64,000 bases of DNA. Origin: Oerskovia flava (GTDB lineage Bacteria > Actinomycetota > Actinomycetes > Actinomycetales > Cellulomonadaceae). The DNA is taken from NCBI RefSeq assembly GCF_026163685.1, contig NZ_JAOXSR010000003.1:1-64000 (forward strand), in the 5' to 3' direction. The position numbers were made by a program, and so were the translations under genes. The number at the start of each line of letters is the position of its first letter. The stretch's first letter is position 1. Positions 1 to 64,000 of the stretch are shown here, one piece after another. Under the pieces are notes generated by a model. It was given only the letters and a program-made list of their open reading frames with translations. It was not told the origin of the DNA and made no database searches.

Positions 1-366
1 TTCAACGAGCCGGGGTCGTCGTTGGCGTCGCGGACGCGGATCAAGACGTTGACGGCGCAGACGCGTGAGGACAACGCGCGGTTCTTCGACGATGACATCG
101 AGCAGGTGCCGCAGCACTGTCTGACGCAGGGGTTGGCGACGATCATGTCGGCGGGGCACCTGGTGCTGCTGGCCACGGGCAAGGGCAAGGCGGAGGCGGT
201 GCACCAGCTGGTGGAGGGTCCGGTGAGCGCGTTGTGGCCGGCGACGATCATGCAGATGCATCCGCACGCGACGGTGCTGGTCGACGACGCTGCGGCGTCG
301 CGGTTGCAGCTCGCGGGGTACTACCGCCAGACGTACCTGTCCAAGCCCGGCTGGCAGGGGCTCTAG
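1..366 (+). CDS. nagB: glucosamine-6-phosphate deaminase, C-terminal part (5' end outside window)
   Basis: The frame is open from base 1 and ends at TAG, giving 121 residues, about the last half of a NagB of usual length near 260. The visible part runs from FNEPGSSLASRTRIKTLT through a GKGKAEAVHQL segment to the C-terminal Tyr-rich end, the pattern of the NagB/SugP isomerase fold. NagB converts glucosamine-6-phosphate to fructose-6-phosphate and ammonia in the cytoplasm. This is the last step shared by GlcNAc and sialic acid catabolism, which fits the sialidase gene that follows. The start codon and any upstream partners cannot be seen. Confidence 0.93.
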   Translation, partial: FNEPGSSLASRTRIKTLTAQTREDNARFFDDDIEQVPQHCLTQGLATIMSAGHLVLLATGKGKAEAVHQLVEGPVSALWPATIMQMHPHATVLVDDAAASRLQLAGYYRQTYLSKPGWQGL

Positions 367-381
367 ACCTCCACGCATCTC

Positions 382-410
382 TTGACCCGGCCGGGGGACC
401 GCGATACCTT
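382..410 (+). promoter_or_regulatory. predicted SigA-type promoter of the sialidase gene
   Basis: TTGACC at 382-387 and TACCTT at 405-410 are separated by exactly 17 bases, close to the housekeeping consensus. The expected transcription start is near 417, so the palindrome at 417-430 would sit on the start site. Read by eye; no transcript data. Confidence 0.5.
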
Positions 411-416
411 CTGGAC

Positions 417-430
417 GTCAGACATCTGAC
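417..430. promoter_or_regulatory. palindromic operator upstream of the sialidase gene
   Basis: GTCAGACATCTGAC is a perfect 14-base inverted repeat. With one mismatched pair the symmetry extends to 20 bases (414-433). It lies just downstream of the predicted -10 box, a repressor position. The shape (6-base arms, 2-base centre) resembles operators of GntR/FadR-type regulators, the family that includes NanR sialic acid repressors. The identity of the regulator is inference. Confidence 0.55.
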
Positions 431-527
431 ATCATCTCTCCAGCAGGACTCGGCAGCGTCGCCACGATCCGTTCCCTCAGGGGCCGTCCGGCCCGCGCCG
501 AGCCGTGCACCGACCGGAAGGAACGGC

Positions 528-2762
528 ATGATCGGACACCTCCGCAGACCAGCCCGCCGTGCGCTGGCCGTCGCCACCGCCCTCACGCTCGGGGTGAGCG
601 CCGCCGTCGTCCCCGCGACGACCGCGGCCGCGCACCACGAGACCCCCGCCCCCGACTACGACGCCGCCCCGGCGACGGGTGGCGCGGGCACCTACACCGA
701 GCAGCAGCTCGCGACCAACGGCCAGGGCGGCTTCCCGAACTACCGCATCCCGGCGCTCACCGTCACCAACAGCGGCGACGTCCTCGCGTCCTACGACGGC
801 CGGCCCACCGCCGCCGACTCGCCCGGCCCGAACTCGATCCTCCAGCGGCGCTCCACCGACGACGGCGTCACGTGGGAGCCGCAGGAGGTCGTCGCCGCCG
901 GGAAGACCACGGCCCCGATCGAGGGCTACTCCGACCCGAGCTACATCGTCGACCGCGAGACCGGCACGATCTTCAACTTCCACGTCAAGTCCTTCGACGC
1001 CGGCTTCGGCAGCTCTCAGCCCGGCGTCGACCCGGCCGCGCGGAACGTGATCCACGCGAACGTCGCGCAGTCCGACGACGACGGCCGCACCTGGACGCAC
1101 CGCACCATCACCGCTGACGTCACGGGCGACCTCGGCTGGCGCTCGCGCTTCGCGGCGTCCGGGCAGGGCATCCAGCTCAAGTACGGCGAGCACGCCGGAC
1201 GGCTCCTGCAGCAGTACACGATCATCAACGCGGCCGGACAGTTCCAGGCCGTCTCCGTGTACTCCGACGACCACGGCGCGACGTGGGAGGTCGGCGCGCC
1301 CGTGGGGACGGGCATGGACGAGAACAAGACCGTCGAGCTGTCCGACGGTCGTGTCATGCTCAACTCCCGCGACTCCGCGGGCTCCAAGTACCGCAAGATC
1401 GCGTACTCGACCGACGGCGGCCTCACCTACGGCCCGGTGACGATCGACACGGAGCTGCCCGACCCGACGAACAACGCGTCGATCGTGCGCGCCTACCCCA
1501 ACGCCCCGCAGGGGTCCGACGAGGCCAAGGTGCTGCTCTTCTCGAACGCGGGCTCGACGACGTCGCGCAGCAACGGTGTGATCCGCTACAGCGACGACGA
1601 CGGCGACACGTGGTCCGTCTCGCGCGTGTTCCAGCCGGGCGGGATGGCGTACTCGACGCTCGCGACGCTGCCCGACGGCACGGTCGGCCTGCTCTACGAG
1701 CCGAACAGCGGCAACGGGGGCATCCGCTTCGCCAAGCTCGACCTCGACTGGCTGCTCACGCCGCCGACCGTGACGCCCGGCGAGATCGAGGTCACCGGTG
1801 GGACGGTGACGAACCCGCAGTCGGACGCCTACGAGGTCGGCGACGTCGTCACCTACAGCTACACGGTCACCAACCTGTCGGACGCCGTCACGACGGTCTC
1901 CCCGACGGGGAACCTCGAGCGCTTCGACCCGGTGTCGGGCGCACCGAACTGCCGGTACCGCAACCTCCCGGCCCGCGGCTCGTACACGTGCACGTCGGCC
2001 CGCCGCACGCTCACGCAGGCCGACCTCGACGCGGGGCACTTCACCCCGCAGACCACGTGGACCTCGACCTCGGGCACCGACGTGACGACGGTCGAGCACA
2101 CCGGGCAGAGCGTGTACTTCGGGGCGCCGGGCAACATCGTGGTCACCGGCGGCGAGGCGGCCGAGACGCAGGACACCTACGCCGTGGGCGACGTGCTGCG
2201 CTTCACCTACACCGTGCGGAACCTCTCGACGGCCGTGACGACCGTCGTGCCCACGGGCAACCTCGCCGGCCTCGACCCGGCGCAGGGCGCGCCGAACTGC
2301 CGCTGGCGGAACCTCGCGGCGGAGGCGTCGTACACCTGCACGTTCGCCTACCACGAGGTCACGCAGGCCGACCTCGACCGCGGGTCGTTCACCCCGGTGA
2401 CGACGTGGACGTCGACCTCGGGCACGGACGTCACGGTGGTCGAGCACGAGGGGGAGACCGTCGCGCTCGACGCGGCCTCCGCCGTCGACCTGGCGGTCGC
2501 CGCGACCGTGCGCTGCACCGCGGGCAAGGCCTACCTGGCGCTGACGGCACGCAACACCGGGGACGAGCCGGTCGACGTCGTGCTCAGCTCGCCGTACGGC
2601 GAGCGGTCGGTCACCGCGGTCGCACCGGGCCGCTCCGCCTACCAGTCGTTCGCGACCCGCGCCGTCGACGTCGACGCGGGGGTGGCCAGCGCCGTCGGCT
2701 CCCTCACCGAGGGTGCACCCCGGGGGGTCGAGGCCGCCTACGAGGGGACGAGCTGCGCCTGA
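528..2762 (+). CDS. secreted sialidase (GH33) with two Ig-like repeat domains
   Basis: Exo-alpha-sialidase of 744 residues, releasing terminal sialic acid outside the cell. The ATG is preceded by GGAAGGAA at good spacing and starts a signal peptide (Arg-rich n-region, hydrophobic core, Ala-rich cleavage region near residue 35). The catalytic propeller spans about residues 55-410 with the YRIP arginine motif and five Asp boxes (STDDGVTW, SDDDGRTW, SDDHGATW, STDGGLTY, SDDDGDTW). Two tandem 118-residue Ig-like repeats follow, each with a Cys pair, then a C-terminal domain of about 90 residues. There is no LPXTG anchor, so the enzyme is probably released. It follows nagB and has its own promoter and operator. 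Confidence 0.93.
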   Translation: MIGHLRRPARRALAVATALTLGVSAAVVPATTAAAHHETPAPDYDAAPATGGAGTYTEQQLATNGQGGFPNYRIPALTVTNSGDVLASYDGRPTAADSPGPNSILQRRSTDDGVTWEPQEVVAAGKTTAPIEGYSDPSYIVDRETGTIFNFHVKSFDAGFGSSQPGVDPAARNVIHANVAQSDDDGRTWTHRTITADVTGDLGWRSRFAASGQGIQLKYGEHAGRLLQQYTIINAAGQFQAVSVYSDDHGATWEVGAPVGTGMDENKTVELSDGRVMLNSRDSAGSKYRKIAYSTDGGLTYGPVTIDTELPDPTNNASIVRAYPNAPQGSDEAKVLLFSNAGSTTSRSNGVIRYSDDDGDTWSVSRVFQPGGMAYSTLATLPDGTVGLLYEPNSGNGGIRFAKLDLDWLLTPPTVTPGEIEVTGGTVTNPQSDAYEVGDVVTYSYTVTNLSDAVTTVSPTGNLERFDPVSGAPNCRYRNLPARGSYTCTSARRTLTQADLDAGHFTPQTTWTSTSGTDVTTVEHTGQSVYFGAPGNIVVTGGEAAETQDTYAVGDVLRFTYTVRNLSTAVTTVVPTGNLAGLDPAQGAPNCRWRNLAAEASYTCTFAYHEVTQADLDRGSFTPVTTWTSTSGTDVTVVEHEGETVALDAASAVDLAVAATVRCTAGKAYLALTARNTGDEPVDVVLSSPYGERSVTAVAPGRSAYQSFATRAVDVDAGVASAVGSLTEGAPRGVEAAYEGTSCA
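1782..2470 (+). repeat. tandem Ig-like domain repeat inside the sialidase
   Basis: Two units with a period of 354 bases (118 residues) begin at about 1782 and 2136. Both contain the series VTGG, the GDV segment, a TVTTV/TTV-PTGNL stretch, GAPNCR, a YTCT cysteine, TQADLD and TWTSTSGTDVT. The layout suggests substrate or surface-binding domains created by duplication. Confidence 0.8.
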
Positions 2763-2780
2763 ACCTCGGGGCACGTGACA

Positions 2781-2818
2781 GGTGGGGCCCGGTCGTCCGA
2801 CGACGGCCGGGCCCCACC
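2781..2818. terminator. terminator after the sialidase gene
   Basis: A 17-base stem (GGTGGGGCCCGGTCGTC and its complement, one G-T wobble) with a CGAC loop begins 19 bases after the sialidase stop. It lacks a T-tract, as is usual for actinobacterial terminators. Confidence 0.6.
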
Positions 2819-2835
2819 CGTCCTACGCTCGTGCC

Positions 2836-3411
2836 ATGAGCAACGAGTGGCGGCAGGTCGTGGCCGCGCTGGCGGACGAGGACCGGCTGAGGCTGTTCGC
2901 GCGGATCGTCGACGGTGGCCCGGACCCGCTCACCGCGGACGGACTGACCACGGACGACCGCCGCCGGTTGAGCACCTTGCGCGCCGCGGGGCTCGTGTCC
3001 GTGCAGGACGAGACCCTGCGAGCGGAGCCCGGGCGGTTCCGGGAGCTCCTCACGGCGGCCGCGTCGGCCGAGCCGGAGCCGCCCACAGGTCCGGAGCGCT
3101 TCCTCACGGACGGACGGCTCCAGGGGATGCCGCGGCGCCGGCGGGACCGGGAGGAGGTCGTGCGCTACCTCGCCGCCCAGGTGCTGGCGCTGCACGAACC
3201 CGTCAGCGAGCGCGCGCTCACCGACCGGTTGCACCGGCGCACGGCCGACCCGGTCGGGCTGCGCCGCGCCCTGGTCGACGCCGGGCTCGTCACCCGCACC
3301 CGCGACGGCGCGGAGTACTGGCGCACGACGGTCACCGAGTTCGACAGCGGGCTCGAGCCCGACACCGGGCTCGACGAGCAGGCCGAGGAGCAGGGCGCCG
3401 AGAACCCGTGA
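2836..3411 (+). CDS. DUF2087 domain protein, probable transcriptional regulator
   Basis: 191-residue protein. Residues 1-65 look like an ArsR-type winged helix (helices ending in a TLRAAGLVSV recognition wing). Residues 85-150 carry the DUF2087 pattern FLTDGRLQGMPRRRRDREEV, which in other proteins follows an HTH domain and is thought to bind nucleic acid. The acidic C-terminal tail is low complexity. The ATG was chosen because the helix-turn-helix begins directly after it. It stands alone between a terminator and ybaK. The target is unknown. Confidence 0.8.
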   Translation: MSNEWRQVVAALADEDRLRLFARIVDGGPDPLTADGLTTDDRRRLSTLRAAGLVSVQDETLRAEPGRFRELLTAAASAEPEPPTGPERFLTDGRLQGMPRRRRDREEVVRYLAAQVLALHEPVSERALTDRLHRRTADPVGLRRALVDAGLVTRTRDGAEYWRTTVTEFDSGLEPDTGLDEQAEEQGAENP

Positions 3412-3443
3412 CCCCCGGCGCGTCGCGCCGTAGTCTCGTCGCC

Positions 3444-3968
3444 ATGAGCGAAGAGCGCGCACGCGCGGCGCTGGAGTCCTCGGGCATCGAGTTCACGGTG
3501 ACGCGGCACGGACCGGTCAGGTCTCTCGAGGAGGCTGCTGCCGCGCGCGGCGTGGCGCCGGGCGACATCGTCAAGACGCTCGTGGTCCGCCGGGGCGAGG
3601 ACGACTACCTGTTCGTCCTCGTGCCGGGCGACCGGGGGATCTCGTGGCCCAAGCTGCGGGCGCTGCTGGGCGTCTCGCGCCTGTCGATGCCGGACAAGGA
3701 CGTCGCCCGCGAGGTCACGGGCTACGAGCGCGGGGCGATCACGCCGTTCGGCTCGACCCATGCCTGGCCGGTCGTCGCGGACACCCGTGTGGTCGCGAGC
3801 GTGGGCGACGTGTCGCAGGATGGGGTGCCTCGTGGTGAGGTCGGCGGCGGCGCGCAGCATCGCGTGTCGATCGGCGGCGGAGCGCACGGGGTGGCGGTCA
3901 CCGTCGACGGCGCACGGCTCGTGGAGAGCCTGGGGGCGCGGGTCGCGGACGTGACCGAGCCGCTGTGA
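3444..3968 (+). CDS. YbaK/EbsC-family aminoacyl-tRNA deacylase
   Basis: 174 residues, the usual length for a free-standing trans-editing domain that hydrolyses mischarged tRNA (typically Cys-tRNA-Pro or Ala-tRNA-Pro). The conserved lysine sits in DIVKTLVV, and the substrate-pocket loop reads GYERGAITPFG. The ATG follows 32 bases after the DUF2087 gene stop, so the two may be cotranscribed. The exact substrate cannot be told from sequence alone. Confidence 0.85.
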   Translation: MSEERARAALESSGIEFTVTRHGPVRSLEEAAAARGVAPGDIVKTLVVRRGEDDYLFVLVPGDRGISWPKLRALLGVSRLSMPDKDVAREVTGYERGAITPFGSTHAWPVVADTRVVASVGDVSQDGVPRGEVGGGAQHRVSIGGGAHGVAVTVDGARLVESLGARVADVTEPL

Positions 3969-3985
3969 GAAAGAACCTCACGCAG

Positions 3986-4011
3986 GTGCTCCCGGCGCCT
4001 TCCGGGAACAC
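3986..4011. terminator. possible terminator after the YbaK-type gene
   Basis: GTGCTCCCGG and CCGGGAACAC form a 10-base stem with one mismatch around a 6-base loop, 17 bases past the stop codon. Confidence 0.45.
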
Positions 4012-4070
4012 ACCCGCAGTGACTACGGTTGCACCGACGGGGCGGATCGTGAGGACCTCGTTACCGACTG

Positions 4071-4496
4071 ATGGAGCCACGGAACCGCATGGACGGCACT
4101 GACACTGAGACAGGCAATGCTCCCGCAACCTCGGGGATCTCGTACCAGCCGACGGAGTCTGGTGCGGTCGTCACGCTGTGGGGGGACATCGACGCCGCGC
4201 TGAGGACGCGCGCGAGCGAGACGATGGCCCGCGTGATCGAGCGCCCCGGTCCGATCACGGTCGACGTCGCCGGCGTCGACTTCGTCGACTCGTCCGGCAT
4301 CGCGTTCGTCCTCCAGCTGTACATGGTGGGACGCGAGGAGGGCTTCCCGGTCGAGCTGCGGGACCCGCCGCCCGCCGTCGAGGAGCTGCTCGAGATGATC
4401 GGGATCGGCGGTCAGATCCCGGTCGTGCGCTCGTCGTCCCCGACGATCACCTCCGGGGCGTCGGTGACCACACCACGCACGGTCAGCGCCGGCTGA
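4071..4496 (+). CDS. STAS-domain protein, anti-sigma factor antagonist type
   Basis: 141 residues from the first ATG, or 135 from a second ATG at 4089; neither has a strong ribosome site. One STAS domain (about residues 28-115) contains DFVDSSGIAFVLQ, in which the first serine is the residue phosphorylated by partner anti-sigma kinases in SpoIIAA/RsbV proteins. No kinase or sigma factor gene is adjacent, so the partner must lie elsewhere. The C-terminal 25 residues are Thr/Ser-rich and probably disordered. Confidence 0.85.
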   Translation: MEPRNRMDGTDTETGNAPATSGISYQPTESGAVVTLWGDIDAALRTRASETMARVIERPGPITVDVAGVDFVDSSGIAFVLQLYMVGREEGFPVELRDPPPAVEELLEMIGIGGQIPVVRSSSPTITSGASVTTPRTVSAG

Positions 4497-4526
4497 GCGG
4501 TCCGGACGAGCGGTCCGGACGAGCGG
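4497..4526. repeat. short tandem direct repeat after the STAS gene
   Basis: GCGGTCCGGACGA occurs twice in tandem and a third GCGG follows. The unit is itself partly palindromic (GGTCCGGAC). It begins inside the STAS stop region and is probably a chance or slippage product. Confidence 0.55.
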
Positions 4527-4586
4527 CCCCGACTCCCGGCGGGTCGCCCGCCGGACCTGTGGGTAGGCCGCGGTACGGTCGCGGCC

Positions 4587-5804
4587 ATGAGGATCCTGCA
4601 CACGTCGGACTGGCACCTGGGGCGCACGCTCCACGGTGTCGACCTCATCGAGCACCAGGCCGCGTACGTCGACCACCTCGTCGAGCTGACCCGCACCGAG
4701 GGCGTCGACGCGGTGCTCGTCGCAGGTGACGTCTACGACCGCGCGATCCCGCCGGTGGACGCCGTCTCGCTGCTGTCCGACGCGATCTCGCGCCTCGCCG
4801 AGCACGCCGCGGTCGTCATGACGCCCGGCAACCACGACTCCGCCGTCCGCCTCGGCTTCGGTGCGGGCATCATGCGTCCGGGTGTGCACGTGCGGGCCTC
4901 GGTGCCCGACGTCGGTGCGCCCGTCCTCCTCGACCCCGCCCGGGGCGGGGGTCCGGTCCTCGTCTACCCCCTGCCGTACCTCGACCCGGACGCGGTGCGC
5001 CGCGAGCTCGCGGACAGGACGGGTCCCGACGAGGAGGTGACGCCGCTCGCCCGCTCGCACGAGGCGGTCACGGCGGCCGCGATGCGGCGGGTCGGTGCGG
5101 ACCTCGCCCGCCGCCGCGACGCGGGGACGAGCGCGCCGGCCGTCGTGATGGCGCACGCGTTCGTCGTCGGCGGGCAGGCGTCGGAGTCGGAGCGCGACAT
5201 CCGGGTCGGTGGTGTCGATTCCGTCCCCGCAGGAGTCTTCGGCGGGTGGGGCCTCGACTACGTCGCGCTCGGCCACCTGCACGGCCCCCAGGTCGTCACG
5301 GTCCCCGCGGACCACCCGCCGGTCGCGCGGTACTCCGGGTCGCCCCTCGCGTACTCCTTCTCCGAGATGCACCAGAAGAAGTCGACGGTCCTGGTCGACC
5401 TCGCCGCGCGCACCCCGGGCGCCGCGCCGCCGCACGTCGAGCTGGTCCCGGCGCCCGTCCCCCGCCGGCTCGCCGAGGTCACCGGGACCCTCGAGGACCT
5501 GCTCGGCGCCGCCGGTGAGCCGCACGTCGAGGACTGGTCGCGGGTCGTCGTCACGGACCCCGCGCGGCCCGCCGAGCTGTTCGCCCGCGTCCGGGCACGG
5601 TTCCCCCACGCCCTCCAGATCCAGCACCGCCCGCCCGCCACCGCCGAGCGCGAGACCATCGCGCTGATCGGCGCGGGTCACGACCCGCTCGAGGTCGCGC
5701 GCGACTTCGTCGACCACGTCACGGGCGCGCCCCCGAGCCCGGACGAGGACGCCGCGCTGCGCTCCGCGCTCGAGCTCGCCGTGGCGAGCGAGCGGAGCGC
5801 CTGA
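4587..5804 (+). CDS. sbcD: exonuclease SbcCD, nuclease subunit
   Basis: 405-residue metallophosphoesterase nuclease of the SbcD/Mre11 family, which with SbcC cleaves DNA hairpins and processes blocked DNA ends. Motifs in order: TSDWHLGR (residues 6-13), GDVYDR (about 49), GNHDS (about 81), a central HAF and GHLHGP. The ATG starts directly with the first metal motif. The TGA overlaps the sbcC start (TGATG), so the two subunits are translationally coupled. Confidence 0.95.
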   Translation: MRILHTSDWHLGRTLHGVDLIEHQAAYVDHLVELTRTEGVDAVLVAGDVYDRAIPPVDAVSLLSDAISRLAEHAAVVMTPGNHDSAVRLGFGAGIMRPGVHVRASVPDVGAPVLLDPARGGGPVLVYPLPYLDPDAVRRELADRTGPDEEVTPLARSHEAVTAAAMRRVGADLARRRDAGTSAPAVVMAHAFVVGGQASESERDIRVGGVDSVPAGVFGGWGLDYVALGHLHGPQVVTVPADHPPVARYSGSPLAYSFSEMHQKKSTVLVDLAARTPGAAPPHVELVPAPVPRRLAEVTGTLEDLLGAAGEPHVEDWSRVVVTDPARPAELFARVRARFPHALQIQHRPPATAERETIALIGAGHDPLEVARDFVDHVTGAPPSPDEDAALRSALELAVASERSA

Positions 5805-8800
5805 TGCACCTGCACTCGCTCACGCTCCGGGCGATCGGGCCGTTCCCCGGCGAGCACCGGATCGACTTCGCCGAGCTCGGCGCGTCCGGGATCTTCCTCC
5901 TCGAAGGCCCGACCGGTGCGGGCAAGTCCACGATCATCGACGCCGTCGTCTTCGCGCTCTACGGCAAGGTGGCGTCCGAGGCGGCGAGCGAGGACCGCCT
6001 GCGCTCGGCGTACGCGCCGGACGACGTCGAGTCGTTCGTCGACCTCGTCTTCGAGACGGGCTCGGGCGTCTACCGGGTCCGCCGCACGCCCGAGTTCCGA
6101 CGAGCGAAGAAGCGCGGCACCGGGACCACGACGCAGCAGGCCGGCGTCCGGCTCTGGCGGCTCGCGACCGTCCCCGAGCCGCCGCGGCCGGGCACGGACG
6201 AGGAGCCGCTCGGCGAGCTCGTCTCCGCCCGCCTCGACGAGGCCGGCGCCGAGATCCAGCGGGCGGTCGGGCTCGACCGCCGGCAGTTCGTCCAGACGGT
6301 GGTCCTCCCGCAGGGAGAGTTCGCGAGCTTCCTGCGGGCCGACCCCGAGCAGCGCCGCGGCCTCCTGCAGAAGGTCTTCGGCACGGAGGTCTACGAGCGG
6401 GTGCAGGCGCAGCTCGCCGACCTGCAGCGCACGGCGCAGAAGTCCGTCAGCGCCGCACGCACGGCGGTGACCGGAGCGGTCGAGCACTTCTGCGGCGCCG
6501 CCGGGCTCGCGACGGACGCGGTCGATGCCCTCCGGTCGTCCGACGACGAGGCCGCAGCGGACCTCGCCCGCGTGCACGTCGGGCAGCTCGCCGCCGCCGC
6601 GGGCGACCTCGCGGCGCGCGAGCTCGCCGCGAACGCCGTGCTCGTCGCGGCGCGCGCCGACCTCGACGCCGCCCGAGAGCTCGAGTCCGCGACGTCCCGC
6701 CGCACCGCGCTCCGCGCCGAGCAGGCGGTGCTGGTGGGGCGCGCACCCGAGGTGAACGCCGACGTCGTGCGGCTGGACGCCGCGCGCCGAGCCACCGTCG
6801 TCGGACCGGCGCTCGACGGGGTGCGCGCCGCGGAGCGAGAGCTGGCCGCCGCGCAGGAGGCCCGGTTGCTCGCCCGCACGGGCGTCCCGGAGCGGCTCGC
6901 GGACAGCGACGTCAGCGCGCTCGAGGCGATCCGGTCCGACGTGGCGGCAGCCACCGTGCGCCTCGAGCGGCTGCGGCCGATCGGTGCGGAGCTGCCCGCG
7001 CAGGAGCGCGAGCTCGTCGACGCGCGCAAGGACCTCGCCCGCGACCAGGAGGAACGGGCGCGCCTCGCCGCCGACCTGGCCGAGCGGCCGGCCGCTCGCA
7101 CGGCGCTCGACGCACGGATCGCCGAGCTCACCCAGGTCGCCGGTGAGCTGCCGCTGCACCAGGAGCGTGTGCTCTCGGCCGAGGCCGTGCTCACCGCCGC
7201 GCGGCACGTCGACTCCACGCTCGTCGAGCTCACGGAGGCGCGCGCACGCCGTGACGCCGCCGCCCGCGCCGCGACGACGGCGGTCGACACCGAGCGCGCC
7301 GTGCGGACGGCGCGCATCAACGGCATCGCCGGAGAGATCGCGACGGGCCTGGTCGACGGCGACCCGTGCCCCGTCTGCGGCTCCGCCGACCACCCCGCCC
7401 CGGCCGTGGTCACACCGGACCACGTGAGCAGCGAGGACGTCGAGGCGGCCGAGCACGTCCGCGCCGCGGCGGAGGAGGCGCTGCAGGTCGCGGGCGCGGC
7501 CGTCCACACGCTGACCGAGCGGCTCGAGGCCCACCGGCGCGCGGCCGGCGGGGTCGACTCCGCGGCCGCGGCCGAGCGCGTCGCCCAGGCGCGCGGCGCC
7601 GTCGCCGCCGCACAGCAGGCGGCGACCGAGCGCCGGGCGGCGGCGGCCCTCCTCGCGGACCACGACCTCGAGACGGCCGCGCTCACCACCCGTGCCGCCG
7701 AGCTGGCCGAGCACGTGGCGTCCCTCGACGCACGGCTGGGGTCGCTCGCCGAGCAGGTCGCCCGCCGCCGGGAGGAGATCACCCACGAGATCGAGGCCGC
7801 AGGCCCGCTGCTCGAGGAGACCGAGCTCCCGGACGTGCTCGCCGACGAGGGCTCGCCCGCCAACCCCGTCGCCGTGCTCGAGGGCGCCCTGCGCGACCGC
7901 GCCCGGTCGATCGACGCGCTCCTCGAGGCCGAGCACGACGTGCGGGCCGCGACCCGTTCGGTGGCGGACCGGCAGGCCGAGCTCGTGCGGGTGACCCGGG
8001 AGAACGGCTTCGAGGACGTCGCCGCCGCCCGGGCCGCACGCCTCGCCGGGCACGAGGTCACGGAGCTGGAACGCAGGATCGCCCAGCACGAGGCCGCGGT
8101 CGCGCGCGTCGAGTCCGGGCTCGCCGAGCCGCAGGTCGCCGACCTCGCCGAGGACGTCCTCGCCGACGTCCCGGCCGCGCGGGCGACGGTCCGGCAGGCC
8201 GAGGCGGAGGCTACCGGCCTCGCGCGCCAGCACGAGTACGCGAGCCGTCGCGCGGCCTCGGCCGCCGAGGCGTGCACGGGCATCGAGCGACACCTCACGG
8301 CGTGGGAGTCGGCCCGTGCGCAGGCTGCGCCGGTGGCGCGGATGGCCGCGCTCACCTCGGGTGCGGGCGGGGACAACACCAAGGCGCTGTCGCTCGCGAC
8401 GTTCGTCCTCGTACGACGCTTCGAGGACGTCGTCGCCGCCGCGAACGCCCGGCTGCTCGAGATGTCCGGGGGCCGCTACGAGCTGGTGCGCAGCGACGAG
8501 CGCGAGGACGTGCGCACACGCCGCACCGGGCTCGCGATGAAGGTCGTCGACCACCGCACGGAGGCGGCGCGGGACCCACGCACCCTCTCCGGCGGGGAGA
8601 CCTTCTACGTCTCGCTGTGCCTCGCGCTCGGCCTCGCCGACGTGGTGACCGCCGAGGCCGGGGGAGTGGAGCTCGGGACGCTGTTCGTCGACGAGGGCTT
8701 CGGGACGCTCGACCCCGAGACGCTCGATGCCGTCCTCGGTGAGCTCGGCAAGCTCCGGGCCGGGGGCCGTGTCGTGGGCGTCGTGTCGCACGTGGAGGCG

Positions 8801-8878
8801 CTCAAGCAGTCGATCGCCGAGCGCATCGAGGTGCGGAGACTACCGAGCGGCGCCAGCGCGCTGAGCGTGCGGGCCTGA
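5804..8878 (+). CDS. sbcC: exonuclease SbcCD, ATPase subunit
   Basis: 1024-residue SMC-like ATPase of the SbcC/Rad50 family. Walker A GPTGAGKST is at residues 35-43, and the Q-loop lies in QTVVLPQGEF. Two long Ala/Glu/Arg-rich coiled-coil arms flank the zinc hook CPVC (residues 522-525). The signature LSGGET is at about 928 and Walker B LFVDEGFGTLD follows. All parts needed for the head-dimer plus hook architecture are present. It is the second gene of the sbcDC operon; rbsD converges 35 bases downstream. Confidence 0.95.
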   Translation: MHLHSLTLRAIGPFPGEHRIDFAELGASGIFLLEGPTGAGKSTIIDAVVFALYGKVASEAASEDRLRSAYAPDDVESFVDLVFETGSGVYRVRRTPEFRRAKKRGTGTTTQQAGVRLWRLATVPEPPRPGTDEEPLGELVSARLDEAGAEIQRAVGLDRRQFVQTVVLPQGEFASFLRADPEQRRGLLQKVFGTEVYERVQAQLADLQRTAQKSVSAARTAVTGAVEHFCGAAGLATDAVDALRSSDDEAAADLARVHVGQLAAAAGDLAARELAANAVLVAARADLDAARELESATSRRTALRAEQAVLVGRAPEVNADVVRLDAARRATVVGPALDGVRAAERELAAAQEARLLARTGVPERLADSDVSALEAIRSDVAAATVRLERLRPIGAELPAQERELVDARKDLARDQEERARLAADLAERPAARTALDARIAELTQVAGELPLHQERVLSAEAVLTAARHVDSTLVELTEARARRDAAARAATTAVDTERAVRTARINGIAGEIATGLVDGDPCPVCGSADHPAPAVVTPDHVSSEDVEAAEHVRAAAEEALQVAGAAVHTLTERLEAHRRAAGGVDSAAAAERVAQARGAVAAAQQAATERRAAAALLADHDLETAALTTRAAELAEHVASLDARLGSLAEQVARRREEITHEIEAAGPLLEETELPDVLADEGSPANPVAVLEGALRDRARSIDALLEAEHDVRAATRSVADRQAELVRVTRENGFEDVAAARAARLAGHEVTELERRIAQHEAAVARVESGLAEPQVADLAEDVLADVPAARATVRQAEAEATGLARQHEYASRRAASAAEACTGIERHLTAWESARAQAAPVARMAALTSGAGGDNTKALSLATFVLVRRFEDVVAAANARLLEMSGGRYELVRSDEREDVRTRRTGLAMKVVDHRTEAARDPRTLSGGETFYVSLCLALGLADVVTAEAGGVELGTLFVDEGFGTLDPETLDAVLGELGKLRAGGRVVGVVSHVEALKQSIAERIEVRRLPSGASALSVRA

Positions 8879-8913
8879 CCGCACCTGACTCCCGGCTGTC
8901 GCCGGCCGAGGTG

Positions 8914-9297
8914 TCAGAACGGCACGCCGCAGCGCAGCACGACGTTGGCGAACGGTGTCGCCTCGCCGGTGCGGACCACGAGCGCCGCGGCGTCGAGCAC
9001 TTTTTTCAGCGTCTCGTGCGGCACGAGCTCCGGGGCGAGGCCACGCTCGCCGAGCCAGGTGCTCACCACCGTGCCGGTGCTCTCCGTGGCGGCCAGGCTG
9101 CCCTCGACGACGATCTCGCCGAGAACCGCGTCGAGGACCTGGGTGAACCCGGGAACGCCGTGCACGAGCGCCAGGTCGACGACCGTCGCCGACCGCGGCA
9201 GCGGCAGCCCGCAGTCGGCGACGACGACGAGGTGCCCGTGGCCGAGGCGGGCCAGCCCTTCGGCGAGGGCGGGGTTGAGGACACCGGTGCGCCTCAC
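8914..9297 (-). CDS. rbsD: D-ribose pyranase
   Basis: 127 residues, normal RbsD length. It interconverts the pyranose and furanose forms of ribose so that RbsK can use the sugar. The N-terminal MRRTGVLNPALAEGLARLGHG contains the catalytic-loop His, followed by VVADCGLPLP. The GTG start overlaps the rbsK stop (GTGA). It is the last gene of the ribose operon. A run of six A in the coding strand (LKK codons) stands out in this GC-rich DNA but the frame is intact. Confidence 0.93.
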   Translation of the reverse strand: MRRTGVLNPALAEGLARLGHGHLVVVADCGLPLPRSATVVDLALVHGVPGFTQVLDAVLGEIVVEGSLAATESTGTVVSTWLGERGLAPELVPHETLKKVLDAAALVVRTGEATPFANVVLRCGVPF

Positions 9298-10256
9298 GCG
9301 GTGACCTCGGGCAGCTCGTCCGCGCGACCCGGGTAGGACGACTGCGCCCCGACCGACCGCACCGCGAACGCGCCCACGCGCGCCGCGAACCGTGCCGCCG
9401 TCACGAGGTCGTCACCGGCGGCGAGTCCGTGCGCGAGCGCGCCGACGAACGCGTCGCCGGCCCCGGTCGTGTCCACGGCGTCCACGCGCGGGGACGGCAC
9501 CGGGACCAGGAGGTCCCGCGCGCCGACGAGCGCCCCCCGCGGTCCGAGCGTCATGACGACCGACCGCACCCCGCGGGCGAGGAGCGCGGTGACGACCGCC
9601 TCGTCCGTGCCGGCACCGTCCGGCGCACCGTCCGACGCGCCGAGCGCCCGCGCGACGAGCGCGGCCTCGTGCTCGTTGACCACGAGCGGGTCCGCGGCGA
9701 GCAGCACGTCGGGGTCGACGTCGATGACGGGGGCGAGGTTCACGACGAGCCGGCCGCGGGTCGCGCGCGCCGCCTGCTCGATCCCGCTGCGCGGGATCTC
9801 GCCCTGCAGCACCACGACCGCCGCGTGGGCGACGACGTCGTGGTGCGCCCGGACGGCGTCGGCGTCCACCGTGGCGTTGACGCCGGGGATGACGACGATC
9901 GAGTTCTCGCCGTCGGCCGCGACGGTCACGAGCGCGATGCCCGTCGTCCCGCTGCGCACGGCGAGCGCCGACAGGTCCACCCCCGCCTCCCGCAGGCCCG
10001 CCAGGGCGGGCTCGGCGAACGCGTCGTCGCCGACGGCCCCGACCAGCGCGGTCGGCGAGCCGAGCCGCGCCGCGGCGACGGCCTGGTTGGCGCCCTTGCC
10101 GCCGGGCAGGACGTCCATGCTCTCGCCGAGGACCGTCTCGCCCGGCGCGGGGTGCGCGGCGACACGGGCGAGGAGGTCGGCGTTCGTCGACCCGACGACG
10201 ACCACGCGGGCGGGCGGGCCGTCGTGCGGCGGGGAGGAGGGGGTGGGAGTGGTCAC
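9294..10256 (-). CDS. rbsK: ribokinase
   Basis: 320-residue PfkB-family kinase making ribose-5-phosphate from ribose and ATP. The N-terminal signature VLPGGKGANQAVAAARLG and the C-terminal DTTGAGDAFVGAL, with the catalytic Asp and anion-hole glycines, are both intact. The GTG start overlaps the rbsB stop by GTGA, and the C terminus overlaps rbsD in the same way. The first 18 residues form a Pro/Ser-rich leader before the beta strand VVVVGSTNAD. Confidence 0.94.
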   Translation of the reverse strand: MTTPTPSSPPHDGPPARVVVVGSTNADLLARVAAHPAPGETVLGESMDVLPGGKGANQAVAAARLGSPTALVGAVGDDAFAEPALAGLREAGVDLSALAVRSGTTGIALVTVAADGENSIVVIPGVNATVDADAVRAHHDVVAHAAVVVLQGEIPRSGIEQAARATRGRLVVNLAPVIDVDPDVLLAADPLVVNEHEAALVARALGASDGAPDGAGTDEAVVTALLARGVRSVVMTLGPRGALVGARDLLVPVPSPRVDAVDTTGAGDAFVGALAHGLAAGDDLVTAARFAARVGAFAVRSVGAQSSYPGRADELPEVTA

Positions 10257-11215
10257 TGCAGGAAGTCTCCGACGTTCTCGGTGGTCACGGTCTGCACGGG
10301 CACGGGGATCTCGGAGTCGACGGCTTCGCCGGCCAGGACCTGGGCCATGACCTCGACGGCCTGGCGACCGAGCTCGGTGGGCTGCTGGGCGATGGTCGCC
10401 ACGAGCGTCCCGGACTCCACCGCGGCGAGGCCGTCGTCGGTGCCGTCGAACCCGACGACCATGACGTCGTCGCCGGCGCGGTCGCCGAGGGCCTGGATGG
10501 CGCCGAGCGCCATCTCGTCGTTCTCGGCGAAGATCCCGACGGTGTCCGCGTGGGACTGCAGGAGGTTCGTCGCGACGTCGAGCGCCTGCGCACGGTCGAA
10601 GTTCGCGGTCTGGGTCGCGACGACCTCGATGTCCGGGAACTCCGCGATGCCCTCGGCGAAGCCCTGGCCGCGGTCGCGGCTCGCGGAGGTCCCGGCGACG
10701 CCCTGCAGGACGATGACCGTGCCCTCCTCGCCGATCGCCGCGGCGAGCGCCTCGGCGGCCTGGCGTCCGCCGGCGACGTTGTCGCTCGAGACGAGGGACG
10801 TGATCTCGGCGCCGTTGACGGCGCGGTCCACGCCGACGACGGGCAGGTCGGCGCCGAGGGCGGGCTGCACGGCGGCACCCGCGGCGTCGGAGTCGACGGG
10901 GTTGACGATGACGCCGTCCGCGCCGCCGGTGACGGCGTTGGCGATCTGGTTCGCCTGGGTGGTGCTGTCGTTCTGCGCGTCGACGACCTCGAGGTCGATG
11001 CCGAGCTCGTCGGCGGCCTCCTGCGCGCCGTCGCGGACGTCGACGAAGAACGGGTTGTTCAGCGTCGACAGCGCGATGGTCACGCTCTGCCCGGCGGCTG
11101 CGTCGTCGCCGCCCTCGGCGGCGCCGCCGTCGCGGCCGCACGCGGCGGTGGTGGCGACCAGCACGGCGCTGATCGTGATGGCGGTGGTGAGCCGTCCTCG
11201 CTGGGAGAACTTCAT
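10253..11215 (-). CDS. rbsB: ribose ABC transporter substrate-binding lipoprotein
   Basis: 320-residue periplasmic-binding-fold protein of the RbsB type. A lipoprotein signal peptide ends at Cys26 (ATTAACG). The mature part begins after a Gly/Asp-rich linker with VTIALSTLNNPFFVDVRDGA, the usual RbsB opening, and includes VVGVDRAVNG and VGFDGTDDG hinge strands. The ATG has a strong GAAGGAG site. A 92-base gap separates it from rbsC, the only sizeable gap in the operon and possibly a point of separate control for the abundant binding protein. Confidence 0.94.
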   Translation of the reverse strand: MKFSQRGRLTTAITISAVLVATTAACGRDGGAAEGGDDAAAGQSVTIALSTLNNPFFVDVRDGAQEAADELGIDLEVVDAQNDSTTQANQIANAVTGGADGVIVNPVDSDAAGAAVQPALGADLPVVGVDRAVNGAEITSLVSSDNVAGGRQAAEALAAAIGEEGTVIVLQGVAGTSASRDRGQGFAEGIAEFPDIEVVATQTANFDRAQALDVATNLLQSHADTVGIFAENDEMALGAIQALGDRAGDDVMVVGFDGTDDGLAAVESGTLVATIAQQPTELGRQAVEVMAQVLAGEAVDSEIPVPVQTVTTENVGDFLQ

Positions 11216-11307
11216 CGTTCGCTCCTTCGTCGTGGGCCGGGTGGCCCGTGATGCCTGGGGGTCAGGCGGGTGGGGGTCGGGGGTGAGGGGGGTGGTCGTG
11301 CGGGTGG

Positions 11308-12297
11308 CTAGTGGCGGGTGTTCTTGCGGCGCAGGACGTCGATGCCGACGGCGATCGCGATGACGAGCCCGATGACGACCTGCTGCCAGAACGACGAGAC
11401 GTTGAGGAGGTTGAGCCCGTTGCGGATGACGGCGAGGATGAGCGCGCCGACGAGCGTCCCGGACACGCGCCCCACACCACCGGCGAGCGACGCGCCACCG
11501 ATGACGACGGCGGCGATCGCGTCGAGCTCGTAGCCCGCCGCGGCCTGGGGCTGGGCGGAGTTGAGCCGCCCGGCGAGCAGCATGCCCGCGAGCGCGGCGT
11601 AGAGGCCGGCGAGCGCGAAGACGGTCACGAGGACGCGCTTGACCGGGATGCCGGAGAGGCGTGCCGCCTCGGCGTTGCCCCCGACCGCGTACATGGAGCG
11701 GCCGACGACGGTGCGGTTGAGGATGAACGCGGCGACGAGCCCGGCGGCGGCGAGCACGAGGATCGGCACGGGGATCCCGGCGACCGTGCCGCCCAGGAAC
11801 GACACCTCGGGCGACGTGGCGATCGGGCGCCCGTCGGACACGACGAGCGTGAGGCCGCGGGCGACGCTGAGCATCGCGAGGGTCGCGATGAAGGACGGCA
11901 GCCGGCCGAACGCGATGGCGATGCCGCTGATCGAACCGAGCGCCGCACCGGTCGCGAGCCCGGCCACGAGGGACGTCCAGCCGGGCATCCCGGCGGACGA
12001 GTACACCCAGGCGGACGCCATCGCGCTGAACGCCGCGACGGACCCGACCGACAGGTCGATCCCGCCGGCGACGATCACGAACGTCATGCCGAACGCGAGG
12101 ACCGCGATCGTGGACGCCTGGATGCCGATGTTGAGCAGGTTCGGCCCGGTGAGGAAGTTCGGGGTCGCGATGAACAGCGCCAGGCACAGCAGGACGAGTC
12201 CCACGAGGGCGCCGTTGTTCGCGAGGAACGCGCCGGCCGTGGTCCGCAGCCGCGACGACGAGGTCGGGGACGTGGTCGAGGTGGTCGGTGTGGTCAT
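11308..12297 (-). CDS. rbsC: ribose ABC transporter permease
   Basis: 329 residues with about eight or more hydrophobic segments, the BPD_transp_2 family. GIDLSVGSVAAFSAM and the cytoplasmic ATPase-contact loop NAEAARLSGIPVKR are typical of RbsC/AraH permeases. The ATG overlaps the rbsA stop by ATGA. It pairs as a homodimer with the RbsA ATPase. Because rbsA upstream contains a stop codon, translational coupling to rbsC depends on restart within rbsA. Confidence 0.93.
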   Translation of the reverse strand: MTTPTTSTTSPTSSSRLRTTAGAFLANNGALVGLVLLCLALFIATPNFLTGPNLLNIGIQASTIAVLAFGMTFVIVAGGIDLSVGSVAAFSAMASAWVYSSAGMPGWTSLVAGLATGAALGSISGIAIAFGRLPSFIATLAMLSVARGLTLVVSDGRPIATSPEVSFLGGTVAGIPVPILVLAAAGLVAAFILNRTVVGRSMYAVGGNAEAARLSGIPVKRVLVTVFALAGLYAALAGMLLAGRLNSAQPQAAAGYELDAIAAVVIGGASLAGGVGRVSGTLVGALILAVIRNGLNLLNVSSFWQQVVIGLVIAIAVGIDVLRRKNTRH

Positions 12298-13838
12298 GGG
12301 CTCGTTCCTTCGGTGTGATCCTCGGCGTCGCGGTCGACGTCCCGGACAGCCAGGGCCATCACGCGGTCCTGGGTGGCGTCCTCGGCCGAGAGCTCGCCGG
12401 CGAGGTGCCCGCCGCTCATGACGAGGACGCGATCGCTCATCCCGAGGACCTCGGGGAGGTCGCTCGAGACCATGACGACCGCGCCGCCGTCGGCCGTGAT
12501 CGCGTTGATGAACTCGTAGATCTCGACGCGCGCGCCGACGTCGACGCCGCGCGTGGGTTCGTCGAGGAGCAGGACCTGCGACCCGGCGAGCACCCAGCGG
12601 GCGAAGACGATCTTCTGCTGGTTGCCGCCGGACAGGTCGCGCGCGGTCTGGTCGATGTCCCGCATGCGGATGCGCAGCCGGTCGGCGACGTCCTGCGCGC
12701 GGCGGCGCTGGCCCGAGCGGTCGACAAGTCCCGAGCGGGCGGTCGAGCGCAGGGTCGCGTAGCCGATGTTCTCGTTGACCGACGCCCCGAGCACGAGGCC
12801 CTGGGTCTTGCGGTCCTCGGGCACGTGCCCGAGGCCGGCGGCGATGGCCCGGCCCACGTCCTTCGCGGGAAGCGTGCCACCGCGGACCGTGACCGTGCCG
12901 GAGTCGTACGGGTCGGCGCCCGCGACGGCCCGCAGCAGCTCGGTGCGCCCGGCCCCGACGAGACCGGCGATGCCGACGACCTCACCGGCCCGCACCTGGA
13001 AGCTGATGTCGTCGACGACCCCGTGACGGGTCAGGTGCTGCACGTCGAGCAGGACGTCGGCCGGGCCCGCGTACTCGCGGCGGCGCGGGTGGTGGTCGGC
13101 GATGTCGCGACCCACCATGAGCCGCACGAGCTCGTCCTCGTCGGTCGACGCGGGGACCTCGGCGACGAGCGACCCGTCGCGCAGCACGCTCACGTCGTCG
13201 CCGATCCGGGTGATCTCCTCCAGGTGGTGGCTGATGAAGACCATGCCCACGCCGTCGGCCCGCAGGTCCTGGACCACCGCGAACAGGGCGTCGATCTCAC
13301 CGTGGGTGAGCGCCGCCGTCGGCTCGTCGAGGATGAGCATCCGGGCGTCCAGGCTCAGCGCCTTCGCGATCTCCACGAGCTGCTGACGGGCCACGCCCAG
13401 CTCGCCGACCGGCTGGTCCACGTCCACGTCGAGGCCGATGCGGTCGAGCGCACGGCGCGCCGTGGCACGCATCGTGCGCTTGTCGAGCAGGCCGCCGCGC
13501 GAGGGGAGCCGGCCCATGAGCACGTTCTCCGCGACCGACATCGTCGGCACGAGGTTGAGCTCCTAGTGGATCGTCGCGATCCCGTGGGACTCGGCGGCGC
13601 GCACGCCGTCGAGCACGACAGGCTCCCCGTCGACGAGGATGCGACCCGCGTCGGGCTGGTAGATGCCCGACATCATCTTGATGAGCGTGGACTTCCCGGC
13701 ACCGTTCTCGCCCAGGAGGACCTGGACGTGCCCGGGCCGCACGTGCACGGTGACGTCGTCGATGACCCGGACGGGGCCGAACGACTTCGAGACGTTCTCG
13801 AGGGTGAGCAGCGGCGCGCTGCTCGGGCTGGCGGTCAT
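12294..13838 (-). pseudogene. rbsA: ribose ABC transporter ATPase, interrupted by an in-frame amber codon
   Basis: The reading frame spans 514 codons, normal for the double-ATPase RbsA (about 500). Codon 92 is TAG (13563-13565), where relatives have the Q-loop glutamine of GIATIHQELNLVP; the frame is otherwise intact. The upstream piece (13563-13838) holds Walker A GENGAGKST at 43-51. The downstream piece (12294-13550, 418 residues) holds the first signature and Walker B (ILDEPTAALTHG) and the whole second ATPase with LSGGNQQK. A single C-to-T change from CAG explains the stop. AGGAG lies right after it, 9 bases before a GTG at codon 97, so restart is possible. It may be a true null, a split protein, a suppressed codon or a sequencing error. 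Confidence 0.85.
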
Positions 13839-14851
13839 GCGGTCCTCCGCAGGTCGGGGGCGCCGGTCGAGCCGCGCACGACGAGCGTCGTGGGCAGCAC
13901 GGCCGAGGTGACGGGCTCACCGGCCAGCACGTCGCGGATCATCTCCACCGCGAGCGCCCCCATCCGGGCCGGGTCGTGCGCGATCACGGTGAGCGCGGGG
14001 CTCACCAGGCGGAACGTGTCGATGTCGTCGTAGCCGACGAGCGAGAGCTCCGAGCCGATCTGCACCCCGCGGTCCCGGCAGACCTGCAGGACGCCGAACG
14101 TCATGAGGCTGTCGGCCGCGAGGATCGCCGTCGGCGGCTCGTCCAGGCCGAGGAGGAGCTCCGCGCCCTCGACACCGCTGGCCACCTGGAAGTCGCCCTG
14201 GTGGACGAGGCGCGGGTCGGTGTCGAAGCCGTGCTCGGCGACGGCGTCGCGGTAGGCGAGCAGGCGCTCGCGGCCGGTCGACGTCTCCTGCGGGCCGGCG
14301 ACGTACCCGATGCGGCGATGGCCGAGCTCGGCGAGGTGACGGGCGGCGTCGGCGATCCCGGTCCGGTTGTCCGAGGTGACGCTCGGGACGTCGACGCCGT
14401 CGATCGTGCGGTCGACGAACACGACCGGCATCCCCAGGGTGAGGATCTCGCGCAGGCTGCCGCTGCCGTCGCCCTGCGGCGCGACGATCATGCCGTCGAC
14501 GCGCTGGGAGACGAGCAGGTCGAGGCACAGGTCCTGCTGGTCCGTGCTCTCGTTCGCGTTGCACAGGAGCGTGGCCATGGTGGCGGCGAGCGCGCTCTGC
14601 TCGACCGTGTGCGCGATCTCCGCGAAGAACGGGTTGCGCACGTCCGAGACGAGCACCCCGATCGTGTTGGTCCGGGTCTTGCGCAGCGAACGGGCCTGCG
14701 CGTTGAGGCGGAAGCCGAGCTCGCGGGCGGCGTCGTCGACGCGGCGGCGCGAGTCGGGCGAGGTGGCGGGGTGGCCGGACAGGACGCGGGACGCGGTCGC
14801 GACGGACACCCCGGCTCGCGCCGCGACGTCGCGGATGGTCACCGACTGCAT
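13835..14851 (-). CDS. rbsR: LacI-family repressor of the ribose operon
   Basis: 338 residues. The N-terminal LacI helix-turn-helix VTIRDVAARAGVSVATASRVLSG is followed by the hinge helix and a periplasmic-binding-type effector domain (IGVLVSDVRNPFFAEI, VGYDDIDTFRLVSPALT). The ATG has GAGGAGG upstream. It is the first gene of the operon and its stop overlaps the rbsA start (ATGA), so it is autoregulated if the 28-base palindrome upstream is its site. The ligand is inferred to be ribose from the operon. Confidence 0.92.
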   Translation of the reverse strand: MQSVTIRDVAARAGVSVATASRVLSGHPATSPDSRRRVDDAARELGFRLNAQARSLRKTRTNTIGVLVSDVRNPFFAEIAHTVEQSALAATMATLLCNANESTDQQDLCLDLLVSQRVDGMIVAPQGDGSGSLREILTLGMPVVFVDRTIDGVDVPSVTSDNRTGIADAARHLAELGHRRIGYVAGPQETSTGRERLLAYRDAVAEHGFDTDPRLVHQGDFQVASGVEGAELLLGLDEPPTAILAADSLMTFGVLQVCRDRGVQIGSELSLVGYDDIDTFRLVSPALTVIAHDPARMGALAVEMIRDVLAGEPVTSAVLPTTLVVRGSTGAPDLRRTA

Positions 14852-14900
14852 CGCAGCCTCCTCGCTGGAACGGAACGTCAGTGGTCTGGTCGGTCCTGCA

Positions 14901-14928
14901 TGTAACCGATTCCATGGAACCGATTACA
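14901..14928. promoter_or_regulatory. LacI-type operator of the rbs operon
   Basis: A 28-base inverted repeat centred on CCATGG in which 12 of 14 pairs match. Each half contains an AACCGATT-like box with a central CG step, the hallmark of LacI-family sites, so two overlapping sites are possible. It lies 50-77 bases before the rbsR start codon. Confidence 0.7.
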
Positions 14929-14939
14929 CGGAGAGTACG

Positions 14940-14985
14940 CCGCAGGGCACCGGACGTGCAAGCGTGCACGTCAGGTGCCCTGCGG
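14940..14985. terminator. terminator of the SRPBCC/ArsR operon
   Basis: A 21-base stem with one mismatch around an AGCG loop (left arm 14940-14960, right arm 14965-14985). It lies 39 bases beyond the ArsR-type gene stop and only 12 bases from the rbs operator, so it insulates the two units. Confidence 0.7.
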
Positions 14986-15023
14986 GGTGGGGAGGCGGGG
15001 TGGTTCGGCGGGTGGGCAGCCGG

Positions 15024-15341
15024 TTACGGCGCCTCGGCGATGCGACGGATCGCGGCGAGACGGCGGTCCCACTCGGTGCCGATGGCCTCGAGCGCCCGGG
15101 CCGTCTCCGTCAGCCGTGAGCCGACGGCGCGGTGCCGCACCTCGCGACCCGCCCGGTACGACTCGACGAGGCCGCACTCGGCCAGGACCGCCAGGTGCTT
15201 GGTGATCGCCTGCCGGGTCACCGGCAGGCGATCGGCCAGCGCGGAGGCGGACAGCTCCGCGCTGCCGAGCTCCTGGAGGATCGCCCACCGCGTGTCGTCG
15301 GCCAGCGCGGCGAACACGGGCGTGAGGGTCGTCGTGCTCAC
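15024..15341 (-). CDS. ArsR-family winged-helix regulator
   Basis: 105 residues forming one winged-helix domain: FAALADDTRWAILQEL opens it, LPVTRQAITKHLAVLAECGL is the recognition helix and wing start, and VRHRAV lies in the wing. No metal-binding ELCVCDL motif is present, so it is not a metal sensor of the classical kind. It is the metal-independent type that usually accompanies an AHSA1/SRPBCC gene, as here. The GTG start overlaps the stop of the upstream SRPBCC gene by GTGA. Confidence 0.88.
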   Translation of the reverse strand: MSTTTLTPVFAALADDTRWAILQELGSAELSASALADRLPVTRQAITKHLAVLAECGLVESYRAGREVRHRAVGSRLTETARALEAIGTEWDRRLAAIRRIAEAP

Positions 15342-15808
15342 GACGCGGGCTGCGCGTCGAGGAAGGCCGCGAGCTCGTCGAGCTCGCTGGTCCAGCCGCC
15401 GCGGTTGCTCTCCATCGACGCGACCGGGTCACCGAGGTGCTCGAACCCGGACTCGACCACGCGCAGCACCGTGGCCGCGCCGTCGGCCTCGAGGGTGAAG
15501 CGCACCAGGGTCGAGCCGTCGGGCCGCAGCGGCTCGCCGGCGACGTCGCTCCACGTGAAGGCGAAGGTGGTGGGCTCGTCGTACTCCTCGATGCGGATCG
15601 CGAAGTCGCCGTGCCCGTCGAAGCCGACGGACCCCTCGCCGCCGACACGCAGGTCGGGCAAGGAGGCGCGCTGGCCGAACCACTGCGCGACGAGGTCGTC
15701 GCGGGTCAGCGCCGCCCACACCTTCTCGCGCGGGGCCCGGATGAGCACCGAGCGCGTCACCTGGAACGCCTCGGAGTCGATGACTGCCTGCTGGTCGGTG
15801 GTCGTCAT
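15338..15808 (-). CDS. SRPBCC (AHSA1-type) domain protein
   Basis: 156 residues with the START-like fold of Aha1 C-terminal homologues: VTRSVLIRAPREKVWAALT opens the domain, then VAQWFG, the central TFAFTWSD strand and the closing helix GGWTSELDELAAFL. The ligand is unknown. The ATG at 15808 has GAGAGGA at the right distance; upstream in-frame starts would run through the palindromic operator. It is the first gene of a two-gene operon with the ArsR-type regulator. Confidence 0.85.
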   Translation of the reverse strand: MTTTDQQAVIDSEAFQVTRSVLIRAPREKVWAALTRDDLVAQWFGQRASLPDLRVGGEGSVGFDGHGDFAIRIEEYDEPTTFAFTWSDVAGEPLRPDGSTLVRFTLEADGAATVLRVVESGFEHLGDPVASMESNRGGWTSELDELAAFLDAQPAS

Positions 15809-15832
15809 GATCGTCCTCTCGGGAGGCGTTGT

Positions 15833-15852
15833 GTGCAACTCCAGAGTTGCAC
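15833..15852. promoter_or_regulatory. palindromic operator before the SRPBCC/ArsR operon
   Basis: GTGCAACTCCAGAGTTGCAC is a perfect 20-base inverted repeat with a 2-base centre, 25 bases upstream of the SRPBCC start codon. A weaker TGCAA-N8-TTGCA copy follows at 15868-15885. Autorepression by the ArsR-type protein of the operon is the simplest reading. Confidence 0.65.
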
Positions 15853-16024
15853 ATGCTTACCCGTACATGCAACCCCTTGATTGCACGTGGGTCGCGGGCC
15901 TCGCCGCTGCTGCACCGGGTGTCACAAAGTTGCGCCGCGCCGCTCTCCACCAGGGAGCGGACCCGCCACCGGGCCGCAGGTGGCCGCCGACGCACGCGGC
16001 CCTGGGAAACGAGGGAGAGCTCAC

Positions 16025-16186
16025 ATGGCAGCACCGATGCCGCCGACGTCGCCGCTCGAGCGGGAGCTGCGCCGGATGGAGATCCTCGCGCGTCGCGAGC
16101 AGCTGCGCGTCGTCGGCCGGATCCTGCCGCGGCTCACCGAACGGCGCCGGCTGAGCACGCCGGAGCGCGCGCGACCCGGCCACTGA
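16025..16186 (+). CDS. small hypothetical protein, basic
   Basis: 53 residues: MAAPMPPTSPLERELRRM then a charged helix rich in Arg, Leu and Glu. The ATG follows GAGGGAGAG at good spacing. No signal peptide or membrane segment. Not recognised. The helical, strongly basic character would suit a nucleic-acid or protein-binding peptide, but that is a guess. It converges on the uracil-DNA glycosylase gene. Confidence 0.5.
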   Translation: MAAPMPPTSPLERELRRMEILARREQLRVVGRILPRLTERRRLSTPERARPGH

Positions 16187-16206
16187 GGCGCGGTCGCCGC
16201 GACCGG

Positions 16207-16965
16207 TCAGGCGGCGAGCTCGCGAGCACGCAGCAGCACGGCGTCGAGCATCGCGGGCGTCAGGCGACCGGTGAAGGTGTTCTGCTGGCTCACGTGGAAG
16301 CACCCCACCAGCGTGAGCGTGCGAGCGTCCGGTGACCCACCGTCGTCGGGCACCCGCGTGAGCGTGACCTCCGCGCCGTGCGCGAACCGTGGCCGCGGGC
16401 GCGGGACGCTCCATCCCTGCTCGGCGAGCGTCGTGAGCAGCGCCTGCCACCCGAACCCGCCGAGCACGACGGCGACCCGCACCACCTCGCCGAGGAGCTC
16501 GATCTCCCGGCCCAGGTACGGGCCGCACGCGTGCCGCTCGGCGGGCGTGGGCTTGTTGTCGGGCGGTGCGCACCGCACCGGGGCCGTGACGCGGATGCCG
16601 GTGAGCCGGAGGCCGTCGTCGGCGGACACCGACGTCGGCTGGTTCGCGAACCCCGTGCGGTGCATCGCCGCGAACAGGAAGTCGCCGCTGCGGTCACCCG
16701 TGAACATCCGGCCCGTGCGGTTCGCGCCGTGCGCCGCCGGAGCGAGCCCGACGACGAGGACCCCCGCCCGCTCGTCACCGAAGCCCGGCACGGGGCGGGC
16801 CCAGTAGTCGTCGTCGCGGAACGACGCCCGCTTCACGCTCGCCACGTGCTCGCGCCAGGCCACCAGCCGCGGGCAGGCACGGCACTTAACGAGCGTGGCA
16901 TCGAGGTCCCGGAGCGTGGTAGCGGTGCCGGCGGTCAGGGGGTAGTGAGGGTCGGCGGGGTCCAC
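16207..16965 (-). CDS. uracil-DNA glycosylase, family 5 (UDGb)
   Basis: 252-residue base-excision repair enzyme. The active-site motif GLAPAAHGANRTGRMFTGD is close to the family 5 consensus, and GCFHVSQQNTFTGRLT matches the second motif. Four cysteines (KCRAC near the start, then RCAPPDN and HACGPYL) fit the 4Fe-4S site of UDGb. The GTG start is chosen because AGGATGAG precedes it; upstream sequence reads as low-complexity Arg/Pro. UDGb enzymes remove uracil and some deaminated purines, useful in a high-GC genome. Confidence 0.9.
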   Translation of the reverse strand: MDPADPHYPLTAGTATTLRDLDATLVKCRACPRLVAWREHVASVKRASFRDDDYWARPVPGFGDERAGVLVVGLAPAAHGANRTGRMFTGDRSGDFLFAAMHRTGFANQPTSVSADDGLRLTGIRVTAPVRCAPPDNKPTPAERHACGPYLGREIELLGEVVRVAVVLGGFGWQALLTTLAEQGWSVPRPRPRFAHGAEVTLTRVPDDGGSPDARTLTLVGCFHVSQQNTFTGRLTPAMLDAVLLRARELAA

Positions 16966-17045
16966 CTGCTCATCCTGCGCCCCTCCCGCGTGCGTCGCGC
17001 CCCCGGCGCGCGGTCTCGGGACGGGGAGGGCTCGGGACGGCGGGC

Positions 17046-18347
17046 TCAGGCCGGTGCGGGACGCCAGGTGCGCAGCAGACCGAGGACGAGCAGCCCGGCG
17101 ATGGTGATGACGGCGAACATCACGGCCGCCATCGTCACGGCGGGCTCGCCGCCGAGCAGGCCCGGGACGGGCGCGATCCCCGCACCGATGCCGAACTGCA
17201 TCGCGCCCAGGAGGGCTGCGGCGCTGCCGGCCCGGTGGGCGTTGCGCTCCAGCGCGATCGCGGGGACCGCCGGCATGACGAACCCGGCCGTCCCGAGCGT
17301 GAGCACGAGCAGCGCGACGAGCACCGTGAGACCGGCACCCGCGAGCGCCGCGCCGAGCAGCGCCGCGGACAGCACGAAGCCGGCCGCGACCGCCACCTTG
17401 AGGATCGCCTCCGGCGTCACGCGGCCCACGAGGGCGCCGTTGATCTGGCTGCCCGCCGTCACCGCGATCGCCCCCAGGCCGAACACGACCGCGTACTGCT
17501 GCGCGCTCATGCCGAACCCGTCCTGGAAGACGAACGTCGACGCCGAGATGTACGTGAACATCGCGGCCATGTAGAAGCCCATGACGAGCGCCAGGCCGAA
17601 GAACGACCAATCGGTGACCAGGCTCCGGTACGAGCGCAGGGCCGACACCGTGCCGCCGCTGCGACGCATCGTCGCGGGCAGGGACTCCTGGAGGCGGAAG
17701 AACACGATGGCCAGCATGATCGCGCCGAAGACCGCGAGCGCGACGAACATCAGACGCCACGAACCGAGCAGCAGGAACTGCGCACCGATCGTCGGCGCCA
17801 GGATGGGTGCGACCCCCACCACGAGCATGAGGCGGGCGATGACCTTGCCGACCTGGAAGCCCTCGAAGTTGTCACGGACGATCGCCATCGACAGCACCAT
17901 CCCGGCCGCCGCCGAGAGCCCCTGCACGAACCGCAGACCCGTGAGCATCCCGACCGAGCCCGCGAACACGATGCCCGCCGAGGCGAGGACGTACACACCG
18001 AGCGCGACCAGCAGCGGCGCGCGGCGCCCGACGGCGTCCGAGATCGACCCGACGAGGAGCTGCCCCAGCGCGAGACCTGCCAGCGTCGCGGTCAGCGTGA
18101 GCTGGACACGGCTCTCCGTCGTGCCGAGCTCGGTGACGATCTGCGGGAACGCGGAGAGGTACAGGTCGATCGTCAACGGACCGATCGCGGTCAGCGCCGA
18201 CAGCAGCAGCACAAAGCCCGCGGCGATCCGCGTCGGCTTCTTCACGGCTGTCGCCGCCGCGGGGTCGGTCGCGGCAGCAGGGTCGGCTGTGGCCACGGTG
18301 GGCGCTGCAGGGGGAGAGGTCGTCACCCAGGCCGCAACGCCCGCCAC
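17046..18347 (-). CDS. MFS multidrug efflux transporter, Bcr/CflA family
   Basis: 433 residues with 12 hydrophobic segments. ALTAIGPLTIDLYLSAFPQI in the first helix and the motif-A loop GSISDAVGRRAPLL between helices 2 and 3 are typical of the Bcr/CflA drug:proton antiporters; RFVQGLSAAAGMVLSMAIVRD covers helices 4-5. The N-terminal 35 residues are an Ala/Thr/Pro cytoplasmic extension. The start is a GTG with only a weak ribosome site, and a second GTG at residue 8 is an alternative. Substrate unknown. Confidence 0.88.
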   Translation of the reverse strand: MAGVAAWVTTSPPAAPTVATADPAAATDPAAATAVKKPTRIAAGFVLLLSALTAIGPLTIDLYLSAFPQIVTELGTTESRVQLTLTATLAGLALGQLLVGSISDAVGRRAPLLVALGVYVLASAGIVFAGSVGMLTGLRFVQGLSAAAGMVLSMAIVRDNFEGFQVGKVIARLMLVVGVAPILAPTIGAQFLLLGSWRLMFVALAVFGAIMLAIVFFRLQESLPATMRRSGGTVSALRSYRSLVTDWSFFGLALVMGFYMAAMFTYISASTFVFQDGFGMSAQQYAVVFGLGAIAVTAGSQINGALVGRVTPEAILKVAVAAGFVLSAALLGAALAGAGLTVLVALLVLTLGTAGFVMPAVPAIALERNAHRAGSAAALLGAMQFGIGAGIAPVPGLLGGEPAVTMAAVMFAVITIAGLLVLGLLRTWRPAPA

Positions 18348-18421
18348 CGGAACCTTGTTCCCGCACGCCGTACGCCATCCACAACCTGAGACCCGGTCTC
18401 TGCCCTCCCCCTACCCCCCCC

Positions 18422-18504
18422 GCCGAACACGACGTTGCTGCCGTTCTGGCGGACTTCGCGGCAGCAAGGTCGTGGTCGACGCCGAGGAACGTCGTGGTCG
18501 GCGG
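18422..18504. repeat. 83-bp palindromic intergenic repeat, copy 1
   Basis: The core (18424-18478) has 20-base arms with 2 mismatches around a 15-base loop that begins TTCTGGCGG. A third, partial arm follows, so the element ends are near-perfect 16-base inverted repeats (18421-18436 and 18488-18503). It lies between the divergent MFS and VOC genes, so it cannot be a terminator here. About 92 % identical to copy 3, in the opposite orientation. Confidence 0.8.
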
Positions 18505-18560
18505 GTACCTGGCCGTTTCGTTCAAGAGGTGGGGCGGGGGAGCGGCCTAGCGTCGGGGCC

Positions 18561-18959
18561 ATGACACTGACACTGGGATTCATCGGCATCGTGACGCGCG
18601 ACATGGCGGCGTCGCTGAGGTTCTACCGTGCCCTGGGGGTGCCGATCGCCGAGGTGCACGACGACGCCCCGCACGTGGACGCGCAGCTCGACGGTGGCGT
18701 GGCGCTCGCCTGGGACACGGTCGACACGATCCGCGGGTTCGACCCGGGCTACGAGCTCCCCTCGGGTGGGCACCGCATCGCCCTCGCGTTCGACAAGGGC
18801 ACCCCGGCGGCGGTCGACGAGGCCTTTGCCGAGCTGGTCGCCGCGGGGTACGCGGCGCACGTCGAGCCGTGGGACGCGCACTGGGGGCAGCGCTACGCGA
18901 CCCTGCTCGACCCGGACGGCAACTCGGTCGACCTCTTCGCGGCGCTCGCCGCGAACTGA
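18561..18959 (+). CDS. VOC-family (glyoxalase-like) protein
   Basis: 132 residues, one vicinal-oxygen-chelate domain of two beta-alpha-beta-beta-beta modules. MTLTLGFIGIVTRDMAASLRFY opens the first and TLLDPDGNSVDLFA closes the second, the usual place of a metal-ligand Glu, which is Asp here. The family covers dioxygenases, glyoxalases and antibiotic-binding proteins, so the role is open. Its last 67 bases overlap the end of the convergent AraC-type gene. Confidence 0.85.
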   Translation: MTLTLGFIGIVTRDMAASLRFYRALGVPIAEVHDDAPHVDAQLDGGVALAWDTVDTIRGFDPGYELPSGGHRIALAFDKGTPAAVDEAFAELVAAGYAAHVEPWDAHWGQRYATLLDPDGNSVDLFAALAAN

Positions 18960-19615
18960 GCCGGGGTCGCGCCGACCAGCCTCCGGAACTCCCGGGTGAG
19001 GTGCGGCTGGTCGGCGTACCCGGACGCGACGGCGGCGTCGCTCAGCGTCGCTCCGCCCTGGATGAGCGCCTGCGCGCGCTGCACCCGCTCGATCCGTACG
19101 AGCGCGCCGTAGCCGTACCCGAAGCGCGCGAGCATCTGCCGACGGAACTCCCGCTCCGACCAGGACAGCTCTGCCGCGGCGCTCCGCGCAGACGTCCCGC
19201 GCTGCGCTCTGCGCCGCACCTGCGCCGTCCACCCGGGGGCCGGTCCGAGCGGGAGGTCGGCCCGTTCGAGCAGGCCCAGCGCCCGCGGCGACGACCTGGC
19301 GCGCAGCAGCACGTCGCGCAGCGTCGAGACGGTCTCGCCCCCCGAGACGTCGCGCAGCGACACCAGCTGGTCCCGGAGCTCGGCCAGGTCGAGCGGCAGG
19401 GTCGTCGTCGCAGCACCTGGCGCGAGGCGGATCCCGACGGTGTCGTCGTCCGCGTCGGGGAGCGTCGAGATCCACCGCGTCGAGGGCCCGGCCACGAGGA
19501 TCTCCTCACCGCGCAGGATGAGGTCGACGCACCCGTCCGCCGAGATCGCGGCCGGCCCACCACCGCGGGACCGCCACAGGACCGCACCCGACGCCATCAG
19601 TTCCTCGGAGTACAC
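18893..19615 (-). CDS. AraC-family transcriptional regulator
   Basis: 240 residues. The N-terminal domain is cupin-like (VDLILRGEEILVAGPSTR). Two helix-turn-helix motifs form the C-terminal DNA-binding domain: SARSAAAELSWSEREFRRQ and TLSDAAVASGYADQPHLTREF, with GATPAQFA closing it. The start is a GTG; an ATG six codons in (19597) is an alternative. Its 3' end overlaps the VOC gene tail-to-tail by 67 bases. Regulators of this build often control a neighbouring VOC-type gene, but no site is identified. Confidence 0.87.
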   Translation of the reverse strand: MYSEELMASGAVLWRSRGGGPAAISADGCVDLILRGEEILVAGPSTRWISTLPDADDDTVGIRLAPGAATTTLPLDLAELRDQLVSLRDVSGGETVSTLRDVLLRARSSPRALGLLERADLPLGPAPGWTAQVRRRAQRGTSARSAAAELSWSEREFRRQMLARFGYGYGALVRIERVQRAQALIQGGATLSDAAVASGYADQPHLTREFRRLVGATPAQFAASAAKRSTELPSGSSRVA

Positions 19616-19655
19616 GGCACACCCTCCCTGCTCGTCCCCCCGTCTCGATCACGCA

Positions 19656-19737
19656 CCTAAGAGCGGTCGAGCACGACGTCGCTGCCGTTCTGACGGACTT
19701 CGCGGCAGCAGGGTCGTGTTCGGCGGGGGCTCTTAGG
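19656..19737. repeat. palindromic intergenic repeat, copy 2, inside an outer inverted repeat
   Basis: The 55-base core (19668-19722) matches copy 1, including the loop (TTCTGACGGACTTCG). It is nested within a 9-base outer inverted repeat CCTAAGAGC/GCTCTTAGG (19656-19664, 19729-19737). The third arm is absent. It sits just after the LLM oxidoreductase stop, whose TAA lies in the outer arm, so this copy may also act as a terminator. Confidence 0.75.
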
Positions 19738-20518
19738 ACTGCGCGTCGCGCCAGTTCAGCCATTCCTTCGTGAGGGAGAGGTCGTAGTCCGGGCCGCTGG
19801 TGTCGGTCGTGAAGAGCGTGGCGCCTGCCGCGACGAGGTCGTCCGCGACCTCCGACGGCGGCCTCGACACCCCGACCGACCGCTCGACGAGGGTCGTCGT
19901 GTCACGCCCGACGGCCGCGCCGTGCTCGTCGAGGATCCCGCTCTTGCGGGCGAGCGTGGACGCGTCGCCGAACGAGTGCCAGACGTCGGCGTGCTCGGCG
20001 ACGATGCGGAGCGTCTTCTTCTCCCCGCCGCCGCCGATCATCACGGGGATGTCGCGGGTCGGGGCAGGGTTCTTCGCCGCCCACCGGGCGCGGATCCTGG
20101 GCATGGCCGACGCGAGGTCCCCGATGCGCGACCCCGCCGTGCCGAACTCGTAGCCGTACTCGTCGTAGTCGCGCTCGAACCAGCCCGCGCCGAGCCCGAG
20201 GATCAGCCGGCCCCCGGAGATGTGGTCGACCGTGTGCGCCATGTCGGCGAGCAGGTCCGGGTTGCGGTAGCTGTTGCACGCGACGAGCGCACCGATCTCG
20301 ACGCGCTCGGTCTGCTCCGCCCACGCGGCGAGCATCGTCCAGCACTCGAAGTGCTTGCCGTCAGGGTCGCCGCTGAGCGGGAAGAAGTGGTCCCAGTTGA
20401 AGATGATGTCGACCCCCAGGTCCTCGGCCCGCAGCACCGCGTCGCGGATCTGCGCGTAGTCCGCGTGCTGGGGCTGGAGCTGGACACCGATGCGGAACGG
20501 TCGCTGCGAAGACGTCAT
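19733..20518 (-). CDS. LLM-class F420-dependent oxidoreductase
   Basis: 261 residues of the luciferase-like monooxygenase fold used by F420-dependent reductases in actinobacteria. Typical segments are RIGVQLQPQHADYAQIRDAV, GVDIIFNWDHFFPLSGDPDG, SGGRLILGLGAGWFERDYDEYG and RDIPVMIGGGGEKKTLRIVAEHAD (given here as separate short stretches of the protein). The ATG at 20518 precedes the first strand; an upstream frame extension is Arg-rich and unlikely. The substrate is unknown. Confidence 0.88.
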   Translation of the reverse strand: MTSSQRPFRIGVQLQPQHADYAQIRDAVLRAEDLGVDIIFNWDHFFPLSGDPDGKHFECWTMLAAWAEQTERVEIGALVACNSYRNPDLLADMAHTVDHISGGRLILGLGAGWFERDYDEYGYEFGTAGSRIGDLASAMPRIRARWAAKNPAPTRDIPVMIGGGGEKKTLRIVAEHADVWHSFGDASTLARKSGILDEHGAAVGRDTTTLVERSVGVSRPPSEVADDLVAAGATLFTTDTSGPDYDLSLTKEWLNWRDAQS

Positions 20519-20586
20519 ACGCAGCAATCTACGACCCCCCGCCACTCCTCACCGCCCCCGCCCGCCCCGGCGCCGTCGCCCCGCCG

Positions 20587-20669
20587 CCGTCGACCACGAC
20601 GTTCCTCTCCGTCGACCATGACCTTGCTGCCGCGAAGGCCGCCAGAACGGCAGCAACGTCGTGGTCGGC
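20587..20669. repeat. 83-bp palindromic intergenic repeat, copy 3 (inverted)
   Basis: The reverse complement matches copy 1 at about 92 % over exactly 83 bases. The core is 20613-20667 with perfect loop length (15 bases). It lies between the divergent LLM and DUF2993 genes, again a promoter-bearing gap. Confidence 0.8.
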
Positions 20670-20702
20670 GGGGGCGGGGTGGGGCGGAACTAGGGTGGGC
20701 GC

Positions 20703-21392
20703 ATGAAGCGTCTGGTCGGTGGGGTTGTCGCGGTGGTGGTCCTGCTGGCGCTGGGGGTCGTGGTCGACCGGGTCGCAGTCGGGGTGGCGGAGAACCGGGT
20801 GGTCTCCTCGCTCGAGGAGGGCGCCGACGCCGTCAGTGGTGCGACGGCGGACGTCGCGGGCTTCCCGTTCCTCACCCAGCTCGCAGCGGGCCGGTTGTCG
20901 GACGTGGTCGTGACGGCCGAGTCGGCGACGTTCGGCGGGTACACCGTGACGGACGTGCGCGCCGAGGCGAGCGGCATCTCGACGGCGGAGCCGTACGTCG
21001 TCGAGCAAGGCACTGCCTCGGCGCTGCTGGGGATCGACCAGGTGCAGGACGCGGTGCGCGAGCAGTCGCGGCTCGCGGTGGACGTCAGCGCCGACCGCTC
21101 GGCGCTGCGTCTCGACCTCGACGCGTTCGGACTCGAGGTCGCGGTCGCCACGCGCGTGCGGGTCGCGGGCCCGACGACGATCGCGCTCGACATCGAGACC
21201 GTGACGCTCGGCCCGGCGGTCGTGTCCGTCGACGACCTGCCCGGTGTGCTCGCGGACGCCCTGACCGATCTGGAGGTCGCGCTCGAGCTCCCGTCCGGTG
21301 TCGCGCTCGAGCAGATCGTCGTGGAGGGCGACGCGCTCCGCGTCGACGTCACGGGCACCAACGTTGTTCTCGACGAGCTGGTCACGTCCTAG
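20703..21392 (+). CDS. DUF2993 (LmeA-like) membrane-anchored protein
   Basis: 229 residues. A signal anchor (KRLVGGVVAVVVLLALGVVV) is followed by an extracytoplasmic domain with FPFLTQLAAGRLSDVVVTAE, the DUF2993 core. The fold is related to lipid-binding proteins; mycobacterial LmeA of this family binds phosphoinositide and assists lipomannan growth. By analogy it may act on envelope lipids. The ATG directly precedes the anchor. It has its own promoter region shared with repeat copy 3. Confidence 0.85.
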   Translation: MKRLVGGVVAVVVLLALGVVVDRVAVGVAENRVVSSLEEGADAVSGATADVAGFPFLTQLAAGRLSDVVVTAESATFGGYTVTDVRAEASGISTAEPYVVEQGTASALLGIDQVQDAVREQSRLAVDVSADRSALRLDLDAFGLEVAVATRVRVAGPTTIALDIETVTLGPAVVSVDDLPGVLADALTDLEVALELPSGVALEQIVVEGDALRVDVTGTNVVLDELVTS

Positions 21393-21401
21393 ACCCCCCG
21401 C

Positions 21402-21461
21402 GCCGAACAGGCGGTTTCTCGGCACGACGGCCGCGACGTGCCGAGAAGCCGCCTGTTTGGC
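21402..21461. repeat. long intergenic inverted repeat (type B)
   Basis: 25-base arms with 2 mismatches (21402-21426 and 21437-21461) around a 10-base loop, starting 10 bases past the DUF2993 stop. It could end that transcript. The arm sequence is unrelated to the 83-bp family. Confidence 0.7.
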
Positions 21462-21500
21462 ACCCGGGTGGGGCCGGTGCGTGCGTGGCACAGTAGGGCC

Positions 21501-22802
21501 GTGACGACGACGCACCCGCACAGCCCGCGACCGACGAACTGGGCCCGCAACCTCACCTACTCCTCCGCCTCGCTCGCCCGCCCGGCGACGCTCGAGGAGC
21601 TGCAGGACCTCGTGGCGGCGAGCCCGCGCGTGCGGGCGCTCGGGTCTCGGCACTCGTTCAACGACGTCGCCGACACCCCGGGCGTGCACGTCCAGGTGGA
21701 CCTGCTCGACGACGGTCGCCCCGCCGTCGAGATCGGCCCCACCTCGGACCCCACAGCAGCGGGCACCACCCACGTGTCGGTGAACGCCGGTCTGCGCTAC
21801 GGCGAGGTCTCGCGCCACCTGCAGGACCACGGCCTCGCGCTCGGCAACCTCGCCTCCTTGCCGCACATCTCCGTCGCCGGTGCGGTCGCCACGGCGACCC
21901 ACGGGTCGGGTGACGGCAACCAGAGCCTGGCGAGCGCCGTCGTCGGGCTGGAGATCGTCACGGGCGACGGCGAACTCGTCACGCTGTCCCGCGGCGACGC
22001 GGACTTCCCGGGCGCGGTGGTGAACCTCGGTGCGCTCGGGGTCGTCACCCGCCTGGTGCTCGAGGCGTCGTCGACGTTCGACGTCCGCCAGGACGTCGAC
22101 GAGGCCCTGCCGTGGGACGACGCCGTGGAGCACTTCGACGCCCTCACGGCCAGCGCCTACTCGGTGAGCATGTTCACCGACTGGGGTCCTGACGGCGTCG
22201 CGATGCTGTGGCGCAAGTCCCGCCTGGCGCCGGGGACCGAGGGGTCCGCGCCCGCCGTCGCTCCCGGTGCGCGGCGCGCCGAGGTGCCGCACCACCCCGT
22301 GCCCGGCATCGACCCCGTGCACTGCACAGCGCAGCTGGGGCGGCCGGGGCCGTGGAACGAGCGGCTCGCGCACTTCCGCCTCGACTTCACGCCGTCCAAC
22401 GGCGACGAGCTGCAGTCCGAGTACCTCGTGCCACGCCGCAACGCACTCGCCGCGATCGAAGCCCTGCGCGCGCTCGGTCCGCGGATCACCCCGCTGCTGC
22501 AGGTGGGAGAGATCCGCACCGTCGCCGCCGACGACCTGTGGCTCAGCCCGTTCGACGAGGACACCGTCGGCTTCCACCTCACGTGGTTCCAGCGGCCCGA
22601 CGACGTCGCTCGCGTCCTGCCCGCCATCGAGGACGCGCTCGGCCCGCTCGGGGCACGACCGCACTGGGGCAAGGTCTTCACGGTCGCGCCCGCGACGCTG
22701 CGGGAGCTGTACCCGCGGTTCGGGGACTTCCGGGCGCTCGCGGACCGTCTCGACCCGACCGGCAGGTTCCGCGGCGGGTACGTGGCGGAGCTGCTCGGCT
22801 GA
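21501..22802 (+). CDS. FAD-dependent alditol oxidase / aldonolactone oxidase family protein
   Basis: 433 residues. PCMH-type FAD-binding domain at the N terminus: RALGSRHSFND carries the His (about 51) that binds FAD covalently in alditol oxidase, and LPHISVAGAVATATHGSGD is the second FAD loop. The C-terminal ALO domain ends in HWGKVFTV and FGDFRALADRLDPTGRF. Length and motifs fit AldO-type enzymes that oxidise xylitol or sorbitol with oxygen. The GTG start is chosen because the fold begins shortly after; the upstream extension crosses the hairpin. The next gene begins 1 base after its stop. Confidence 0.88.
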   Translation: MTTTHPHSPRPTNWARNLTYSSASLARPATLEELQDLVAASPRVRALGSRHSFNDVADTPGVHVQVDLLDDGRPAVEIGPTSDPTAAGTTHVSVNAGLRYGEVSRHLQDHGLALGNLASLPHISVAGAVATATHGSGDGNQSLASAVVGLEIVTGDGELVTLSRGDADFPGAVVNLGALGVVTRLVLEASSTFDVRQDVDEALPWDDAVEHFDALTASAYSVSMFTDWGPDGVAMLWRKSRLAPGTEGSAPAVAPGARRAEVPHHPVPGIDPVHCTAQLGRPGPWNERLAHFRLDFTPSNGDELQSEYLVPRRNALAAIEALRALGPRITPLLQVGEIRTVAADDLWLSPFDEDTVGFHLTWFQRPDDVARVLPAIEDALGPLGARPHWGKVFTVAPATLRELYPRFGDFRALADRLDPTGRFRGGYVAELLG

Positions 22803-22803
22803 C

Positions 22804-23481
22804 GTGCGGGTCGCGACGGCGGGGTGGGCGTGGGCGGCCGACTACGCGTACGCGGCGCGGCGCCAGCTGCGCCGGGTGTTCTCGCGCGCCGGGCTGCCGG
22901 TGGGCGACGGCGGCCGGGCACCGGTCGTGCTGCTCCCGGGCGTCTACGAGACCTGGCACTTCCTCGAACCTGTCGCCCGGGAGCTCGCCCGCGGCGGGTA
23001 CCGGGTGAGCACCGTCCCCGGGCTCGGCGACAACCGTCGTCCGGTGGCGGACGCCGCCGGACGCGTGGCCCGGTACCTCGAGGAGCAGGACCTGCGCGAC
23101 GTCGTCCTCGTCGCGCACAGCAAGGGCGGGCTGGTCGGCAAGCAGGTGATGGTGTCGGGCAGCGGTCACCGGGTGGCGGGGATGGTCGCGATCGCCACGC
23201 CGTTCCGTGGGTCGCGCTGGGCGCGCTACGTCGTAGGCCGGACCTTGCGGGCGTTCGCACCGGGGGACCCGGTGCTGCGCGCGCTCGCTCTCGAGCTCGA
23301 CGTCGACCGACGGATCACGGCCGTGTACCCGCAGTTCGACCCGCACATCCCGGAGACCGGGAGCCTGCCGGGCGCCCGGAACGTCGAGCTACCCCTCGCC
23401 GGCCACTTCAGCCCGCTCGGCACGAGGCTGCTCGTCCGCACCGTGGTCGACGAGGTGGCCCGGCTCGAACGCCAGGACTAG
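22804..23481 (+). CDS. alpha/beta-hydrolase, lipase/esterase type
   Basis: 225 residues. APVVLLPGVYETWHFLEPVA gives the oxyanion strand. The nucleophile elbow is VLVAHSKGGLVGKQ (A-H-S-K-G, where most relatives have G-H-S-K-G). GHFSPLG near the end supplies the His. The GTG start comes one base after the oxidase stop, so the pair is coupled. It has no signal peptide. Similar short hydrolases act on triacylglycerol or other esters; the substrate is unknown. Confidence 0.82.
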   Translation: MRVATAGWAWAADYAYAARRQLRRVFSRAGLPVGDGGRAPVVLLPGVYETWHFLEPVARELARGGYRVSTVPGLGDNRRPVADAAGRVARYLEEQDLRDVVLVAHSKGGLVGKQVMVSGSGHRVAGMVAIATPFRGSRWARYVVGRTLRAFAPGDPVLRALALELDVDRRITAVYPQFDPHIPETGSLPGARNVELPLAGHFSPLGTRLLVRTVVDEVARLERQD

Positions 23482-23548
23482 GCTTGAGGACGTCCGCGTG
23501 AGCCGGCAACGTCGCCGTGCTCCTTTCCCCGACAGAACGAGGAAGCTC

Positions 23549-25123
23549 GTGACCGCATCGAGTGGTGCTCCCGCGGCGGCAAGGCCCCGCGAGCAGTGGA
23601 CAGGACAGGTCGGGTTCATCCTGGCCGCGATCGGCTCGGCAGTCGGTCTGGGGAACATCTGGCGGTTCCCCGGCGTCGCCTACGAGAACGGTGGCGGCGC
23701 CTTCCTCATCCCGTACTTCGTCGCCCTGCTGACCGCAGGCATCCCGATCCTGTTCCTCGACTACGCGATCGGCCACCGGTTCCGCGGGTCGCCCCCGACG
23801 GCGTTCCGTCGCCTGACGAGGGGCGGCGAGGCCCTCGGCTGGTTCCAGGTGATGATCTGCGTCGTCATCGCGCTGTACTACACGGCGGTCATCGCCTGGG
23901 CGCTGAGCTACTTCGTCTTCTCGTTCGACCTGCGCTGGGGCGACAACCCGGGCGCCTTCTTCACCGGGGAGTACCTCCAGGTCGCGGACCCGGGGATCAG
24001 TCTCGACTTCGTCCCGGGTGTGCTCATCCCGCTCGCGGCGGTCTGGGTGATCGCGATCATCGTCCTCATGGCCGGCGTGGCGCGCGGTGTGCAGCGCGCG
24101 AACGTCATCTTCCTGCCGCTCCTCGTCGTCGCGTTCCTCATCCTCGTGGTGCGGGCGCTCTTCCTCGACGGCGCGGTCGACGGCCTCAACGCGCTCTTCA
24201 CCCCGGACTACTCGGCGCTGGCCGACCCGAACGTGTGGATCGCGGCGTACAGCCAGATCTTCTTCTCGCTGTCGATCGCGTTCGGGATCATGATCACCTA
24301 CGCCTCCTACCGCAAGCGTCGCGCGAACCTCACGGCGCCGGGCTTCGTGGTGGCGTTCGCGAACTCGTCGTTCGAGATCCTCGCCGGCATCGGGGTGTTC
24401 GCCACCCTCGGCTTCTTCGCCTTCCAGCAGGGCGTGACGGTCCCGGAGCTCGAGGGGCTCACGGGCGTCGGGCTGTCCTTCGTCACGTTCCCCGCGATCG
24501 TGTCGCAGATGCCGGGCGGCCCGCTCTTCGGAGCACTGTTCTTCGGCTCCCTGACGATGGCGGGCTTCACCTCGCTCCTGTCGATCCTCCAGGTGATCTC
24601 GGCCGGGTTCCAGGAGAAGTTCGGCCTGTCGCCGCGGCAGGCGGCGCTGCGCATCGGTGCGGTGGCCGCGGTCGTCTCGATCCTGCTGTTCTCGACGACG
24701 ACCGGCCTCCACGCCCTCGACACGGCCGACCACTGGGCGAACAACATCGGCATCGTGGCGTCCGCCGTCCTGTCGTCGGTCCTCGTCGTCTGGGTGCTGC
24801 GCCGCGGCGGTGAGCTGCGGCACCACCTCAACGCGGTCTCGACGTTCCGTCTCGGTGGCTGGTGGACGTTCCTCGTCGGTGTGCTGGCCCCGGTGATCTT
24901 GGGCTACATGCTGGTCTCGCGGATCGTCACGCTCATCAGCGAGGGCTACGAGGGCCTGCCCGGCTGGTACCTCCTGGTCGTCGGCTGGGGCGCCGTGGCG
25001 TTCATCGTCCTGGCGGCGCTGGTGCTCACGGCACTGCGCTGGAAGCGCAGCCCCGACGACTTCGTGCCCTGGCCGACGTTCGGACCGGGCGTCGACACCG
25101 ACCACAAGGAGGTCCGGTCATGA
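23549..25123 (+). CDS. sodium-dependent NSS transporter, MetP-like large subunit
   Basis: 524 residues, about 12 membrane helices of the LeuT fold. Helix 1 has the sodium-site motif IGSAVGLGNIWRFP, and ENGGGAFLIPYF follows. The GTG at 23549 follows GAGGAA at good spacing; an upstream GTG at 23498 is weaker. The next gene overlaps by ATGA and encodes a one-helix MetS-like subunit, the arrangement of the methionine and alanine importer MetPS of Corynebacterium glutamicum. Methionine or alanine uptake is therefore the best guess. Confidence 0.9.
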   Translation: MTASSGAPAAARPREQWTGQVGFILAAIGSAVGLGNIWRFPGVAYENGGGAFLIPYFVALLTAGIPILFLDYAIGHRFRGSPPTAFRRLTRGGEALGWFQVMICVVIALYYTAVIAWALSYFVFSFDLRWGDNPGAFFTGEYLQVADPGISLDFVPGVLIPLAAVWVIAIIVLMAGVARGVQRANVIFLPLLVVAFLILVVRALFLDGAVDGLNALFTPDYSALADPNVWIAAYSQIFFSLSIAFGIMITYASYRKRRANLTAPGFVVAFANSSFEILAGIGVFATLGFFAFQQGVTVPELEGLTGVGLSFVTFPAIVSQMPGGPLFGALFFGSLTMAGFTSLLSILQVISAGFQEKFGLSPRQAALRIGAVAAVVSILLFSTTTGLHALDTADHWANNIGIVASAVLSSVLVVWVLRRGGELRHHLNAVSTFRLGGWWTFLVGVLAPVILGYMLVSRIVTLISEGYEGLPGWYLLVVGWGAVAFIVLAALVLTALRWKRSPDDFVPWPTFGPGVDTDHKEVRS

Positions 25124-25287
25124 CCGGCGAGGCGACCATCTTCCTCGTGCTGGCGATCGTCATCGTGTGGGGCGGACTGCTCGCGAGCATCCTGTTCCTG
25201 CGGTCCCGGCCCGACTCCGACTCCATCCCGGAGGGTGGCGAGGACGACCACCGCGAGGACGACGCACCGGTCGAGCGCGACACCTGA
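25120..25287 (+). CDS. MetS-like small subunit of NSS transporter
   Basis: 55 residues: one membrane helix (ATIFLVLAIVIVWGGLLASI) near the N terminus, then a charged Asp/Glu tail. Size, single helix and position right behind the NSS gene match MetS, which is needed for MetP activity in C. glutamicum. The ATG overlaps the upstream stop (ATGA) and is preceded by AAGGAGGTCC, a near-perfect ribosome site. Confidence 0.85.
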   Translation: MTGEATIFLVLAIVIVWGGLLASILFLRSRPDSDSIPEGGEDDHREDDAPVERDT

Positions 25288-25458
25288 CGGCGCCGGCCGC
25301 CCGGTTTTGCCTCGGCCCGGCCCGCGGGGTCACACTATGAGGCGGACCTGTCGCAGCCGACCCTCGCTGCGCGGACCGCTTCCCCGACGACGTGCCGGTC
25401 ATCGCCGGCCCCCGCAGGGTGCGCGGTTCGTCCCCGACACCCTCCGGGAGACCTCTCG

Positions 25459-26379
25459 ATGCGCACGCTTCCTGCCCTCGTCGCCCTCGCCGCGGCCTCG
25501 ACCCTCGTGCTGTCCGGCTGCACGGACGCCTCCCAGACGGGCGCCGGCACCGGTGACCCCGCGGCCGACCAGGAGGCCGCGTTCGACACGTCGGCCGTCG
25601 AGACGGTCGACGAGATCGCGGCGCTGCTGCCCGCAGACGTCGCCGAGTCGGGCACCCTGCGCGTCGGGTCGAGCACGGACTACGCGCCCGCCGAGTTCAT
25701 CGGCCCCGACGGTCGCACCCCTGTCGGCTACGACATCGACATCATCACCGCGGTGGGCGCCGTCCTCGGCCTCGAGGTGGACGTCCAGTCGGCCGACTTC
25801 CCGTCGATCATCCCCGCCCTCGGCTCGAAGTTCGACGTCGGGATCTCCTCCTTCACGATCACCGAGGAGCGGGTCGCCCAGGCGAACATGATCAGCTACT
25901 TCAACGCGGGCGAGGCGTTCGCCGTGCTCGCCGGCAATCCCGAGGGCATCGACCCGGCCGACGTGTGCGGCTACACCGTCGCCGTGCAGACCGGCACGGT
26001 CGAGGACGAGGGCGCCGACGCCCTGAGCGCCGAGTGCGAGGCCGCGGGCGACGAGCCGCTCGACGTGCTGCGCTACGACAGCCAGGCCGACGCCACGACG
26101 AACGTCGTGGGCGGCAAGGCTGACATCCTCTACGCCGACTCGCCGATCGTCGCGTACGCGGTGCAGCAGACCGAGGGCGCGCTCGAGCCCCTCGGCGACA
26201 CGTTCGCCTCGGCACCGCAGGGCGTCGTCACGGCGAAGGACGACACCCAGCTCGCCGAGGCCGTCCAGGCCGCGCTGCAGCACCTCGTCGACGACGGCAC
26301 GTTCGCCGAGATCCTCGAGACCTGGGGCAACGAGGACGGCGGGCTCGAGACGATCGAGCTCAACCCGACCCTCCCCTGA
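25459..26379 (+). CDS. amino acid ABC transporter substrate-binding lipoprotein
   Basis: 306 residues. The lipoprotein signal ends at Cys21 (LVLSGC). The SBP_bac_3 domain runs from GTLRVGSSTDYAPAEFIGPD to the C terminus, with GYDIDIITAVGAVLG and the SSFTITEERVAQANMISYF segment, the pattern of polar amino acid receptors. Start at an ATG directly before the n-region. First gene of a three-gene transporter operon. Ligand (glutamine, cystine, basic or other amino acid) cannot be assigned from sequence. Confidence 0.92.
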   Translation: MRTLPALVALAAASTLVLSGCTDASQTGAGTGDPAADQEAAFDTSAVETVDEIAALLPADVAESGTLRVGSSTDYAPAEFIGPDGRTPVGYDIDIITAVGAVLGLEVDVQSADFPSIIPALGSKFDVGISSFTITEERVAQANMISYFNAGEAFAVLAGNPEGIDPADVCGYTVAVQTGTVEDEGADALSAECEAAGDEPLDVLRYDSQADATTNVVGGKADILYADSPIVAYAVQQTEGALEPLGDTFASAPQGVVTAKDDTQLAEAVQAALQHLVDDGTFAEILETWGNEDGGLETIELNPTLP

Positions 26380-26424
26380 CGAGCGAAGCGACCGGGCGGC
26401 AGCGCCCGGCGAGATGAGGCAGTC

Positions 26425-27426
26425 ATGGCCGTGACCACCGAGGGCGCGAAGGTGCCCGACGACCGGGTCCCCGAGCGGATCCACGCCGTCCCCGTGCCCC
26501 GTCCCGGGAGGTGGGTGGCCGCCGTCGTGCTGCTCGTCCTCGCGGCGATGGCCGTGAACGGGCTGGTGACGAACGAGAAGTTCCGCTGGGACGTCGTCTG
26601 GCTCTACCTGCGCGACGTGCAGATCGTGCGCGGCGTCGGGTGGACGCTGCTGCTGACGTTCTCCTCGATGGCGATCGCGATCGTGCTCGCGGTGACTCTC
26701 GCGATCATGCGGCGCTCGGACAACCCGGTGATGCGCAGCGCGAGCTGGTTCTACATCTGGTTCTTCCGGGGCACGCCGATCTACACCCAGCTCGTGTTCT
26801 GGGGGCTCATCGGGGTCCTGTACCCGCGGCTGAGCGTCGGGGTCCCGTTCGGCCCGGAGTTCTTCGTCTTCACGACGTCGGACGTCATCACCGCGATGTG
26901 GGCGGCGATCCTCGGGCTCGCGCTCAACGAGGCGGCGTACCTCGCGGAGATCGTCCGGGCGGGGCTCGGGTCGGTCGACCCGGGCCAGGCCGAGGCTGCC
27001 AAGGCCCTCGGTATGGCCGACGCCGCGATCCTGCGCCGGATCGTGCTGCCGCAGGCGATGCGGGTGATCGTGCCGCCGACGGGCAACGAGACGATCTCCA
27101 TGCTCAAGACGACGTCGCTCGTCCTCGCGGTGCCGTTCACGCTGGACCTGACGTTCGCGTCCGGCGCGATCGCGAACCGGACGTTCCTGCCGATCCCGCT
27201 GCTCCTCGTCGCGGCGATCTGGTACCTGCTCATCACGAGCATCCTCATGGTCGGGCAGCACTACGTGGAGCGTTACTACGGTCGTGGTTTCGGCGAGACG
27301 TCCCGCCCTGCCCGGCCGGGGCCGCGAGGACCGCGGGGACGCGACGGGCGGCCGAGCCGCCAGGCCGCGATCGCGGCGTCGGGCACGACCAAGGACGCCG
27401 ACCCCTTCCTGGAGGTGACCCCGTGA
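26425..27426 (+). CDS. amino acid ABC transporter permease
   Basis: 333 residues, HisM/GlnP type. [19 protein letters not shown] and [19 protein letters not shown] precede the ATPase-contact loop [20 protein letters not shown]. An N-terminal cytoplasmic stretch of about 30 residues and a C-terminal Arg/Pro-rich tail of about 45 extend beyond the family core. The C terminus overlaps the ATPase start by GTGA. Confidence 0.92.
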
Positions 27427-28202
27427 CGGACGTCCCGATGGTGGAGATCACCGGTCTGCACAAGGCGTTCGGCGACGTGCACGTGCTGCGCGGCGTCGAC
27501 CTGGAGGTCACGCGCGGCTCGGTGTGCGTCGTCCTCGGCCCGTCCGGGTCCGGCAAGTCGACGCTGCTGCGTTGCGTCAACGAGCTCGAGGAGATCACGG
27601 CGGGGCGCATCCACGTCGACGGTGAGCTCATGGGCTACCGCGAGGTGACGAGCCGGGGCCGCACGCGTCTGCACCGGCTGCATCCGAAGGTCGTCGCGCG
27701 GCAGCGCTCCGGCATCGGCATGGTCTTCCAGCGCTTCAACCTGTTCCCCCACATGACCGCGCTCCGGAACGTCATGGAGGCACCCGTCCAGGTGCGCCGC
27801 CGGTCGAAGGCCACGGCCCGTGCCCGGGCGGTCGAGCTGCTGGAGCGCGTCGGCCTGACCGACCGCGCCGACCACTACCCGTCGCAGCTCTCCGGGGGTC
27901 AGCAGCAGCGGGTCGCGATCGCCCGCGCGCTCGCCATGGACCCCGAGCTCATGCTCTTCGACGAGCCGACATCGGCCCTCGACCCGGAGCTCGTCGGCGA
28001 GGTCCTGGCGGTCATGCGGGACCTCGCGGCGAGCGGCATGACGATGATCGTCGTCACGCACGAGATCGGGTTCGCCCGTGAGGTCGCGGACACGGTCGTC
28101 TTCATGGACGAGGGCCGGATCGTCGAGCAAGGTTCGCCCGAGCAGGTCCTGGGCAATCCCTCGCAGGAGCGGACCCGGGAGTTCCTCGCGCACGTGCTCT
28201 GA
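27423..28202 (+). CDS. amino acid ABC transporter ATP-binding protein
   Basis: 259 residues, the GlnQ/HisP type. Walker [10 protein letters not shown] (about 40), Q-loop [14 protein letters not shown], signature [15 protein letters not shown] and Walker [15 protein letters not shown] are all intact. A small insertion ([18 protein letters not shown]) before the Q-loop is common in this subfamily. GTG start overlapping the permease stop. Last gene of the operon. Confidence 0.94.
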
Positions 28203-28253
28203 CGCGCGCGCTCCGGCTCACGCACCGCAGACGAGCGGACGGCGGCCGTCCCG

Positions 28254-28490
28254 TCAGCTCGCGAGCGCGCGGCTCTCGTCGACCGGGAGGGTGCGCTGCG
28301 GCAGCGGCTCGGCGTCGCCCGGCGTCGCCACGACGGGGTCGAGACCGGTCGCGCTGCCGGACGCGACCGGCTCGTCGGTGGCCGCGCCGTCACTCAGCGC
28401 GCGGGCGAGGTGGATCAACGGGCGTGTGCGCTCCAGCTGCTCCACGAGCTCGTCGTAGAGGGGTGTCTCGTCGTCCGCAATCTTCAGCAC
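28254..28490 (-). CDS. small hypothetical protein
   Basis: 78 residues from GTG at 28490, with AGGAGG directly before it; that spacing is too short for the GTG, and suits an ATT eight bases on better, so the start is unsure. The frame extends upstream into the neighbouring gene's end. N-terminal part is a helix (ETPLYDELVEQLERTRPLIHL), the rest Ala/Asp/Thr-rich. No recognised domain. It lies after the coiled-coil membrane protein gene, same strand. Confidence 0.4.
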   Translation of the reverse strand: MLKIADDETPLYDELVEQLERTRPLIHLARALSDGAATDEPVASGSATGLDPVVATPGDAEPLPQRTLPVDESRALAS

Positions 28491-28546
28491 CCTCCTACGG
28501 TCCGTGATGGAGACCGATTTCGCTACCCGAAGCGCCGGGGCGTGCC

Positions 28547-29503
28547 CTACCCGCCCCACCAGCTCCAGCCGCCGTCGTCGTCACCGTCGTCGTCACCGTC
28601 ACCGTTGCCGTTGCCACGACCCCGGTCCCGGTCCCTGTCGGACAGGTCCTGCTCGCGCTGGTCGAGGTCGCTCTGCCGCTGGTCGAGCTCGGAGGCGCGG
28701 CCGTCGAGCGCGGTCCGCGCCTCGGAGATCTCCGACTCCTGGGAGGCGACCGCCTTCTCGCGGTCCGCGAGTTCCTCGCGCGCCGTGGCGACCTCCGCCT
28801 GGAGCTGCTCCAGCTCGGCACGCTCGGCCTCGATCTGGCTGCGCTCTGCCGCGGCCTCCTCCTGGATCCGCTCGGCCGCGGCACCGACGCGCTCGGCCTC
28901 GGCCTGCGCCGTCATCGTCACGCCCAGACCACCGAGCAGACCGACGGCGACCCCCGCGACCCCGAAGATGATGGGCACGAGCCAGCGTCGCCCGCCGGAC
29001 TCGGTGCTCGACCCGTGTTCCGACCCTTCCTCTGCCGCGGGAACCGACAGACCCAGGGGGCCGACGGGACCGGACGGGACGGGGGCGACGCGGGGGGCCG
29101 ACGCCTGCATCGGCGTCGCAACCGGCGTCGGGCCTGACGGCCGGTGCACGGGCGGGTACGTGGCCTCCGTGCGCACCGCGGGCATCACCATCGTCGAGCT
29201 CGCGGCAGGCACGTGCGCGGGTGTCAGCGCCTGACCGTGCGTCGACCCCTGGGTCGGTACGGATCCTCGGTCCAGCGGCGCGGTCGGAGTCACGACGTCG
29301 TGCCCCTGGTCTCGCATCGACCGGCGGGGTGGCACCGTCACGACGGGAGGCGGCAGCGGCGGTGACGCCGCGGCGGCGTCGTCGGTCCAGAACACCCACC
29401 CGGGCGGCGCGGGCGGCCAGGACGGGTCCGGGTGCCACTGGTCCGTCGGGGTGAAGCCGGGAGGTGTGGGCCAACCCGGCGGGGGGTTGAAGCGCACGGG
29501 CAT
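28547..29503 (-). CDS. proline-rich membrane protein with coiled coil
   Basis: 318 residues; not assigned to a named family. Residues 1-40 carry the motif PPGWPTPPGFTPTDQWHPDP followed by SWPPAPPGWVFW, found at the N terminus of many actinobacterial membrane proteins. A Pro/Thr/Val-rich linker leads to one membrane helix (WLVPIIFGVAGVAVGLLGGL, about residue 190). A Glu/Ala/Arg coiled coil of about 90 residues then ends in a Gly/Asn/Asp tail closing WSWWGG. The ATG has GAAGGAG. Topology suggests a cytoplasmic N terminus and an external coiled coil, possibly envelope-associated. Confidence 0.82.
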   Translation of the reverse strand: MPVRFNPPPGWPTPPGFTPTDQWHPDPSWPPAPPGWVFWTDDAAAASPPLPPPVVTVPPRRSMRDQGHDVVTPTAPLDRGSVPTQGSTHGQALTPAHVPAASSTMVMPAVRTEATYPPVHRPSGPTPVATPMQASAPRVAPVPSGPVGPLGLSVPAAEEGSEHGSSTESGGRRWLVPIIFGVAGVAVGLLGGLGVTMTAQAEAERVGAAAERIQEEAAAERSQIEAERAELEQLQAEVATAREELADREKAVASQESEISEARTALDGRASELDQRQSDLDQREQDLSDRDRDRGRGNGNGDGDDDGDDDGGWSWWGG

Positions 29504-29641
29504 GGCTGCTCCTTCGGCGAGGCGGTCGGCGACGTACGGTCGACGGGGAACACTATGGAGCAGGCGGTGCCTCGGGTGCCAGTCGCTCCCACGTCCCGCC
29601 CATGGCCCGCCCCCGTCCCGCCCGCACCGGAAGGACCGTCC

Positions 29642-31132
29642 ATGAGCACCGAGGCACCTGTCGTGCGCACCCGCTCGGGTACGGTCCGTGGCGTGCGACG
29701 CGGTCCGTCGTCCGCCGCGTTCTGCGGCATCCCGTTCGCCGAGCCGCCCGTCGGTGAGCTGCGGTACGCCGCCCCCGTGCCGCGCGCACCGTGGGGCGGG
29801 GTGCTGGACGCGACGGCCATGGGCTCGACGCCGCAGCGCCGCCCGCTCGCCGAGATCACCGCGATCCCGGAGCCGTCCGTCCCGGGTGACGACACCCTGC
29901 GCCTCAACGTGTTCACGCCCTGCCCGGGAGACGACGCCGCCCGGCGTCCCGTCCTCGTGTGGTTCCACGGCGGCGGCTACGTCGCGGGCTCGCCCGCCTC
30001 ACCCTGGTACGACGGCGCGGCGTTCAACCGCGACGGCGTCGTCACCGTGAGCGTGTCCTACCGGTTGGGCTTCGACGGCTTCGGGTGGCTGCCCGACGCC
30101 CCGCCCAACCGTGCGGTCCTCGACTGGATCTGTGCGCTCGAATGGGTGCGGGACAACATCGCCGCGTTCGGTGGGGACCCCGACCAGGTGACGATCGCGG
30201 GCCAGAGCGCCGGCGGGGGCGCCGTCCTGACCCTCCTGGCGCTGTCCCGGGCGCAGCAGCTCTTCCGGCGCGTCGTCGCGCACTCCGCTGCGCTCGGGGA
30301 CGTCCCGCTCGACGCGGCGGAGCAGACGACGCGGCGGCTCGCGGACGTGCTGGGGGTCGAGCCGGTCCGGGCCGGGTTCCTCACCCGCACCGAGGCGCAG
30401 GTGCTCGACGCGCAGCGGACGGCGACCGCTCCCGACCGGGCCACGGGGCCCCGGGACGTCCTCGGCAGGCTCGCCGCCCGGTCGGGGGGCGTCCTCGCGT
30501 TCGGGCCCGTGGTCGACGGCGAGACCGTGCCGCTCCCCGTGGTCGAGTCGCTGCGCCGGGGGACCGGGGCGGACAAGGCCCTGCTCGCGGGCACCACCGC
30601 CGAGGAGATGAACGACGTCGCGTCCTCCCTCCCGCGGCTCTTGCGGGTCCTTCCCGCGACCCTCGTGCTCACCCGCACCGGCCTCTCCCGTCGGGTGGCT
30701 GCGCAGTACGTGCGCGACCGACGCGGCCTCGGCACCGCCGGTGTGCTCGGCCAGCTCTTCACCGACCTCGTGCTGCGCGGCCCGCTCACCGAGTACACCG
30801 CCGCGCACGCCGGTGACACGTGGGTCTTCGACTTCCGGTGGCCCAGCCCGGCGCACCACGGGAGCTCGCCCCACTGCCTCGACCTGCCCTTCGCGTGGGA
30901 CTGCCTGGCCGCGGACGGGGTCGAGCGCAGCACCGGCCCGCACCCGCCCCAGGTCCTCGCCGACGAGATGCACGGGGCGTGGGTCCGGTTCGTGAGCACC
31001 GGCGACCCCGGCTGGCCGCAGTACGCCGCCCCGGACTTTCAGGGCCGCGTGCTCGACGGCCGTGTGCCCGACGACGACGGCGGGGTCGCGGGGGACCTGT
31101 ACCGCGCCGAGCGCGCGCTCGCCGCCCGCTGA
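29642..31132 (+). CDS. type-B carboxylesterase
   Basis: 496 residues of the carboxylesterase/para-nitrobenzyl esterase family. FCGIPFAEPPVGELRYAAPV opens the fold, FHGGGYVAGS is the oxyanion hole, GQSAGGGAVL the nucleophile elbow, TTAEEMND the acid region and SPHCLDLPFAWD the histidine. No signal peptide, so the enzyme is cytoplasmic. It probably hydrolyses short-chain or aryl esters. Stands alone. Confidence 0.9.
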   Translation: MSTEAPVVRTRSGTVRGVRRGPSSAAFCGIPFAEPPVGELRYAAPVPRAPWGGVLDATAMGSTPQRRPLAEITAIPEPSVPGDDTLRLNVFTPCPGDDAARRPVLVWFHGGGYVAGSPASPWYDGAAFNRDGVVTVSVSYRLGFDGFGWLPDAPPNRAVLDWICALEWVRDNIAAFGGDPDQVTIAGQSAGGGAVLTLLALSRAQQLFRRVVAHSAALGDVPLDAAEQTTRRLADVLGVEPVRAGFLTRTEAQVLDAQRTATAPDRATGPRDVLGRLAARSGGVLAFGPVVDGETVPLPVVESLRRGTGADKALLAGTTAEEMNDVASSLPRLLRVLPATLVLTRTGLSRRVAAQYVRDRRGLGTAGVLGQLFTDLVLRGPLTEYTAAHAGDTWVFDFRWPSPAHHGSSPHCLDLPFAWDCLAADGVERSTGPHPPQVLADEMHGAWVRFVSTGDPGWPQYAAPDFQGRVLDGRVPDDDGGVAGDLYRAERALAAR

Positions 31133-31159
31133 GGCGTTCCGTGGGCGGTCCGTGGGCGT

Positions 31160-31184
31160 CGGCTGGTAGAACGGACACCAGCCG
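31160..31184. terminator. possible terminator after the carboxylesterase
   Basis: CGGCTGGT and ACCAGCCG form an 8-base perfect stem with a 9-base loop, 27 bases past the stop codon. Weak but well placed. Confidence 0.35.
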
Positions 31185-31241
31185 GCGACCAGCCGGTCTG
31201 CCGACCTCCCGCCGGCACAGACCTGACGCACGGAGGCGCCG

Positions 31242-34200
31242 GTGTTCCTCGTCGACGAACCGCTCGCCCCCCGCGCGGACGCCACGTCATCCGGCACAGC
31301 ACCCGGCACATCGCCTGGCGGGGCCGCGGTGCGCACCCGGACCCTCGTGCACTCCGTGAGCGACCTCGTGGTCGCCGCCGAGTGCGAGTACCGCCTCCTC
31401 TGCCGCCTCGACGAGACCCTGGGCCGGGTACCGGCCCGCGAGCCGGGCGACGACGCGATGCTGGACCGCACCGCGGCGCTCGGGGAGCGCCACGAGCTCG
31501 CCGTCCTGGCCGACCTCGAGCGGCAGCACGGGCCGTTCGACCCCGCGACGGGACGTGGTGTCGTCCGCATCGAGCCCGCGCGCCGCTCGACGTACGCCGA
31601 GCTGGCCGACGCCCATGCGCACACGCTCGCCGCGCTCGAGGCCGGCGCCGACGTCGTCTACCAGGCGGTGCTCTTCGACGGCGAGTTCTCCGGGCGGGCG
31701 GACTTCCTCGTCCGGCGCGGCGCGGCCTACACCGTCGTCGACACCAAGCTCGCCCGCCGCGCCAAGGTGCCCGCGCTCCTGCAGGTCGGGGCGTACGCCG
31801 ACCAGCTCCTCGCCGCGGGGGTGCCCGTCGCGCCGACCGTGTCGCTCGTGCTGGGGGCGGGCACGTGGTCCGACCACCGCGTCGCGGACGTCCTGCCCGT
31901 CTACCGCGACCGTCGTGCACGGTTGACGGCCCTCACCGCGGCCCATCTGGCCCGCACCGACCCGGCACCCTGGGACGACCCGGACGTGCAGGCGTGCGGG
32001 CGCTGCGACCGCTGCGGTGAGCAGGTCGCCGCACGCCGGGACGTGCTCCTCGTCGGCGGCGTCTACGAGACGCAGCGCGAACGCCTCCGCGGCGCGGGCA
32101 TCACCACGATCGACGAGCTCGCCGCCGCGACGACGGGACCCGCGGACATGCCGCACGACCGGTTCGTCCAGCTGCGTCGCCAGGCCGCGCTCCAGCTCGG
32201 CGACCCCACGGACGACGCCGCGTGGGCGCACGGCACCGTCCGGTGGGCCGACGCGAGCGGACCGCGCGAGCTCGCCTGGCGCATCGACGACCCCGCACCC
32301 GTCCAGCGGCTCCCACCGCCGAGCGCCGGCGACCTCTTCTTCGACTTCGAGGGCGACCCGCTGTGGAGCGACGACGACGGGACCGACTGGGGGATCGACT
32401 ACCTCTTCGGCTGGGTGGAACGCCCCTCCACGCCGGGTGCGGACCCTCCGTTCCACGCCCTGTGGGCGCACGACCTCGTCGCCGAGCGGGACGCGCTGAT
32501 CGCGTTCGTCGACCACGTCGCCGACCGGCGACGCACCCACCCGGACCTGCACGTCTACCACTACGCGGCCTACGAGAAGACGCACCTGCTCGCCATCGCC
32601 GCGCGCCACGGCGTGTACGAGGAGGAGGTCGACGACCTGCTGCGCGACGGCGTCCTCGTCGACCTCTACGCGGTCGTGCGCCAGTCGCTGCACATCGCGA
32701 ACAAGTCCCGCTCCATCAAGAAGCTCGAGCCCCTCTACATGGGTGACGAGCTGCGCACGGGCGACGTGACGGACGCCGCGGCGTCCGTCGTCGCCTACGC
32801 CGAGTACTGCGCGCTGCGGGACGCGGGCAGGGCCGCGGAGGCCGACGCGCTGCTGCGGGGCATCGCGGACTACAACCGGTACGACTGCGTCTCCACGCTG
32901 CGCCTGCTGGAGTGGCTGCAGGGCGCGGTCCAGGGCGCTGATCGCGCCGAGCCCGTGCGGGAGACCGCACTCGGGCCCGTCACCCCGCCCACGGATGCCG
33001 ATCCGGCCCTGCCCGCCGAGCCGTCCGCAGGGCTCGTGCTCGAGGAGGAGATCCGGGGGGTCATCGGCGAGGACCGGGCCCGCCGGGACGACGTGGCCCA
33101 GGCGCTCGCGATGTACGGCGCCGCGGTGGGGTACTACCGGCGCGAGGCCAAGCCGTTCTGGCACGAGCACTTCTCGCGGCTGACCATGCCCGTCGACGAG
33201 TGGCTGGGTCGGCGCAACGCGTTCCACGTGGAACGCGCCGAGGTCGTCTCCGACTGGTCGGTCGAGCCCGGCCGGCGCAATCCGTCACGGCTGCTCGAGC
33301 TGACCGGCCGGCTGCCGGAGGGGACCGACCTGCGGGCCGGTGCCGCGCCCTACCTGCTCTACGACCCGCCGCTGCCGCCGTGCGCCAAGACCTCCGCCGA
33401 CGGCTCACGCGGCTGGCTCACGGGTGCGTCCGTCCTCGCCGCAGATCGCCGTGCCACGACCGTCGGGGAGCGTGACGTGCTGCGCGTCCGCGAGCAGCTC
33501 CCGGGCGGGGCCGAGCCCTTCGACGCCGTCCCCATGGCCCTCACCCCCGCTGCTGGTCCCGGGACCGCCCCGCTCGAGGCCGCCACCGAGGGCGCCGCAC
33601 GCAGCGCGCTCGAGCGGTGGCGGGCGGACGGGTCGCTGCCGCGCGGGGCGGCGAGCGACATCCTCCGGCGCACGCCCCCACGGCTGCTCGACGGCGCCCC
33701 GCTCCCGACGGTCGAGGACGGAGACCTGGTCACGGCGATCACCGCGGCCCTGGTCGGGCTCGACGAGTCGTACGTCGCGGTCCAGGGGCCGCCCGGGACG
33801 GGCAAGACGTACGTCGGGTCGCGTGTCGTGGCCCGGCTCGTCGAGTCCGGCTGGCGGGTCGGGGTCGTCGCGCAGTCGCACGCGGTCGTCGAGAACATGC
33901 TGCGCGCCGTCGTCGCGGCCGGGGTCCGGTCCGAGCTGGTCGCGAAGAAGAGGGCCGCCGACGGGTCGTCCGACACCGCGGTGTGCGCCGAGCTCGCAGG
34001 GCCGGCACTCGCAGCGTTCGCCGCCGAGCCTGGGCCACGAGTCGTCGGCGGTACCGCGTGGGACTTTGCCGGGGAGCGCATGCCGCCCGGCGGGCTCGAC
34101 CTGCTCGTCATCGACGAGGCCGGGCAGTTCGCCCTCGCGAGCACGGTCGCCGTCGCCCGGAGCGCGCAGCGCCTGCTGCTCCTGGGGGACCCGCAGCAGC

Positions 34201-34925
34201 TGCCGCAGGTCAGCCAGGGAACGCACCCCGAACCCGTCGACCGGTCCGCGCTCGGCTGGCTCACCGACGGGCACGACGTCCTCCCCGCCGACCGCGGCTA
34301 CTTCCTGCCGACGACGTGGCGGATGCACCCCGCGCTCGCCGCCGCGGTCTCGGCCCTGTCGTACGAGGACCGCCTGCACGCCCACCCCGTGGCGGCCGCC
34401 CGCGACCTCGACGGTGCGCGCCCGGGGATCCACCACGTCCCCGTGGAGCATCGCGGAAACCAGGTGAGGTCACGCGAGGAGGCCGATGAGGTCGTCCGGC
34501 AGGTCGAGCGCTTCCTCGGCCGCGCCTGGACCGCCGCCGGCGTCACCCGACCGCTCGACGAGGGCGACGTGCTCGTGGTCGCGGCCTACAACGCGCAGGT
34601 GCGGGCCGTGCGGCAGGCGCTGGCCGCCGCGGGGCACGCGCAGGTGCAGGTCGGGACGGTCGACAAGTTCCAGGGCCGGGAGGCGCCCGTCGTGATCGTC
34701 ACCTTCGCGGCGTCCTCCGCCGGCGACGTCCCGCGGGGGATGGGCTTCCTGCTCTCGCGCAACCGGGTCAACGTCGCGGTCTCGCGCGCGCAGTGGTGCG
34801 CCGTCGTGGTCCGGTCGCCCGCCCTCACGCAGTACCTGCCGCACTCGCCCCGCGGGCTCGAGGAGCTGGGTGCCTTCATCGGCCTGTGCGAGCGGGGCGA
34901 CCGACCGGGCGCAGAGGGTGGCTGA
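31242..34925 (+). CDS. TM0106-type RecB-like nuclease fused to superfamily 1 helicase
   Basis: 1227 residues. The N-terminal domain is RecB-like: FSGRADFLVRRG and TVVDTKLARRAKVP carry the Asp and D-x-K metal and catalytic residues, and LLQVGAYADQL the final motif. A central RNase-H-like region starts DLFFDFEGDPLWSDDD. The C-terminal helicase has Walker A GPPGTGKTYVGSR, Walker B LLVIDEAGQFAL, GDPQQLPQVSQ and the last motif NRVNVAVSRAQW. The GTG start is preceded by GGAGGCGCC. The layout matches a widespread DNA2/Upf1-like family of unclear function, perhaps DNA repair or defence. A strong terminator follows. Confidence 0.9.
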   Translation: MFLVDEPLAPRADATSSGTAPGTSPGGAAVRTRTLVHSVSDLVVAAECEYRLLCRLDETLGRVPAREPGDDAMLDRTAALGERHELAVLADLERQHGPFDPATGRGVVRIEPARRSTYAELADAHAHTLAALEAGADVVYQAVLFDGEFSGRADFLVRRGAAYTVVDTKLARRAKVPALLQVGAYADQLLAAGVPVAPTVSLVLGAGTWSDHRVADVLPVYRDRRARLTALTAAHLARTDPAPWDDPDVQACGRCDRCGEQVAARRDVLLVGGVYETQRERLRGAGITTIDELAAATTGPADMPHDRFVQLRRQAALQLGDPTDDAAWAHGTVRWADASGPRELAWRIDDPAPVQRLPPPSAGDLFFDFEGDPLWSDDDGTDWGIDYLFGWVERPSTPGADPPFHALWAHDLVAERDALIAFVDHVADRRRTHPDLHVYHYAAYEKTHLLAIAARHGVYEEEVDDLLRDGVLVDLYAVVRQSLHIANKSRSIKKLEPLYMGDELRTGDVTDAAASVVAYAEYCALRDAGRAAEADALLRGIADYNRYDCVSTLRLLEWLQGAVQGADRAEPVRETALGPVTPPTDADPALPAEPSAGLVLEEEIRGVIGEDRARRDDVAQALAMYGAAVGYYRREAKPFWHEHFSRLTMPVDEWLGRRNAFHVERAEVVSDWSVEPGRRNPSRLLELTGRLPEGTDLRAGAAPYLLYDPPLPPCAKTSADGSRGWLTGASVLAADRRATTVGERDVLRVREQLPGGAEPFDAVPMALTPAAGPGTAPLEAATEGAARSALERWRADGSLPRGAASDILRRTPPRLLDGAPLPTVEDGDLVTAITAALVGLDESYVAVQGPPGTGKTYVGSRVVARLVESGWRVGVVAQSHAVVENMLRAVVAAGVRSELVAKKRAADGSSDTAVCAELAGPALAAFAAEPGPRVVGGTAWDFAGERMPPGGLDLLVIDEAGQFALASTVAVARSAQRLLLLGDPQQLPQVSQGTHPEPVDRSALGWLTDGHDVLPADRGYFLPTTWRMHPALAAAVSALSYEDRLHAHPVAAARDLDGARPGIHHVPVEHRGNQVRSREEADEVVRQVERFLGRAWTAAGVTRPLDEGDVLVVAAYNAQVRAVRQALAAAGHAQVQVGTVDKFQGREAPVVIVTFAASSAGDVPRGMGFLLSRNRVNVAVSRAQWCAVVVRSPALTQYLPHSPRGLEELGAFIGLCERGDRPGAEGG

Positions 34926-34971
34926 CGAGCACGGCCCGGTCACGCCGTAGGGCGTGACCGGGCCGTGCTCG
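34926..34971. terminator. strong terminator after the nuclease/helicase gene
   Basis: A perfect 21-base stem with GTAG loop that starts 1 base past the stop codon. The gene downstream converges, so it probably works in both directions. Confidence 0.85.
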
Positions 34972-35001
34972 TGGAGCGGGTCGGTCAGTACAGCGGACCG
35001 G

Positions 35002-35808
35002 TCAGAAGAGCGGCTCGGTCGTGATCTCGTCGGCGCTCGGCGCGACGACGTCGAGGTCCTCGCCCCAGTTGCTCATCGTCATCTCGCTCGTCGACCCGGC
35101 GACGTCGAAGGTGACCTTGCGCATGAGGTCGTCGGCGTCGATCCAGTACTGGTACGTGATCTCCTCAGGCAGCTCGGCCCCGGCGGCCTGCTCCTCCATC
35201 ATCCCGCTGACCTTCGCGACGTCGACGACCACGTCGTAGGGCTGCGAGGGCACGCCGTCGATGTCGACCGGGTCGCCGGCCTTCTCGACGCTCTTGATGG
35301 CACCGTCGAGGTCACGGATGCTCTGGTTCGGGTCCATCTGCTCGGTGAGCCCGTCGAAGGACTGTGCCAGCGGGTCCTCGGGGTCCGAGGGGTCGACCTG
35401 GACGAACAGGCCGCCGCTCAGCTCGCCCATGTTGACGTAGAACATCTCGTCGACGACGCGGATCTCCATCTCGTCGCTGCCCGGGATGGTCATGGTCATC
35501 GCCATGTCCATGGTCGACTCGTGGATGACGAGGTCCCCGAGCATCTCCATGGTCATGCCCTCGGCCTCCATCACCATCGACATCGTCACGGAGCCGGCAG
35601 CGACCTGGGCGTCGACGATGCGCTGCGCGAAGTTCTCCGGGGTCAGCTCCTCGTCCGAGGACTCCTCGCCAGCAGCCTCCTCATCGGTGGACCCGGTGGT
35701 TCCGGAGCCGGACGGCTCGGTGCCGGTCGAGCACGCGCCGATCCCGAAGAGGCCGAGCGTGAGGACGGAGAGGGTGGCGACGGTACGGACGGTGCGTGCT
35801 GAGCGCAT
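35002..35808 (-). CDS. LppX/LprG-like lipoprotein
   Basis: 268 residues. Lipoprotein signal ends at Cys26 (FGIGACS). A Glu/Ser/Thr-rich linker leads to a domain with LTPENFAQRIVDAQVAAGSV and DLVIHESTMDMAMTM, the beta-cup fold pattern of actinobacterial LppX/LprG/LolA-like proteins that carry lipids to the outer envelope. The ATG has GGGAG upstream; earlier in-frame codons give an Arg-rich leader and are rejected. Ligand not known. Confidence 0.85.
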   Translation of the reverse strand: MRSARTVRTVATLSVLTLGLFGIGACSTGTEPSGSGTTGSTDEEAAGEESSDEELTPENFAQRIVDAQVAAGSVTMSMVMEAEGMTMEMLGDLVIHESTMDMAMTMTIPGSDEMEIRVVDEMFYVNMGELSGGLFVQVDPSDPEDPLAQSFDGLTEQMDPNQSIRDLDGAIKSVEKAGDPVDIDGVPSQPYDVVVDVAKVSGMMEEQAAGAELPEEITYQYWIDADDLMRKVTFDVAGSTSEMTMSNWGEDLDVVAPSADEITTEPLF

Positions 35809-35892
35809 TGAGCAGACTCCCTGGATGCAGAACCGGCACGACGGACGTCGCACCGCGGACGTGCGGGAGGTTGCTGACGACCCCCCGCGCAC

Positions 35893-35927
35893 GAGTGCCC
35901 CTGGTCGCGGAACGACCAGGGGCACTC
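35893..35927. terminator. terminator downstream of the cold-shock gene
   Basis: GAGTGCCCCTGGTCG and its exact complement form a 15-base stem with a CGGAA loop, 50 bases past the cold-shock stop and before the lipoprotein gene, which runs the same way. Confidence 0.75.
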
Positions 35928-35976
35928 GGTGATGATGATGTGGTCAGCTCACCCGGAGGTCAGCCGACCGACAACG

Positions 35977-36180
35977 TCAGACGAGGCGGATGTTCTCCGC
36001 CTGGGGGCCCTTGGGGCCCTGGGTGACGTCGAACTCGACGCGCTGGTTCTCCTCGAGGGTACGGAAGCCCTGGGCCTGGATGGCCGAGTAGTGCGCGAAC
36101 ACGTCAGCGCTGCCGTCCTCGGGAGCGATGAAGCCGTAGCCCTTCTCGCCGTTGAACCACTTCACGGTTCCTACTGCCAT
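35977..36180 (-). CDS. cold-shock protein, CspA family
   Basis: 67-residue single OB-fold. RNP1 [11 protein letters not shown] and RNP2 DVFAHYSAI are both intact, and VKWFNGEK opens the strand. It binds single-stranded RNA and DNA as a chaperone during cold shock or growth. Strong GAAGGAG site 6 bases before the ATG. It has a 5' region of about 150 bases before the next gene, where TTGACG at 36248-36253 could be a -35 box, but no good -10 is seen. Confidence 0.95.
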
Positions 36181-36393
36181 GGTGTTACTCCTTCAAGAGT
36201 CGGGATCACACCCCCGCACCTCGCGGGGAGTACATCACGGTGTTCGTCGTCAACTCTTGGGGTAACAAGGTCCGCTAGGGTTCCGCCGGGTGACGGCAAC
36301 CTGCGCGCGAGGACAAGCGAGGCACTGCAATCTCGGGAACTACGGTACAGGGTTCGGGACGGTTGTGCTATGCGCTGACCCAGAGAATTTTTG

Positions 36394-37389
36394 TCAGGTT
36401 CCCGCGGGCACACGCTCGCCTGCCCGGACGCAGGCCGCGACGTGTCCCGCCCCCAGCCCGACGGGCTCCGGGACACGCTCCGCGCACACGTCGATCGCCA
36501 GGGGGCAGCGGGTGCGGAACACGCAGCCCGACGGCGGGGAGACGGGGGAGGGCACGTCGCCCCGCAGGAGGATGCGTCGCCGACCGCGCTCGACGACGGG
36601 GTCGTCCGCCGGGATGGCCGACAGCAGCGCCTGTGTGTACGGGTGCCCCGGCGCCGCGTAGATCTCCTCCCGCCCGGCGCTCTCCATGAGGCGCCCGAGA
36701 TACATGACCTGGACGCGGTGGCTCATGTGCTCGACGGCCGCGAGGTCGTGCGAGATGAACAGGTACGACAGGCCGAGGTCGCGCTGGAGGTCCTGCAGGA
36801 GGTTCATGATCTGTGCCTGGACCGAGACGTCGAGCGAGGCCGTGGCCTCGTCGAGGACGACGATCTCGGGATCGCCCGCGAGGGCGCGGGCGATGCACAC
36901 CCGCTGACGCTGGCCGCCCGAGAGCTCGTGCGGGTAGTGGTCGGCGAACCGGCGTGGCAGCCCGACGAGGTCCAGGAGGTCCGCGACGCGCCGTCCCCGC
37001 TCACGACCCGGCGACAAGCGGTGGATCTCGAGCGGCTCGCGCACGCTGTCCTCGATGGTCCGGCGCGGGTCGAGCGAGGCCAGGGGGTCCTGGAAGACCA
37101 TCGTCACGCGGCGCCGCAGCTCACGCAGGGAAGGTCCGCGGGCGGACGTGACGTCGTGCCCGTCGAGCAGGATGCGCCCCGCCGTGGGCGGCACGAGCCC
37201 GAGGAGGGCGTTGCCGATGGTCGACTTGCCGCTGCCGGACTCGCCCACGAGTCCGAGCGTCTCGCCGTGGGCGAGCGAGAAGGACACGTCCTCGACGGCG
37301 TGGACCCAGGCCTTGCGCCGTTCGGTACGGACCGGGAAGCGCACCTGCAGCCCCTCGACCTGCAGCAGGGGTGCGTCGTGGACGCTCAT
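36394..37389 (-). CDS. oppF: oligopeptide ABC transporter ATPase OppF/DppF type
   Basis: 331 residues. Walker A GESGSGKST, Q-loop MVFQDPLASLDPR, signature LSGGQRQRVCIARAL, Walker B IVVLDEATASLD. The C-terminal oligopeptide-specific extension has HPYTQALLSAIP and the Cys-rich end GCVFRTRCPLAIDVC with C-x5-C spacing that in DppD binds a 4Fe-4S cluster. Last gene of the operon; its ATG overlaps the oppD stop. Confidence 0.93.
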   Translation of the reverse strand: MSVHDAPLLQVEGLQVRFPVRTERRKAWVHAVEDVSFSLAHGETLGLVGESGSGKSTIGNALLGLVPPTAGRILLDGHDVTSARGPSLRELRRRVTMVFQDPLASLDPRRTIEDSVREPLEIHRLSPGRERGRRVADLLDLVGLPRRFADHYPHELSGGQRQRVCIARALAGDPEIVVLDEATASLDVSVQAQIMNLLQDLQRDLGLSYLFISHDLAAVEHMSHRVQVMYLGRLMESAGREEIYAAPGHPYTQALLSAIPADDPVVERGRRRILLRGDVPSPVSPPSGCVFRTRCPLAIDVCAERVPEPVGLGAGHVAACVRAGERVPAGT

Positions 37390-38447
37390 GCGGTCTCCTC
37401 GGGGTCGAGCGGCGCGTCCCGCACCGGCGTCGCGCAGAACGAGCGCACGAGGTGCCCCGGGGCCAGCGGGACCAGCTCGGGGCGGTGGGTCGCGCAGCGG
37501 GGGTCGGAGCGCAGTGTGCAACGGTCGTAGAACACGCACCCGGCCGGCAGGCTGCGGGGGTCAGGGGGCGATCCGGGGATCGTCGTCAGGTGGCCGCCCG
37601 CGGACCCCAGGCGTGGCCGCGAGGCGAACAGCCCTTCGGTGTACGGGTGCGAGCGCTGCGCGAAGAGCGTCAGCACGTCTGCCTGCTCGACGACCTGGCC
37701 GCCGTAGAGGACGACCACCTCGTCGGCCAGGCCGCCCACGACGCCGAGGTCGTGGCTGATCCACACGACGGCGGTGCCCAGGCGCTCCTGCAGGTCCCGC
37801 ACGGCGTCGATGATCTGGGCCTGGATCGTCACGTCGAGCGCGGTCGTCGCCTCGTCCGCGATGAGGACGTCCGGGTCGCAGGACAGCGCGATCGCGATCA
37901 TCACCCGCTGCCGCATCCCGCCCGACAGCTCGTGCGGGTACGCCCGCAGCCGCCGCTCGGGGTCGGGGATACCGACCATCTCGAGCAGCTCGAGGGCGCG
38001 GCCGCGGGCTGCGCGCCGGGTCATCCCCAGGTGCTCCTCCAGGCCTTCGGTGAGCTGCCGCTCCACGTCGAGGATGGGGTTGAGCGACGTCGCCGGGTCC
38101 TGGAACACGAACCCGATCCGGCGTCCGCGCACCGCGCGCCGGCCCGCGGGCGAGAGGGTCAGCAGGTCCTGACCACCGCCGTCGGGCAGCGTGGCCGACG
38201 CCGGACCGTCCGGACCTCCGGACGACCGGCCCGACGAGTGGGGCGCGCCGAGCACGGCACGACCCGTCACCTGGGCGAGCGGCGGGCCGACCAGCCCGGT
38301 CGCGGCGAGCACCGTCATGGACTTGCCCGAGCCGGACTCGCCGACGATCCCGAGGGTCTGGCCGTGCTCCACCGACCACGAGACGCCGCGCAGGATCTGC
38401 GCGTCCTTGATCCGTACGTGCAGGTCCTGCACCGAGAGGGCGGGCAT
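37386..38447 (-). CDS. oppD: oligopeptide ABC transporter ATPase OppD/DppD type
   Basis: 353 residues. Walker A GESGSGKSMTV, Q-loop FVFQDPATSLNPI, signature LSGGMRQRVMIAIAL, Walker B VLIADEATTALD. The C terminus includes HPYTEGLFASRP and the Cys motif GCVFYDRCTLRSDPRC. A Gly/Ser-rich insertion of about 30 residues (GAPHSSGRSSGG) after the Walker A region is not typical of OppD and looks like a flexible loop. Start and stop are coupled to oppC and oppF. Confidence 0.93.
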   Translation of the reverse strand: MPALSVQDLHVRIKDAQILRGVSWSVEHGQTLGIVGESGSGKSMTVLAATGLVGPPLAQVTGRAVLGAPHSSGRSSGGPDGPASATLPDGGGQDLLTLSPAGRRAVRGRRIGFVFQDPATSLNPILDVERQLTEGLEEHLGMTRRAARGRALELLEMVGIPDPERRLRAYPHELSGGMRQRVMIAIALSCDPDVLIADEATTALDVTIQAQIIDAVRDLQERLGTAVVWISHDLGVVGGLADEVVVLYGGQVVEQADVLTLFAQRSHPYTEGLFASRPRLGSAGGHLTTIPGSPPDPRSLPAGCVFYDRCTLRSDPRCATHRPELVPLAPGHLVRSFCATPVRDAPLDPEETA

Positions 38448-39346
38448 CAGTCGTTCACCGTCTTCCGGACGTCGAGCACGTCGCGCAGCGCGTCGCCCAC
38501 GAGGTTGAGGGCCAGCACGGTCACGAAGACCGCGAGGCCGGGGAACACGCCCATCCACCACGCCTGGTCGAGGAACGCCTTCGCGTCGAACAGCATGCGC
38601 CCCCACGACGGCGCGGGCGGCTGGACCCCGAGGCCGAGGAAGGACAGGGCGGCCTCGGAGAGGATCGCGAACGCGAGCGAGAGGGAGGTCTGCACGATGA
38701 TGGGCGCGCTGACGTTCGGCAGCACGTGCCGCACGATGACGCGGCCGGGGTGCGCCCCGAGCGAGACGGCGGCACGCACGTACGGTTCCTCGCGCACGGA
38801 CAGCACGCTCGCGCGGGTCACGCGCGCGAAGATCGGGACGTAGACGACGCCGATCGCGATCATCGCGGTCGTGAGGCCTGGTCCGAGGACCGCCACGATC
38901 GCGATGGCGAGGAGCATCACCGGGAAGGCGAACATCACGTCCGCGACGCGCATGACGACGGTGTCCGGCCAGCCGCCGAAGTACCCCGCGACGAGCCCGA
39001 GCAGGACGCCCACGACGAGCGCGATCGTCACCGACACGACGCTGACCTGCAGCGAGACCGACGCGGCGAGGATGACCCGGGACATGACGTCCCGCCCCAG
39101 GTCGTCGGTGCCGAAGGGGTGCGCCGTGCTCGGGGGCTGCAGCGCGCGGGAGATGTCGACGGCGTTGGCGGGGTAGGGCGCGAGCTGCTCGCCGAAGAGG
39201 GCGCACACGACGAGCACCGCGAGGACGACGAGCCCCGCGACCGCGACCTTGTGGTGCAGGAGCGCGACGAGCGAGCGCACCCAGGGCGCGCGGCGTCGGG
39301 CCGTACCGTGCGTGGGCTCGGGGGCGAGCCGGGGGGTGGTGGTCAT
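38447..39346 (-). CDS. oppC: oligopeptide ABC transporter permease OppC/DppC type
   Basis: 299 residues with six membrane segments. The N-terminal OppC region (ALLHHKVAVAGLVVLAVLVV) and HPFGTDDLGRDVMSRVILAA precede the ATPase contact loop AAVSLGAHPGRVIVRHVLPN. It forms the channel with OppB. ATG overlaps the oppB stop by ATGA. Confidence 0.93.
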   Translation of the reverse strand: MTTTPRLAPEPTHGTARRRAPWVRSLVALLHHKVAVAGLVVLAVLVVCALFGEQLAPYPANAVDISRALQPPSTAHPFGTDDLGRDVMSRVILAASVSLQVSVVSVTIALVVGVLLGLVAGYFGGWPDTVVMRVADVMFAFPVMLLAIAIVAVLGPGLTTAMIAIGVVYVPIFARVTRASVLSVREEPYVRAAVSLGAHPGRVIVRHVLPNVSAPIIVQTSLSLAFAILSEAALSFLGLGVQPPAPSWGRMLFDAKAFLDQAWWMGVFPGLAVFVTVLALNLVGDALRDVLDVRKTVND

Positions 39347-40287
39347 CGGGACACCTTGATCCTCGGGTCGACCCGTGCGTAGAGCAGGTCGACGACCAGG
39401 TTGACGAGCAAGAACATCGCCGCGACCAGGAGCACCGCTCCCTGCACGACCGGGTAGTCGCGTGCCGCGACGGCGTCGAGGACCAGGCGCCCGAGCCCGG
39501 GCCACGCGAAGACGACCTCGACGACGATCACGCCCCCGAGCATCGTCGCGAGCTGGACGCCGACGATCGTCAGGACGGGCACGAGCGCGTTGCGCACCAC
39601 GTGCCGGCCGAGGACGACGCGCTCGCGCAGCCCCTTCGACTCGGCCGTGCGCACGTGGTCGGCGCCGAGCACCTCGAGGACGGAGGAGCGGATGTACCGC
39701 GTCATGATCGACCCCGCGACGAGGCCGAGGGTGACGGCGGGCATGGCCACGCGCCGCGCCCACTCGACGGGATCCTCGGTGAGCGGCACGTAGCCGGACG
39801 GCGGGAGCCAGCCGAGCGTGGAGGAGAACAGCAGGATGAGCAGCATCGCCATCCAGAAGTCCGGGACGGAGACGCCGACCTGGCTGACGATGCGCACGAT
39901 GACGTCCGACGCCTTGCCGTGGTGCAGGGCGGAGTAGACGCCCAGGGGGAAGGCCACCACGAGCGCCACGACGAGGCCGGCGACGGCGAGCGAGACGGTC
40001 GCGGGGAGGCGGGACAGCAGGATCGTCGTGACGGGCTCGCCCGAGCGGAAGCTCACACCGAGGTCACCGGTGAGGGCGCTGCCGAGGTAGGCCACGTACT
40101 GCTCCAGCAGCGGTCGATCGAGGCCCGACGCCTCGCGCAGGGCCGCGTAGACGTCCGGGTCGTACCGGGTGCCCATGGCGATGCGTACCGGGTCGCCGGG
40201 GACCAGGTGCACCAGCGCGAAGACGACGACGGTCACGCCGAGCAGGACGACGAGGGAGTGCCCGACGCGTCGCAGGACGAACGCCAC
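39343..40287 (-). CDS. oppB: oligopeptide ABC transporter permease OppB/DppB type
   Basis: 314 residues. The first membrane helix LVVLLGVTVVVFALVHLVPGDP, the LLEQYVAYLGSALTGDLGVS segment and the contact loop TAESKGLRERVVLGRHVVRN are all typical OppB features. The start is a GTG with GGAAGGA upstream. The gap to oppA contains a hairpin, so expression of the permease may be lower than that of the binding protein. Confidence 0.92.
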   Translation of the reverse strand: MAFVLRRVGHSLVVLLGVTVVVFALVHLVPGDPVRIAMGTRYDPDVYAALREASGLDRPLLEQYVAYLGSALTGDLGVSFRSGEPVTTILLSRLPATVSLAVAGLVVALVVAFPLGVYSALHHGKASDVIVRIVSQVGVSVPDFWMAMLLILLFSSTLGWLPPSGYVPLTEDPVEWARRVAMPAVTLGLVAGSIMTRYIRSSVLEVLGADHVRTAESKGLRERVVLGRHVVRNALVPVLTIVGVQLATMLGGVIVVEVVFAWPGLGRLVLDAVAARDYPVVQGAVLLVAAMFLLVNLVVDLLYARVDPRIKVSR

Positions 40288-40301
40288 AGGGATCCTTCCG
40301 T

Positions 40302-40336
40302 GATCGGGCCGGCGCGGGGGCGGCGCCGGCCCGATC
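40302..40336. terminator. intercistronic hairpin between oppA and oppB
   Basis: Perfect 14-base stem (GATCGGGCCGGCGC and complement) with a 7-base G-rich loop. It falls between two genes of the same transporter. It is therefore likely a partial terminator or a 3' stabiliser for oppA RNA, a common device that raises binding-protein levels. Confidence 0.65.
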
Positions 40337-40356
40337 GGTTCGGGGGGTGGGGCAGG

Positions 40357-41910
40357 TCAGCGGTCGAGGCTGACGTCCGCGAAGCGGATCGCGCGGTCAC
40401 CGCGGGCGACGTAGCCGACCACGTCCGGCGACCAGGTCTGCACGACGGCCGGGTTGTAGAGGTAGATGTAGCTGGCGTCGTCCGCGATCTGGGTGGCCGC
40501 CTCGGCGTAGATCTCCTGGCGGGCCTGCTCGTCGGTCTCCGTCCGGCCCGCGTCGAGCAGGTCGTCGACCTCCGGGTTCGAGTACCCCTGGTAGTTGTTG
40601 GGGCCGTCGGTGTGGTGCTGGCCGTAGTAGAAGTCGTCCGGGTCGATGTTGCCCAGCCACCCCAGCATGAGCATGTCCCAGTTGCCCTGGCCCTGTTCGT
40701 CGAGCCACGTGCCGAAGTCGAGGCTGCGGATCTCGACGGCGATCCCGACCTCGGCGAGCTGGCTCTCGATGACCTGGGCCGCCGTGACGGTCTCCGGGTA
40801 GTCGGCCGTGACCATGAGGTCGATCGTCAGGTCGTCCACGCCAGCCTCGTCGAGGAGGTCGCTCGCCCGCGCGGTGTCGAGGGAGTAGGTGTCGTACTCG
40901 GTGTACCAGGCGCTGCTGACGGGGATCGCGGTCTGGTTGACGGTCGCGTTGCCGTACATCGTCGCCTCGGTGATCGCGTCGCGGTCGATCGCGTACGCGA
41001 TGGCCTGCCGGACCCGGACGTCGTCGAACGGTGGGTTCGCCTGGTTCGTCGCGAGGTACCAGTAGTCGTTGGAGCCGACCTGGGCGATGTCGATCGAGGA
41101 GTCCTCCATGAGGGACCCGACCTGCTGGGGCGGCACCGAGTCCGTCCAGTCGATCTCGCCCGCGGCGAGCGCGGCGAGCGCCGTGGTGGGCTCGGGGATG
41201 AACTGGAAGGTCACACCGTCGAGGTGGGGCGCGCCGCCCCAGTGCTCCTCGTGGGCGACGAGCTCGATGCGCTCGCCCGAGGAGTAGGCCGAGAGCTCGA
41301 ACGGGCCGGTGCCGACCGGCTGGGTGGTGATCTCGCCGGACTCGACGTTCTCCTGCTGGACGATCGCCACGCCCTTGTAGCCGCCGATGCTGGCGAGCAG
41401 GTTGGGCGAGGGGTTCGTGACCGTGATGACGACGGTGCGCTCGTCGGTGGCGCTGACGTCCTCGACGGCGGCGAAGCGCCACGAGCTGGCCAGCTCCTCG
41501 TCCATGATGCGCCGGTAGGAGTACACGACGTCGTCGGCGTCGAACGCCGTGCCGTCGTGCCAGGTGACGTCGTCGCGCAGCGTGAAGGTCCACGTGAGCT
41601 GGTCGTCGCTGATCTCCCAGGACTCGGCGAGGGCGGGCTGCATGACGAGGTTCTCGTCGGGGGCGACGAGGGTGTCGAAGACGTTCTCGAGGACCTGGAA
41701 CGAGAAGTAGGAGCTCGTGGACTGCGGGTCGAGCTGGTCCGGCTCGCCGGCGATCGCGGCGACGAGGATGCCACCTGCGTCGCCCGAGCCGCCCTCGCCG
41801 GAGCCGTCGACGTCGACACCCTCACCGGGGCTGCAGGCTGCGAACAGGGCAGCGGTCGCGACGGTCGCCACCACGGCCAGTCCCGCTCGCCTCGTGGTGC
41901 GTGTGGTCAT
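40357..41910 (-). CDS. oppA: oligopeptide ABC transporter substrate-binding lipoprotein
   Basis: 517 residues. Lipoprotein signal ends at Cys26 (ALFAACS). The SBP_bac_5 domain starts GILVAAIAGEPDQLDPQST. DDVTWHDGTAFDADDVVYSY is the family hallmark, and VRQAIAYAIDRDAI follows near residue 300. Strong GAGGAG site before the ATG. First gene of oppABCDF. Peptide or other ligand cannot be decided by sequence; the family also includes dipeptide, nickel and sugar binders. Confidence 0.93.
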   Translation of the reverse strand: MTTRTTRRAGLAVVATVATAALFAACSPGEGVDVDGSGEGGSGDAGGILVAAIAGEPDQLDPQSTSSYFSFQVLENVFDTLVAPDENLVMQPALAESWEISDDQLTWTFTLRDDVTWHDGTAFDADDVVYSYRRIMDEELASSWRFAAVEDVSATDERTVVITVTNPSPNLLASIGGYKGVAIVQQENVESGEITTQPVGTGPFELSAYSSGERIELVAHEEHWGGAPHLDGVTFQFIPEPTTALAALAAGEIDWTDSVPPQQVGSLMEDSSIDIAQVGSNDYWYLATNQANPPFDDVRVRQAIAYAIDRDAITEATMYGNATVNQTAIPVSSAWYTEYDTYSLDTARASDLLDEAGVDDLTIDLMVTADYPETVTAAQVIESQLAEVGIAVEIRSLDFGTWLDEQGQGNWDMLMLGWLGNIDPDDFYYGQHHTDGPNNYQGYSNPEVDDLLDAGRTETDEQARQEIYAEAATQIADDASYIYLYNPAVVQTWSPDVVGYVARGDRAIRFADVSLDR

Positions 41911-41949
41911 GGTTCGTCTCCTCGTTCGTCCGGGGTGCCATCACCATAG

Positions 41950-41960
41950 TGAAGGTTTCA
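41950..41960. promoter_or_regulatory. possible operator between oppA and the DUF1028 gene
   Basis: TGAAGGTTTCA is an odd-length inverted repeat (TGAA-N3-TTCA) in the AT-richer centre of the divergent gap. It resembles short sites of RpiR-type regulators, but the sequence is short enough to occur by chance. Confidence 0.3.
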
Positions 41961-42034
41961 TCATTCTGTTAGCGTGGTCAGCGGGATGCAAGGAGTCGGC
42001 ACGAGCCGTAACACAAACGTCACATGGGAGTTCG

Positions 42035-42679
42035 ATGACCTTCTCGATCGTCGCGCGGAGTGCCGACCACGCCTGGCTGGGTGTGGCGACGGCCACCCGG
42101 TCGCTGGCCGTGGGTGCGGCCGTCCCCGCCGCCGCCGCGGGCGTCGGTGCGCTCGCCACCCAGGCGTTCACCAACCGTGCCTTCCGTGCCCAGGGCCTGG
42201 AGAGCTTGCGGGACGGCGCGGCTCCCGACCACGTCCTCGACCTCCTCGGGCAGGGGGACCCCGGCTGGGCGCGCCGACAGGTCGCGATCGTCGACGCCCG
42301 GGGGCGCTCCGCCGTCTGGACCGGGCCCGGCTGCACCGCGTGGGCGGGCTCCGAGCACGGCGACGACTATGCCGTCGCGGGCAACCTCCTGACGGGATCG
42401 CAGGTCGTCGAGGCGATGGCCCGCACCTTCGTGGCCGCGGACGGCTCGACCGCCTTCGCGCACCTGCTCGTCGACGTGCTGCGCGCCGGCCAGGCGGCCG
42501 GCGGTGACGCGCGTGGCCGGCAGAGCGCCGCCCTCCTCGTCGTGCCGTGCCAGGGTGCCCCGGGTACGCCGGCGCACGTGGACCTGCGGGTCGACGACCA
42601 CGCGGACCCGGTCGCCGAGCTCGCGCGGCTGCTCGACCTGCACGACGCGGACCTGCCCGCGACGGTCGACCCGGCCTGA
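42035..42679 (+). CDS. DUF1028 family protein
   Basis: 214 residues. MTFSIVARSADHAWLGVATATRS is the typical opening of DUF1028, an Ntn-hydrolase-like fold with the conserved GVATATRSLAVG. WAGSEHGDDYAVAGNLLTG is the second conserved block and DLRVDDHADPVAELARLLDL the third. Function is unproven; an amide or peptide hydrolase role is suspected. It is divergent from oppABCDF, so it may act on the imported peptide. Confidence 0.87.
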   Translation: MTFSIVARSADHAWLGVATATRSLAVGAAVPAAAAGVGALATQAFTNRAFRAQGLESLRDGAAPDHVLDLLGQGDPGWARRQVAIVDARGRSAVWTGPGCTAWAGSEHGDDYAVAGNLLTGSQVVEAMARTFVAADGSTAFAHLLVDVLRAGQAAGGDARGRQSAALLVVPCQGAPGTPAHVDLRVDDHADPVAELARLLDLHDADLPATVDPA

Positions 42680-42697
42680 GCCCGGTGCGACGTCCGG

Positions 42698-43312
42698 TCA
42701 GGTCGCGTAGGGCGTGACCGAGCCGAGCACGACGGTCGGCCCGTCGGCGAGGTTCGCCCACCAGTGGGCCTGCGTGCACTCGTACGTGATCGAGTCGCCC
42801 GGGCCGAGCTCGTGCCGGTCCGCGCCGAGCGTGACGAGCAGCGCCCCCGAGAGCACGTGCACGCACTCGAGGCCGAGGTGCCGGAACGGACGGGACTCGT
42901 TGGTGAAGCCCGGCGGCATCTCGGTGCGGATCACCTGCAGGGGCAGGTGCAGGTGGGGCGTGAGGAGCTCGCGGACCATGCCGGGCGGGTCGTCGTCGGA
43001 CGGGTCGAGGTCGGGCATCCGGGTCCGAGCGCTCGCGCGCACCACGGGGTCGACCCGTTCCTGAGCGCCCTGCAGCAGCGCCACGAGCGGCATGCCCAGC
43101 CCGTCGGCGAGCCGCGTGAGGGTCTGGAACGACGGGTTGCCCTGCCCGCGCTCGAGCTGGGAGACGAGCCCGAGGCTCACGCCCGAGCGGTCCGCGAGCT
43201 GCTCGACCGAGAGCCCGAGACGCTGCCGCGTCCGCCGGATCTCGCTGCCGAAGGCGCCGATCCCTGCACCGGTCGAGGTGCTTCGCCCGTCCGGCTCCCT
43301 GTGCGCGCTCAC
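42698..43312 (-). CDS. XRE-family regulator with C-terminal cupin domain
   Basis: 204 residues. XRE helix-turn-helix at about 25-80 (GLSVEQLADRSGVSLGLVSQ, then LERGQGNPSFQTL). Cupin domain at about 125-200 (GLECVHVLSGALLVTLGADRH, LGPGDSITY, AHWWANLADGP). Proteins of this build sense small organic ligands and repress uptake or catabolic genes. The GTG start lacks a strong ribosome site. It converges on the DUF1028 gene and may regulate it and oppABCDF. Confidence 0.88.
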   Translation of the reverse strand: MSAHREPDGRSTSTGAGIGAFGSEIRRTRQRLGLSVEQLADRSGVSLGLVSQLERGQGNPSFQTLTRLADGLGMPLVALLQGAQERVDPVVRASARTRMPDLDPSDDDPPGMVRELLTPHLHLPLQVIRTEMPPGFTNESRPFRHLGLECVHVLSGALLVTLGADRHELGPGDSITYECTQAHWWANLADGPTVVLGSVTPYAT

Positions 43313-43556
43313 CCTCGCATCGTAGGGGGAGCGTTCCCATGACGCCGCCCACGCCGCGCGTCGTCAGCCGTGCTTCGGCGCGTGAGACCCAGGTCACAGC
43401 GTTGTAACGATCTGCGAGACGCGACCGATCGATACACCATCGTCACATTGGCCAACTACGGTTCACCGCACCGAGCGGTCGACTCGACTGCGCACCACAT
43501 CAGCACGGCACATCGGATTCCACCCGGATCCTCGGTCTCCCGCAAAGGGGAATGGA

Positions 43557-44846
43557 ATGACTCAGCGTAAGTTCGTTCATCGGGGTATCGCGCTCGCTGC
43601 GGCGGTCACCCTGGCACTGACGGCCTGTGGCGACGGCAACGGCGGGTCCGACGACCCGACCGAGGGCGAGGGTGGCGGCTCCGCAGAGCCGCTGGTCGTC
43701 GGAACCCTCCTGCCGATCACCGGCACGCTCGCCTTCCTCGGCCCGCCCGAGGTCGCCGGCGTCGGTGTCGCGGTCGACGAGATCAACGAGGCCGGCGGTG
43801 TGCTCGGCAACGACGTCGAGCTCGTCGAGACGGACTCCGGTGACACCACCGACCTCAACGTCTCGACGCAGAGCGCGACCGAGCTCATCAGCCAGGGCGC
43901 GAACGTCGTCATCGGCGCGGCCTCGTCCGGTGTGTCGCTCAACGTGGTCGACCAGCTCACCGAGGCCGGCGTCATGATGATCTCCCCGGCCAACACGTCC
44001 ACGACCCTGTCCGGGTACAGCCCGCTCTACTCGCGCACCGCCCCGCCGGACACGGTGCAGGGCGCCGCGCTCGGCTCGCTCATCCTGGACGAGGGCTACA
44101 CCCGCGTCGGCATGCTCGTGCAGAACGAGGACTACGGCACGGGCCTGCGCAACGTCGTCGAGGACACGCTCACCGCCGGTGGCGGCGAGATCGTCTACGG
44201 CGGCGCGGACGGCGGCCAGGAGTTCCAGCCCGGCGAGACGAACTTCTCCGCGCAGGTCACGTCACTGCTCGCGCAGGAGCCCGACGCGATCCTCATCATC
44301 GCGTTCGACGAGACCCAGGCCATCATCAGCGAGCTCGTCGGCCAGAACTGGGACATGACCACGACGTTCTACACGGATGGCAACACGGCCAGCTACGAGG
44401 ACGGGTTCGACGCCGGCACGCTCGCCGGTGCGCTCGGCACCATCCCCGGCGCCCGGGCCAACGACGAGTTCCGTGCGCTGCTCAGCGACTGGTACGAGGA
44501 GAACGAGGGCAGCCCGCTCACCGACTACTCCTACGGTCCTGAGTCCTACGACGCCGTGATCCTCGCCGCGCTCGCGGCGATCCGCGGCGGGGCTACCGAC
44601 GGCCAGACGATCGCCGACAACCTGCGCGCCGTCTCCGGCTCGGAGGAGGGCTCGGTCGAGGTCGCGACCTTCGCCGAGGGTGTCGAGGCTCTCGAGAACG
44701 GCGACGAGATCAACTACCAGCCGGTCTCGGGTGTCGGCCCGATCAACGAGGACATGGACCCGTCGTCCGCCTTCATCGGCATCTACGAGTTCGACGACAA
44801 CAACGTCCCGATCTACCAGCGCTCGATCGAGGGCAACATCGGCTGA
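43557..44846 (+). CDS. livK: branched-chain amino acid-type ABC substrate-binding lipoprotein
   Basis: 429 residues. Lipoprotein signal ends at Cys24 (LALTACG). Peripla_BP_6 domain: VVGTLLPITGTLAFLGPPEV, then VLGNDVELVETDSGD and the SALGTIPGARANDEFRAL-type region near the end. The ATG has AAAGGGG upstream. It is 10 kb from the livHMGF genes on the other strand and has its own promoter region of 244 bases. It probably supplies that permease, but a different partner is possible. The ligand may be another amide or urea-type compound. Confidence 0.88.
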   Translation: MTQRKFVHRGIALAAAVTLALTACGDGNGGSDDPTEGEGGGSAEPLVVGTLLPITGTLAFLGPPEVAGVGVAVDEINEAGGVLGNDVELVETDSGDTTDLNVSTQSATELISQGANVVIGAASSGVSLNVVDQLTEAGVMMISPANTSTTLSGYSPLYSRTAPPDTVQGAALGSLILDEGYTRVGMLVQNEDYGTGLRNVVEDTLTAGGGEIVYGGADGGQEFQPGETNFSAQVTSLLAQEPDAILIIAFDETQAIISELVGQNWDMTTTFYTDGNTASYEDGFDAGTLAGALGTIPGARANDEFRALLSDWYEENEGSPLTDYSYGPESYDAVILAALAAIRGGATDGQTIADNLRAVSGSEEGSVEVATFAEGVEALENGDEINYQPVSGVGPINEDMDPSSAFIGIYEFDDNNVPIYQRSIEGNIG

Positions 44847-44868
44847 CGTCCCTCCGCTCCACCCGGAC

Positions 44869-44905
44869 CGAGAGGCCCGGCACCGTCACGGTGCCGGGCC
44901 TCTCG
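44869..44905. terminator. terminator after the livK-type gene
   Basis: Perfect 17-base stem (CGAGAGGCCCGGCACCG and complement) with a TCA loop, 23 bases past the stop. Confidence 0.85.
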
Positions 44906-45067
44906 CGCGTGGGACGCTGCGTCGGGACGAGGCCTCACGTGCCGAGCTCGTGCGACGGAATGCTGTGGAGTTCGGGCTCAACGTGTGAGCGTCCTGGCGT
45001 CACAGCCCCGTCATCGCCGTGGCCGGGATAGCGTCCCGGCATCGGACCGTCCGAGCGAGGGGGCACC

Positions 45068-45781
45068 ATGAAGGCCGACCACTACGATCACTTCGCGGCC
45101 AGGTACGACGCCGAGAACGCGTCGAGCCTGCTCAACGCGTACTACGACCGGCCGGCCATGATCCGCCTCGCCGGCGACGTGCGCGGCCGACGCATCCTCG
45201 ACGCCGGGTGCGGCTCCGGGCCGCTGACAGCGGCGCTGCGCGACAGGGGCGCCGTCATGACCGGGTTCGACGGCAGTCCCGCGATGATCGAGCTCGCGAG
45301 CCGCAGGCTCGGCGACGACGTGCCGCTGCACGTCGCGGACCTCGCTCGGCCCCTGCCGTTCGCGGACGGTGCGTTCGACGACGTGGTCGCCTCGCTCGTG
45401 CTCCACTACCTCGAGGACTGGGTGGCGCCGTTGACGGAGCTCCGGCGGGTGCTCGCGCCTGGTGGTCGGCTCATCATCTCGGTCAACCACCCGACCGCCA
45501 GCGTGGTCAACTTCCCGGGCGAGGACTACTTCGCCACCCGGCAGTACTCCGAGGAGTTCCTGTTCGACGGCGCGCCGGGCGTGCTGACGATGTGGCACCG
45601 GCCGCTGCACGCGATGGTCGACGCATTCACGGCCGCGGGCTTCGGCATCGAGATCCTGAGCGAGCCGCGGCCCTCACCGCAGACCCCGCCCGAGCTGCTC
45701 CCACCACGCATCGTCAGTGGTGAGCGCTCGGCGTTCTTGTGCTTCATCTACTTCGTCCTCAGGAGCAGGGCCGACAACTGA
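45068..45781 (+). CDS. class I SAM-dependent methyltransferase
   Basis: 237 residues. Motif I ILDAGCGSGPLTAAL binds S-adenosylmethionine, GFDGSPAMIELA and VADLARPLPFADGAFDDVV follow, and LRRVLAPGGRLIISV is motif III. Many relatives methylate small molecules; none can be named here. Single gene between a terminator and the LytTR operon end. Confidence 0.88.
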   Translation: MKADHYDHFAARYDAENASSLLNAYYDRPAMIRLAGDVRGRRILDAGCGSGPLTAALRDRGAVMTGFDGSPAMIELASRRLGDDVPLHVADLARPLPFADGAFDDVVASLVLHYLEDWVAPLTELRRVLAPGGRLIISVNHPTASVVNFPGEDYFATRQYSEEFLFDGAPGVLTMWHRPLHAMVDAFTAAGFGIEILSEPRPSPQTPPELLPPRIVSGERSAFLCFIYFVLRSRADN

Positions 45782-45908
45782 CACGGGGGATGCCGCGTTC
45801 GCCACGGCGAGGAACGTGGCCGCCGGGACGAGCAAGGCGCGCACGGCCACCGTGCTGCGCACCATCGTCGCGACCCCGGCCCGCCTCGCGACGACCGGAC
45901 GGGCATGG

Positions 45909-46682
45909 CTACATGCCGAAGCGGCGGCGCAGCTCGCGCGCGTGCCGTCGCGAGACCTCGACGCGCGAGCGCTGCCGGTCGGCCATGACCACCACCAGCG
46001 AACCCTGGAAGTCCGGGACCAGCTCCCGCACGTGGTCGAGGTTCACCAGGTACGACCGGTGCGCCCTGAAGAAGTGCCCGCGCAGGCGTCGCTCCAGTTC
46101 GTTGAGGGACATGGTCACCAGCAGGCGCTCGTCGGCGAGCTTGAGGTAGGAGTACCCGCGAGCCGCGCTCGCGTACACGATCGAGGCGCCGTTCACGAGG
46201 ACCGTGCGCCCGTCCTTCTGCACCGGGATGCGGACCAGCGGCTCGACGTCACCGCGCGGCGCCGGGTCGGCGGACGACGGCGGAGCGGAGGCCGTGATCC
46301 CGGGCGCCGCGCCGTCGTCGGGGCCCAGCGCCCGGTCCAGCGCCCTGCGCAGCCGGTCCGCGTCGAAGGGCTTGAGGAGGTAGTCCGCCGCGGCGAGGTC
46401 GAAGGCATCGACCGCGTGGTCCGGGAAGGCGGTGGTGAAGATGACCTTCGGGGGGTCGGGCCGGTGCCGCAACGTCGCGGCGACCTCCAGCCCGGACCCA
46501 CCGGGCATCCGCACGTCCAGCAGCACCAGGTCGTAGTCGAGCGAGCTCAGCAGGAGCAGGGCCTCCTCGCCGTTGGTGGCCTCGCCCACGACCTGGACCT
46601 GCCCGACCTCCTCGAGCAGGTAGCGCAGCTCGGCCCGCGCAGGGGCCTCGTCGTCGACGATCAGGGCCTTGGGTCGCATCAT
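45909..46682 (-). CDS. LytTR-family response regulator
   Basis: 257 residues. Receiver domain about 1-120 with phosphoacceptor Asp56 (LVLLDVRMPGGSG) and acidic DDE at 10-12. LytTR DNA-binding domain about 155-257 (YSYLKLADERLLVTMSLNEL, FFRAHRSYLVNLDHV). LytTR domains bind pairs of 9-base direct repeats. Seven bases after the LytS-type kinase, so one operon. The 21-base-phased repeats at 50616-50667 are a likely target. Confidence 0.93.
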   Translation of the reverse strand: MMRPKALIVDDEAPARAELRYLLEEVGQVQVVGEATNGEEALLLLSSLDYDLVLLDVRMPGGSGLEVAATLRHRPDPPKVIFTTAFPDHAVDAFDLAAADYLLKPFDADRLRRALDRALGPDDGAAPGITASAPPSSADPAPRGDVEPLVRIPVQKDGRTVLVNGASIVYASAARGYSYLKLADERLLVTMSLNELERRLRGHFFRAHRSYLVNLDHVRELVPDFQGSLVVVMADRQRSRVEVSRRHARELRRRFGM

Positions 46683-46688
46683 CGGGCG

Positions 46689-48017
46689 TCACCTTAGCGG
46701 GATCTGCAGGTCCACGGTGGTCCCCTTCCCCGGGGTGGAGGCGACGTCGAACGAGTAGCGGTCGCCGAACAGCGAGTCGAGACGTTGGGAGATGTTCCAC
46801 AGGCCGACACCCGAGTGCTGCAGCCCGGCGGTGCCGGGACGTTCGCCGGCCAGCAGCCGGTCCAGCACCGTCGGGGCCATCCCGACGCCGTCGTCGGAGA
46901 CGCGGATCGACGTGGTCCGGGTCAGCGGGTCCACCCGGGCCCGCAGGTGGACCGTCCCGCCGGTGACCGAGTCCGCGATCCCGTGCTTGACCGCGTTCTC
47001 CACGATCGGTTGGATGACCAGCACCGGCACCCGCGCCGTCAGCACCTGCGGGTCGAGGTCGTAGCGCACGCGCAGCCGGTCGCCGAACCGCGCCTGCTCC
47101 AGCGAGACGTACGTCCGCACGAAGAAGTACTCCTGGCTGAACTCCGCGAAGTGGCCGTCCTGGCGCACCGCGTAGCGGAAGAAGTCGCTCAGCCGCAGCA
47201 GGAGCTGGCGCGACTCCTCGGGGTCGGTGCGCGACTTCGAGGCGATGGTGTTGAGGATGTTGAACAGGAAGTGCGGGTTGATCTGCGCGCGCAGCGCGTC
47301 GAGCTTCGCGTCCGAGGCGAGATGACGCTCCCGGTCCATCTCGGCCAGCTCGAGGTGCAGCGACAGCATGGACGCCATGTCGTCGACGAGCACGCGCGGT
47401 GCCGGCTCGTCGTGGACCCGGTAGACCTTGAGCGTACCGACCACCCTGTCGGCGACGGCCAGCGGAGCGACCACCGCGGTGCGCAGCGGGCAGTCTGGCT
47501 CCGGGCACCCGATCCCGTCGCGGCCGTGCACGACGACGGTGCGCTTCTTGCCGATGGCCAGGCGGGACACCCGGGTCTGCAGCGTCCCGCCCACGTGGTG
47601 GTGGTCCGCGCCCGGTCCGACGAACGCGAGCACCTGCTCGGTGTCCGTGATGGCGATGGCGTCCCCGCCGAGGAGCGGTCGGATGAGCTGGGCGGTCCTG
47701 CGCGCAGCGTCGAGGGTGAGGCCGTTGCGCAGCGGCATCGAGCGGCCCGCGGCGGCGATGGTGAGCCCGTCGCGCACTCCGCGCGGGTCTCGCGGTCGGC
47801 GCGCCGAAGATCGCGACCGCTTCCGTGTGGTGGCCCCGCTGCGCGGCCCACGCAGGGCGGACGGGTACCCGAGCACCACGACGGTGGTCACCACGAGCCC
47901 CGCCGCCAGGGTCGGCAGCACCCCGAGGGCGGGAGCGACCAGGACCTGTGTGATCAGGTAGACGGCTCCCCACGCCACGACGAGCACCCCGGCCAGCAGC
48001 CGGCTACCCCCGCGCAC
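46689..48017 (-). CDS. LytS-type sensor histidine kinase
   Basis: 442 residues. Two membrane helices at about 7-28 and 33-52, shorter than the five-helix LytS receptor. A GAF-like domain (about 100-225) includes a C-x4-C cluster (GCPEPDCPL). The kinase core has AQINPHFLFNILN with phospho-His at about 249 and an ATPase domain starting IVENAVKHG. Its start overlaps the symporter gene end by 14 bases. The cysteine pair suggests redox or metal input, but that is inference. Confidence 0.9.
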   Translation of the reverse strand: MRGGSRLLAGVLVVAWGAVYLITQVLVAPALGVLPTLAAGLVVTTVVVLGYPSALRGPRSGATTRKRSRSSARRPRDPRGVRDGLTIAAAGRSMPLRNGLTLDAARRTAQLIRPLLGGDAIAITDTEQVLAFVGPGADHHHVGGTLQTRVSRLAIGKKRTVVVHGRDGIGCPEPDCPLRTAVVAPLAVADRVVGTLKVYRVHDEPAPRVLVDDMASMLSLHLELAEMDRERHLASDAKLDALRAQINPHFLFNILNTIASKSRTDPEESRQLLLRLSDFFRYAVRQDGHFAEFSQEYFFVRTYVSLEQARFGDRLRVRYDLDPQVLTARVPVLVIQPIVENAVKHGIADSVTGGTVHLRARVDPLTRTTSIRVSDDGVGMAPTVLDRLLAGERPGTAGLQHSGVGLWNISQRLDSLFGDRYSFDVASTPGKGTTVDLQIPLR

Positions 48018-49704
48018 GTCGCTCCCTCCGATCCGCTCGTTGCCGCCGGTTCTCCGCCACGACCAGCCGAGCCAGGCGCTCCGCGTGCCGGTCCGCGGCG
48101 GTGCCGTGCATGATCAGCCAGGACTTCTCCACGTCCGGTGGCGGTGTGGTGCGCAGGGAGACGAACACGGCCACGGCGGCAGCCAGGGGAGCCGCCACGA
48201 GGGTGGGCGTCACCAGCGCCTCGCGCAGCAGCCCACCGGTGGCGAACAGTCCCGCCGTGAACATCGCCACGGCGACGCCCATGCCCGTGACCATGCCCGC
48301 CACGGCGCCCGCCGCCGTCGACCGCGGCCACCAGATCGCGAGCAGGAACACGGGGGTCAGCGCCGACCCGGCCACCGCGAAGGCCCACGTCACCATGGTC
48401 GCCACGATCGACGGTGTGGCCGCGGTGAAGGTCTCGGGCCGGAGCATCAGTCCCAGGCAGGCCGCCGCGCAGGCGGTGGCCAGCGTGGTGATCCGGCCGG
48501 CCAGGACGGCCTGGCGCTGGGTGGCGCGAGGGTTGATGTGCCGCTCGTAGACGTCGTGGCCCCAGGAGGCGGCGGCGGCGAGGAGCAGTCCGGCGATGGT
48601 CGACATCACCGCGATGAGGGCGCCGGCCGCGACCACGCCCAGCCCGGCGTCGCCGCCGTAGATGCGGCCGAGGACTGGCAGGGCGTGCTCCGGGACCCGC
48701 AGCACCCCGTCGACGGTGAGCTCCGCGAGCCATGGGTGGTCGTCGACGGCGGTCGGGACGATCTCGCGGGCCGCCGTGCCGAGCATGACCGCCAAGGAAT
48801 AGAAGACCCCGGCCAGGCACAGCACCCACACCGTGGTGGTGCGGGCGGCGCCACCGGTGGGAGACGTGAAGTAGCGGTTCATGACGTGCGGCAGCCCTGC
48901 GGTGCCCATCGCGAGCGTCGCGATGAGGGCGAACTGGCCGAGGCCGCCGTAGCGGGCACCGGGCTGGCCGAAGACGGCGGGGTCTCCCGGGTGCAGCGCG
49001 TTCTGCTCGGTGGCCAGCCCGCCGCCGTCCGCCGGGTTCTCCAGCGGGGCCGTCGACAGGTCGGCGACGGCCCCGCCGTAGTGGAAGCCCTCGCCGACGA
49101 CGGTCGCGGCGAGCCAGATGAGGGCGCAGAGCAGCAGCAGGAACTGCACCGCCTGCGTCCAGGTCGTGCCACGCATGCCGCCGAACGCGACGAGCCCGCT
49201 GACCACTGCGGTGGAGACGAGGATCCCGGTCGCGTACGGGGACAGGCCGAAGAGCCCGGAACCCACGAGCAGCTCCCACGTGATCCCCGAGCCCACGGCC
49301 TGCGGCACGAGATAGGAAAGGATGACGAGCTGGACCACGCCGACCGCGACGAGCCGGACCTTCTCCGACCCCAGCCGGCGGCCCAGGAAGTCCGGGATGG
49401 AGAACTCGCCGAACCGGCGCAGCGGGGCCGCGACGAAGAGCAGCACCGGGACGAACCCGGCGGCGAAGCCCACGGCGTACCAGGCGCCGTCGAGGCCGGT
49501 CGCATACACCGCGGCGGCGACGCCGAGGAACGACGCGGCTGAGAAGTAGTCCCCGCAGATCGCCCACGCGTTGGTCGCGACCCCGACCCGCTGGCCCGCC
49601 AGGTAGAAGTCGACGGTGGACGCGCCCCGCGGACGCATGACGACGGCGACCGCGGTCAGCAGGACCAGGACGCCGGCGAGCGTCAGAGCGCTGGGCCCGG
49701 TCAC
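48004..49704 (-). CDS. sodium/solute symporter (ActP-like, SSS family)
   Basis: 566 residues with about 13 membrane helices. STVDFYLAGQRVGVATNAWA and ICGDYFSAASFLGVAAAVYA are SSS signatures. MSTIAGLLLAAAASWGHDVYE is the conserved helix near the C terminus. ActP/MctC-type symporters carry acetate, pyruvate or propionate with sodium or protons. GTG start overlaps the DUF485 gene. The Arg-rich C-terminal tail is cytoplasmic. Confidence 0.9.
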   Translation of the reverse strand: MTGPSALTLAGVLVLLTAVAVVMRPRGASTVDFYLAGQRVGVATNAWAICGDYFSAASFLGVAAAVYATGLDGAWYAVGFAAGFVPVLLFVAAPLRRFGEFSIPDFLGRRLGSEKVRLVAVGVVQLVILSYLVPQAVGSGITWELLVGSGLFGLSPYATGILVSTAVVSGLVAFGGMRGTTWTQAVQFLLLLCALIWLAATVVGEGFHYGGAVADLSTAPLENPADGGGLATEQNALHPGDPAVFGQPGARYGGLGQFALIATLAMGTAGLPHVMNRYFTSPTGGAARTTTVWVLCLAGVFYSLAVMLGTAAREIVPTAVDDHPWLAELTVDGVLRVPEHALPVLGRIYGGDAGLGVVAAGALIAVMSTIAGLLLAAAASWGHDVYERHINPRATQRQAVLAGRITTLATACAAACLGLMLRPETFTAATPSIVATMVTWAFAVAGSALTPVFLLAIWWPRSTAAGAVAGMVTGMGVAVAMFTAGLFATGGLLREALVTPTLVAAPLAAAVAVFVSLRTTPPPDVEKSWLIMHGTAADRHAERLARLVVAENRRQRADRRERRARG

Positions 49705-50036
49705 GGGTGCTCATCTGTCGGGTCGGGGCCGATGGCGGGGCTGTCGTCGCGGGTGCCGTCCAGCATGCGGTGCTCGACCGCCGACGACAGGCGTGCCGCG
49801 GCGATCCCGAGGACGGCGAAGAACAGGTAGAGGCCGAAGGCGGCCACGAGGAACCCGGGGCTCATGCCGCCCGCGAGCCGTGCCTGCGACCACCAGTCCA
49901 GCGTGAGCGAGAGCACCGGGAAGGCCGCGACGGCGAGGAGGAAGACGACGAAGTAGCCGACCGCCACGCGCCGTAGCGTGCGGAAGGTGGCATCCACCTC
50001 CGCAGGGGTGTGCTGCGCGCCGACGTCGTCGTCCAT
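49701..50036 (-). CDS. DUF485-like small membrane protein, symporter partner
   Basis: 111 residues with two membrane helices (VAVGYFVVFLLAVAAFPVLS and PGFLVAAFGLYLFFAVLGIA). Position directly before an ActP-like gene with a GTGA overlap matches the YjcH/DUF485 partner of acetate symporters. First gene of the operon that ends with LytS and LytTR. Exact domain match needs a profile search. Confidence 0.75.
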   Translation of the reverse strand: MDDDVGAQHTPAEVDATFRTLRRVAVGYFVVFLLAVAAFPVLSLTLDWWSQARLAGGMSPGFLVAAFGLYLFFAVLGIAAARLSSAVEHRMLDGTRDDSPAIGPDPTDEHP

Positions 50037-50109
50037 GACCGTGCACCTTACGGAGCGTCGGCCCTCTGGACCAGTGCCGGGTGCCGCGTCGGGTCGGTCC
50101 AGGACCGAG

Positions 50110-50571
50110 TCATGACGGCGCGACGCCAGGCGTGCGCACCAGTCGGACGGCCGTGGCCAGCAGGATCACCGCTCCGCCGGTGACCATCACCAGCCCGATA
50201 CCCGGCATGGCCTGTCCCCAGGCATCGGTCGCGACGCTGATCTGGACGAGCCGGACGAGCTGCCAGCCGGCCACGAAGGCGACGCCGGCACCGGCCACGA
50301 TGCTGTGCGACACCGCGACCCAGCGCCGGGGCAGCAAGGCGCCGGCCACGGCGATGAACCCGCCGCACAGTGTCCACAACCCGGGCCCGGCCGTGCCGCT
50401 GATGCTCCCGACCGGCGTGATCACCCAGGGCAGGAGGCTCCCCACGATCACCACGAGCGCGCCGACCAGGAGGCCGATGCTGCCAGGGTGCAGGATCTGC
50501 TTGCGCTGCGTCCGCGTCCGACCCCCTGCGCGGAGCAGGTTGCCGAGGGATGCGCTCGTCGTCGAGGCCAT
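50110..50571 (-). CDS. hypothetical membrane protein, four helices
   Basis: 153 residues. A basic N terminus (GGRTRTQRKQ) is followed by four hydrophobic segments at about 33-55, 65-82, 90-110 and 125-145. No recognised domain. It is divergent from the DUF4212 gene across the LytTR-type repeat array, and 73 bases before the DUF485 gene on the same strand, so it could belong to the same regulon. Confidence 0.7.
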   Translation of the reverse strand: MASTTSASLGNLLRAGGRTRTQRKQILHPGSIGLLVGALVVIVGSLLPWVITPVGSISGTAGPGLWTLCGGFIAVAGALLPRRWVAVSHSIVAGAGVAFVAGWQLVRLVQISVATDAWGQAMPGIGLVMVTGGAVILLATAVRLVRTPGVAPS

Positions 50572-50615
50572 GGACCGACTGTAGGTGCGCAGGCCCTCGT
50601 CCGGACCCGCGGGTC

Positions 50616-50667
50616 GGCGAACGGTCCTGGCGGTTCAGCGAGCGGTCGATACCGATCGGCGAACGGT
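50616..50667. promoter_or_regulatory. 21-bp-phased direct repeats, predicted LytTR binding array
   Basis: On the minus strand ACCGTTCGCC, ACCGCTCGCT and ACCGTTCGCC begin exactly 21 bases apart (units at 50616-50625, 50637-50646 and 50658-50667). LytTR consensus is two 9-base direct repeats with about 12 bases between, so period and sequence both fit; ACCGTTCGC matches 8 of 9 consensus positions. Another copy is at 50755-50764 and an opposite-strand copy at 50704-50713. Lies between divergent genes. Confidence 0.65.
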
Positions 50668-50839
50668 CGTCGGGCGGTGGTGCACCGGTCGGGAGCCGTC
50701 CGGAGCCGTTCGCGGGACGGTCCCTGCCGTCGGGCGACCAGGTCTTGTGAGCAGTGCGAACGGTGCGATTCGCTCGGCCGGTACGGGGACGTTCCCCGGG
50801 CGACGGTGCCCGGGGTGAACGCGACGAAGGGAGCGTCCG

Positions 50840-51163
50840 ATGACCGACAGCACGCGAGAGGTCTCGCCAGATCCGGGGCCGCCACCGATCAACGGCTGGC
50901 GGCAGGAGTACTGGAAGAAGAACCTCCGGCTGATGGTGGTGCTGCTCAGCATCTGGTTCCTCGTCTCGTTCGTCTGCGGGATCCTGCTGATCGAGCAGCT
51001 GAACAACGTCGTCGTCCTCGGGTTCCCGCTGGGGCTGTGGTTCGCACAGCAGGGATCGATCTACACCTTCATCATCCTGATCCTGGTGTACACGCTGCGC
51101 ATGGACCGGCTCGATGACGAGTTCGGTGTCGCCGAGCGCGACGGGGAGGGGAACCGGCTGTGA
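50840..51163 (+). CDS. DUF4212 symporter small subunit
   Basis: 107 residues. Two membrane helices (LRLMVVLLSIWFLVSFVCGI and SIYTFIILILVYTL) with the conserved YWKKNLRL before the first and LGLWFAQQGS before the second, as in DUF4212. The TIGR03647-type small subunit always pairs with a VC_2705-type SSS protein, as here. GAAGGGAG upstream of the ATG. GTGA overlap with the next gene. Confidence 0.92.
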   Translation: MTDSTREVSPDPGPPPINGWRQEYWKKNLRLMVVLLSIWFLVSFVCGILLIEQLNNVVVLGFPLGLWFAQQGSIYTFIILILVYTLRMDRLDDEFGVAERDGEGNRL

Positions 51164-52836
51164 ACGAGATCCAGATGTGGTCGCTCGTCTTCGTGGGGTT
51201 GTCGTTCGTGGTCTACCTCACCATCGCGTGGCGCAGCCGGGTGAAGGAGACCAAGGGCTTCTACGTGGCCGGCCAGGGCATCCCGGCCGTCGCCAACGGT
51301 GCGGCCGTCGCAGCGGACTGGATGTCCGCGGCGTCGTTCATCTCCATGGCGGGCCTCATCGCCTTCATGGGGTCGGACGGCTCGGTCTACCTCATGGGCT
51401 GGACGGGTGGCTACGTGCTCCTGGCCCTGCTGCTCGCGCCCTACCTGCGCAAGTGGGGAAAGTTCACCGTCCCGGAGTTCGTCGGTGACCGCTACTCGGA
51501 GTACGTGCGGCTCATCGCGGCGGTCGCCGCGATCATCGTGTCCTTCACGTACGTGGTCGGCCAGATGCGGGGTGGCGGCATCGTGTTCAGCCGGTTCCTC
51601 AACCTGTCCATCGAGGGCGGGGTGGCCGTCGCCGCGGCGATCATCTTCCTGTACGCCGTGCTGGGCGGGATGAAGGGCATCACCTGGACCCAGGTGGCCC
51701 AGTACACGGTGATGATCGTCGCCTACCTCATCCCGGCGTGGACCATCGCGCAGAAGATGACGGGCTTCCCCGTGCCGCAGGTGACGTTCGGCCAGATCCT
51801 GGCCGAGCTCGACGCGCTGAGCGAGAAGTTCGGGCTCGCCCAGTACACCGAGGCGTTCGCCGCCCGGCCGCAGCTCGACGTCTTCCTGGTGACGTTGTCC
51901 CTGATGATCGGTACGGCCGGCCTGCCGCACGTCATCATCCGGTTCTACACGACCAAGTCCGTCCGTGGCGCACGGTTCTCCGCGTTCTGGGCACTGTTCT
52001 TCATCGGCCTGCTGTACACGACGGCACCGGCCGTGGGCGCGTTCACCAAGCTGAACCTCATGCAGTCGGTCGACGGCGTAGCGGTCGCCTCGTTGCCGGC
52101 CTGGGTGAACAACTGGGCCGCGACCGGTCTGGTGAGCGTCTCCGAGAACGCCTCGACCATCTCCACGTTGAGCAACGACCCGACGTCGGGCGCTGACCTC
52201 ATCGTGAACAACGACATCCTCGTGCTGGCCACGCCGGAGATCGCCGGCCTGCCGGCGCCGATCGTCGGCCTGGTGGCTGCGGGCGGGCTCGCAGCGGCGA
52301 TGTCGACGGCGGCCGGGCTGCTGCTCGTCATCTCGTCCTCCGTCTCGCACGACCTGTACTTCCGGGTCGTCAAGAAGGAGGCCTCGGAGTCGCAGCGCCT
52401 GCTCGTGGGCCGTGTCGCCATGGGGGCCGCGGTCGTCGTGGCGATCTACGGCGGCATCAACCCGCCGGCCTACGTCGCCCAGGTGGTCGCCTTCGCATTC
52501 GGGCTGGCAGCCTCGACGTTCTTCCCGATCCTCGTGCTGGGGATCTTCTGGAAGCGGGCCAACGCCATCGGTGCGGCGTCCGGCATGGTCACCGGTCTGG
52601 TGTTCACGGCGTCGTACATGATCTACACCCTCGACGTGTTCGGAACGTCGGCGAACGAGCACGTGCTCGGGATCTCGCCGGAGGGCATCGGGGCCATCGG
52701 CGCGCTGGTGAACATCATCGTCACGGTCGTGGTGTCGAAGCTCACGGCGCCACCGTCGGAGCACATCCAGGAGATGGTGGAGGGCATCCGCTACCCGGCT
52801 GCGCGGGTGCAGACGCCCGTTCACGAGACGGAGTAG
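51160..52836 (+). CDS. SSS-family symporter large subunit (VC_2705 type)
   Basis: 558 residues with about 13 helices. VYLTIAWRSRVKETKGFYVAG opens it, GAAVAADWMSAASFISMAGL is the SSS signature, and LLLVISSSVSHDLYFRVVKK is near the end. With the DUF4212 subunit it forms a putative sodium:carboxylate symporter, often annotated as acetate permease. GTG start coupled to the small subunit. It is not a close copy of the ActP-like protein nearby (different small subunit). Confidence 0.9.
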   Translation: MNEIQMWSLVFVGLSFVVYLTIAWRSRVKETKGFYVAGQGIPAVANGAAVAADWMSAASFISMAGLIAFMGSDGSVYLMGWTGGYVLLALLLAPYLRKWGKFTVPEFVGDRYSEYVRLIAAVAAIIVSFTYVVGQMRGGGIVFSRFLNLSIEGGVAVAAAIIFLYAVLGGMKGITWTQVAQYTVMIVAYLIPAWTIAQKMTGFPVPQVTFGQILAELDALSEKFGLAQYTEAFAARPQLDVFLVTLSLMIGTAGLPHVIIRFYTTKSVRGARFSAFWALFFIGLLYTTAPAVGAFTKLNLMQSVDGVAVASLPAWVNNWAATGLVSVSENASTISTLSNDPTSGADLIVNNDILVLATPEIAGLPAPIVGLVAAGGLAAAMSTAAGLLLVISSSVSHDLYFRVVKKEASESQRLLVGRVAMGAAVVVAIYGGINPPAYVAQVVAFAFGLAASTFFPILVLGIFWKRANAIGAASGMVTGLVFTASYMIYTLDVFGTSANEHVLGISPEGIGAIGALVNIIVTVVVSKLTAPPSEHIQEMVEGIRYPAARVQTPVHETE

Positions 52837-52850
52837 CAGCTCCTTCAGCC

Positions 52851-52918
52851 GCCGTCGAGTGTCGAGGTTCGGACCGTTCTGCCCGCTCAGCGCGGTCCGA
52901 ACCTCGACACTCGACGGC
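52851..52918. terminator. very long perfect hairpin after the symporter operon
   Basis: Perfect 26-base arms (52851-52876 and 52893-52918) around a 16-base loop, 14 bases past the stop. The loop starts TTCTG like the 83-bp family. Placement suits a terminator; arm length exceeds what termination needs. Confidence 0.75.
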
Positions 52919-53495
52919 CACGTCGCGCGTCGTGAGGGTTGTGCGGCCTGTGAGGCCGAGCGTGCGCCCCAGGGCATAGAGCGCGAAGAGGACTGTTGCT
53001 GCGGTGACGGTCCAGAGAAGGGCGTCGCTGCTCTCTGCGGGAACGACGCAGATCAGTTCGCCACCTGGGCCGCCGGGCTCGATCACACACGGTCGAGCCG
53101 ACCTCACCCAACCCCTAGCCATGACCCAAGGTGGGATCCATGTCGACGGTCGCTCCGGCCCGCGGCTTCCTGCTGACTGGCGCGGTGGCCCTCCGAGCGG
53201 AGGCCACGTGGAGCACGATCGGCGCGGCTCTCGGCACGACCCGTCAGGCCGCGTGCACCTGCGCTGGACGAGATCACCGCACCTGCTCTCAGAAGGCGAC
53301 GCGCTCTGGACGTTCTACCTCGACCCTTCGGCGCACTACGCCAACAGGATGCGGCGCTGTGCGCCGTGTCGGTCGTCCGCGGCGCGACCGTTGTGGGGCC
53401 CCTCCTGGCTCTCCATCGTCACTCCCGCACCCCGCGAGGGTGGTCGCCGTCGTCCCTCCGCCCTCTCGGCGTTCGCCGACAGCGATCACGCACCT
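52919..53495. other. 577-base stretch without an intact gene
   Basis: Between the symporter hairpin and the CIRCE element there is no frame with clean coding signs and a good start. Codon use in the longer frames is less GC-biased than in flanking genes. On the minus strand a frame from 53122 holds one hydrophobic helix (ALLWTVTAATVLFALYALG) but runs into the hairpin. On the plus strand a helix-turn-helix remnant lies at 53140-53400. Decayed genes are the best explanation. Confidence 0.5.
53140..53400 (+). pseudogene. frameshifted helix-turn-helix gene remnant
   Basis: The frame from ATG 53140 reads ATWSTIGAALGTTRQAA, a clear match to the WAEIGxALGVTRQAAxxRW helix-turn-helix of small actinobacterial DNA-binding proteins. 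After GCCGCG the expected HLRWTR continues only in the next frame (two extra bases near 53250), giving HLRWTRSPHLLSEGDALWTF. No start, stop or ribosome site fits a whole protein. Read by eye; the exact ends are not fixed. Confidence 0.35.
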
Positions 53496-53522
53496 CTGGC
53501 ACTCGCCATGGGTGAGTGCTAA
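53496..53522. promoter_or_regulatory. CIRCE element (HrcA operator) before hsp20
   Basis: CTGGCACTC-N9-GAGTGCTAA: the right half is the exact CIRCE half, the left half differs at two positions, and the spacer is exactly 9 bases. CIRCE is bound by the HrcA repressor and released on heat shock. About 97 bases upstream of the hsp20 start. Confidence 0.7.
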
Positions 53523-53619
53523 AACTCTGTCTGTAGCCACCTGGCCGGGGCTCCTGGCTCCGGGTCGGGTACGCGACGACCTCGACGGTCGAGGTCGCAC
53601 GACGAGGAGGTGATGCGTG

Positions 53620-54072
53620 ATGGCTACCCGTTGGGACCCCGTGCAGGAGATGGACCGGCTCTTCGCCTCGATGCTGACCACGAACCGCGACGCGGCGCCG
53701 ATGCCGATGGACCTGGTGCGCGAGGGCGACCACTACGTCCTGGCCCTGGACCTGCCGGGCGCGGACCCGGGGACGATCGACGTCTCGGTCGAGGACCGCT
53801 CCCTGACGATCCGCGCCGAGCGGACGGCGCGCTCGGGCGAGGCGGACTGGCTCGTGCGCGAGCGCCCGTCGGGCACCTTCGCCCGCCAGCTCACGCTCGG
53901 TCGCGGGCTCGCGCTCGACAGGATCTCCGCGAGCTACGCCGACGGCGTCCTGTCGCTGACGATCCCGGTGAGCGAACAGGCGAGGCCGCGCCGGATCGAG
54001 GTGTCGCACTCGTCGCCCGCGACCCAGATCGCGACGGGCGAGACCGTCGAGCACGAGGCCGGCACGAGCTGA
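53620..54072 (+). CDS. small heat-shock protein, Hsp20 family
   Basis: 150 residues. Alpha-crystallin domain at about 32-130: MDLVREGDHYVLALDLPGAD, VEDRSLTIRAER, the FARQLTLGRGL strand and YADGVLSLTIPV, the I-x-I/V-like dimer motif being SLTIPV. It binds unfolding proteins without ATP. AGGAGG lies 9 bases before the ATG; a GTG one codon earlier is an alternative. Controlled by a CIRCE-type site; a hairpin follows. Confidence 0.93.
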   Translation: MATRWDPVQEMDRLFASMLTTNRDAAPMPMDLVREGDHYVLALDLPGADPGTIDVSVEDRSLTIRAERTARSGEADWLVRERPSGTFARQLTLGRGLALDRISASYADGVLSLTIPVSEQARPRRIEVSHSSPATQIATGETVEHEAGTS

Positions 54073-54081
54073 TGGGGACGG

Positions 54082-54109
54082 CCCCGGGCGCCCGGCAGGG
54101 CGCCCGGGG
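54082..54109. terminator. bidirectional terminator between hsp20 and livF
   Basis: Perfect 12-base stem CCCCGGGCGCCC with GGCA loop, 9 bases past hsp20 and 2 bases past livF, which converge here. Confidence 0.8.
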
Positions 54110-54111
54110 TG

Positions 54112-55038
54112 TCAGCGGTCCTGAGGCGTGGGAGAGGACGCGGGAGCGGACGGCGGGGTGGTCGACGGCGGGGTGGTCGCCGTCGCCGCTGCTGACGCGG
54201 CGTCTGCCGCCGCGGACGCTTCCGCGGCCGCGTCCACCCGGGCCGTCTTGGCAGCCTTCTCGTCCTCGGCGAGCGTGCCGAGGTACAGGGAGATGACCTT
54301 CGGGTCGTTCATGAGCTGACGACCGGTGCCCGTGTACGCGTCCCGGCCCTGGTCGAGCACGTAGGCGCGGTCGCAGATCTGCAGGCACCGGCGGGCGTTC
54401 TGCTCCACCATGATGATGCTGACGCCCGACTTGTTGATCATGCGTGTGCGCAGGAACGTCTCGTCCTGGCGCACGGGCGACAGCCCGGCCGACGGCTCGT
54501 CGAGCAGCAGCACGGACGGCTTCATCATGAGCGCGCGCGCCATCGCGACCATCTGCCGCTCGCCGCCCGACATCGACCCGGCGCGCTGCGAACGTCGCTC
54601 CGCCAGCGTCGGGAACAGGTCGGCGATGAACTCGAACCGGCGGTCGAACGTCTTGGGGCGCAGGAACACGCCCATCCGGAGGTTCTCCTCGATCGTCAGG
54701 GAGGGGAACACGTTGTTCGTCTGGGGGACGAAGCCCACCCCCTGCTCGACGAGCACGTTCGCCTTGCGGTTGGTGATCTCCTTGCCCTCGAGCATCACCC
54801 GGCCCTCGCGGACGTTCACGAGACCGAAGAGCGCCTTGAGGAGCGTGGACTTGCCGGCACCGTTGGGCCCGATGATGCCGACGAGCTCGCCCTGGGCGAC
54901 CTCGATCGAGCAGTCGTTGAGGATGTTGACGCCCGGGATGTAGCCGGCGACGAGGTGCTCGGCGCGCAGCAGGGGTTCGGGCGTCCCGGGTACCGGGGCC
55001 GCCGGGCTCGTGGACGTCTCCTGCGTGGTCTTGCTCAT
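54112..55038 (-). CDS. livF: branched-chain amino acid ABC transporter ATPase LivF type
   Basis: 308 residues. Walker A GPNGAGKST, Q-loop VPQTNNVFPSLT, signature MSGGERQMVAMARAL, Walker B VLLLDEPSAGLSP. The last 45 residues are an Ala/Thr/Pro-rich extension outside the family core, probably disordered. ATG coupled to livG by ATGA. Fourth gene of livHMGF. Confidence 0.93.
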   Translation of the reverse strand: MSKTTQETSTSPAAPVPGTPEPLLRAEHLVAGYIPGVNILNDCSIEVAQGELVGIIGPNGAGKSTLLKALFGLVNVREGRVMLEGKEITNRKANVLVEQGVGFVPQTNNVFPSLTIEENLRMGVFLRPKTFDRRFEFIADLFPTLAERRSQRAGSMSGGERQMVAMARALMMKPSVLLLDEPSAGLSPVRQDETFLRTRMINKSGVSIIMVEQNARRCLQICDRAYVLDQGRDAYTGTGRQLMNDPKVISLYLGTLAEDEKAAKTARVDAAAEASAAADAASAAATATTPPSTTPPSAPASSPTPQDR

Positions 55039-56009
55039 CGCTGCTGCTCCTCCTCCTCGAGACGCGCCAGGAACTTCGGGTCGAGCAGCGCGTCGTCACC
55101 GAGGTCGGTGTCGTGGTGGGCTCCGAGGTAGGCGTCGATGACGGCCTGGTCCTCCATGACGGAGTCGGGCGGGCCCTCGGCCACGATCCGGCCCTCGGCC
55201 ATGACGACGACCCAGTCGGAGATGTGCCGGACGGCGTGCATGTCGTGCTCCACGAAGAGCACGGTCATGCCGTCGTCGCGCAGTGTCTGGACGTGGCCCA
55301 GCAGCGACTGCACGAGGGCCGGGTTCACGCCCGCCATGGGCTCGTCGAGCATGATCATCGTCGGGTCGGTCATGATCGCCCGCGCCATCTCGAGGAGCTT
55401 GCGCTGACCGCCGGACAGGCTGCCCGCGAAGTCGCCCGCCTTGGTGTCGAGCTTGAAGCGCTCGAGGATCTCGAGGGCCTTGACGGTCAGCTCCGCCTCG
55501 CGGCGCTTCCACAGCGGTCGGACCAAGGACGCGAAGAGGTTCTCGCCGGGGTTGTCGGGTGCCGCGAGGAGCATGTTCTCCAGCACGGTGAGCCGGGACA
55601 GCGCCTTGGTGAGCTGGAAGGTACGGACCATGCCGGTACGCGCCACGCGCGCGGCACTCTTGCCGGCCAGGGACGTGCCGTCGAAGGTCCACCGCCCGGA
55701 GCTGGGCACGTCGAACCCGGTGAGCAGGTTGAAGAACGTGGTCTTCCCGGCGCCGTTGGGACCGATGAGCGCCGTGATGGCGCCGCGCTGCACCTCGAGG
55801 TGGTCCACGTCGACGGCGGTCATGCCGCCGAAGTGCCGCTCGACGTCGTCGACGACGAGGATCGAGTCCGGCTTGACGCTGCCGGGCTCGGTCTTGACGT
55901 GCCGCAGGTCGCGGGCGGCCGACAGGGCGTTCGGGGTGATGGGCTGGTCCGCGGCCGCGGCCGCGGCTGCGGACGCGGCCGCCGCGACGGGCAGGGTGTC
56001 ACCGGACAT
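55035..56009 (-). CDS. livG: branched-chain amino acid ABC transporter ATPase LivG type
   Basis: 324 residues. Residues 1-48 are an Ala-rich extension before the ATPase (ILVVDDVERHFGGMTAVDV). Walker A GPNGAGKTT, Q-loop RTFQLTKALSRLT, signature LSGGQRKLLEMARAI, Walker B IMLDEPMAGVNP. The livM gene overlaps its start by 11 bases. Works with LivF on the LivHM channel. Confidence 0.93.
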   Translation of the reverse strand: MSGDTLPVAAAASAAAAAAADQPITPNALSAARDLRHVKTEPGSVKPDSILVVDDVERHFGGMTAVDVDHLEVQRGAITALIGPNGAGKTTFFNLLTGFDVPSSGRWTFDGTSLAGKSAARVARTGMVRTFQLTKALSRLTVLENMLLAAPDNPGENLFASLVRPLWKRREAELTVKALEILERFKLDTKAGDFAGSLSGGQRKLLEMARAIMTDPTMIMLDEPMAGVNPALVQSLLGHVQTLRDDGMTVLFVEHDMHAVRHISDWVVVMAEGRIVAEGPPDSVMEDQAVIDAYLGAHHDTDLGDDALLDPKFLARLEEEEQQR

Positions 56010-56985
56010 TAAAAGCCAGCTCCTTCTTGTTCCCGAGGATGCCTTGTGGCCTGAAGATCACGAGGAGCATGAGGGCGACGCCGACGAGCGCACCACCGAT
56101 CTGCTCGATCTGCGTGGAGGAGACGATCTCGGGCGGCAGGACCTCGCGCATCGAGCTGCGCAGAAGCATGTACGTCCCGAAGAACAGCATCGACCCGAGA
56201 ACCGGCCCGAAGATCGTCGCCGCGCCGCCGAGCAGCAGCACGGTCCACACGAAGAAGGTCATCGACCGTCCCATGGCGTCGGGCTGCACGGCGCGGGGCA
56301 GGACGAACAGGATGCCGGCGAGCGACCCGGCGCAGCCGCCGAGGATGAGGGACTGCATTTTGTACGCGTAGACGTTCTTGCCGAGCGCGCGCACCGCGTC
56401 CTCGTCCTCGCGGATGCCCTTGAGCACCCGGCCCCAGGGGCTGCGCGTGAGCATCCACAGGAGCAGCACGGCCACGAGGACGACCGCCCAGGCCACCACC
56501 CGGACCCACCAGGAGTCCGACCCGTTGTTGGCGTAGGTGAGAGGGCCCAGCGAGGACTGCCCGTCCGGCAGGAAGGACAGCTCCTGGAACGTCTGCTTGA
56601 ACGAGTTGCCCGTGAGGCCCGACGAACCGCCGGTCCAGTCGTTGAACACGGTCGACCGTCCGATCATCCGGACGATCTCCGCGGCGGAGATCGTGACGAT
56701 CGCGAGATAGTCCCCGCGGAGCTTGAGCGTGGGGACACCGAGGATCGCGGCGAAGATCGCCCCGGCGGCGAGCGCGATGGCCACGGCCAGCCAGAAGGGC
56801 GCTCCGGCGATCGTCGCGACCGCGAAACCGTAGGCGCCGAGCAGCATAAAACCTGCCTGGCCCATGTTGAGCAGTCCGGTGAAACCGAAGTGCAGGTTGA
56901 GCCCGATGGCGGCGAGCGCGTAGGCGGCGGTGGTCGGGGCGAGGAGCTCGCCCAGGACCTGCGTGAGGATCCGGGTCCAGTCCAT
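55999..56985 (-). CDS. livM: branched-chain amino acid ABC transporter permease LivM type
   Basis: 328 residues with about nine membrane segments. GLNLHFGFTGLLNMGQAGFM is the LivM signature and LKLRGDYLAIVTISAAEIVR the conserved helix; SPWGRVLKGIREDEDAVRAL is the ATPase contact. ATG follows GGGAAG. The C-terminal ILGNKKELAF ends at the livG start. Confidence 0.92.
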   Translation of the reverse strand: MDWTRILTQVLGELLAPTTAAYALAAIGLNLHFGFTGLLNMGQAGFMLLGAYGFAVATIAGAPFWLAVAIALAAGAIFAAILGVPTLKLRGDYLAIVTISAAEIVRMIGRSTVFNDWTGGSSGLTGNSFKQTFQELSFLPDGQSSLGPLTYANNGSDSWWVRVVAWAVVLVAVLLLWMLTRSPWGRVLKGIREDEDAVRALGKNVYAYKMQSLILGGCAGSLAGILFVLPRAVQPDAMGRSMTFFVWTVLLLGGAATIFGPVLGSMLFFGTYMLLRSSMREVLPPEIVSSTQIEQIGGALVGVALMLLVIFRPQGILGNKKELAFNVR

Positions 56986-56999
56986 GATGTGGCTTCCCT

Positions 57000-58424
57000 T
57001 CAGCCGATGCGCTCGCGGCGTCCCAGCAGACCCTGGGGCCGCAGGAGGAGGACGAGGATGAGGATGACGAGCGCCGTCGCGTACCGCAGGTCGCTCGGGA
57101 GGAAAAGGTTGGAGAGCTCGACGACGAGCCCGATGACCATCGACCCGATGAGGGCGCCGAAGGCGGTGCCGAGCCCGCCGAGCGTCACGGCGGCGAACAT
57201 GAGCAGCAGCATCTGCATGCCCATCATCCAGTTCGTCGTGCCGAACACGAGGCCGTAGAGCATGCCGCCCAGGCCCGCGAGCGCGGTGGCGAGGATCCAC
57301 ACGATGCGCACGATCCGGTCGGTGTCGATGCCGGTCGCCGAGGCGAGCGCCGGGTTGTCGGACACCGCGCGGGTGGCCTGCCCGATGCGGGTGCGGGTGA
57401 GGAACCACGCGACGGCCGCCAGCACGACGAGCGCGATGCCCATGGAGATCCACGAGGCGCGGGTCAGGGTGAACGGTCCGACCGTCCAGGACTGCGGGTT
57501 GGTCGTGAGGATCCGCACCGAGCCGGCACCGATGAACAGCTGGATGAGGAACTGCAGGGCGATCGAGAGTCCGATCGTCACGATCATCATCTGCACGACG
57601 GGGGTGCCCCGCCGTCGGAGCGGTTTCCATATCCCGGCGTCCTGAGCCCAGCCGGTCGCACCGCACACGAGGATGGTCAGGAGCGCTCCCACGATCAGTG
57701 GCAGGCCCAGCACGTTGACGAAGAGGAACGCCGAGACGGCACCGAGGGTGACCTGCTCGCCGTGCGAGAAGCTCGAGAGCCGCGTCGTGCCGTAGATGAG
57801 GCTCAGGCCGACGGAGGCGAGGGCGAGGAGGAGACCGAACCGCACCCCAGACCCGAGCTGCTGCCAGAACTGGCGCGCCGTGACCGACCCGTCCGGGCGT
57901 GGCTCGGCGGCGGTGCCGGGCCCGTCCGCGACGGTGTCGTCGGTCTCCTCACCCCCCGCGCCGCCGGTCGCGGTCGGTGCCGGGCTGGCCTCCGACTCAC
58001 CGAGGCGGAACGCCACGCGGGTGGTGGAGCCCGTCTGCGCGCGGATCGTGAACTCGGTGGCGGCCTCCTCGGCGAGGGCCACGCCGTCGGGCAGGGAATC
58101 GACGTCGAGCGTCACCACGTAGGTGCCGGCGCCGGGGACGGTGGCCGAGGCGGGCTGCCCCTCCGCCGTCTGCAGCTCCTGCGTGAAGCCCTCGCCCTCG
58201 ACCATGACCGTGGCGCCCGTGACGGGCGAGTTGCTCGCGTCCAGCACGACGACCGCGACGCACGCGGTCTGGTCGTCGGGCGCGCACGGGGCGGTCGCGG
58301 AGTGGGCCGGCGTGGCGCCGAACGTGGTGCCGAGAAAGACGGCGAGGAACGAGGCGACGGTGGCGACGAGGACCGTCGCGAGACGACCGATCCGGGTCGG
58401 GGCGGTCGCGTGCACGGCTGTCAT
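57000..58424 (-). CDS. livH: LivH-type permease with N-terminal secreted Ig-like domain
   Basis: 474 residues against about 300 for LivH. Residues 1-43 look like a signal peptide (ends ATPAHSATA). Residues 44-142 form a carboxypeptidase-regulatory-like Ig domain with Cys47 and Cys55, followed by a Gly/Thr/Asp-rich linker to 180. Residues 181-474 are the permease: LASVGLSLIYGTTRLSSFSHGE, then RTRIGQATRAVSDNPALASA as ATPase contact. The added domain would face outside. First gene of livHMGF; the next gene starts after 14 bases. Confidence 0.9.
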   Translation of the reverse strand: MTAVHATAPTRIGRLATVLVATVASFLAVFLGTTFGATPAHSATAPCAPDDQTACVAVVVLDASNSPVTGATVMVEGEGFTQELQTAEGQPASATVPGAGTYVVTLDVDSLPDGVALAEEAATEFTIRAQTGSTTRVAFRLGESEASPAPTATGGAGGEETDDTVADGPGTAAEPRPDGSVTARQFWQQLGSGVRFGLLLALASVGLSLIYGTTRLSSFSHGEQVTLGAVSAFLFVNVLGLPLIVGALLTILVCGATGWAQDAGIWKPLRRRGTPVVQMMIVTIGLSIALQFLIQLFIGAGSVRILTTNPQSWTVGPFTLTRASWISMGIALVVLAAVAWFLTRTRIGQATRAVSDNPALASATGIDTDRIVRIVWILATALAGLGGMLYGLVFGTTNWMMGMQMLLLMFAAVTLGGLGTAFGALIGSMVIGLVVELSNLFLPSDLRYATALVILILVLLLRPQGLLGRRERIG

Positions 58425-58725
58425 GTGCCGGGCCTCCGGGGGTGGGAAGGTGCGTTGGTACGAGCGAAGGACAGCGGGGCCGGTAGACCTGCACTGCGTG
58501 CTCGTCTGCCGGACCCTAGGGCGTGCGTGTGTCGGTCGGGTTACCGAAAGATACCCAGCGTGTGGCGTGGCTCACCTCTCAGGGCGTCACGATTGAGTAA
58601 CGACTGAACATTTCCGCCGGGCAGCACCCCGGACCGCTCCCCGAGCGGTGGTCCGCGCTCGGCGCTACCGTCACAGGTGGGGCAGGCGCACGGCGCCCGC
58701 CGCGAGGAACTCGGGGGTACCGCCG
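58425..58725. other. intergenic promoter region of livHMGF and the amidohydrolase
   Basis: 301 bases between divergent genes, AT-richer around 58530-58610 (GGTTACCGAAAGATACC, GATTGAGTAACGACTGAAC). Promoters for both directions must lie here, but no pair of -35/-10 boxes is convincing, and no long palindrome is seen. Confidence 0.5.
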
Positions 58726-60276
58726 ATGTGGGCGATCCGCGGACGGGTCGTGGCGCTTGCGGACGACCGCGCCACGAGAGGCTCGTCGAGGAGCACCGGT
58801 GCGTTCACCGGCCGGGTGTGGATCGACGACGACGGCCGGATCGCCGCCGTCACCCGTAGCACCCGCCCAGGACCCCGCCGCTTCGACGGCTGCCCCGTCG
58901 TGGACGTGTGGCCCTCGCTCGTCATGCCCGGCCTGATCGACTTCCACAACCACCTCGCCTACGACACCCTCCCGCTGTGGACCGAGCCCTCGCAGACCCA
59001 GCCGTTCGCGCACCACAGCTCCTGGCCCCGCGCCGCCACCTACGCCGCGTCCACGACCTGGCCCGCCTACGCCCTCGCCACCGCCTGCCCGCAGGAGCTC
59101 CTCGCGTACGTCGAGACGAAGGCGATCGTCGGCGGCACGACCTCGATCCAGGGCTCCCCGCCGATGAACCGCCCCCGCGACGGGTGGCTCGTGCGCCAGA
59201 TCGACGACGAGAGCTTCGGCACCGGCGACCGGAACATGGTCCTCGTCTCGGTGCTCACCGCGACTCCCGCGGCGCTCGCGGACCGCGCGAACCGGATGCG
59301 CGCGGGGTCGCTGTTCGTCTACCACTGCGCGGAGGGGCGTCGTGGCAGCCTCGTGGCGCGCGAGTACACCGACGCGGAGGCAGCGGGCTGCCTGCAGCCG
59401 CAGTTCGTCGCGATCCACGCCAACGCGGTGGACGGGCAGGACTACGCGCGCTGGCGCGACGCGGGGGCCGTCGTCTGGTCGCCGTTCTCGAACCTGTGGC
59501 TCTACGGCGAGACCACCGACGTGCCCGGCGCACGCGCCGCCGGACTGACGGTGTGCCTCGGGTCGGACTGGGCGCCGTCGGGCACCAAGCACGTGCTCGG
59601 GGAGCTGAAGTCCGCGCGCATCGTGGCCGACCACCTGGGCTGGGACCTCGACGACGAGACGATCGTGCGCATGGCGACGTGCGACGCCGGGGACGTCCTG
59701 GCTCGCGGGTGGGGGCGGCAGACGGGGCGGATCCGGCCGGGGGCGATCGCCGACCTCGTGGTGGTGCGGGCGCCCCGCGGCGCACCGCCGTTCCGGACGA
59801 TCGTCGGGGCCACCGAGGACGACATCGACCTCGTGGTGATCGACGGCGTCGCGCGCTACGGCACGCCCGCGCTCACGGCCGCCGCGCACGCGCCCGACCT
59901 CACCCCGCTGCCCGTGGGGCGGCGGTCCATGCGCCTGAGCCTCACCCGCCCCGACGACGGCGTCACCCGGTGGACGTGGGGCGACGTCACCGACCGGCTC
60001 GAGGAGGTGCGCGCCGACCCGCGGAGGGAGATCGAGGGCGCGCGGGCGCGCTTCGCCGCCTGGGGCGGGGCGCTCGACGACCCGGACGCGCCGCTGCGGC
60101 TCGCGCTCGACATGCCGACCGGGCTCGGCCCGGTCGGTGGCCTGCCCCGCGACCTGTCGGCCATCTCGGTGCCGCCGCTGGAGTCGCTCGTGCACGACGA
60201 CGCGTGGCTGGCCTCGGTCGGCGGGCGCGGCTTCCACGGTGGCGTCCTCGACGCCCTCCGTGACTACTACGGGTGA
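58726..60276 (+). CDS. amidohydrolase-superfamily protein
   Basis: 516 residues. Metal ligands in order: VMPGLIDFHNHLAYDT, VYHCAEGRRGS, AIHANAVDGQD and GSDWAPSGTKHVLGELKS, then a beta-sandwich end (RPGAIADLVVVRAP). The order fits the imidazolonepropionase/deaminase-like branch, but the extra 80-residue C terminus is unlike named members. The ATG has a GGGGG site; upstream in-frame codons are Arg-rich. 37 bases ahead of the S41 gene, so probably the same operon. Substrate unknown. Confidence 0.85.
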   Translation: MWAIRGRVVALADDRATRGSSRSTGAFTGRVWIDDDGRIAAVTRSTRPGPRRFDGCPVVDVWPSLVMPGLIDFHNHLAYDTLPLWTEPSQTQPFAHHSSWPRAATYAASTTWPAYALATACPQELLAYVETKAIVGGTTSIQGSPPMNRPRDGWLVRQIDDESFGTGDRNMVLVSVLTATPAALADRANRMRAGSLFVYHCAEGRRGSLVAREYTDAEAAGCLQPQFVAIHANAVDGQDYARWRDAGAVVWSPFSNLWLYGETTDVPGARAAGLTVCLGSDWAPSGTKHVLGELKSARIVADHLGWDLDDETIVRMATCDAGDVLARGWGRQTGRIRPGAIADLVVVRAPRGAPPFRTIVGATEDDIDLVVIDGVARYGTPALTAAAHAPDLTPLPVGRRSMRLSLTRPDDGVTRWTWGDVTDRLEEVRADPRREIEGARARFAAWGGALDDPDAPLRLALDMPTGLGPVGGLPRDLSAISVPPLESLVHDDAWLASVGGRGFHGGVLDALRDYYG

Positions 60277-60313
60277 TCCACGGGTGATCCGCGGGTGAGG
60301 GACGGAGACTGCC

Positions 60314-61981
60314 ATGACCCGTCAGGACGTGCGGGCGGCGCGCGAGGGCGAGCCCCTCGGCGTCGACGCGTGGCGCACGACGCACCTCGACGGTGGTGAG
60401 CGACTGCAGGTCGTCGACACCGTCGCGACCGTCCTCGCCGGGGTGTACACCCACCTGCCCGCCAAGCGCGCCGCGTACGCGAGCGACCCCGTGCAGGCGC
60501 TCGTCCTGCTGCGCCGGCGGGCCGTCGAGCTGTCCGACGCCGAGTTCCACCTCGCCGTGACCGGGATCCTCGCGGGGCTGCGGGACGCGCACACCCGCTA
60601 CCTGGGGCCGGCGGCCCTGCGCGGGCACGTCGCCGTCCTGCCGTTCCTCGTCGAGGAGTACGGGCCGCCGCACGACCTGCACCACCTCGTGAGCACGGTG
60701 AACGCGGAGGCGACGAGCGCACCGGTCGATCCCGGCTTCGCCGCGGGCGTCGAGGTGCTCGAGTGGAACGGGGTGCCGATCGCGCGTGCCGTCCAGGTGC
60801 ACGCCGACCGCGAGTCCGGGGGCCGGGCGGACTCGCGCCGCGCGCGGGCGCTGGAGTCGCTGACGTTCCGGGCGCTCGACTACGGGCCCCCGCCCGACGA
60901 GCACTGGGTGATCGTCGGGTACCGGACCGAGGACGGGTCGTTCGCCGAGGCGCGCTTCGACTGGCGGGTGGTCGAGCCGGGCCGGGCGGGCACGGCGGTG
61001 CGCGCCGCGTCCCGCGGCGCGCTCAAGGTGGCCGTCGACCCGGCGGCCGAGGCGGTGCGCCGGGCGAAGAAGCTCCAGTTCGTGCCCGGGCTCTGGGCCT
61101 CCGACGACGCCCCGGCTGCCCCGGCCCGTCCGGCCGACCCGGTGCCTGTCGCCGGGGAGTGGATCGAGACACCGATGCAGGACGTCGTGGCCGCTCGTGC
61201 GCTCGACGACGAGATCGGGCACCTGCGGCTGTGGTCGTTCGACCTGGACGACGACGACGCCTACCTCGACGAGGTGACGCGCCTGCTGGGCCTGCTGCCG
61301 ACCGGCGGGCTCGTCGTCGACCTGCGGGGGAACCCGGGTGGGCTGGTGTGGGCGGCCGAGCGGGCGCTGCAGCTCTTCACGGACCGCCCGGTCGTCCCGA
61401 CCCGGTTCAGCCTCGCCGCGACCCCGCTCACCCGGCAGATGGCCGCCAGCCCGTTCAACCGCATGGAGCTCGAGGCCTGGCACGACTCCCTGCAGGACGC
61501 CGTGAGCACCGGCGAGCTCTACGCCCAACCGCTGCCGCTGACGGACCCGGCCTGGTGCAACGACCGCGGTCGGGCGTACCCCGGGCCCGCCGTCGCGGTC
61601 GTCGACGCGAACACCTACTCCTCGGGCGACCTGTTCGCCGCCGGGTGGGTGGACAACGACATCGGGCCGCTCGTGGCGGTCGGCGCCGCGACGGGCGGGG
61701 GCGGGGCGAACGTGTGGACCCTGACCCAGCTGCGCGACGCCCTCGTGGGGACGGACGTGACGCTCGGGCCGCTGCCCGCCGGCGCGGGCATGACGGTCGC
61801 GATCCGCCGGGCAGTGCGCTCCGGGCGGGGTGACGGCATCCCCATCGAGGACCTCGGGGTGCCCGGGCAGCCGTACACGATGACCCGGGACGACCTCCTG
61901 CACGCCAACCGCGACCTCCTCGCCACCTGCCGGTCCCTGCTGGTGGGTGGGCCACCGTCCGACACCGGAGAGGCACCATGA
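60314..61981 (+). CDS. S41-family peptidase
   Basis: 555 residues. LLPTGGLVVDLRGNPGG starts the S41 core, VDANTYSSGDLFAAG includes the nucleophilic serine, and GATGGGGANVW follows. The N-terminal half (about 1-260) has a VLEWNGVPI segment that looks like a PDZ-like fold. No signal peptide, unlike secreted tail-specific proteases, so it acts in the cytoplasm. The TGA overlaps the next ATG. Confidence 0.85.
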   Translation: MTRQDVRAAREGEPLGVDAWRTTHLDGGERLQVVDTVATVLAGVYTHLPAKRAAYASDPVQALVLLRRRAVELSDAEFHLAVTGILAGLRDAHTRYLGPAALRGHVAVLPFLVEEYGPPHDLHHLVSTVNAEATSAPVDPGFAAGVEVLEWNGVPIARAVQVHADRESGGRADSRRARALESLTFRALDYGPPPDEHWVIVGYRTEDGSFAEARFDWRVVEPGRAGTAVRAASRGALKVAVDPAAEAVRRAKKLQFVPGLWASDDAPAAPARPADPVPVAGEWIETPMQDVVAARALDDEIGHLRLWSFDLDDDDAYLDEVTRLLGLLPTGGLVVDLRGNPGGLVWAAERALQLFTDRPVVPTRFSLAATPLTRQMAASPFNRMELEAWHDSLQDAVSTGELYAQPLPLTDPAWCNDRGRAYPGPAVAVVDANTYSSGDLFAAGWVDNDIGPLVAVGAATGGGGANVWTLTQLRDALVGTDVTLGPLPAGAGMTVAIRRAVRSGRGDGIPIEDLGVPGQPYTMTRDDLLHANRDLLATCRSLLVGGPPSDTGEAP

Positions 61982-62772
61982 TCGACTTCGATCCCGGCCC
62001 GCCCCGCTCGGTCGCGCGGATCTTCGCGCGCATGCCGAGCTACGCCGCGCACAGCTACCTGTTCTGGCACGACTGGGGCCCGGTCTTCTACCGCGGCCGG
62101 CTCGACCGCTCGGCGCGGGTGCTCGTCGTCGCGTCCGACCCCGGGCCCACCGAGCGGATCGCGTGCCGCACGCTCGTCGGCGACGCCGGGCAGCGCGTCC
62201 AGGGCTTCCTCACACGGCTCGGGCTGACCCACGGCTACGTCGTGCTCAACGCCTTCGCCTACGCGATGCGGCCCTCGACCGCGGCGCGCGCGTCCCGGGC
62301 GATCTTCGCCGACCCCGCCCACACGCGGTGGCGGGCCGACCTCTTCCGGCGCGTGACGGGCCCGCAGCTCCAGGCGGTCGTCGCGTTCGGCGCGCACGCC
62401 CAGCGCGCCGTCCAGCTCTGGGACGCCGTCCCGGACGTCCCGGTGGAGCGGCTCCCGCACCCGTCGAGCCGCGACGGCCGGGTCCTCGTCGAGTCCTGGG
62501 GTGCGGGCCTGGCCCGACTGCGTGCCGTCGTCACGCCCGACGACGACGGGGACCCGACCGGCCCCACGTACGGCGAGACCTTCGCCGAGGAGGACTACGC
62601 CCCGATCCCGCGGCGGGACCTGCCGTTCGGGATGCCGGACTGGGTCGGCGACGACGCGTGGGGTCGGGCCGCGACGCCGAAGCACCACAACTGCGTCCAC
62701 CGGCCGTCGTCGGACCCCGTGCGCACGCTCGTGTGGCGGGCCCCGGAGAACCACGGCACCGTGGGCCCATGA
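61978..62772 (+). CDS. uracil-DNA glycosylase superfamily protein without Fe-S ligands
   Basis: 264 residues. The family motif reads ASDPGPTERIACRTLVGDAG in place of GEAPGxxEdxxGxPFVGxAG; VLNAFAYAMRP and ERLPHPSSRDG follow, the latter matching the second active-site motif. The cysteines of family 4/5 enzymes are absent. The last 80 residues are a further domain. Role uncertain: DNA repair or a diverged nucleobase enzyme. ATGA overlaps on both sides. Confidence 0.75.
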   Translation: MIDFDPGPPRSVARIFARMPSYAAHSYLFWHDWGPVFYRGRLDRSARVLVVASDPGPTERIACRTLVGDAGQRVQGFLTRLGLTHGYVVLNAFAYAMRPSTAARASRAIFADPAHTRWRADLFRRVTGPQLQAVVAFGAHAQRAVQLWDAVPDVPVERLPHPSSRDGRVLVESWGAGLARLRAVVTPDDDGDPTGPTYGETFAEEDYAPIPRRDLPFGMPDWVGDDAWGRAATPKHHNCVHRPSSDPVRTLVWRAPENHGTVGP

Positions 62773-63503
62773 CTGCTGTCGTCCCGTACCTGGTGGTCCC
62801 CGACACCCGTGCCGCGGTCGCCTGGTACCGCGACGCGCTGCACGCCGAGGAGGTCGGCGAACCCTGGGTCATGGACGACGGCCGCGTCGGGCACGCCGAG
62901 CTGCGCGTGGGAGGCGGGACGCTCTACCTCGCCGACCCGTTCCCCGAGATGGGCGTCGTCGCGCCGTGGGGGTCGGAGTGGCCCGTGTCGCTCGTCGTGG
63001 AGGTCGACGACGTCGAGGCCACCCTCGCGCGCGTCGAGGCCTCGGGCGGTCGCCGCGACCGTGACCCCGACGTGGTGGACGGCGTGCTGTCGGTGTGGGT
63101 CGTGGACCCCTTCGGGCACCGCTGGCACCTCACGGCGGCCGTGGTGGGCGCCGACCCGCGCACGCTCGAGGAGCAGGGCTGGCGCGCGCTCTCGACCGAC
63201 GGCGCCACCGCGACCGCGTTCTACGACGAGGTCCTCGCCGACGCGCCGCTGTTCCTCCTGCCCGGGGGGCTCCGGCTCGACGACCGCGCCCGCATCCTCG
63301 GGTCGATGGGCGGGCCGCCGTGGTCCGCGCACGAGCTGTCGGACGTGCGGGTGCTCCCGCTCGGGGACGACGGCGCCGTCGTGACCTACGGCGTCGTCGC
63401 CCGGCGCGACGGGTCCGACGAGTACTCCGCGCTCGTCACCAGCACCTATGCCCGGGTCGACGGCGCGTGGCGGCTCGTCGTGCACCAGCAGACCCCGCGC
63501 TGA
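62769..63503 (+). CDS. VOC domain fused to SnoaL-like (DUF4440) domain
   Basis: 244 residues. Residues 1-130: VVPYLVVPDTRAAVAWYRDAL and VVDPFGHRWHLTAAVV, a VOC domain. Residues 140-244: TAFYDEVLADAPLFLLPGG and VDGAWRLVVHQQTPR, an NTF2-like SnoaL fold that usually forms a hydrophobic pocket. Fusions of these two are uncommon. The ATG overlaps the upstream stop. Last gene of the module. Confidence 0.82.
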   Translation: MTAVVPYLVVPDTRAAVAWYRDALHAEEVGEPWVMDDGRVGHAELRVGGGTLYLADPFPEMGVVAPWGSEWPVSLVVEVDDVEATLARVEASGGRRDRDPDVVDGVLSVWVVDPFGHRWHLTAAVVGADPRTLEEQGWRALSTDGATATAFYDEVLADAPLFLLPGGLRLDDRARILGSMGGPPWSAHELSDVRVLPLGDDGAVVTYGVVARRDGSDEYSALVTSTYARVDGAWRLVVHQQTPR

Positions 63504-63518
63504 CCTGCCGAGAAGCGG

Positions 63519-63926
63519 TCACGGATCGGCGAGGCTGACGACGGCCGCGGCCGGGCCCCCGCACAGGATGCCGTGGGGGCGCTCCACGATCCGGTAGTCC
63601 GGCTCGACGAGACGTTCGGCGACGACGGTGCTCGTCGCGGAGTCGACGACGCGCACCTCGACCGTCGCGGCGCCCTCGACCGCAGCTCGCCAGACCGGGC
63701 CGGCAGGATCCGCGTCCTCTCCCAGCCAGCACGCCTCGGACTCGACGGGGCACCGCACTTCCACCTCGTGGTCGTCGCGATCGGGCCAGTCGTCGTCGAG
63801 TCTCACCTCGAGGGTCGTCCCGTAGCCGATCGCCGGACAGGCCGTCGAGACTGAGCACCCGGTGCCCAGCACACCCATGACCACGGTGACCACCGCCGTT
63901 GGGACCACCCGCCGTCGCGTCCGCAC
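63519..63926 (-). CDS. small secreted lipoprotein, hypothetical
   Basis: 135 residues from a GTG start. Lipoprotein signal ends at Cys24 (GVLGTGC). The mature part has further cysteines (CPAIGYGT, RCPVESEACW, ILCGGP) that may form disulfides. Not recognised. An ATG-type start further upstream would put a long Arg-rich stretch before the signal and is rejected. Converges on the VOC-SnoaL gene. Confidence 0.7.
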   Translation of the reverse strand: MRTRRRVVPTAVVTVVMGVLGTGCSVSTACPAIGYGTTLEVRLDDDWPDRDDHEVEVRCPVESEACWLGEDADPAGPVWRAAVEGAATVEVRVVDSATSTVVAERLVEPDYRIVERPHGILCGGPAAAVVSLADP

Positions 63927-64000
63927 TCCTGCCCCCTTCGATCGTCGTGTCCTCAGGACTATGTCCCACGAAGGCGCTTCTGCGCACGCGACCACGGGAC

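Follow-up and report, generated by a model that had tools for sequence, protein, structure and literature searches.

The question raised by this locus is which regulator would bind a set of short direct repeats ahead of a DUF4212/SSS symporter operon in Oerskovia flava, and which of the two divergent operons on either side it would serve. An earlier interpretation (the sequence-only reading) had taken the repeats as LytTR-type sites of the DUF4212/SSS operon. By the window we mean the whole 64,000-nucleotide stretch analysed (contig NZ_JAOXSR010000003.1, positions 1 to 64,000), in which an intergenic region of 268 bp separates the two divergent operons. The genes concerned, assigned by family profiles, are:

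50110 to 50571, minus strand: first gene of the regulator operon, no family in Pfam or NCBIfam
49701 to 50036, minus strand: small protein before symporter A, best Pfam match DUF4212 (E 0.23)
48004 to 49704, minus strand: SSS symporter A, VC_2705/MctC/ActP-like, under the curated cut-offs
46689 to 48017, minus strand: LytS-type histidine kinase with a GAF domain
45909 to 46682, minus strand: LytTR response regulator, presumed binder of the array
50840 to 51163, plus strand: DUF4212 small symporter subunit (TIGR03647)
51160 to 52836, plus strand: SSS symporter B (TIGR03648, VC_2705 family)

The two symporters, previously called unrelated, are paralogues, with 29% identity over about 550 amino acids (E 3e-51). 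Each may have a small partner subunit. The protein encoded at 49701–50036 had been labelled DUF485; it matches neither DUF485 nor any other Pfam family at E 0.001, nor any NCBIfam family at E 0.01, and bears a faint likeness to DUF4212. At E 0.001 Pfam shows only His_kinase, HATPase_c and GAF in the kinase; BtsS of Escherichia coli is described as 7-transmembrane. The regulator scores 153.8 bits, below the BtsR equivalog cut-off of 246. The genome has two LytTR genes, one of them in the window, and one DUF4212 gene. The gap between the first gene and the small protein gene is 73 bp in the window, 15–30 bp in 12 of 34 loci and up to 266 bp elsewhere (starts estimated), and the first gene is presumably co-transcribed with the rest of the regulator operon. 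One terminator-like site is present, at 45722–45736, against 1.0 expected.

Three minus-strand copies of ACCG(T/C)TCGC occupy 50617–50667 with starts exactly 21 bases apart, just as first described. The sequence TCGGCGAACGGTC at 50614–50626 is identical to the copy at 50656–50668, and TCAGCGAGCGGTC at 50635–50647 is an 85% match, with start-to-start distances of 21 and 21; read on the minus strand the three copies are GACCGTTCGCCGA, GACCGCTCGCTGA and GACCGTTCGCCGA. A second set of sites, absent from the earlier account, lies on the plus strand. To simplify what follows we refer to the predicted half-sites as M1 to M3 and P1 to P3, numbered outwards from the centre:

50617 to 50625, minus strand: M3, predicted outer LytTR half-site adjoining the minus promoter, ACCGTTCGC
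50638 to 50646, minus strand: M2, predicted LytTR half-site, ACCGCTCGC
50659 to 50667, minus strand: M1, predicted inner LytTR half-site, ACCGTTCGC
50668 to 50683, no strand: centre between the arms, 16 bp
50684 to 50692, plus strand: P1, predicted inner LytTR half-site, ACCGGTCGG
50705 to 50713, plus strand: P2, predicted LytTR half-site, GCCGTTCGC
50726 to 50734, plus strand: P3, weak predicted outer LytTR half-site adjoining the plus promoter, GCCGTCGGG, score 3.1

The six sites are mirror-symmetric, spaced 21, 21, 25, 21 and 21 bp from start to start. Scored with a 12-base matrix, GACCG(C/T)TCGCGG, built from the intergenic regions described below, the minus sites reach 14.7, 12.9 and 14.7 and the plus sites lower values of 8.9, 10.8 and 3.1. 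A fourth copy of the nine-base core, GCGAACGGT, is indeed present as had been claimed, at 50756–50764 rather than at 50755. We rejected it as a member of the array and regard it as probably a chance occurrence or a minor site, because it is out of the 21-bp phase, lies within the predicted spacer of the plus promoter and is kept in only one (L012) of five aligned Isoptericola relatives.

Both arms run towards predicted promoter elements:

50601 to 50606, minus strand: minus promoter -35 position, GTCCGG, unlike the consensus and inferred from spacing, 10 bp from M3
50578 to 50583, minus strand: predicted minus promoter -10, TACAGT, 6 bp before the ATG at 50571
50745 to 50750, plus strand: likely plus promoter -35, TTGTGA, 10 bp past P3, also a Crp/GlxR-like half-site
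50769 to 50774, plus strand: possible plus promoter -10, TTCGCT, 18 bp past TTGTGA

A scan with the sigma-70 consensus found no promoter, and these elements are placed by position and comparison. In the window GTCCGG follows M3 after 10 bp, TACAGT comes 17 bp further on, and the ATG (50571) begins after another 6 bp. Among regions with a minus dimer score of at least 17 (9 of the 36 are left out), 25 of 27 have TAnnnT followed 5–8 bases on by an in-frame ATG, which suggests that the conserved first gene opening the regulator operon is read from a leaderless transcript. The distance from array to -10 varies by genus, being 33–36 bp, or 21 more, in most and 45 plus 21 in Promicromonospora. On the plus side a TTG stands 10–11 or 31–32 bp after the nine-mer in all 32 regions with a plus dimer score of at least 15 (four are left out), where 4.8% would be expected by chance for the six allowed positions, and a hexamer with a final T (88%) follows about 18 bp beyond the TTG hexamer. 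Taking 50571 and 50781 as +1, the outer pairs would be centred at about -60 on the minus and about -61 on the plus side.

Among named organisms, the closest relatives of the DUF4212 protein belong to Isoptericola. The LytTR gene keeps the same orientation and divergent order in 33 of 36 actinobacterial loci (L012–L047), the 33 coming from Isoptericola, Promicromonospora, Myceligenerans, Nesterenkonia, Sediminivirga, Phytoactinopolyspora, Pseudonocardiaceae and one Nitriliruptorales bin. In L019 and L027 (Nitriliruptoraceae bins) symporter A and LytS lie on the other side of symporter B, and the sequence of L032 stops before LytS. The window together with 35 of these loci (L027, which has no match to the first gene, is left out) gave 36 intergenic regions; the loci are related, and counts over them are therefore not independent events. 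Counting pairs of nine-mers identical at 8 or more positions, at spacings of 9 to 59, and leaving out a run of N in L044, we find 113 pairs at spacing 21, in 24 of the 36 regions, against 5.0 +/- 3.5 (maximum 12) in 60 shuffles; the second-highest spacing has 24 pairs. With matrices trained without the tested group, the best dimer of the whole locus falls within the intergenic region in 35 of 36 cases, L036 having a better one outside; all other matrix scores come from matrices trained on the same regions, the phase between the arms being outside the training. The nine-mer sites are 44–74% identical between families, P2 being among the best conserved at 74%, and the intervening stretches are near random at 31–39%. 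Repeats and 21-bp phasing are thus kept in relatives that have both genes, alongside the LytTR regulator gene, as expected of LytTR-type sites, and this comparative evidence also supports the proposal that the linked LytS/LytTR pair may control both symporters. The conservation check suggested with the earlier reading therefore came out in favour of its prediction.

The relation between the two arms is equally regular. When the best minus and the best plus dimer are picked independently in each region, the gap between them is 16–18, 38–40 or 59–60 bp (17 + 21n) in 36 of 36 regions, and the mean score plotted against gaps of 0 to 65 peaks at 16–18, 38–39 and 59–60 with every other gap at or below 4.2. 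Fitting three sites per arm (the 3+3 fit, gaps of 14–19 allowed) gives a gap of 16 in 10 regions, 17 in 16, 18 in 9 and 19 in one, and 35 of 36 regions have a TTG 9–12 bp past the third plus site; the exception, L039, fits the 3+3 frame poorly. Across the 36 regions the frame is more constant than the individual sites are. Only 13 regions have positive scores at all six; the inner plus site drops under -5 in 11 regions and the outer minus site under -10 in 9, 7 of these from Nesterenkonia, a genus in which the plus arm is stronger than the minus arm in 7 of 9 regions. The outer plus site scores 5.6 or less in 33 regions, yet over all 36 it has a consensus of its own, CGCCGTCgGGCg.

Searches elsewhere place the array in context. 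A genome search for the pair ACCGNTCGC-N12-ACCGNTCGC, as proposed earlier, finds it exactly twice in the 4.11 Mb, each time within the array, which is more than chance would give. Allowing up to two mismatches yields 21 forward and 21 reverse matches; the reversed control pattern yields 14 and 18. The four one-mismatch pairs (L003–L006) and two of the two-mismatch pairs (L007 and L008) all lie within long stop-to-stop frames, for which open reading frames were listed at L003 alone; we set these six aside as further targets, though such frames are weak evidence in GC-rich DNA. The strict pattern GACCGYTCG-N12-GACCGYTCG gives six matches in 5 of 81 family genomes, some of which may be the same as the named loci, and none for the reversed control; four of the six, in three genomes, adjoin the DUF4212 gene, and the other two are L108 and L109. 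DUF4212 is present in 14 of the 81, and since 11 of these 14 have no strict pair beside the gene the pattern is specific but insensitive. No score of 15 or above was found at the second LytTR gene of the genome (L010). Six distant actinobacterial loci (L101–L106, about 40% identity), with LytS/LytTR pairs beside an SSS symporter and the regulator genes first, gave no convincing array, scores of at least 15 occurring in L102, L104 and L105 (best 17.0) and none in L101, L103 and L106.

Because the 21-bp spacing and the gap between the arms are kept while the spacers are near random, we propose that the repeats form one divergent operator with a fixed 3+3 frame. It is likely, judging from sequence comparison, that this single mirror-symmetric LytTR operator serves both symporter operons and the regulator. 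The minus arm stands 10 bp before the predicted -35 position of the divergent operon that encodes LytS/LytTR, and for this reason probably mediates autoregulation. We infer that the linked LytTR protein binds here, that it activates rather than represses, and that transcription starts as described above. In this model, the LytS kinase would sense a signal and the LytTR regulator would become phosphorylated; the phosphorylated protein on the direct repeats would aid RNA polymerase at two promoters whose -35 elements lie 10 bp beyond the outer sites, leading leftward to more symporter A and more of the LytS/LytTR operon (positive autoregulation) and rightward to more DUF4212/SSS symporter B.

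The alternative that fares best is that the array serves autoregulation only, the plus arm being weak or a relic and the DUF4212/SSS operon being under other regulators, for instance a Crp/GlxR-like one. The plus sites of the window do score below its minus sites, and 20 of the 36 regions carry a Crp/GlxR-like palindrome, TGTGA-N6-TCACA, when up to one mismatch is allowed (mean of 0.12 after shuffling). However, no such site at this threshold is present in the window itself, and the identity of P2 between families, the constant spacing of the TTG in all 32 plus arms with a score of at least 15 and the stronger plus arm of most Nesterenkonia regions are all difficult to reconcile with a relic, making this explanation unlikely.

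The repeats might instead bind another direct-repeat regulator, the neighbouring LytTR gene being coincidental; further families, such as BldC, use direct repeats too. Several features fit LytTR, namely the repeat length, the 12-bp spacer, the core, a -35 position 10 bp away and a linked LytTR gene. Moreover, 34 of the 36 regions next to the LytS/LytTR block have a dimer score of 17 on one strand or both, as against 0 of 44 DUF4212 loci lacking it, which belong to other phyla with other base composition; we regard this alternative as very improbable. Those 44 loci (L048–L091) have a few weak LytTR-protein matches, none with LytS, and 43 pairs at 21 bp in 9 loci, 28 of them from L082 (a Caldilineaceae bin), where a G-rich, GGGGATT-like tandem repeat lies upstream of DUF4212. 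Least probable of all is the original assignment of the three minus-strand copies and the fourth core to the DUF4212/SSS operon. The array does lie in the intergenic region that the two operons share, 173 bp ahead of where DUF4212 starts, but its copies point away from that gene at a distance fitting the predicted leaderless promoter of the divergent regulator operon, DUF4212 has a plus arm of its own, and only one of five relatives retains the fourth copy. By the same token the statement that no comparable array precedes the ActP-like operon falls, as the repeats themselves precede it (first gene from 50571, minus strand).

Crp/GlxR-like palindromes are found at L014 and L015 (region positions 178–193), in Nesterenkonia (L016–L018, L020, L023, L025, L028, L029 and L032) and in others. 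Nesterenkonia often has one palindrome near each promoter, overlapping the plus-promoter -35; the window has only the half-site TTGTGA at 50745–50750. These sites suggest a second, carbon-status input that has been lost or weakened in the window's genome.

In published accounts, LytTR repeats are in most cases separated by 12 bp and strongly favour a position 10 bp ahead of the -35 (PMC6193735). The window has imperfect direct repeats of about 9 bp with spacers of about 12 bp, placed 10 bp from the -35 of both predicted promoters. The LytTR Regulatory Systems, with ACCGCTTAG-type repeats and members in Actinobacteria, have this geometry in common with the window, and also the autoregulation predicted for it; they pair LytTR with an inhibitory membrane protein, whereas the window has a kinase, a receiver domain and two divergent targets (PMC6193735). 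AgrA of Staphylococcus aureus acts at the divergent agr P2 and P3 promoters, with repeats centred near -60 and spacers of 18 and 20 bp. As there, the window has a LytTR protein, direct repeats near -60 and divergent promoters, predicted from sequence to have their own repeats each and one of them to transcribe the regulator, and the spacer of its plus promoter equals the 18 bp of the agr P2 promoter. Unlike agr it has up to three sites per arm, a centre of 16–18 bp (17 + 21n), transporter operons as both targets and a GC-rich actinobacterial core (PMC4227749). The neighbours are symporters rather than a quorum peptide system with a regulatory RNA output; the region is predicted to work like the agr region and is not a member of agr. 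BtsS/BtsR and YpdA/YpdB of E. coli resemble the predicted arrangement in combining LytS/LytTR, direct repeats and control of a transporter gene; they respond to a carboxylate, pyruvate (PMC5552118, PMC4847170). Here, unlike in those systems, the genes of the pair lie together with that of one symporter, the pair is predicted to control two SSS symporters and itself, the kinase has a GAF domain and the regulator falls under the BtsR cut-off. AlgR of Pseudomonas aeruginosa has the core CCGTTCGTC against CCGTTCGCC in the window, and its sites need not be direct repeats 12 bp apart (PMC4064291). Given the pyruvate response of the E. coli pairs and the resemblance of symporter A to MctC/ActP (below cut-offs), our guess is a monocarboxylate signal. 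In a literature search, with most subscription papers beyond reach, we found no comparable actinobacterial system and no description of LytTR dimers joined across a fixed centre between two arms.

More tentatively, the two arms might form a rigid single nucleoprotein switch, in which LytTR dimers touch across the fixed 17-bp centre and couple the two promoters, making them active either jointly or at a constant ratio, a possibility to which we give somewhat less than even weight. If it is true, the weak but conserved P3 would give the second symporter a higher threshold than the regulator operon has. The locus is also a natural example of LytTR arms whose spacing seems to be under selection. 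For an actinobacterial LytS/LytTR pair, the analysis supplies an operator sequence, promoters open to testing and two predicted target operons, in several families, and the signal can be tested jointly with the substrates of the two symporters. One sensor, most likely the LytS/LytTR pair next door, could switch on both transporters and itself.
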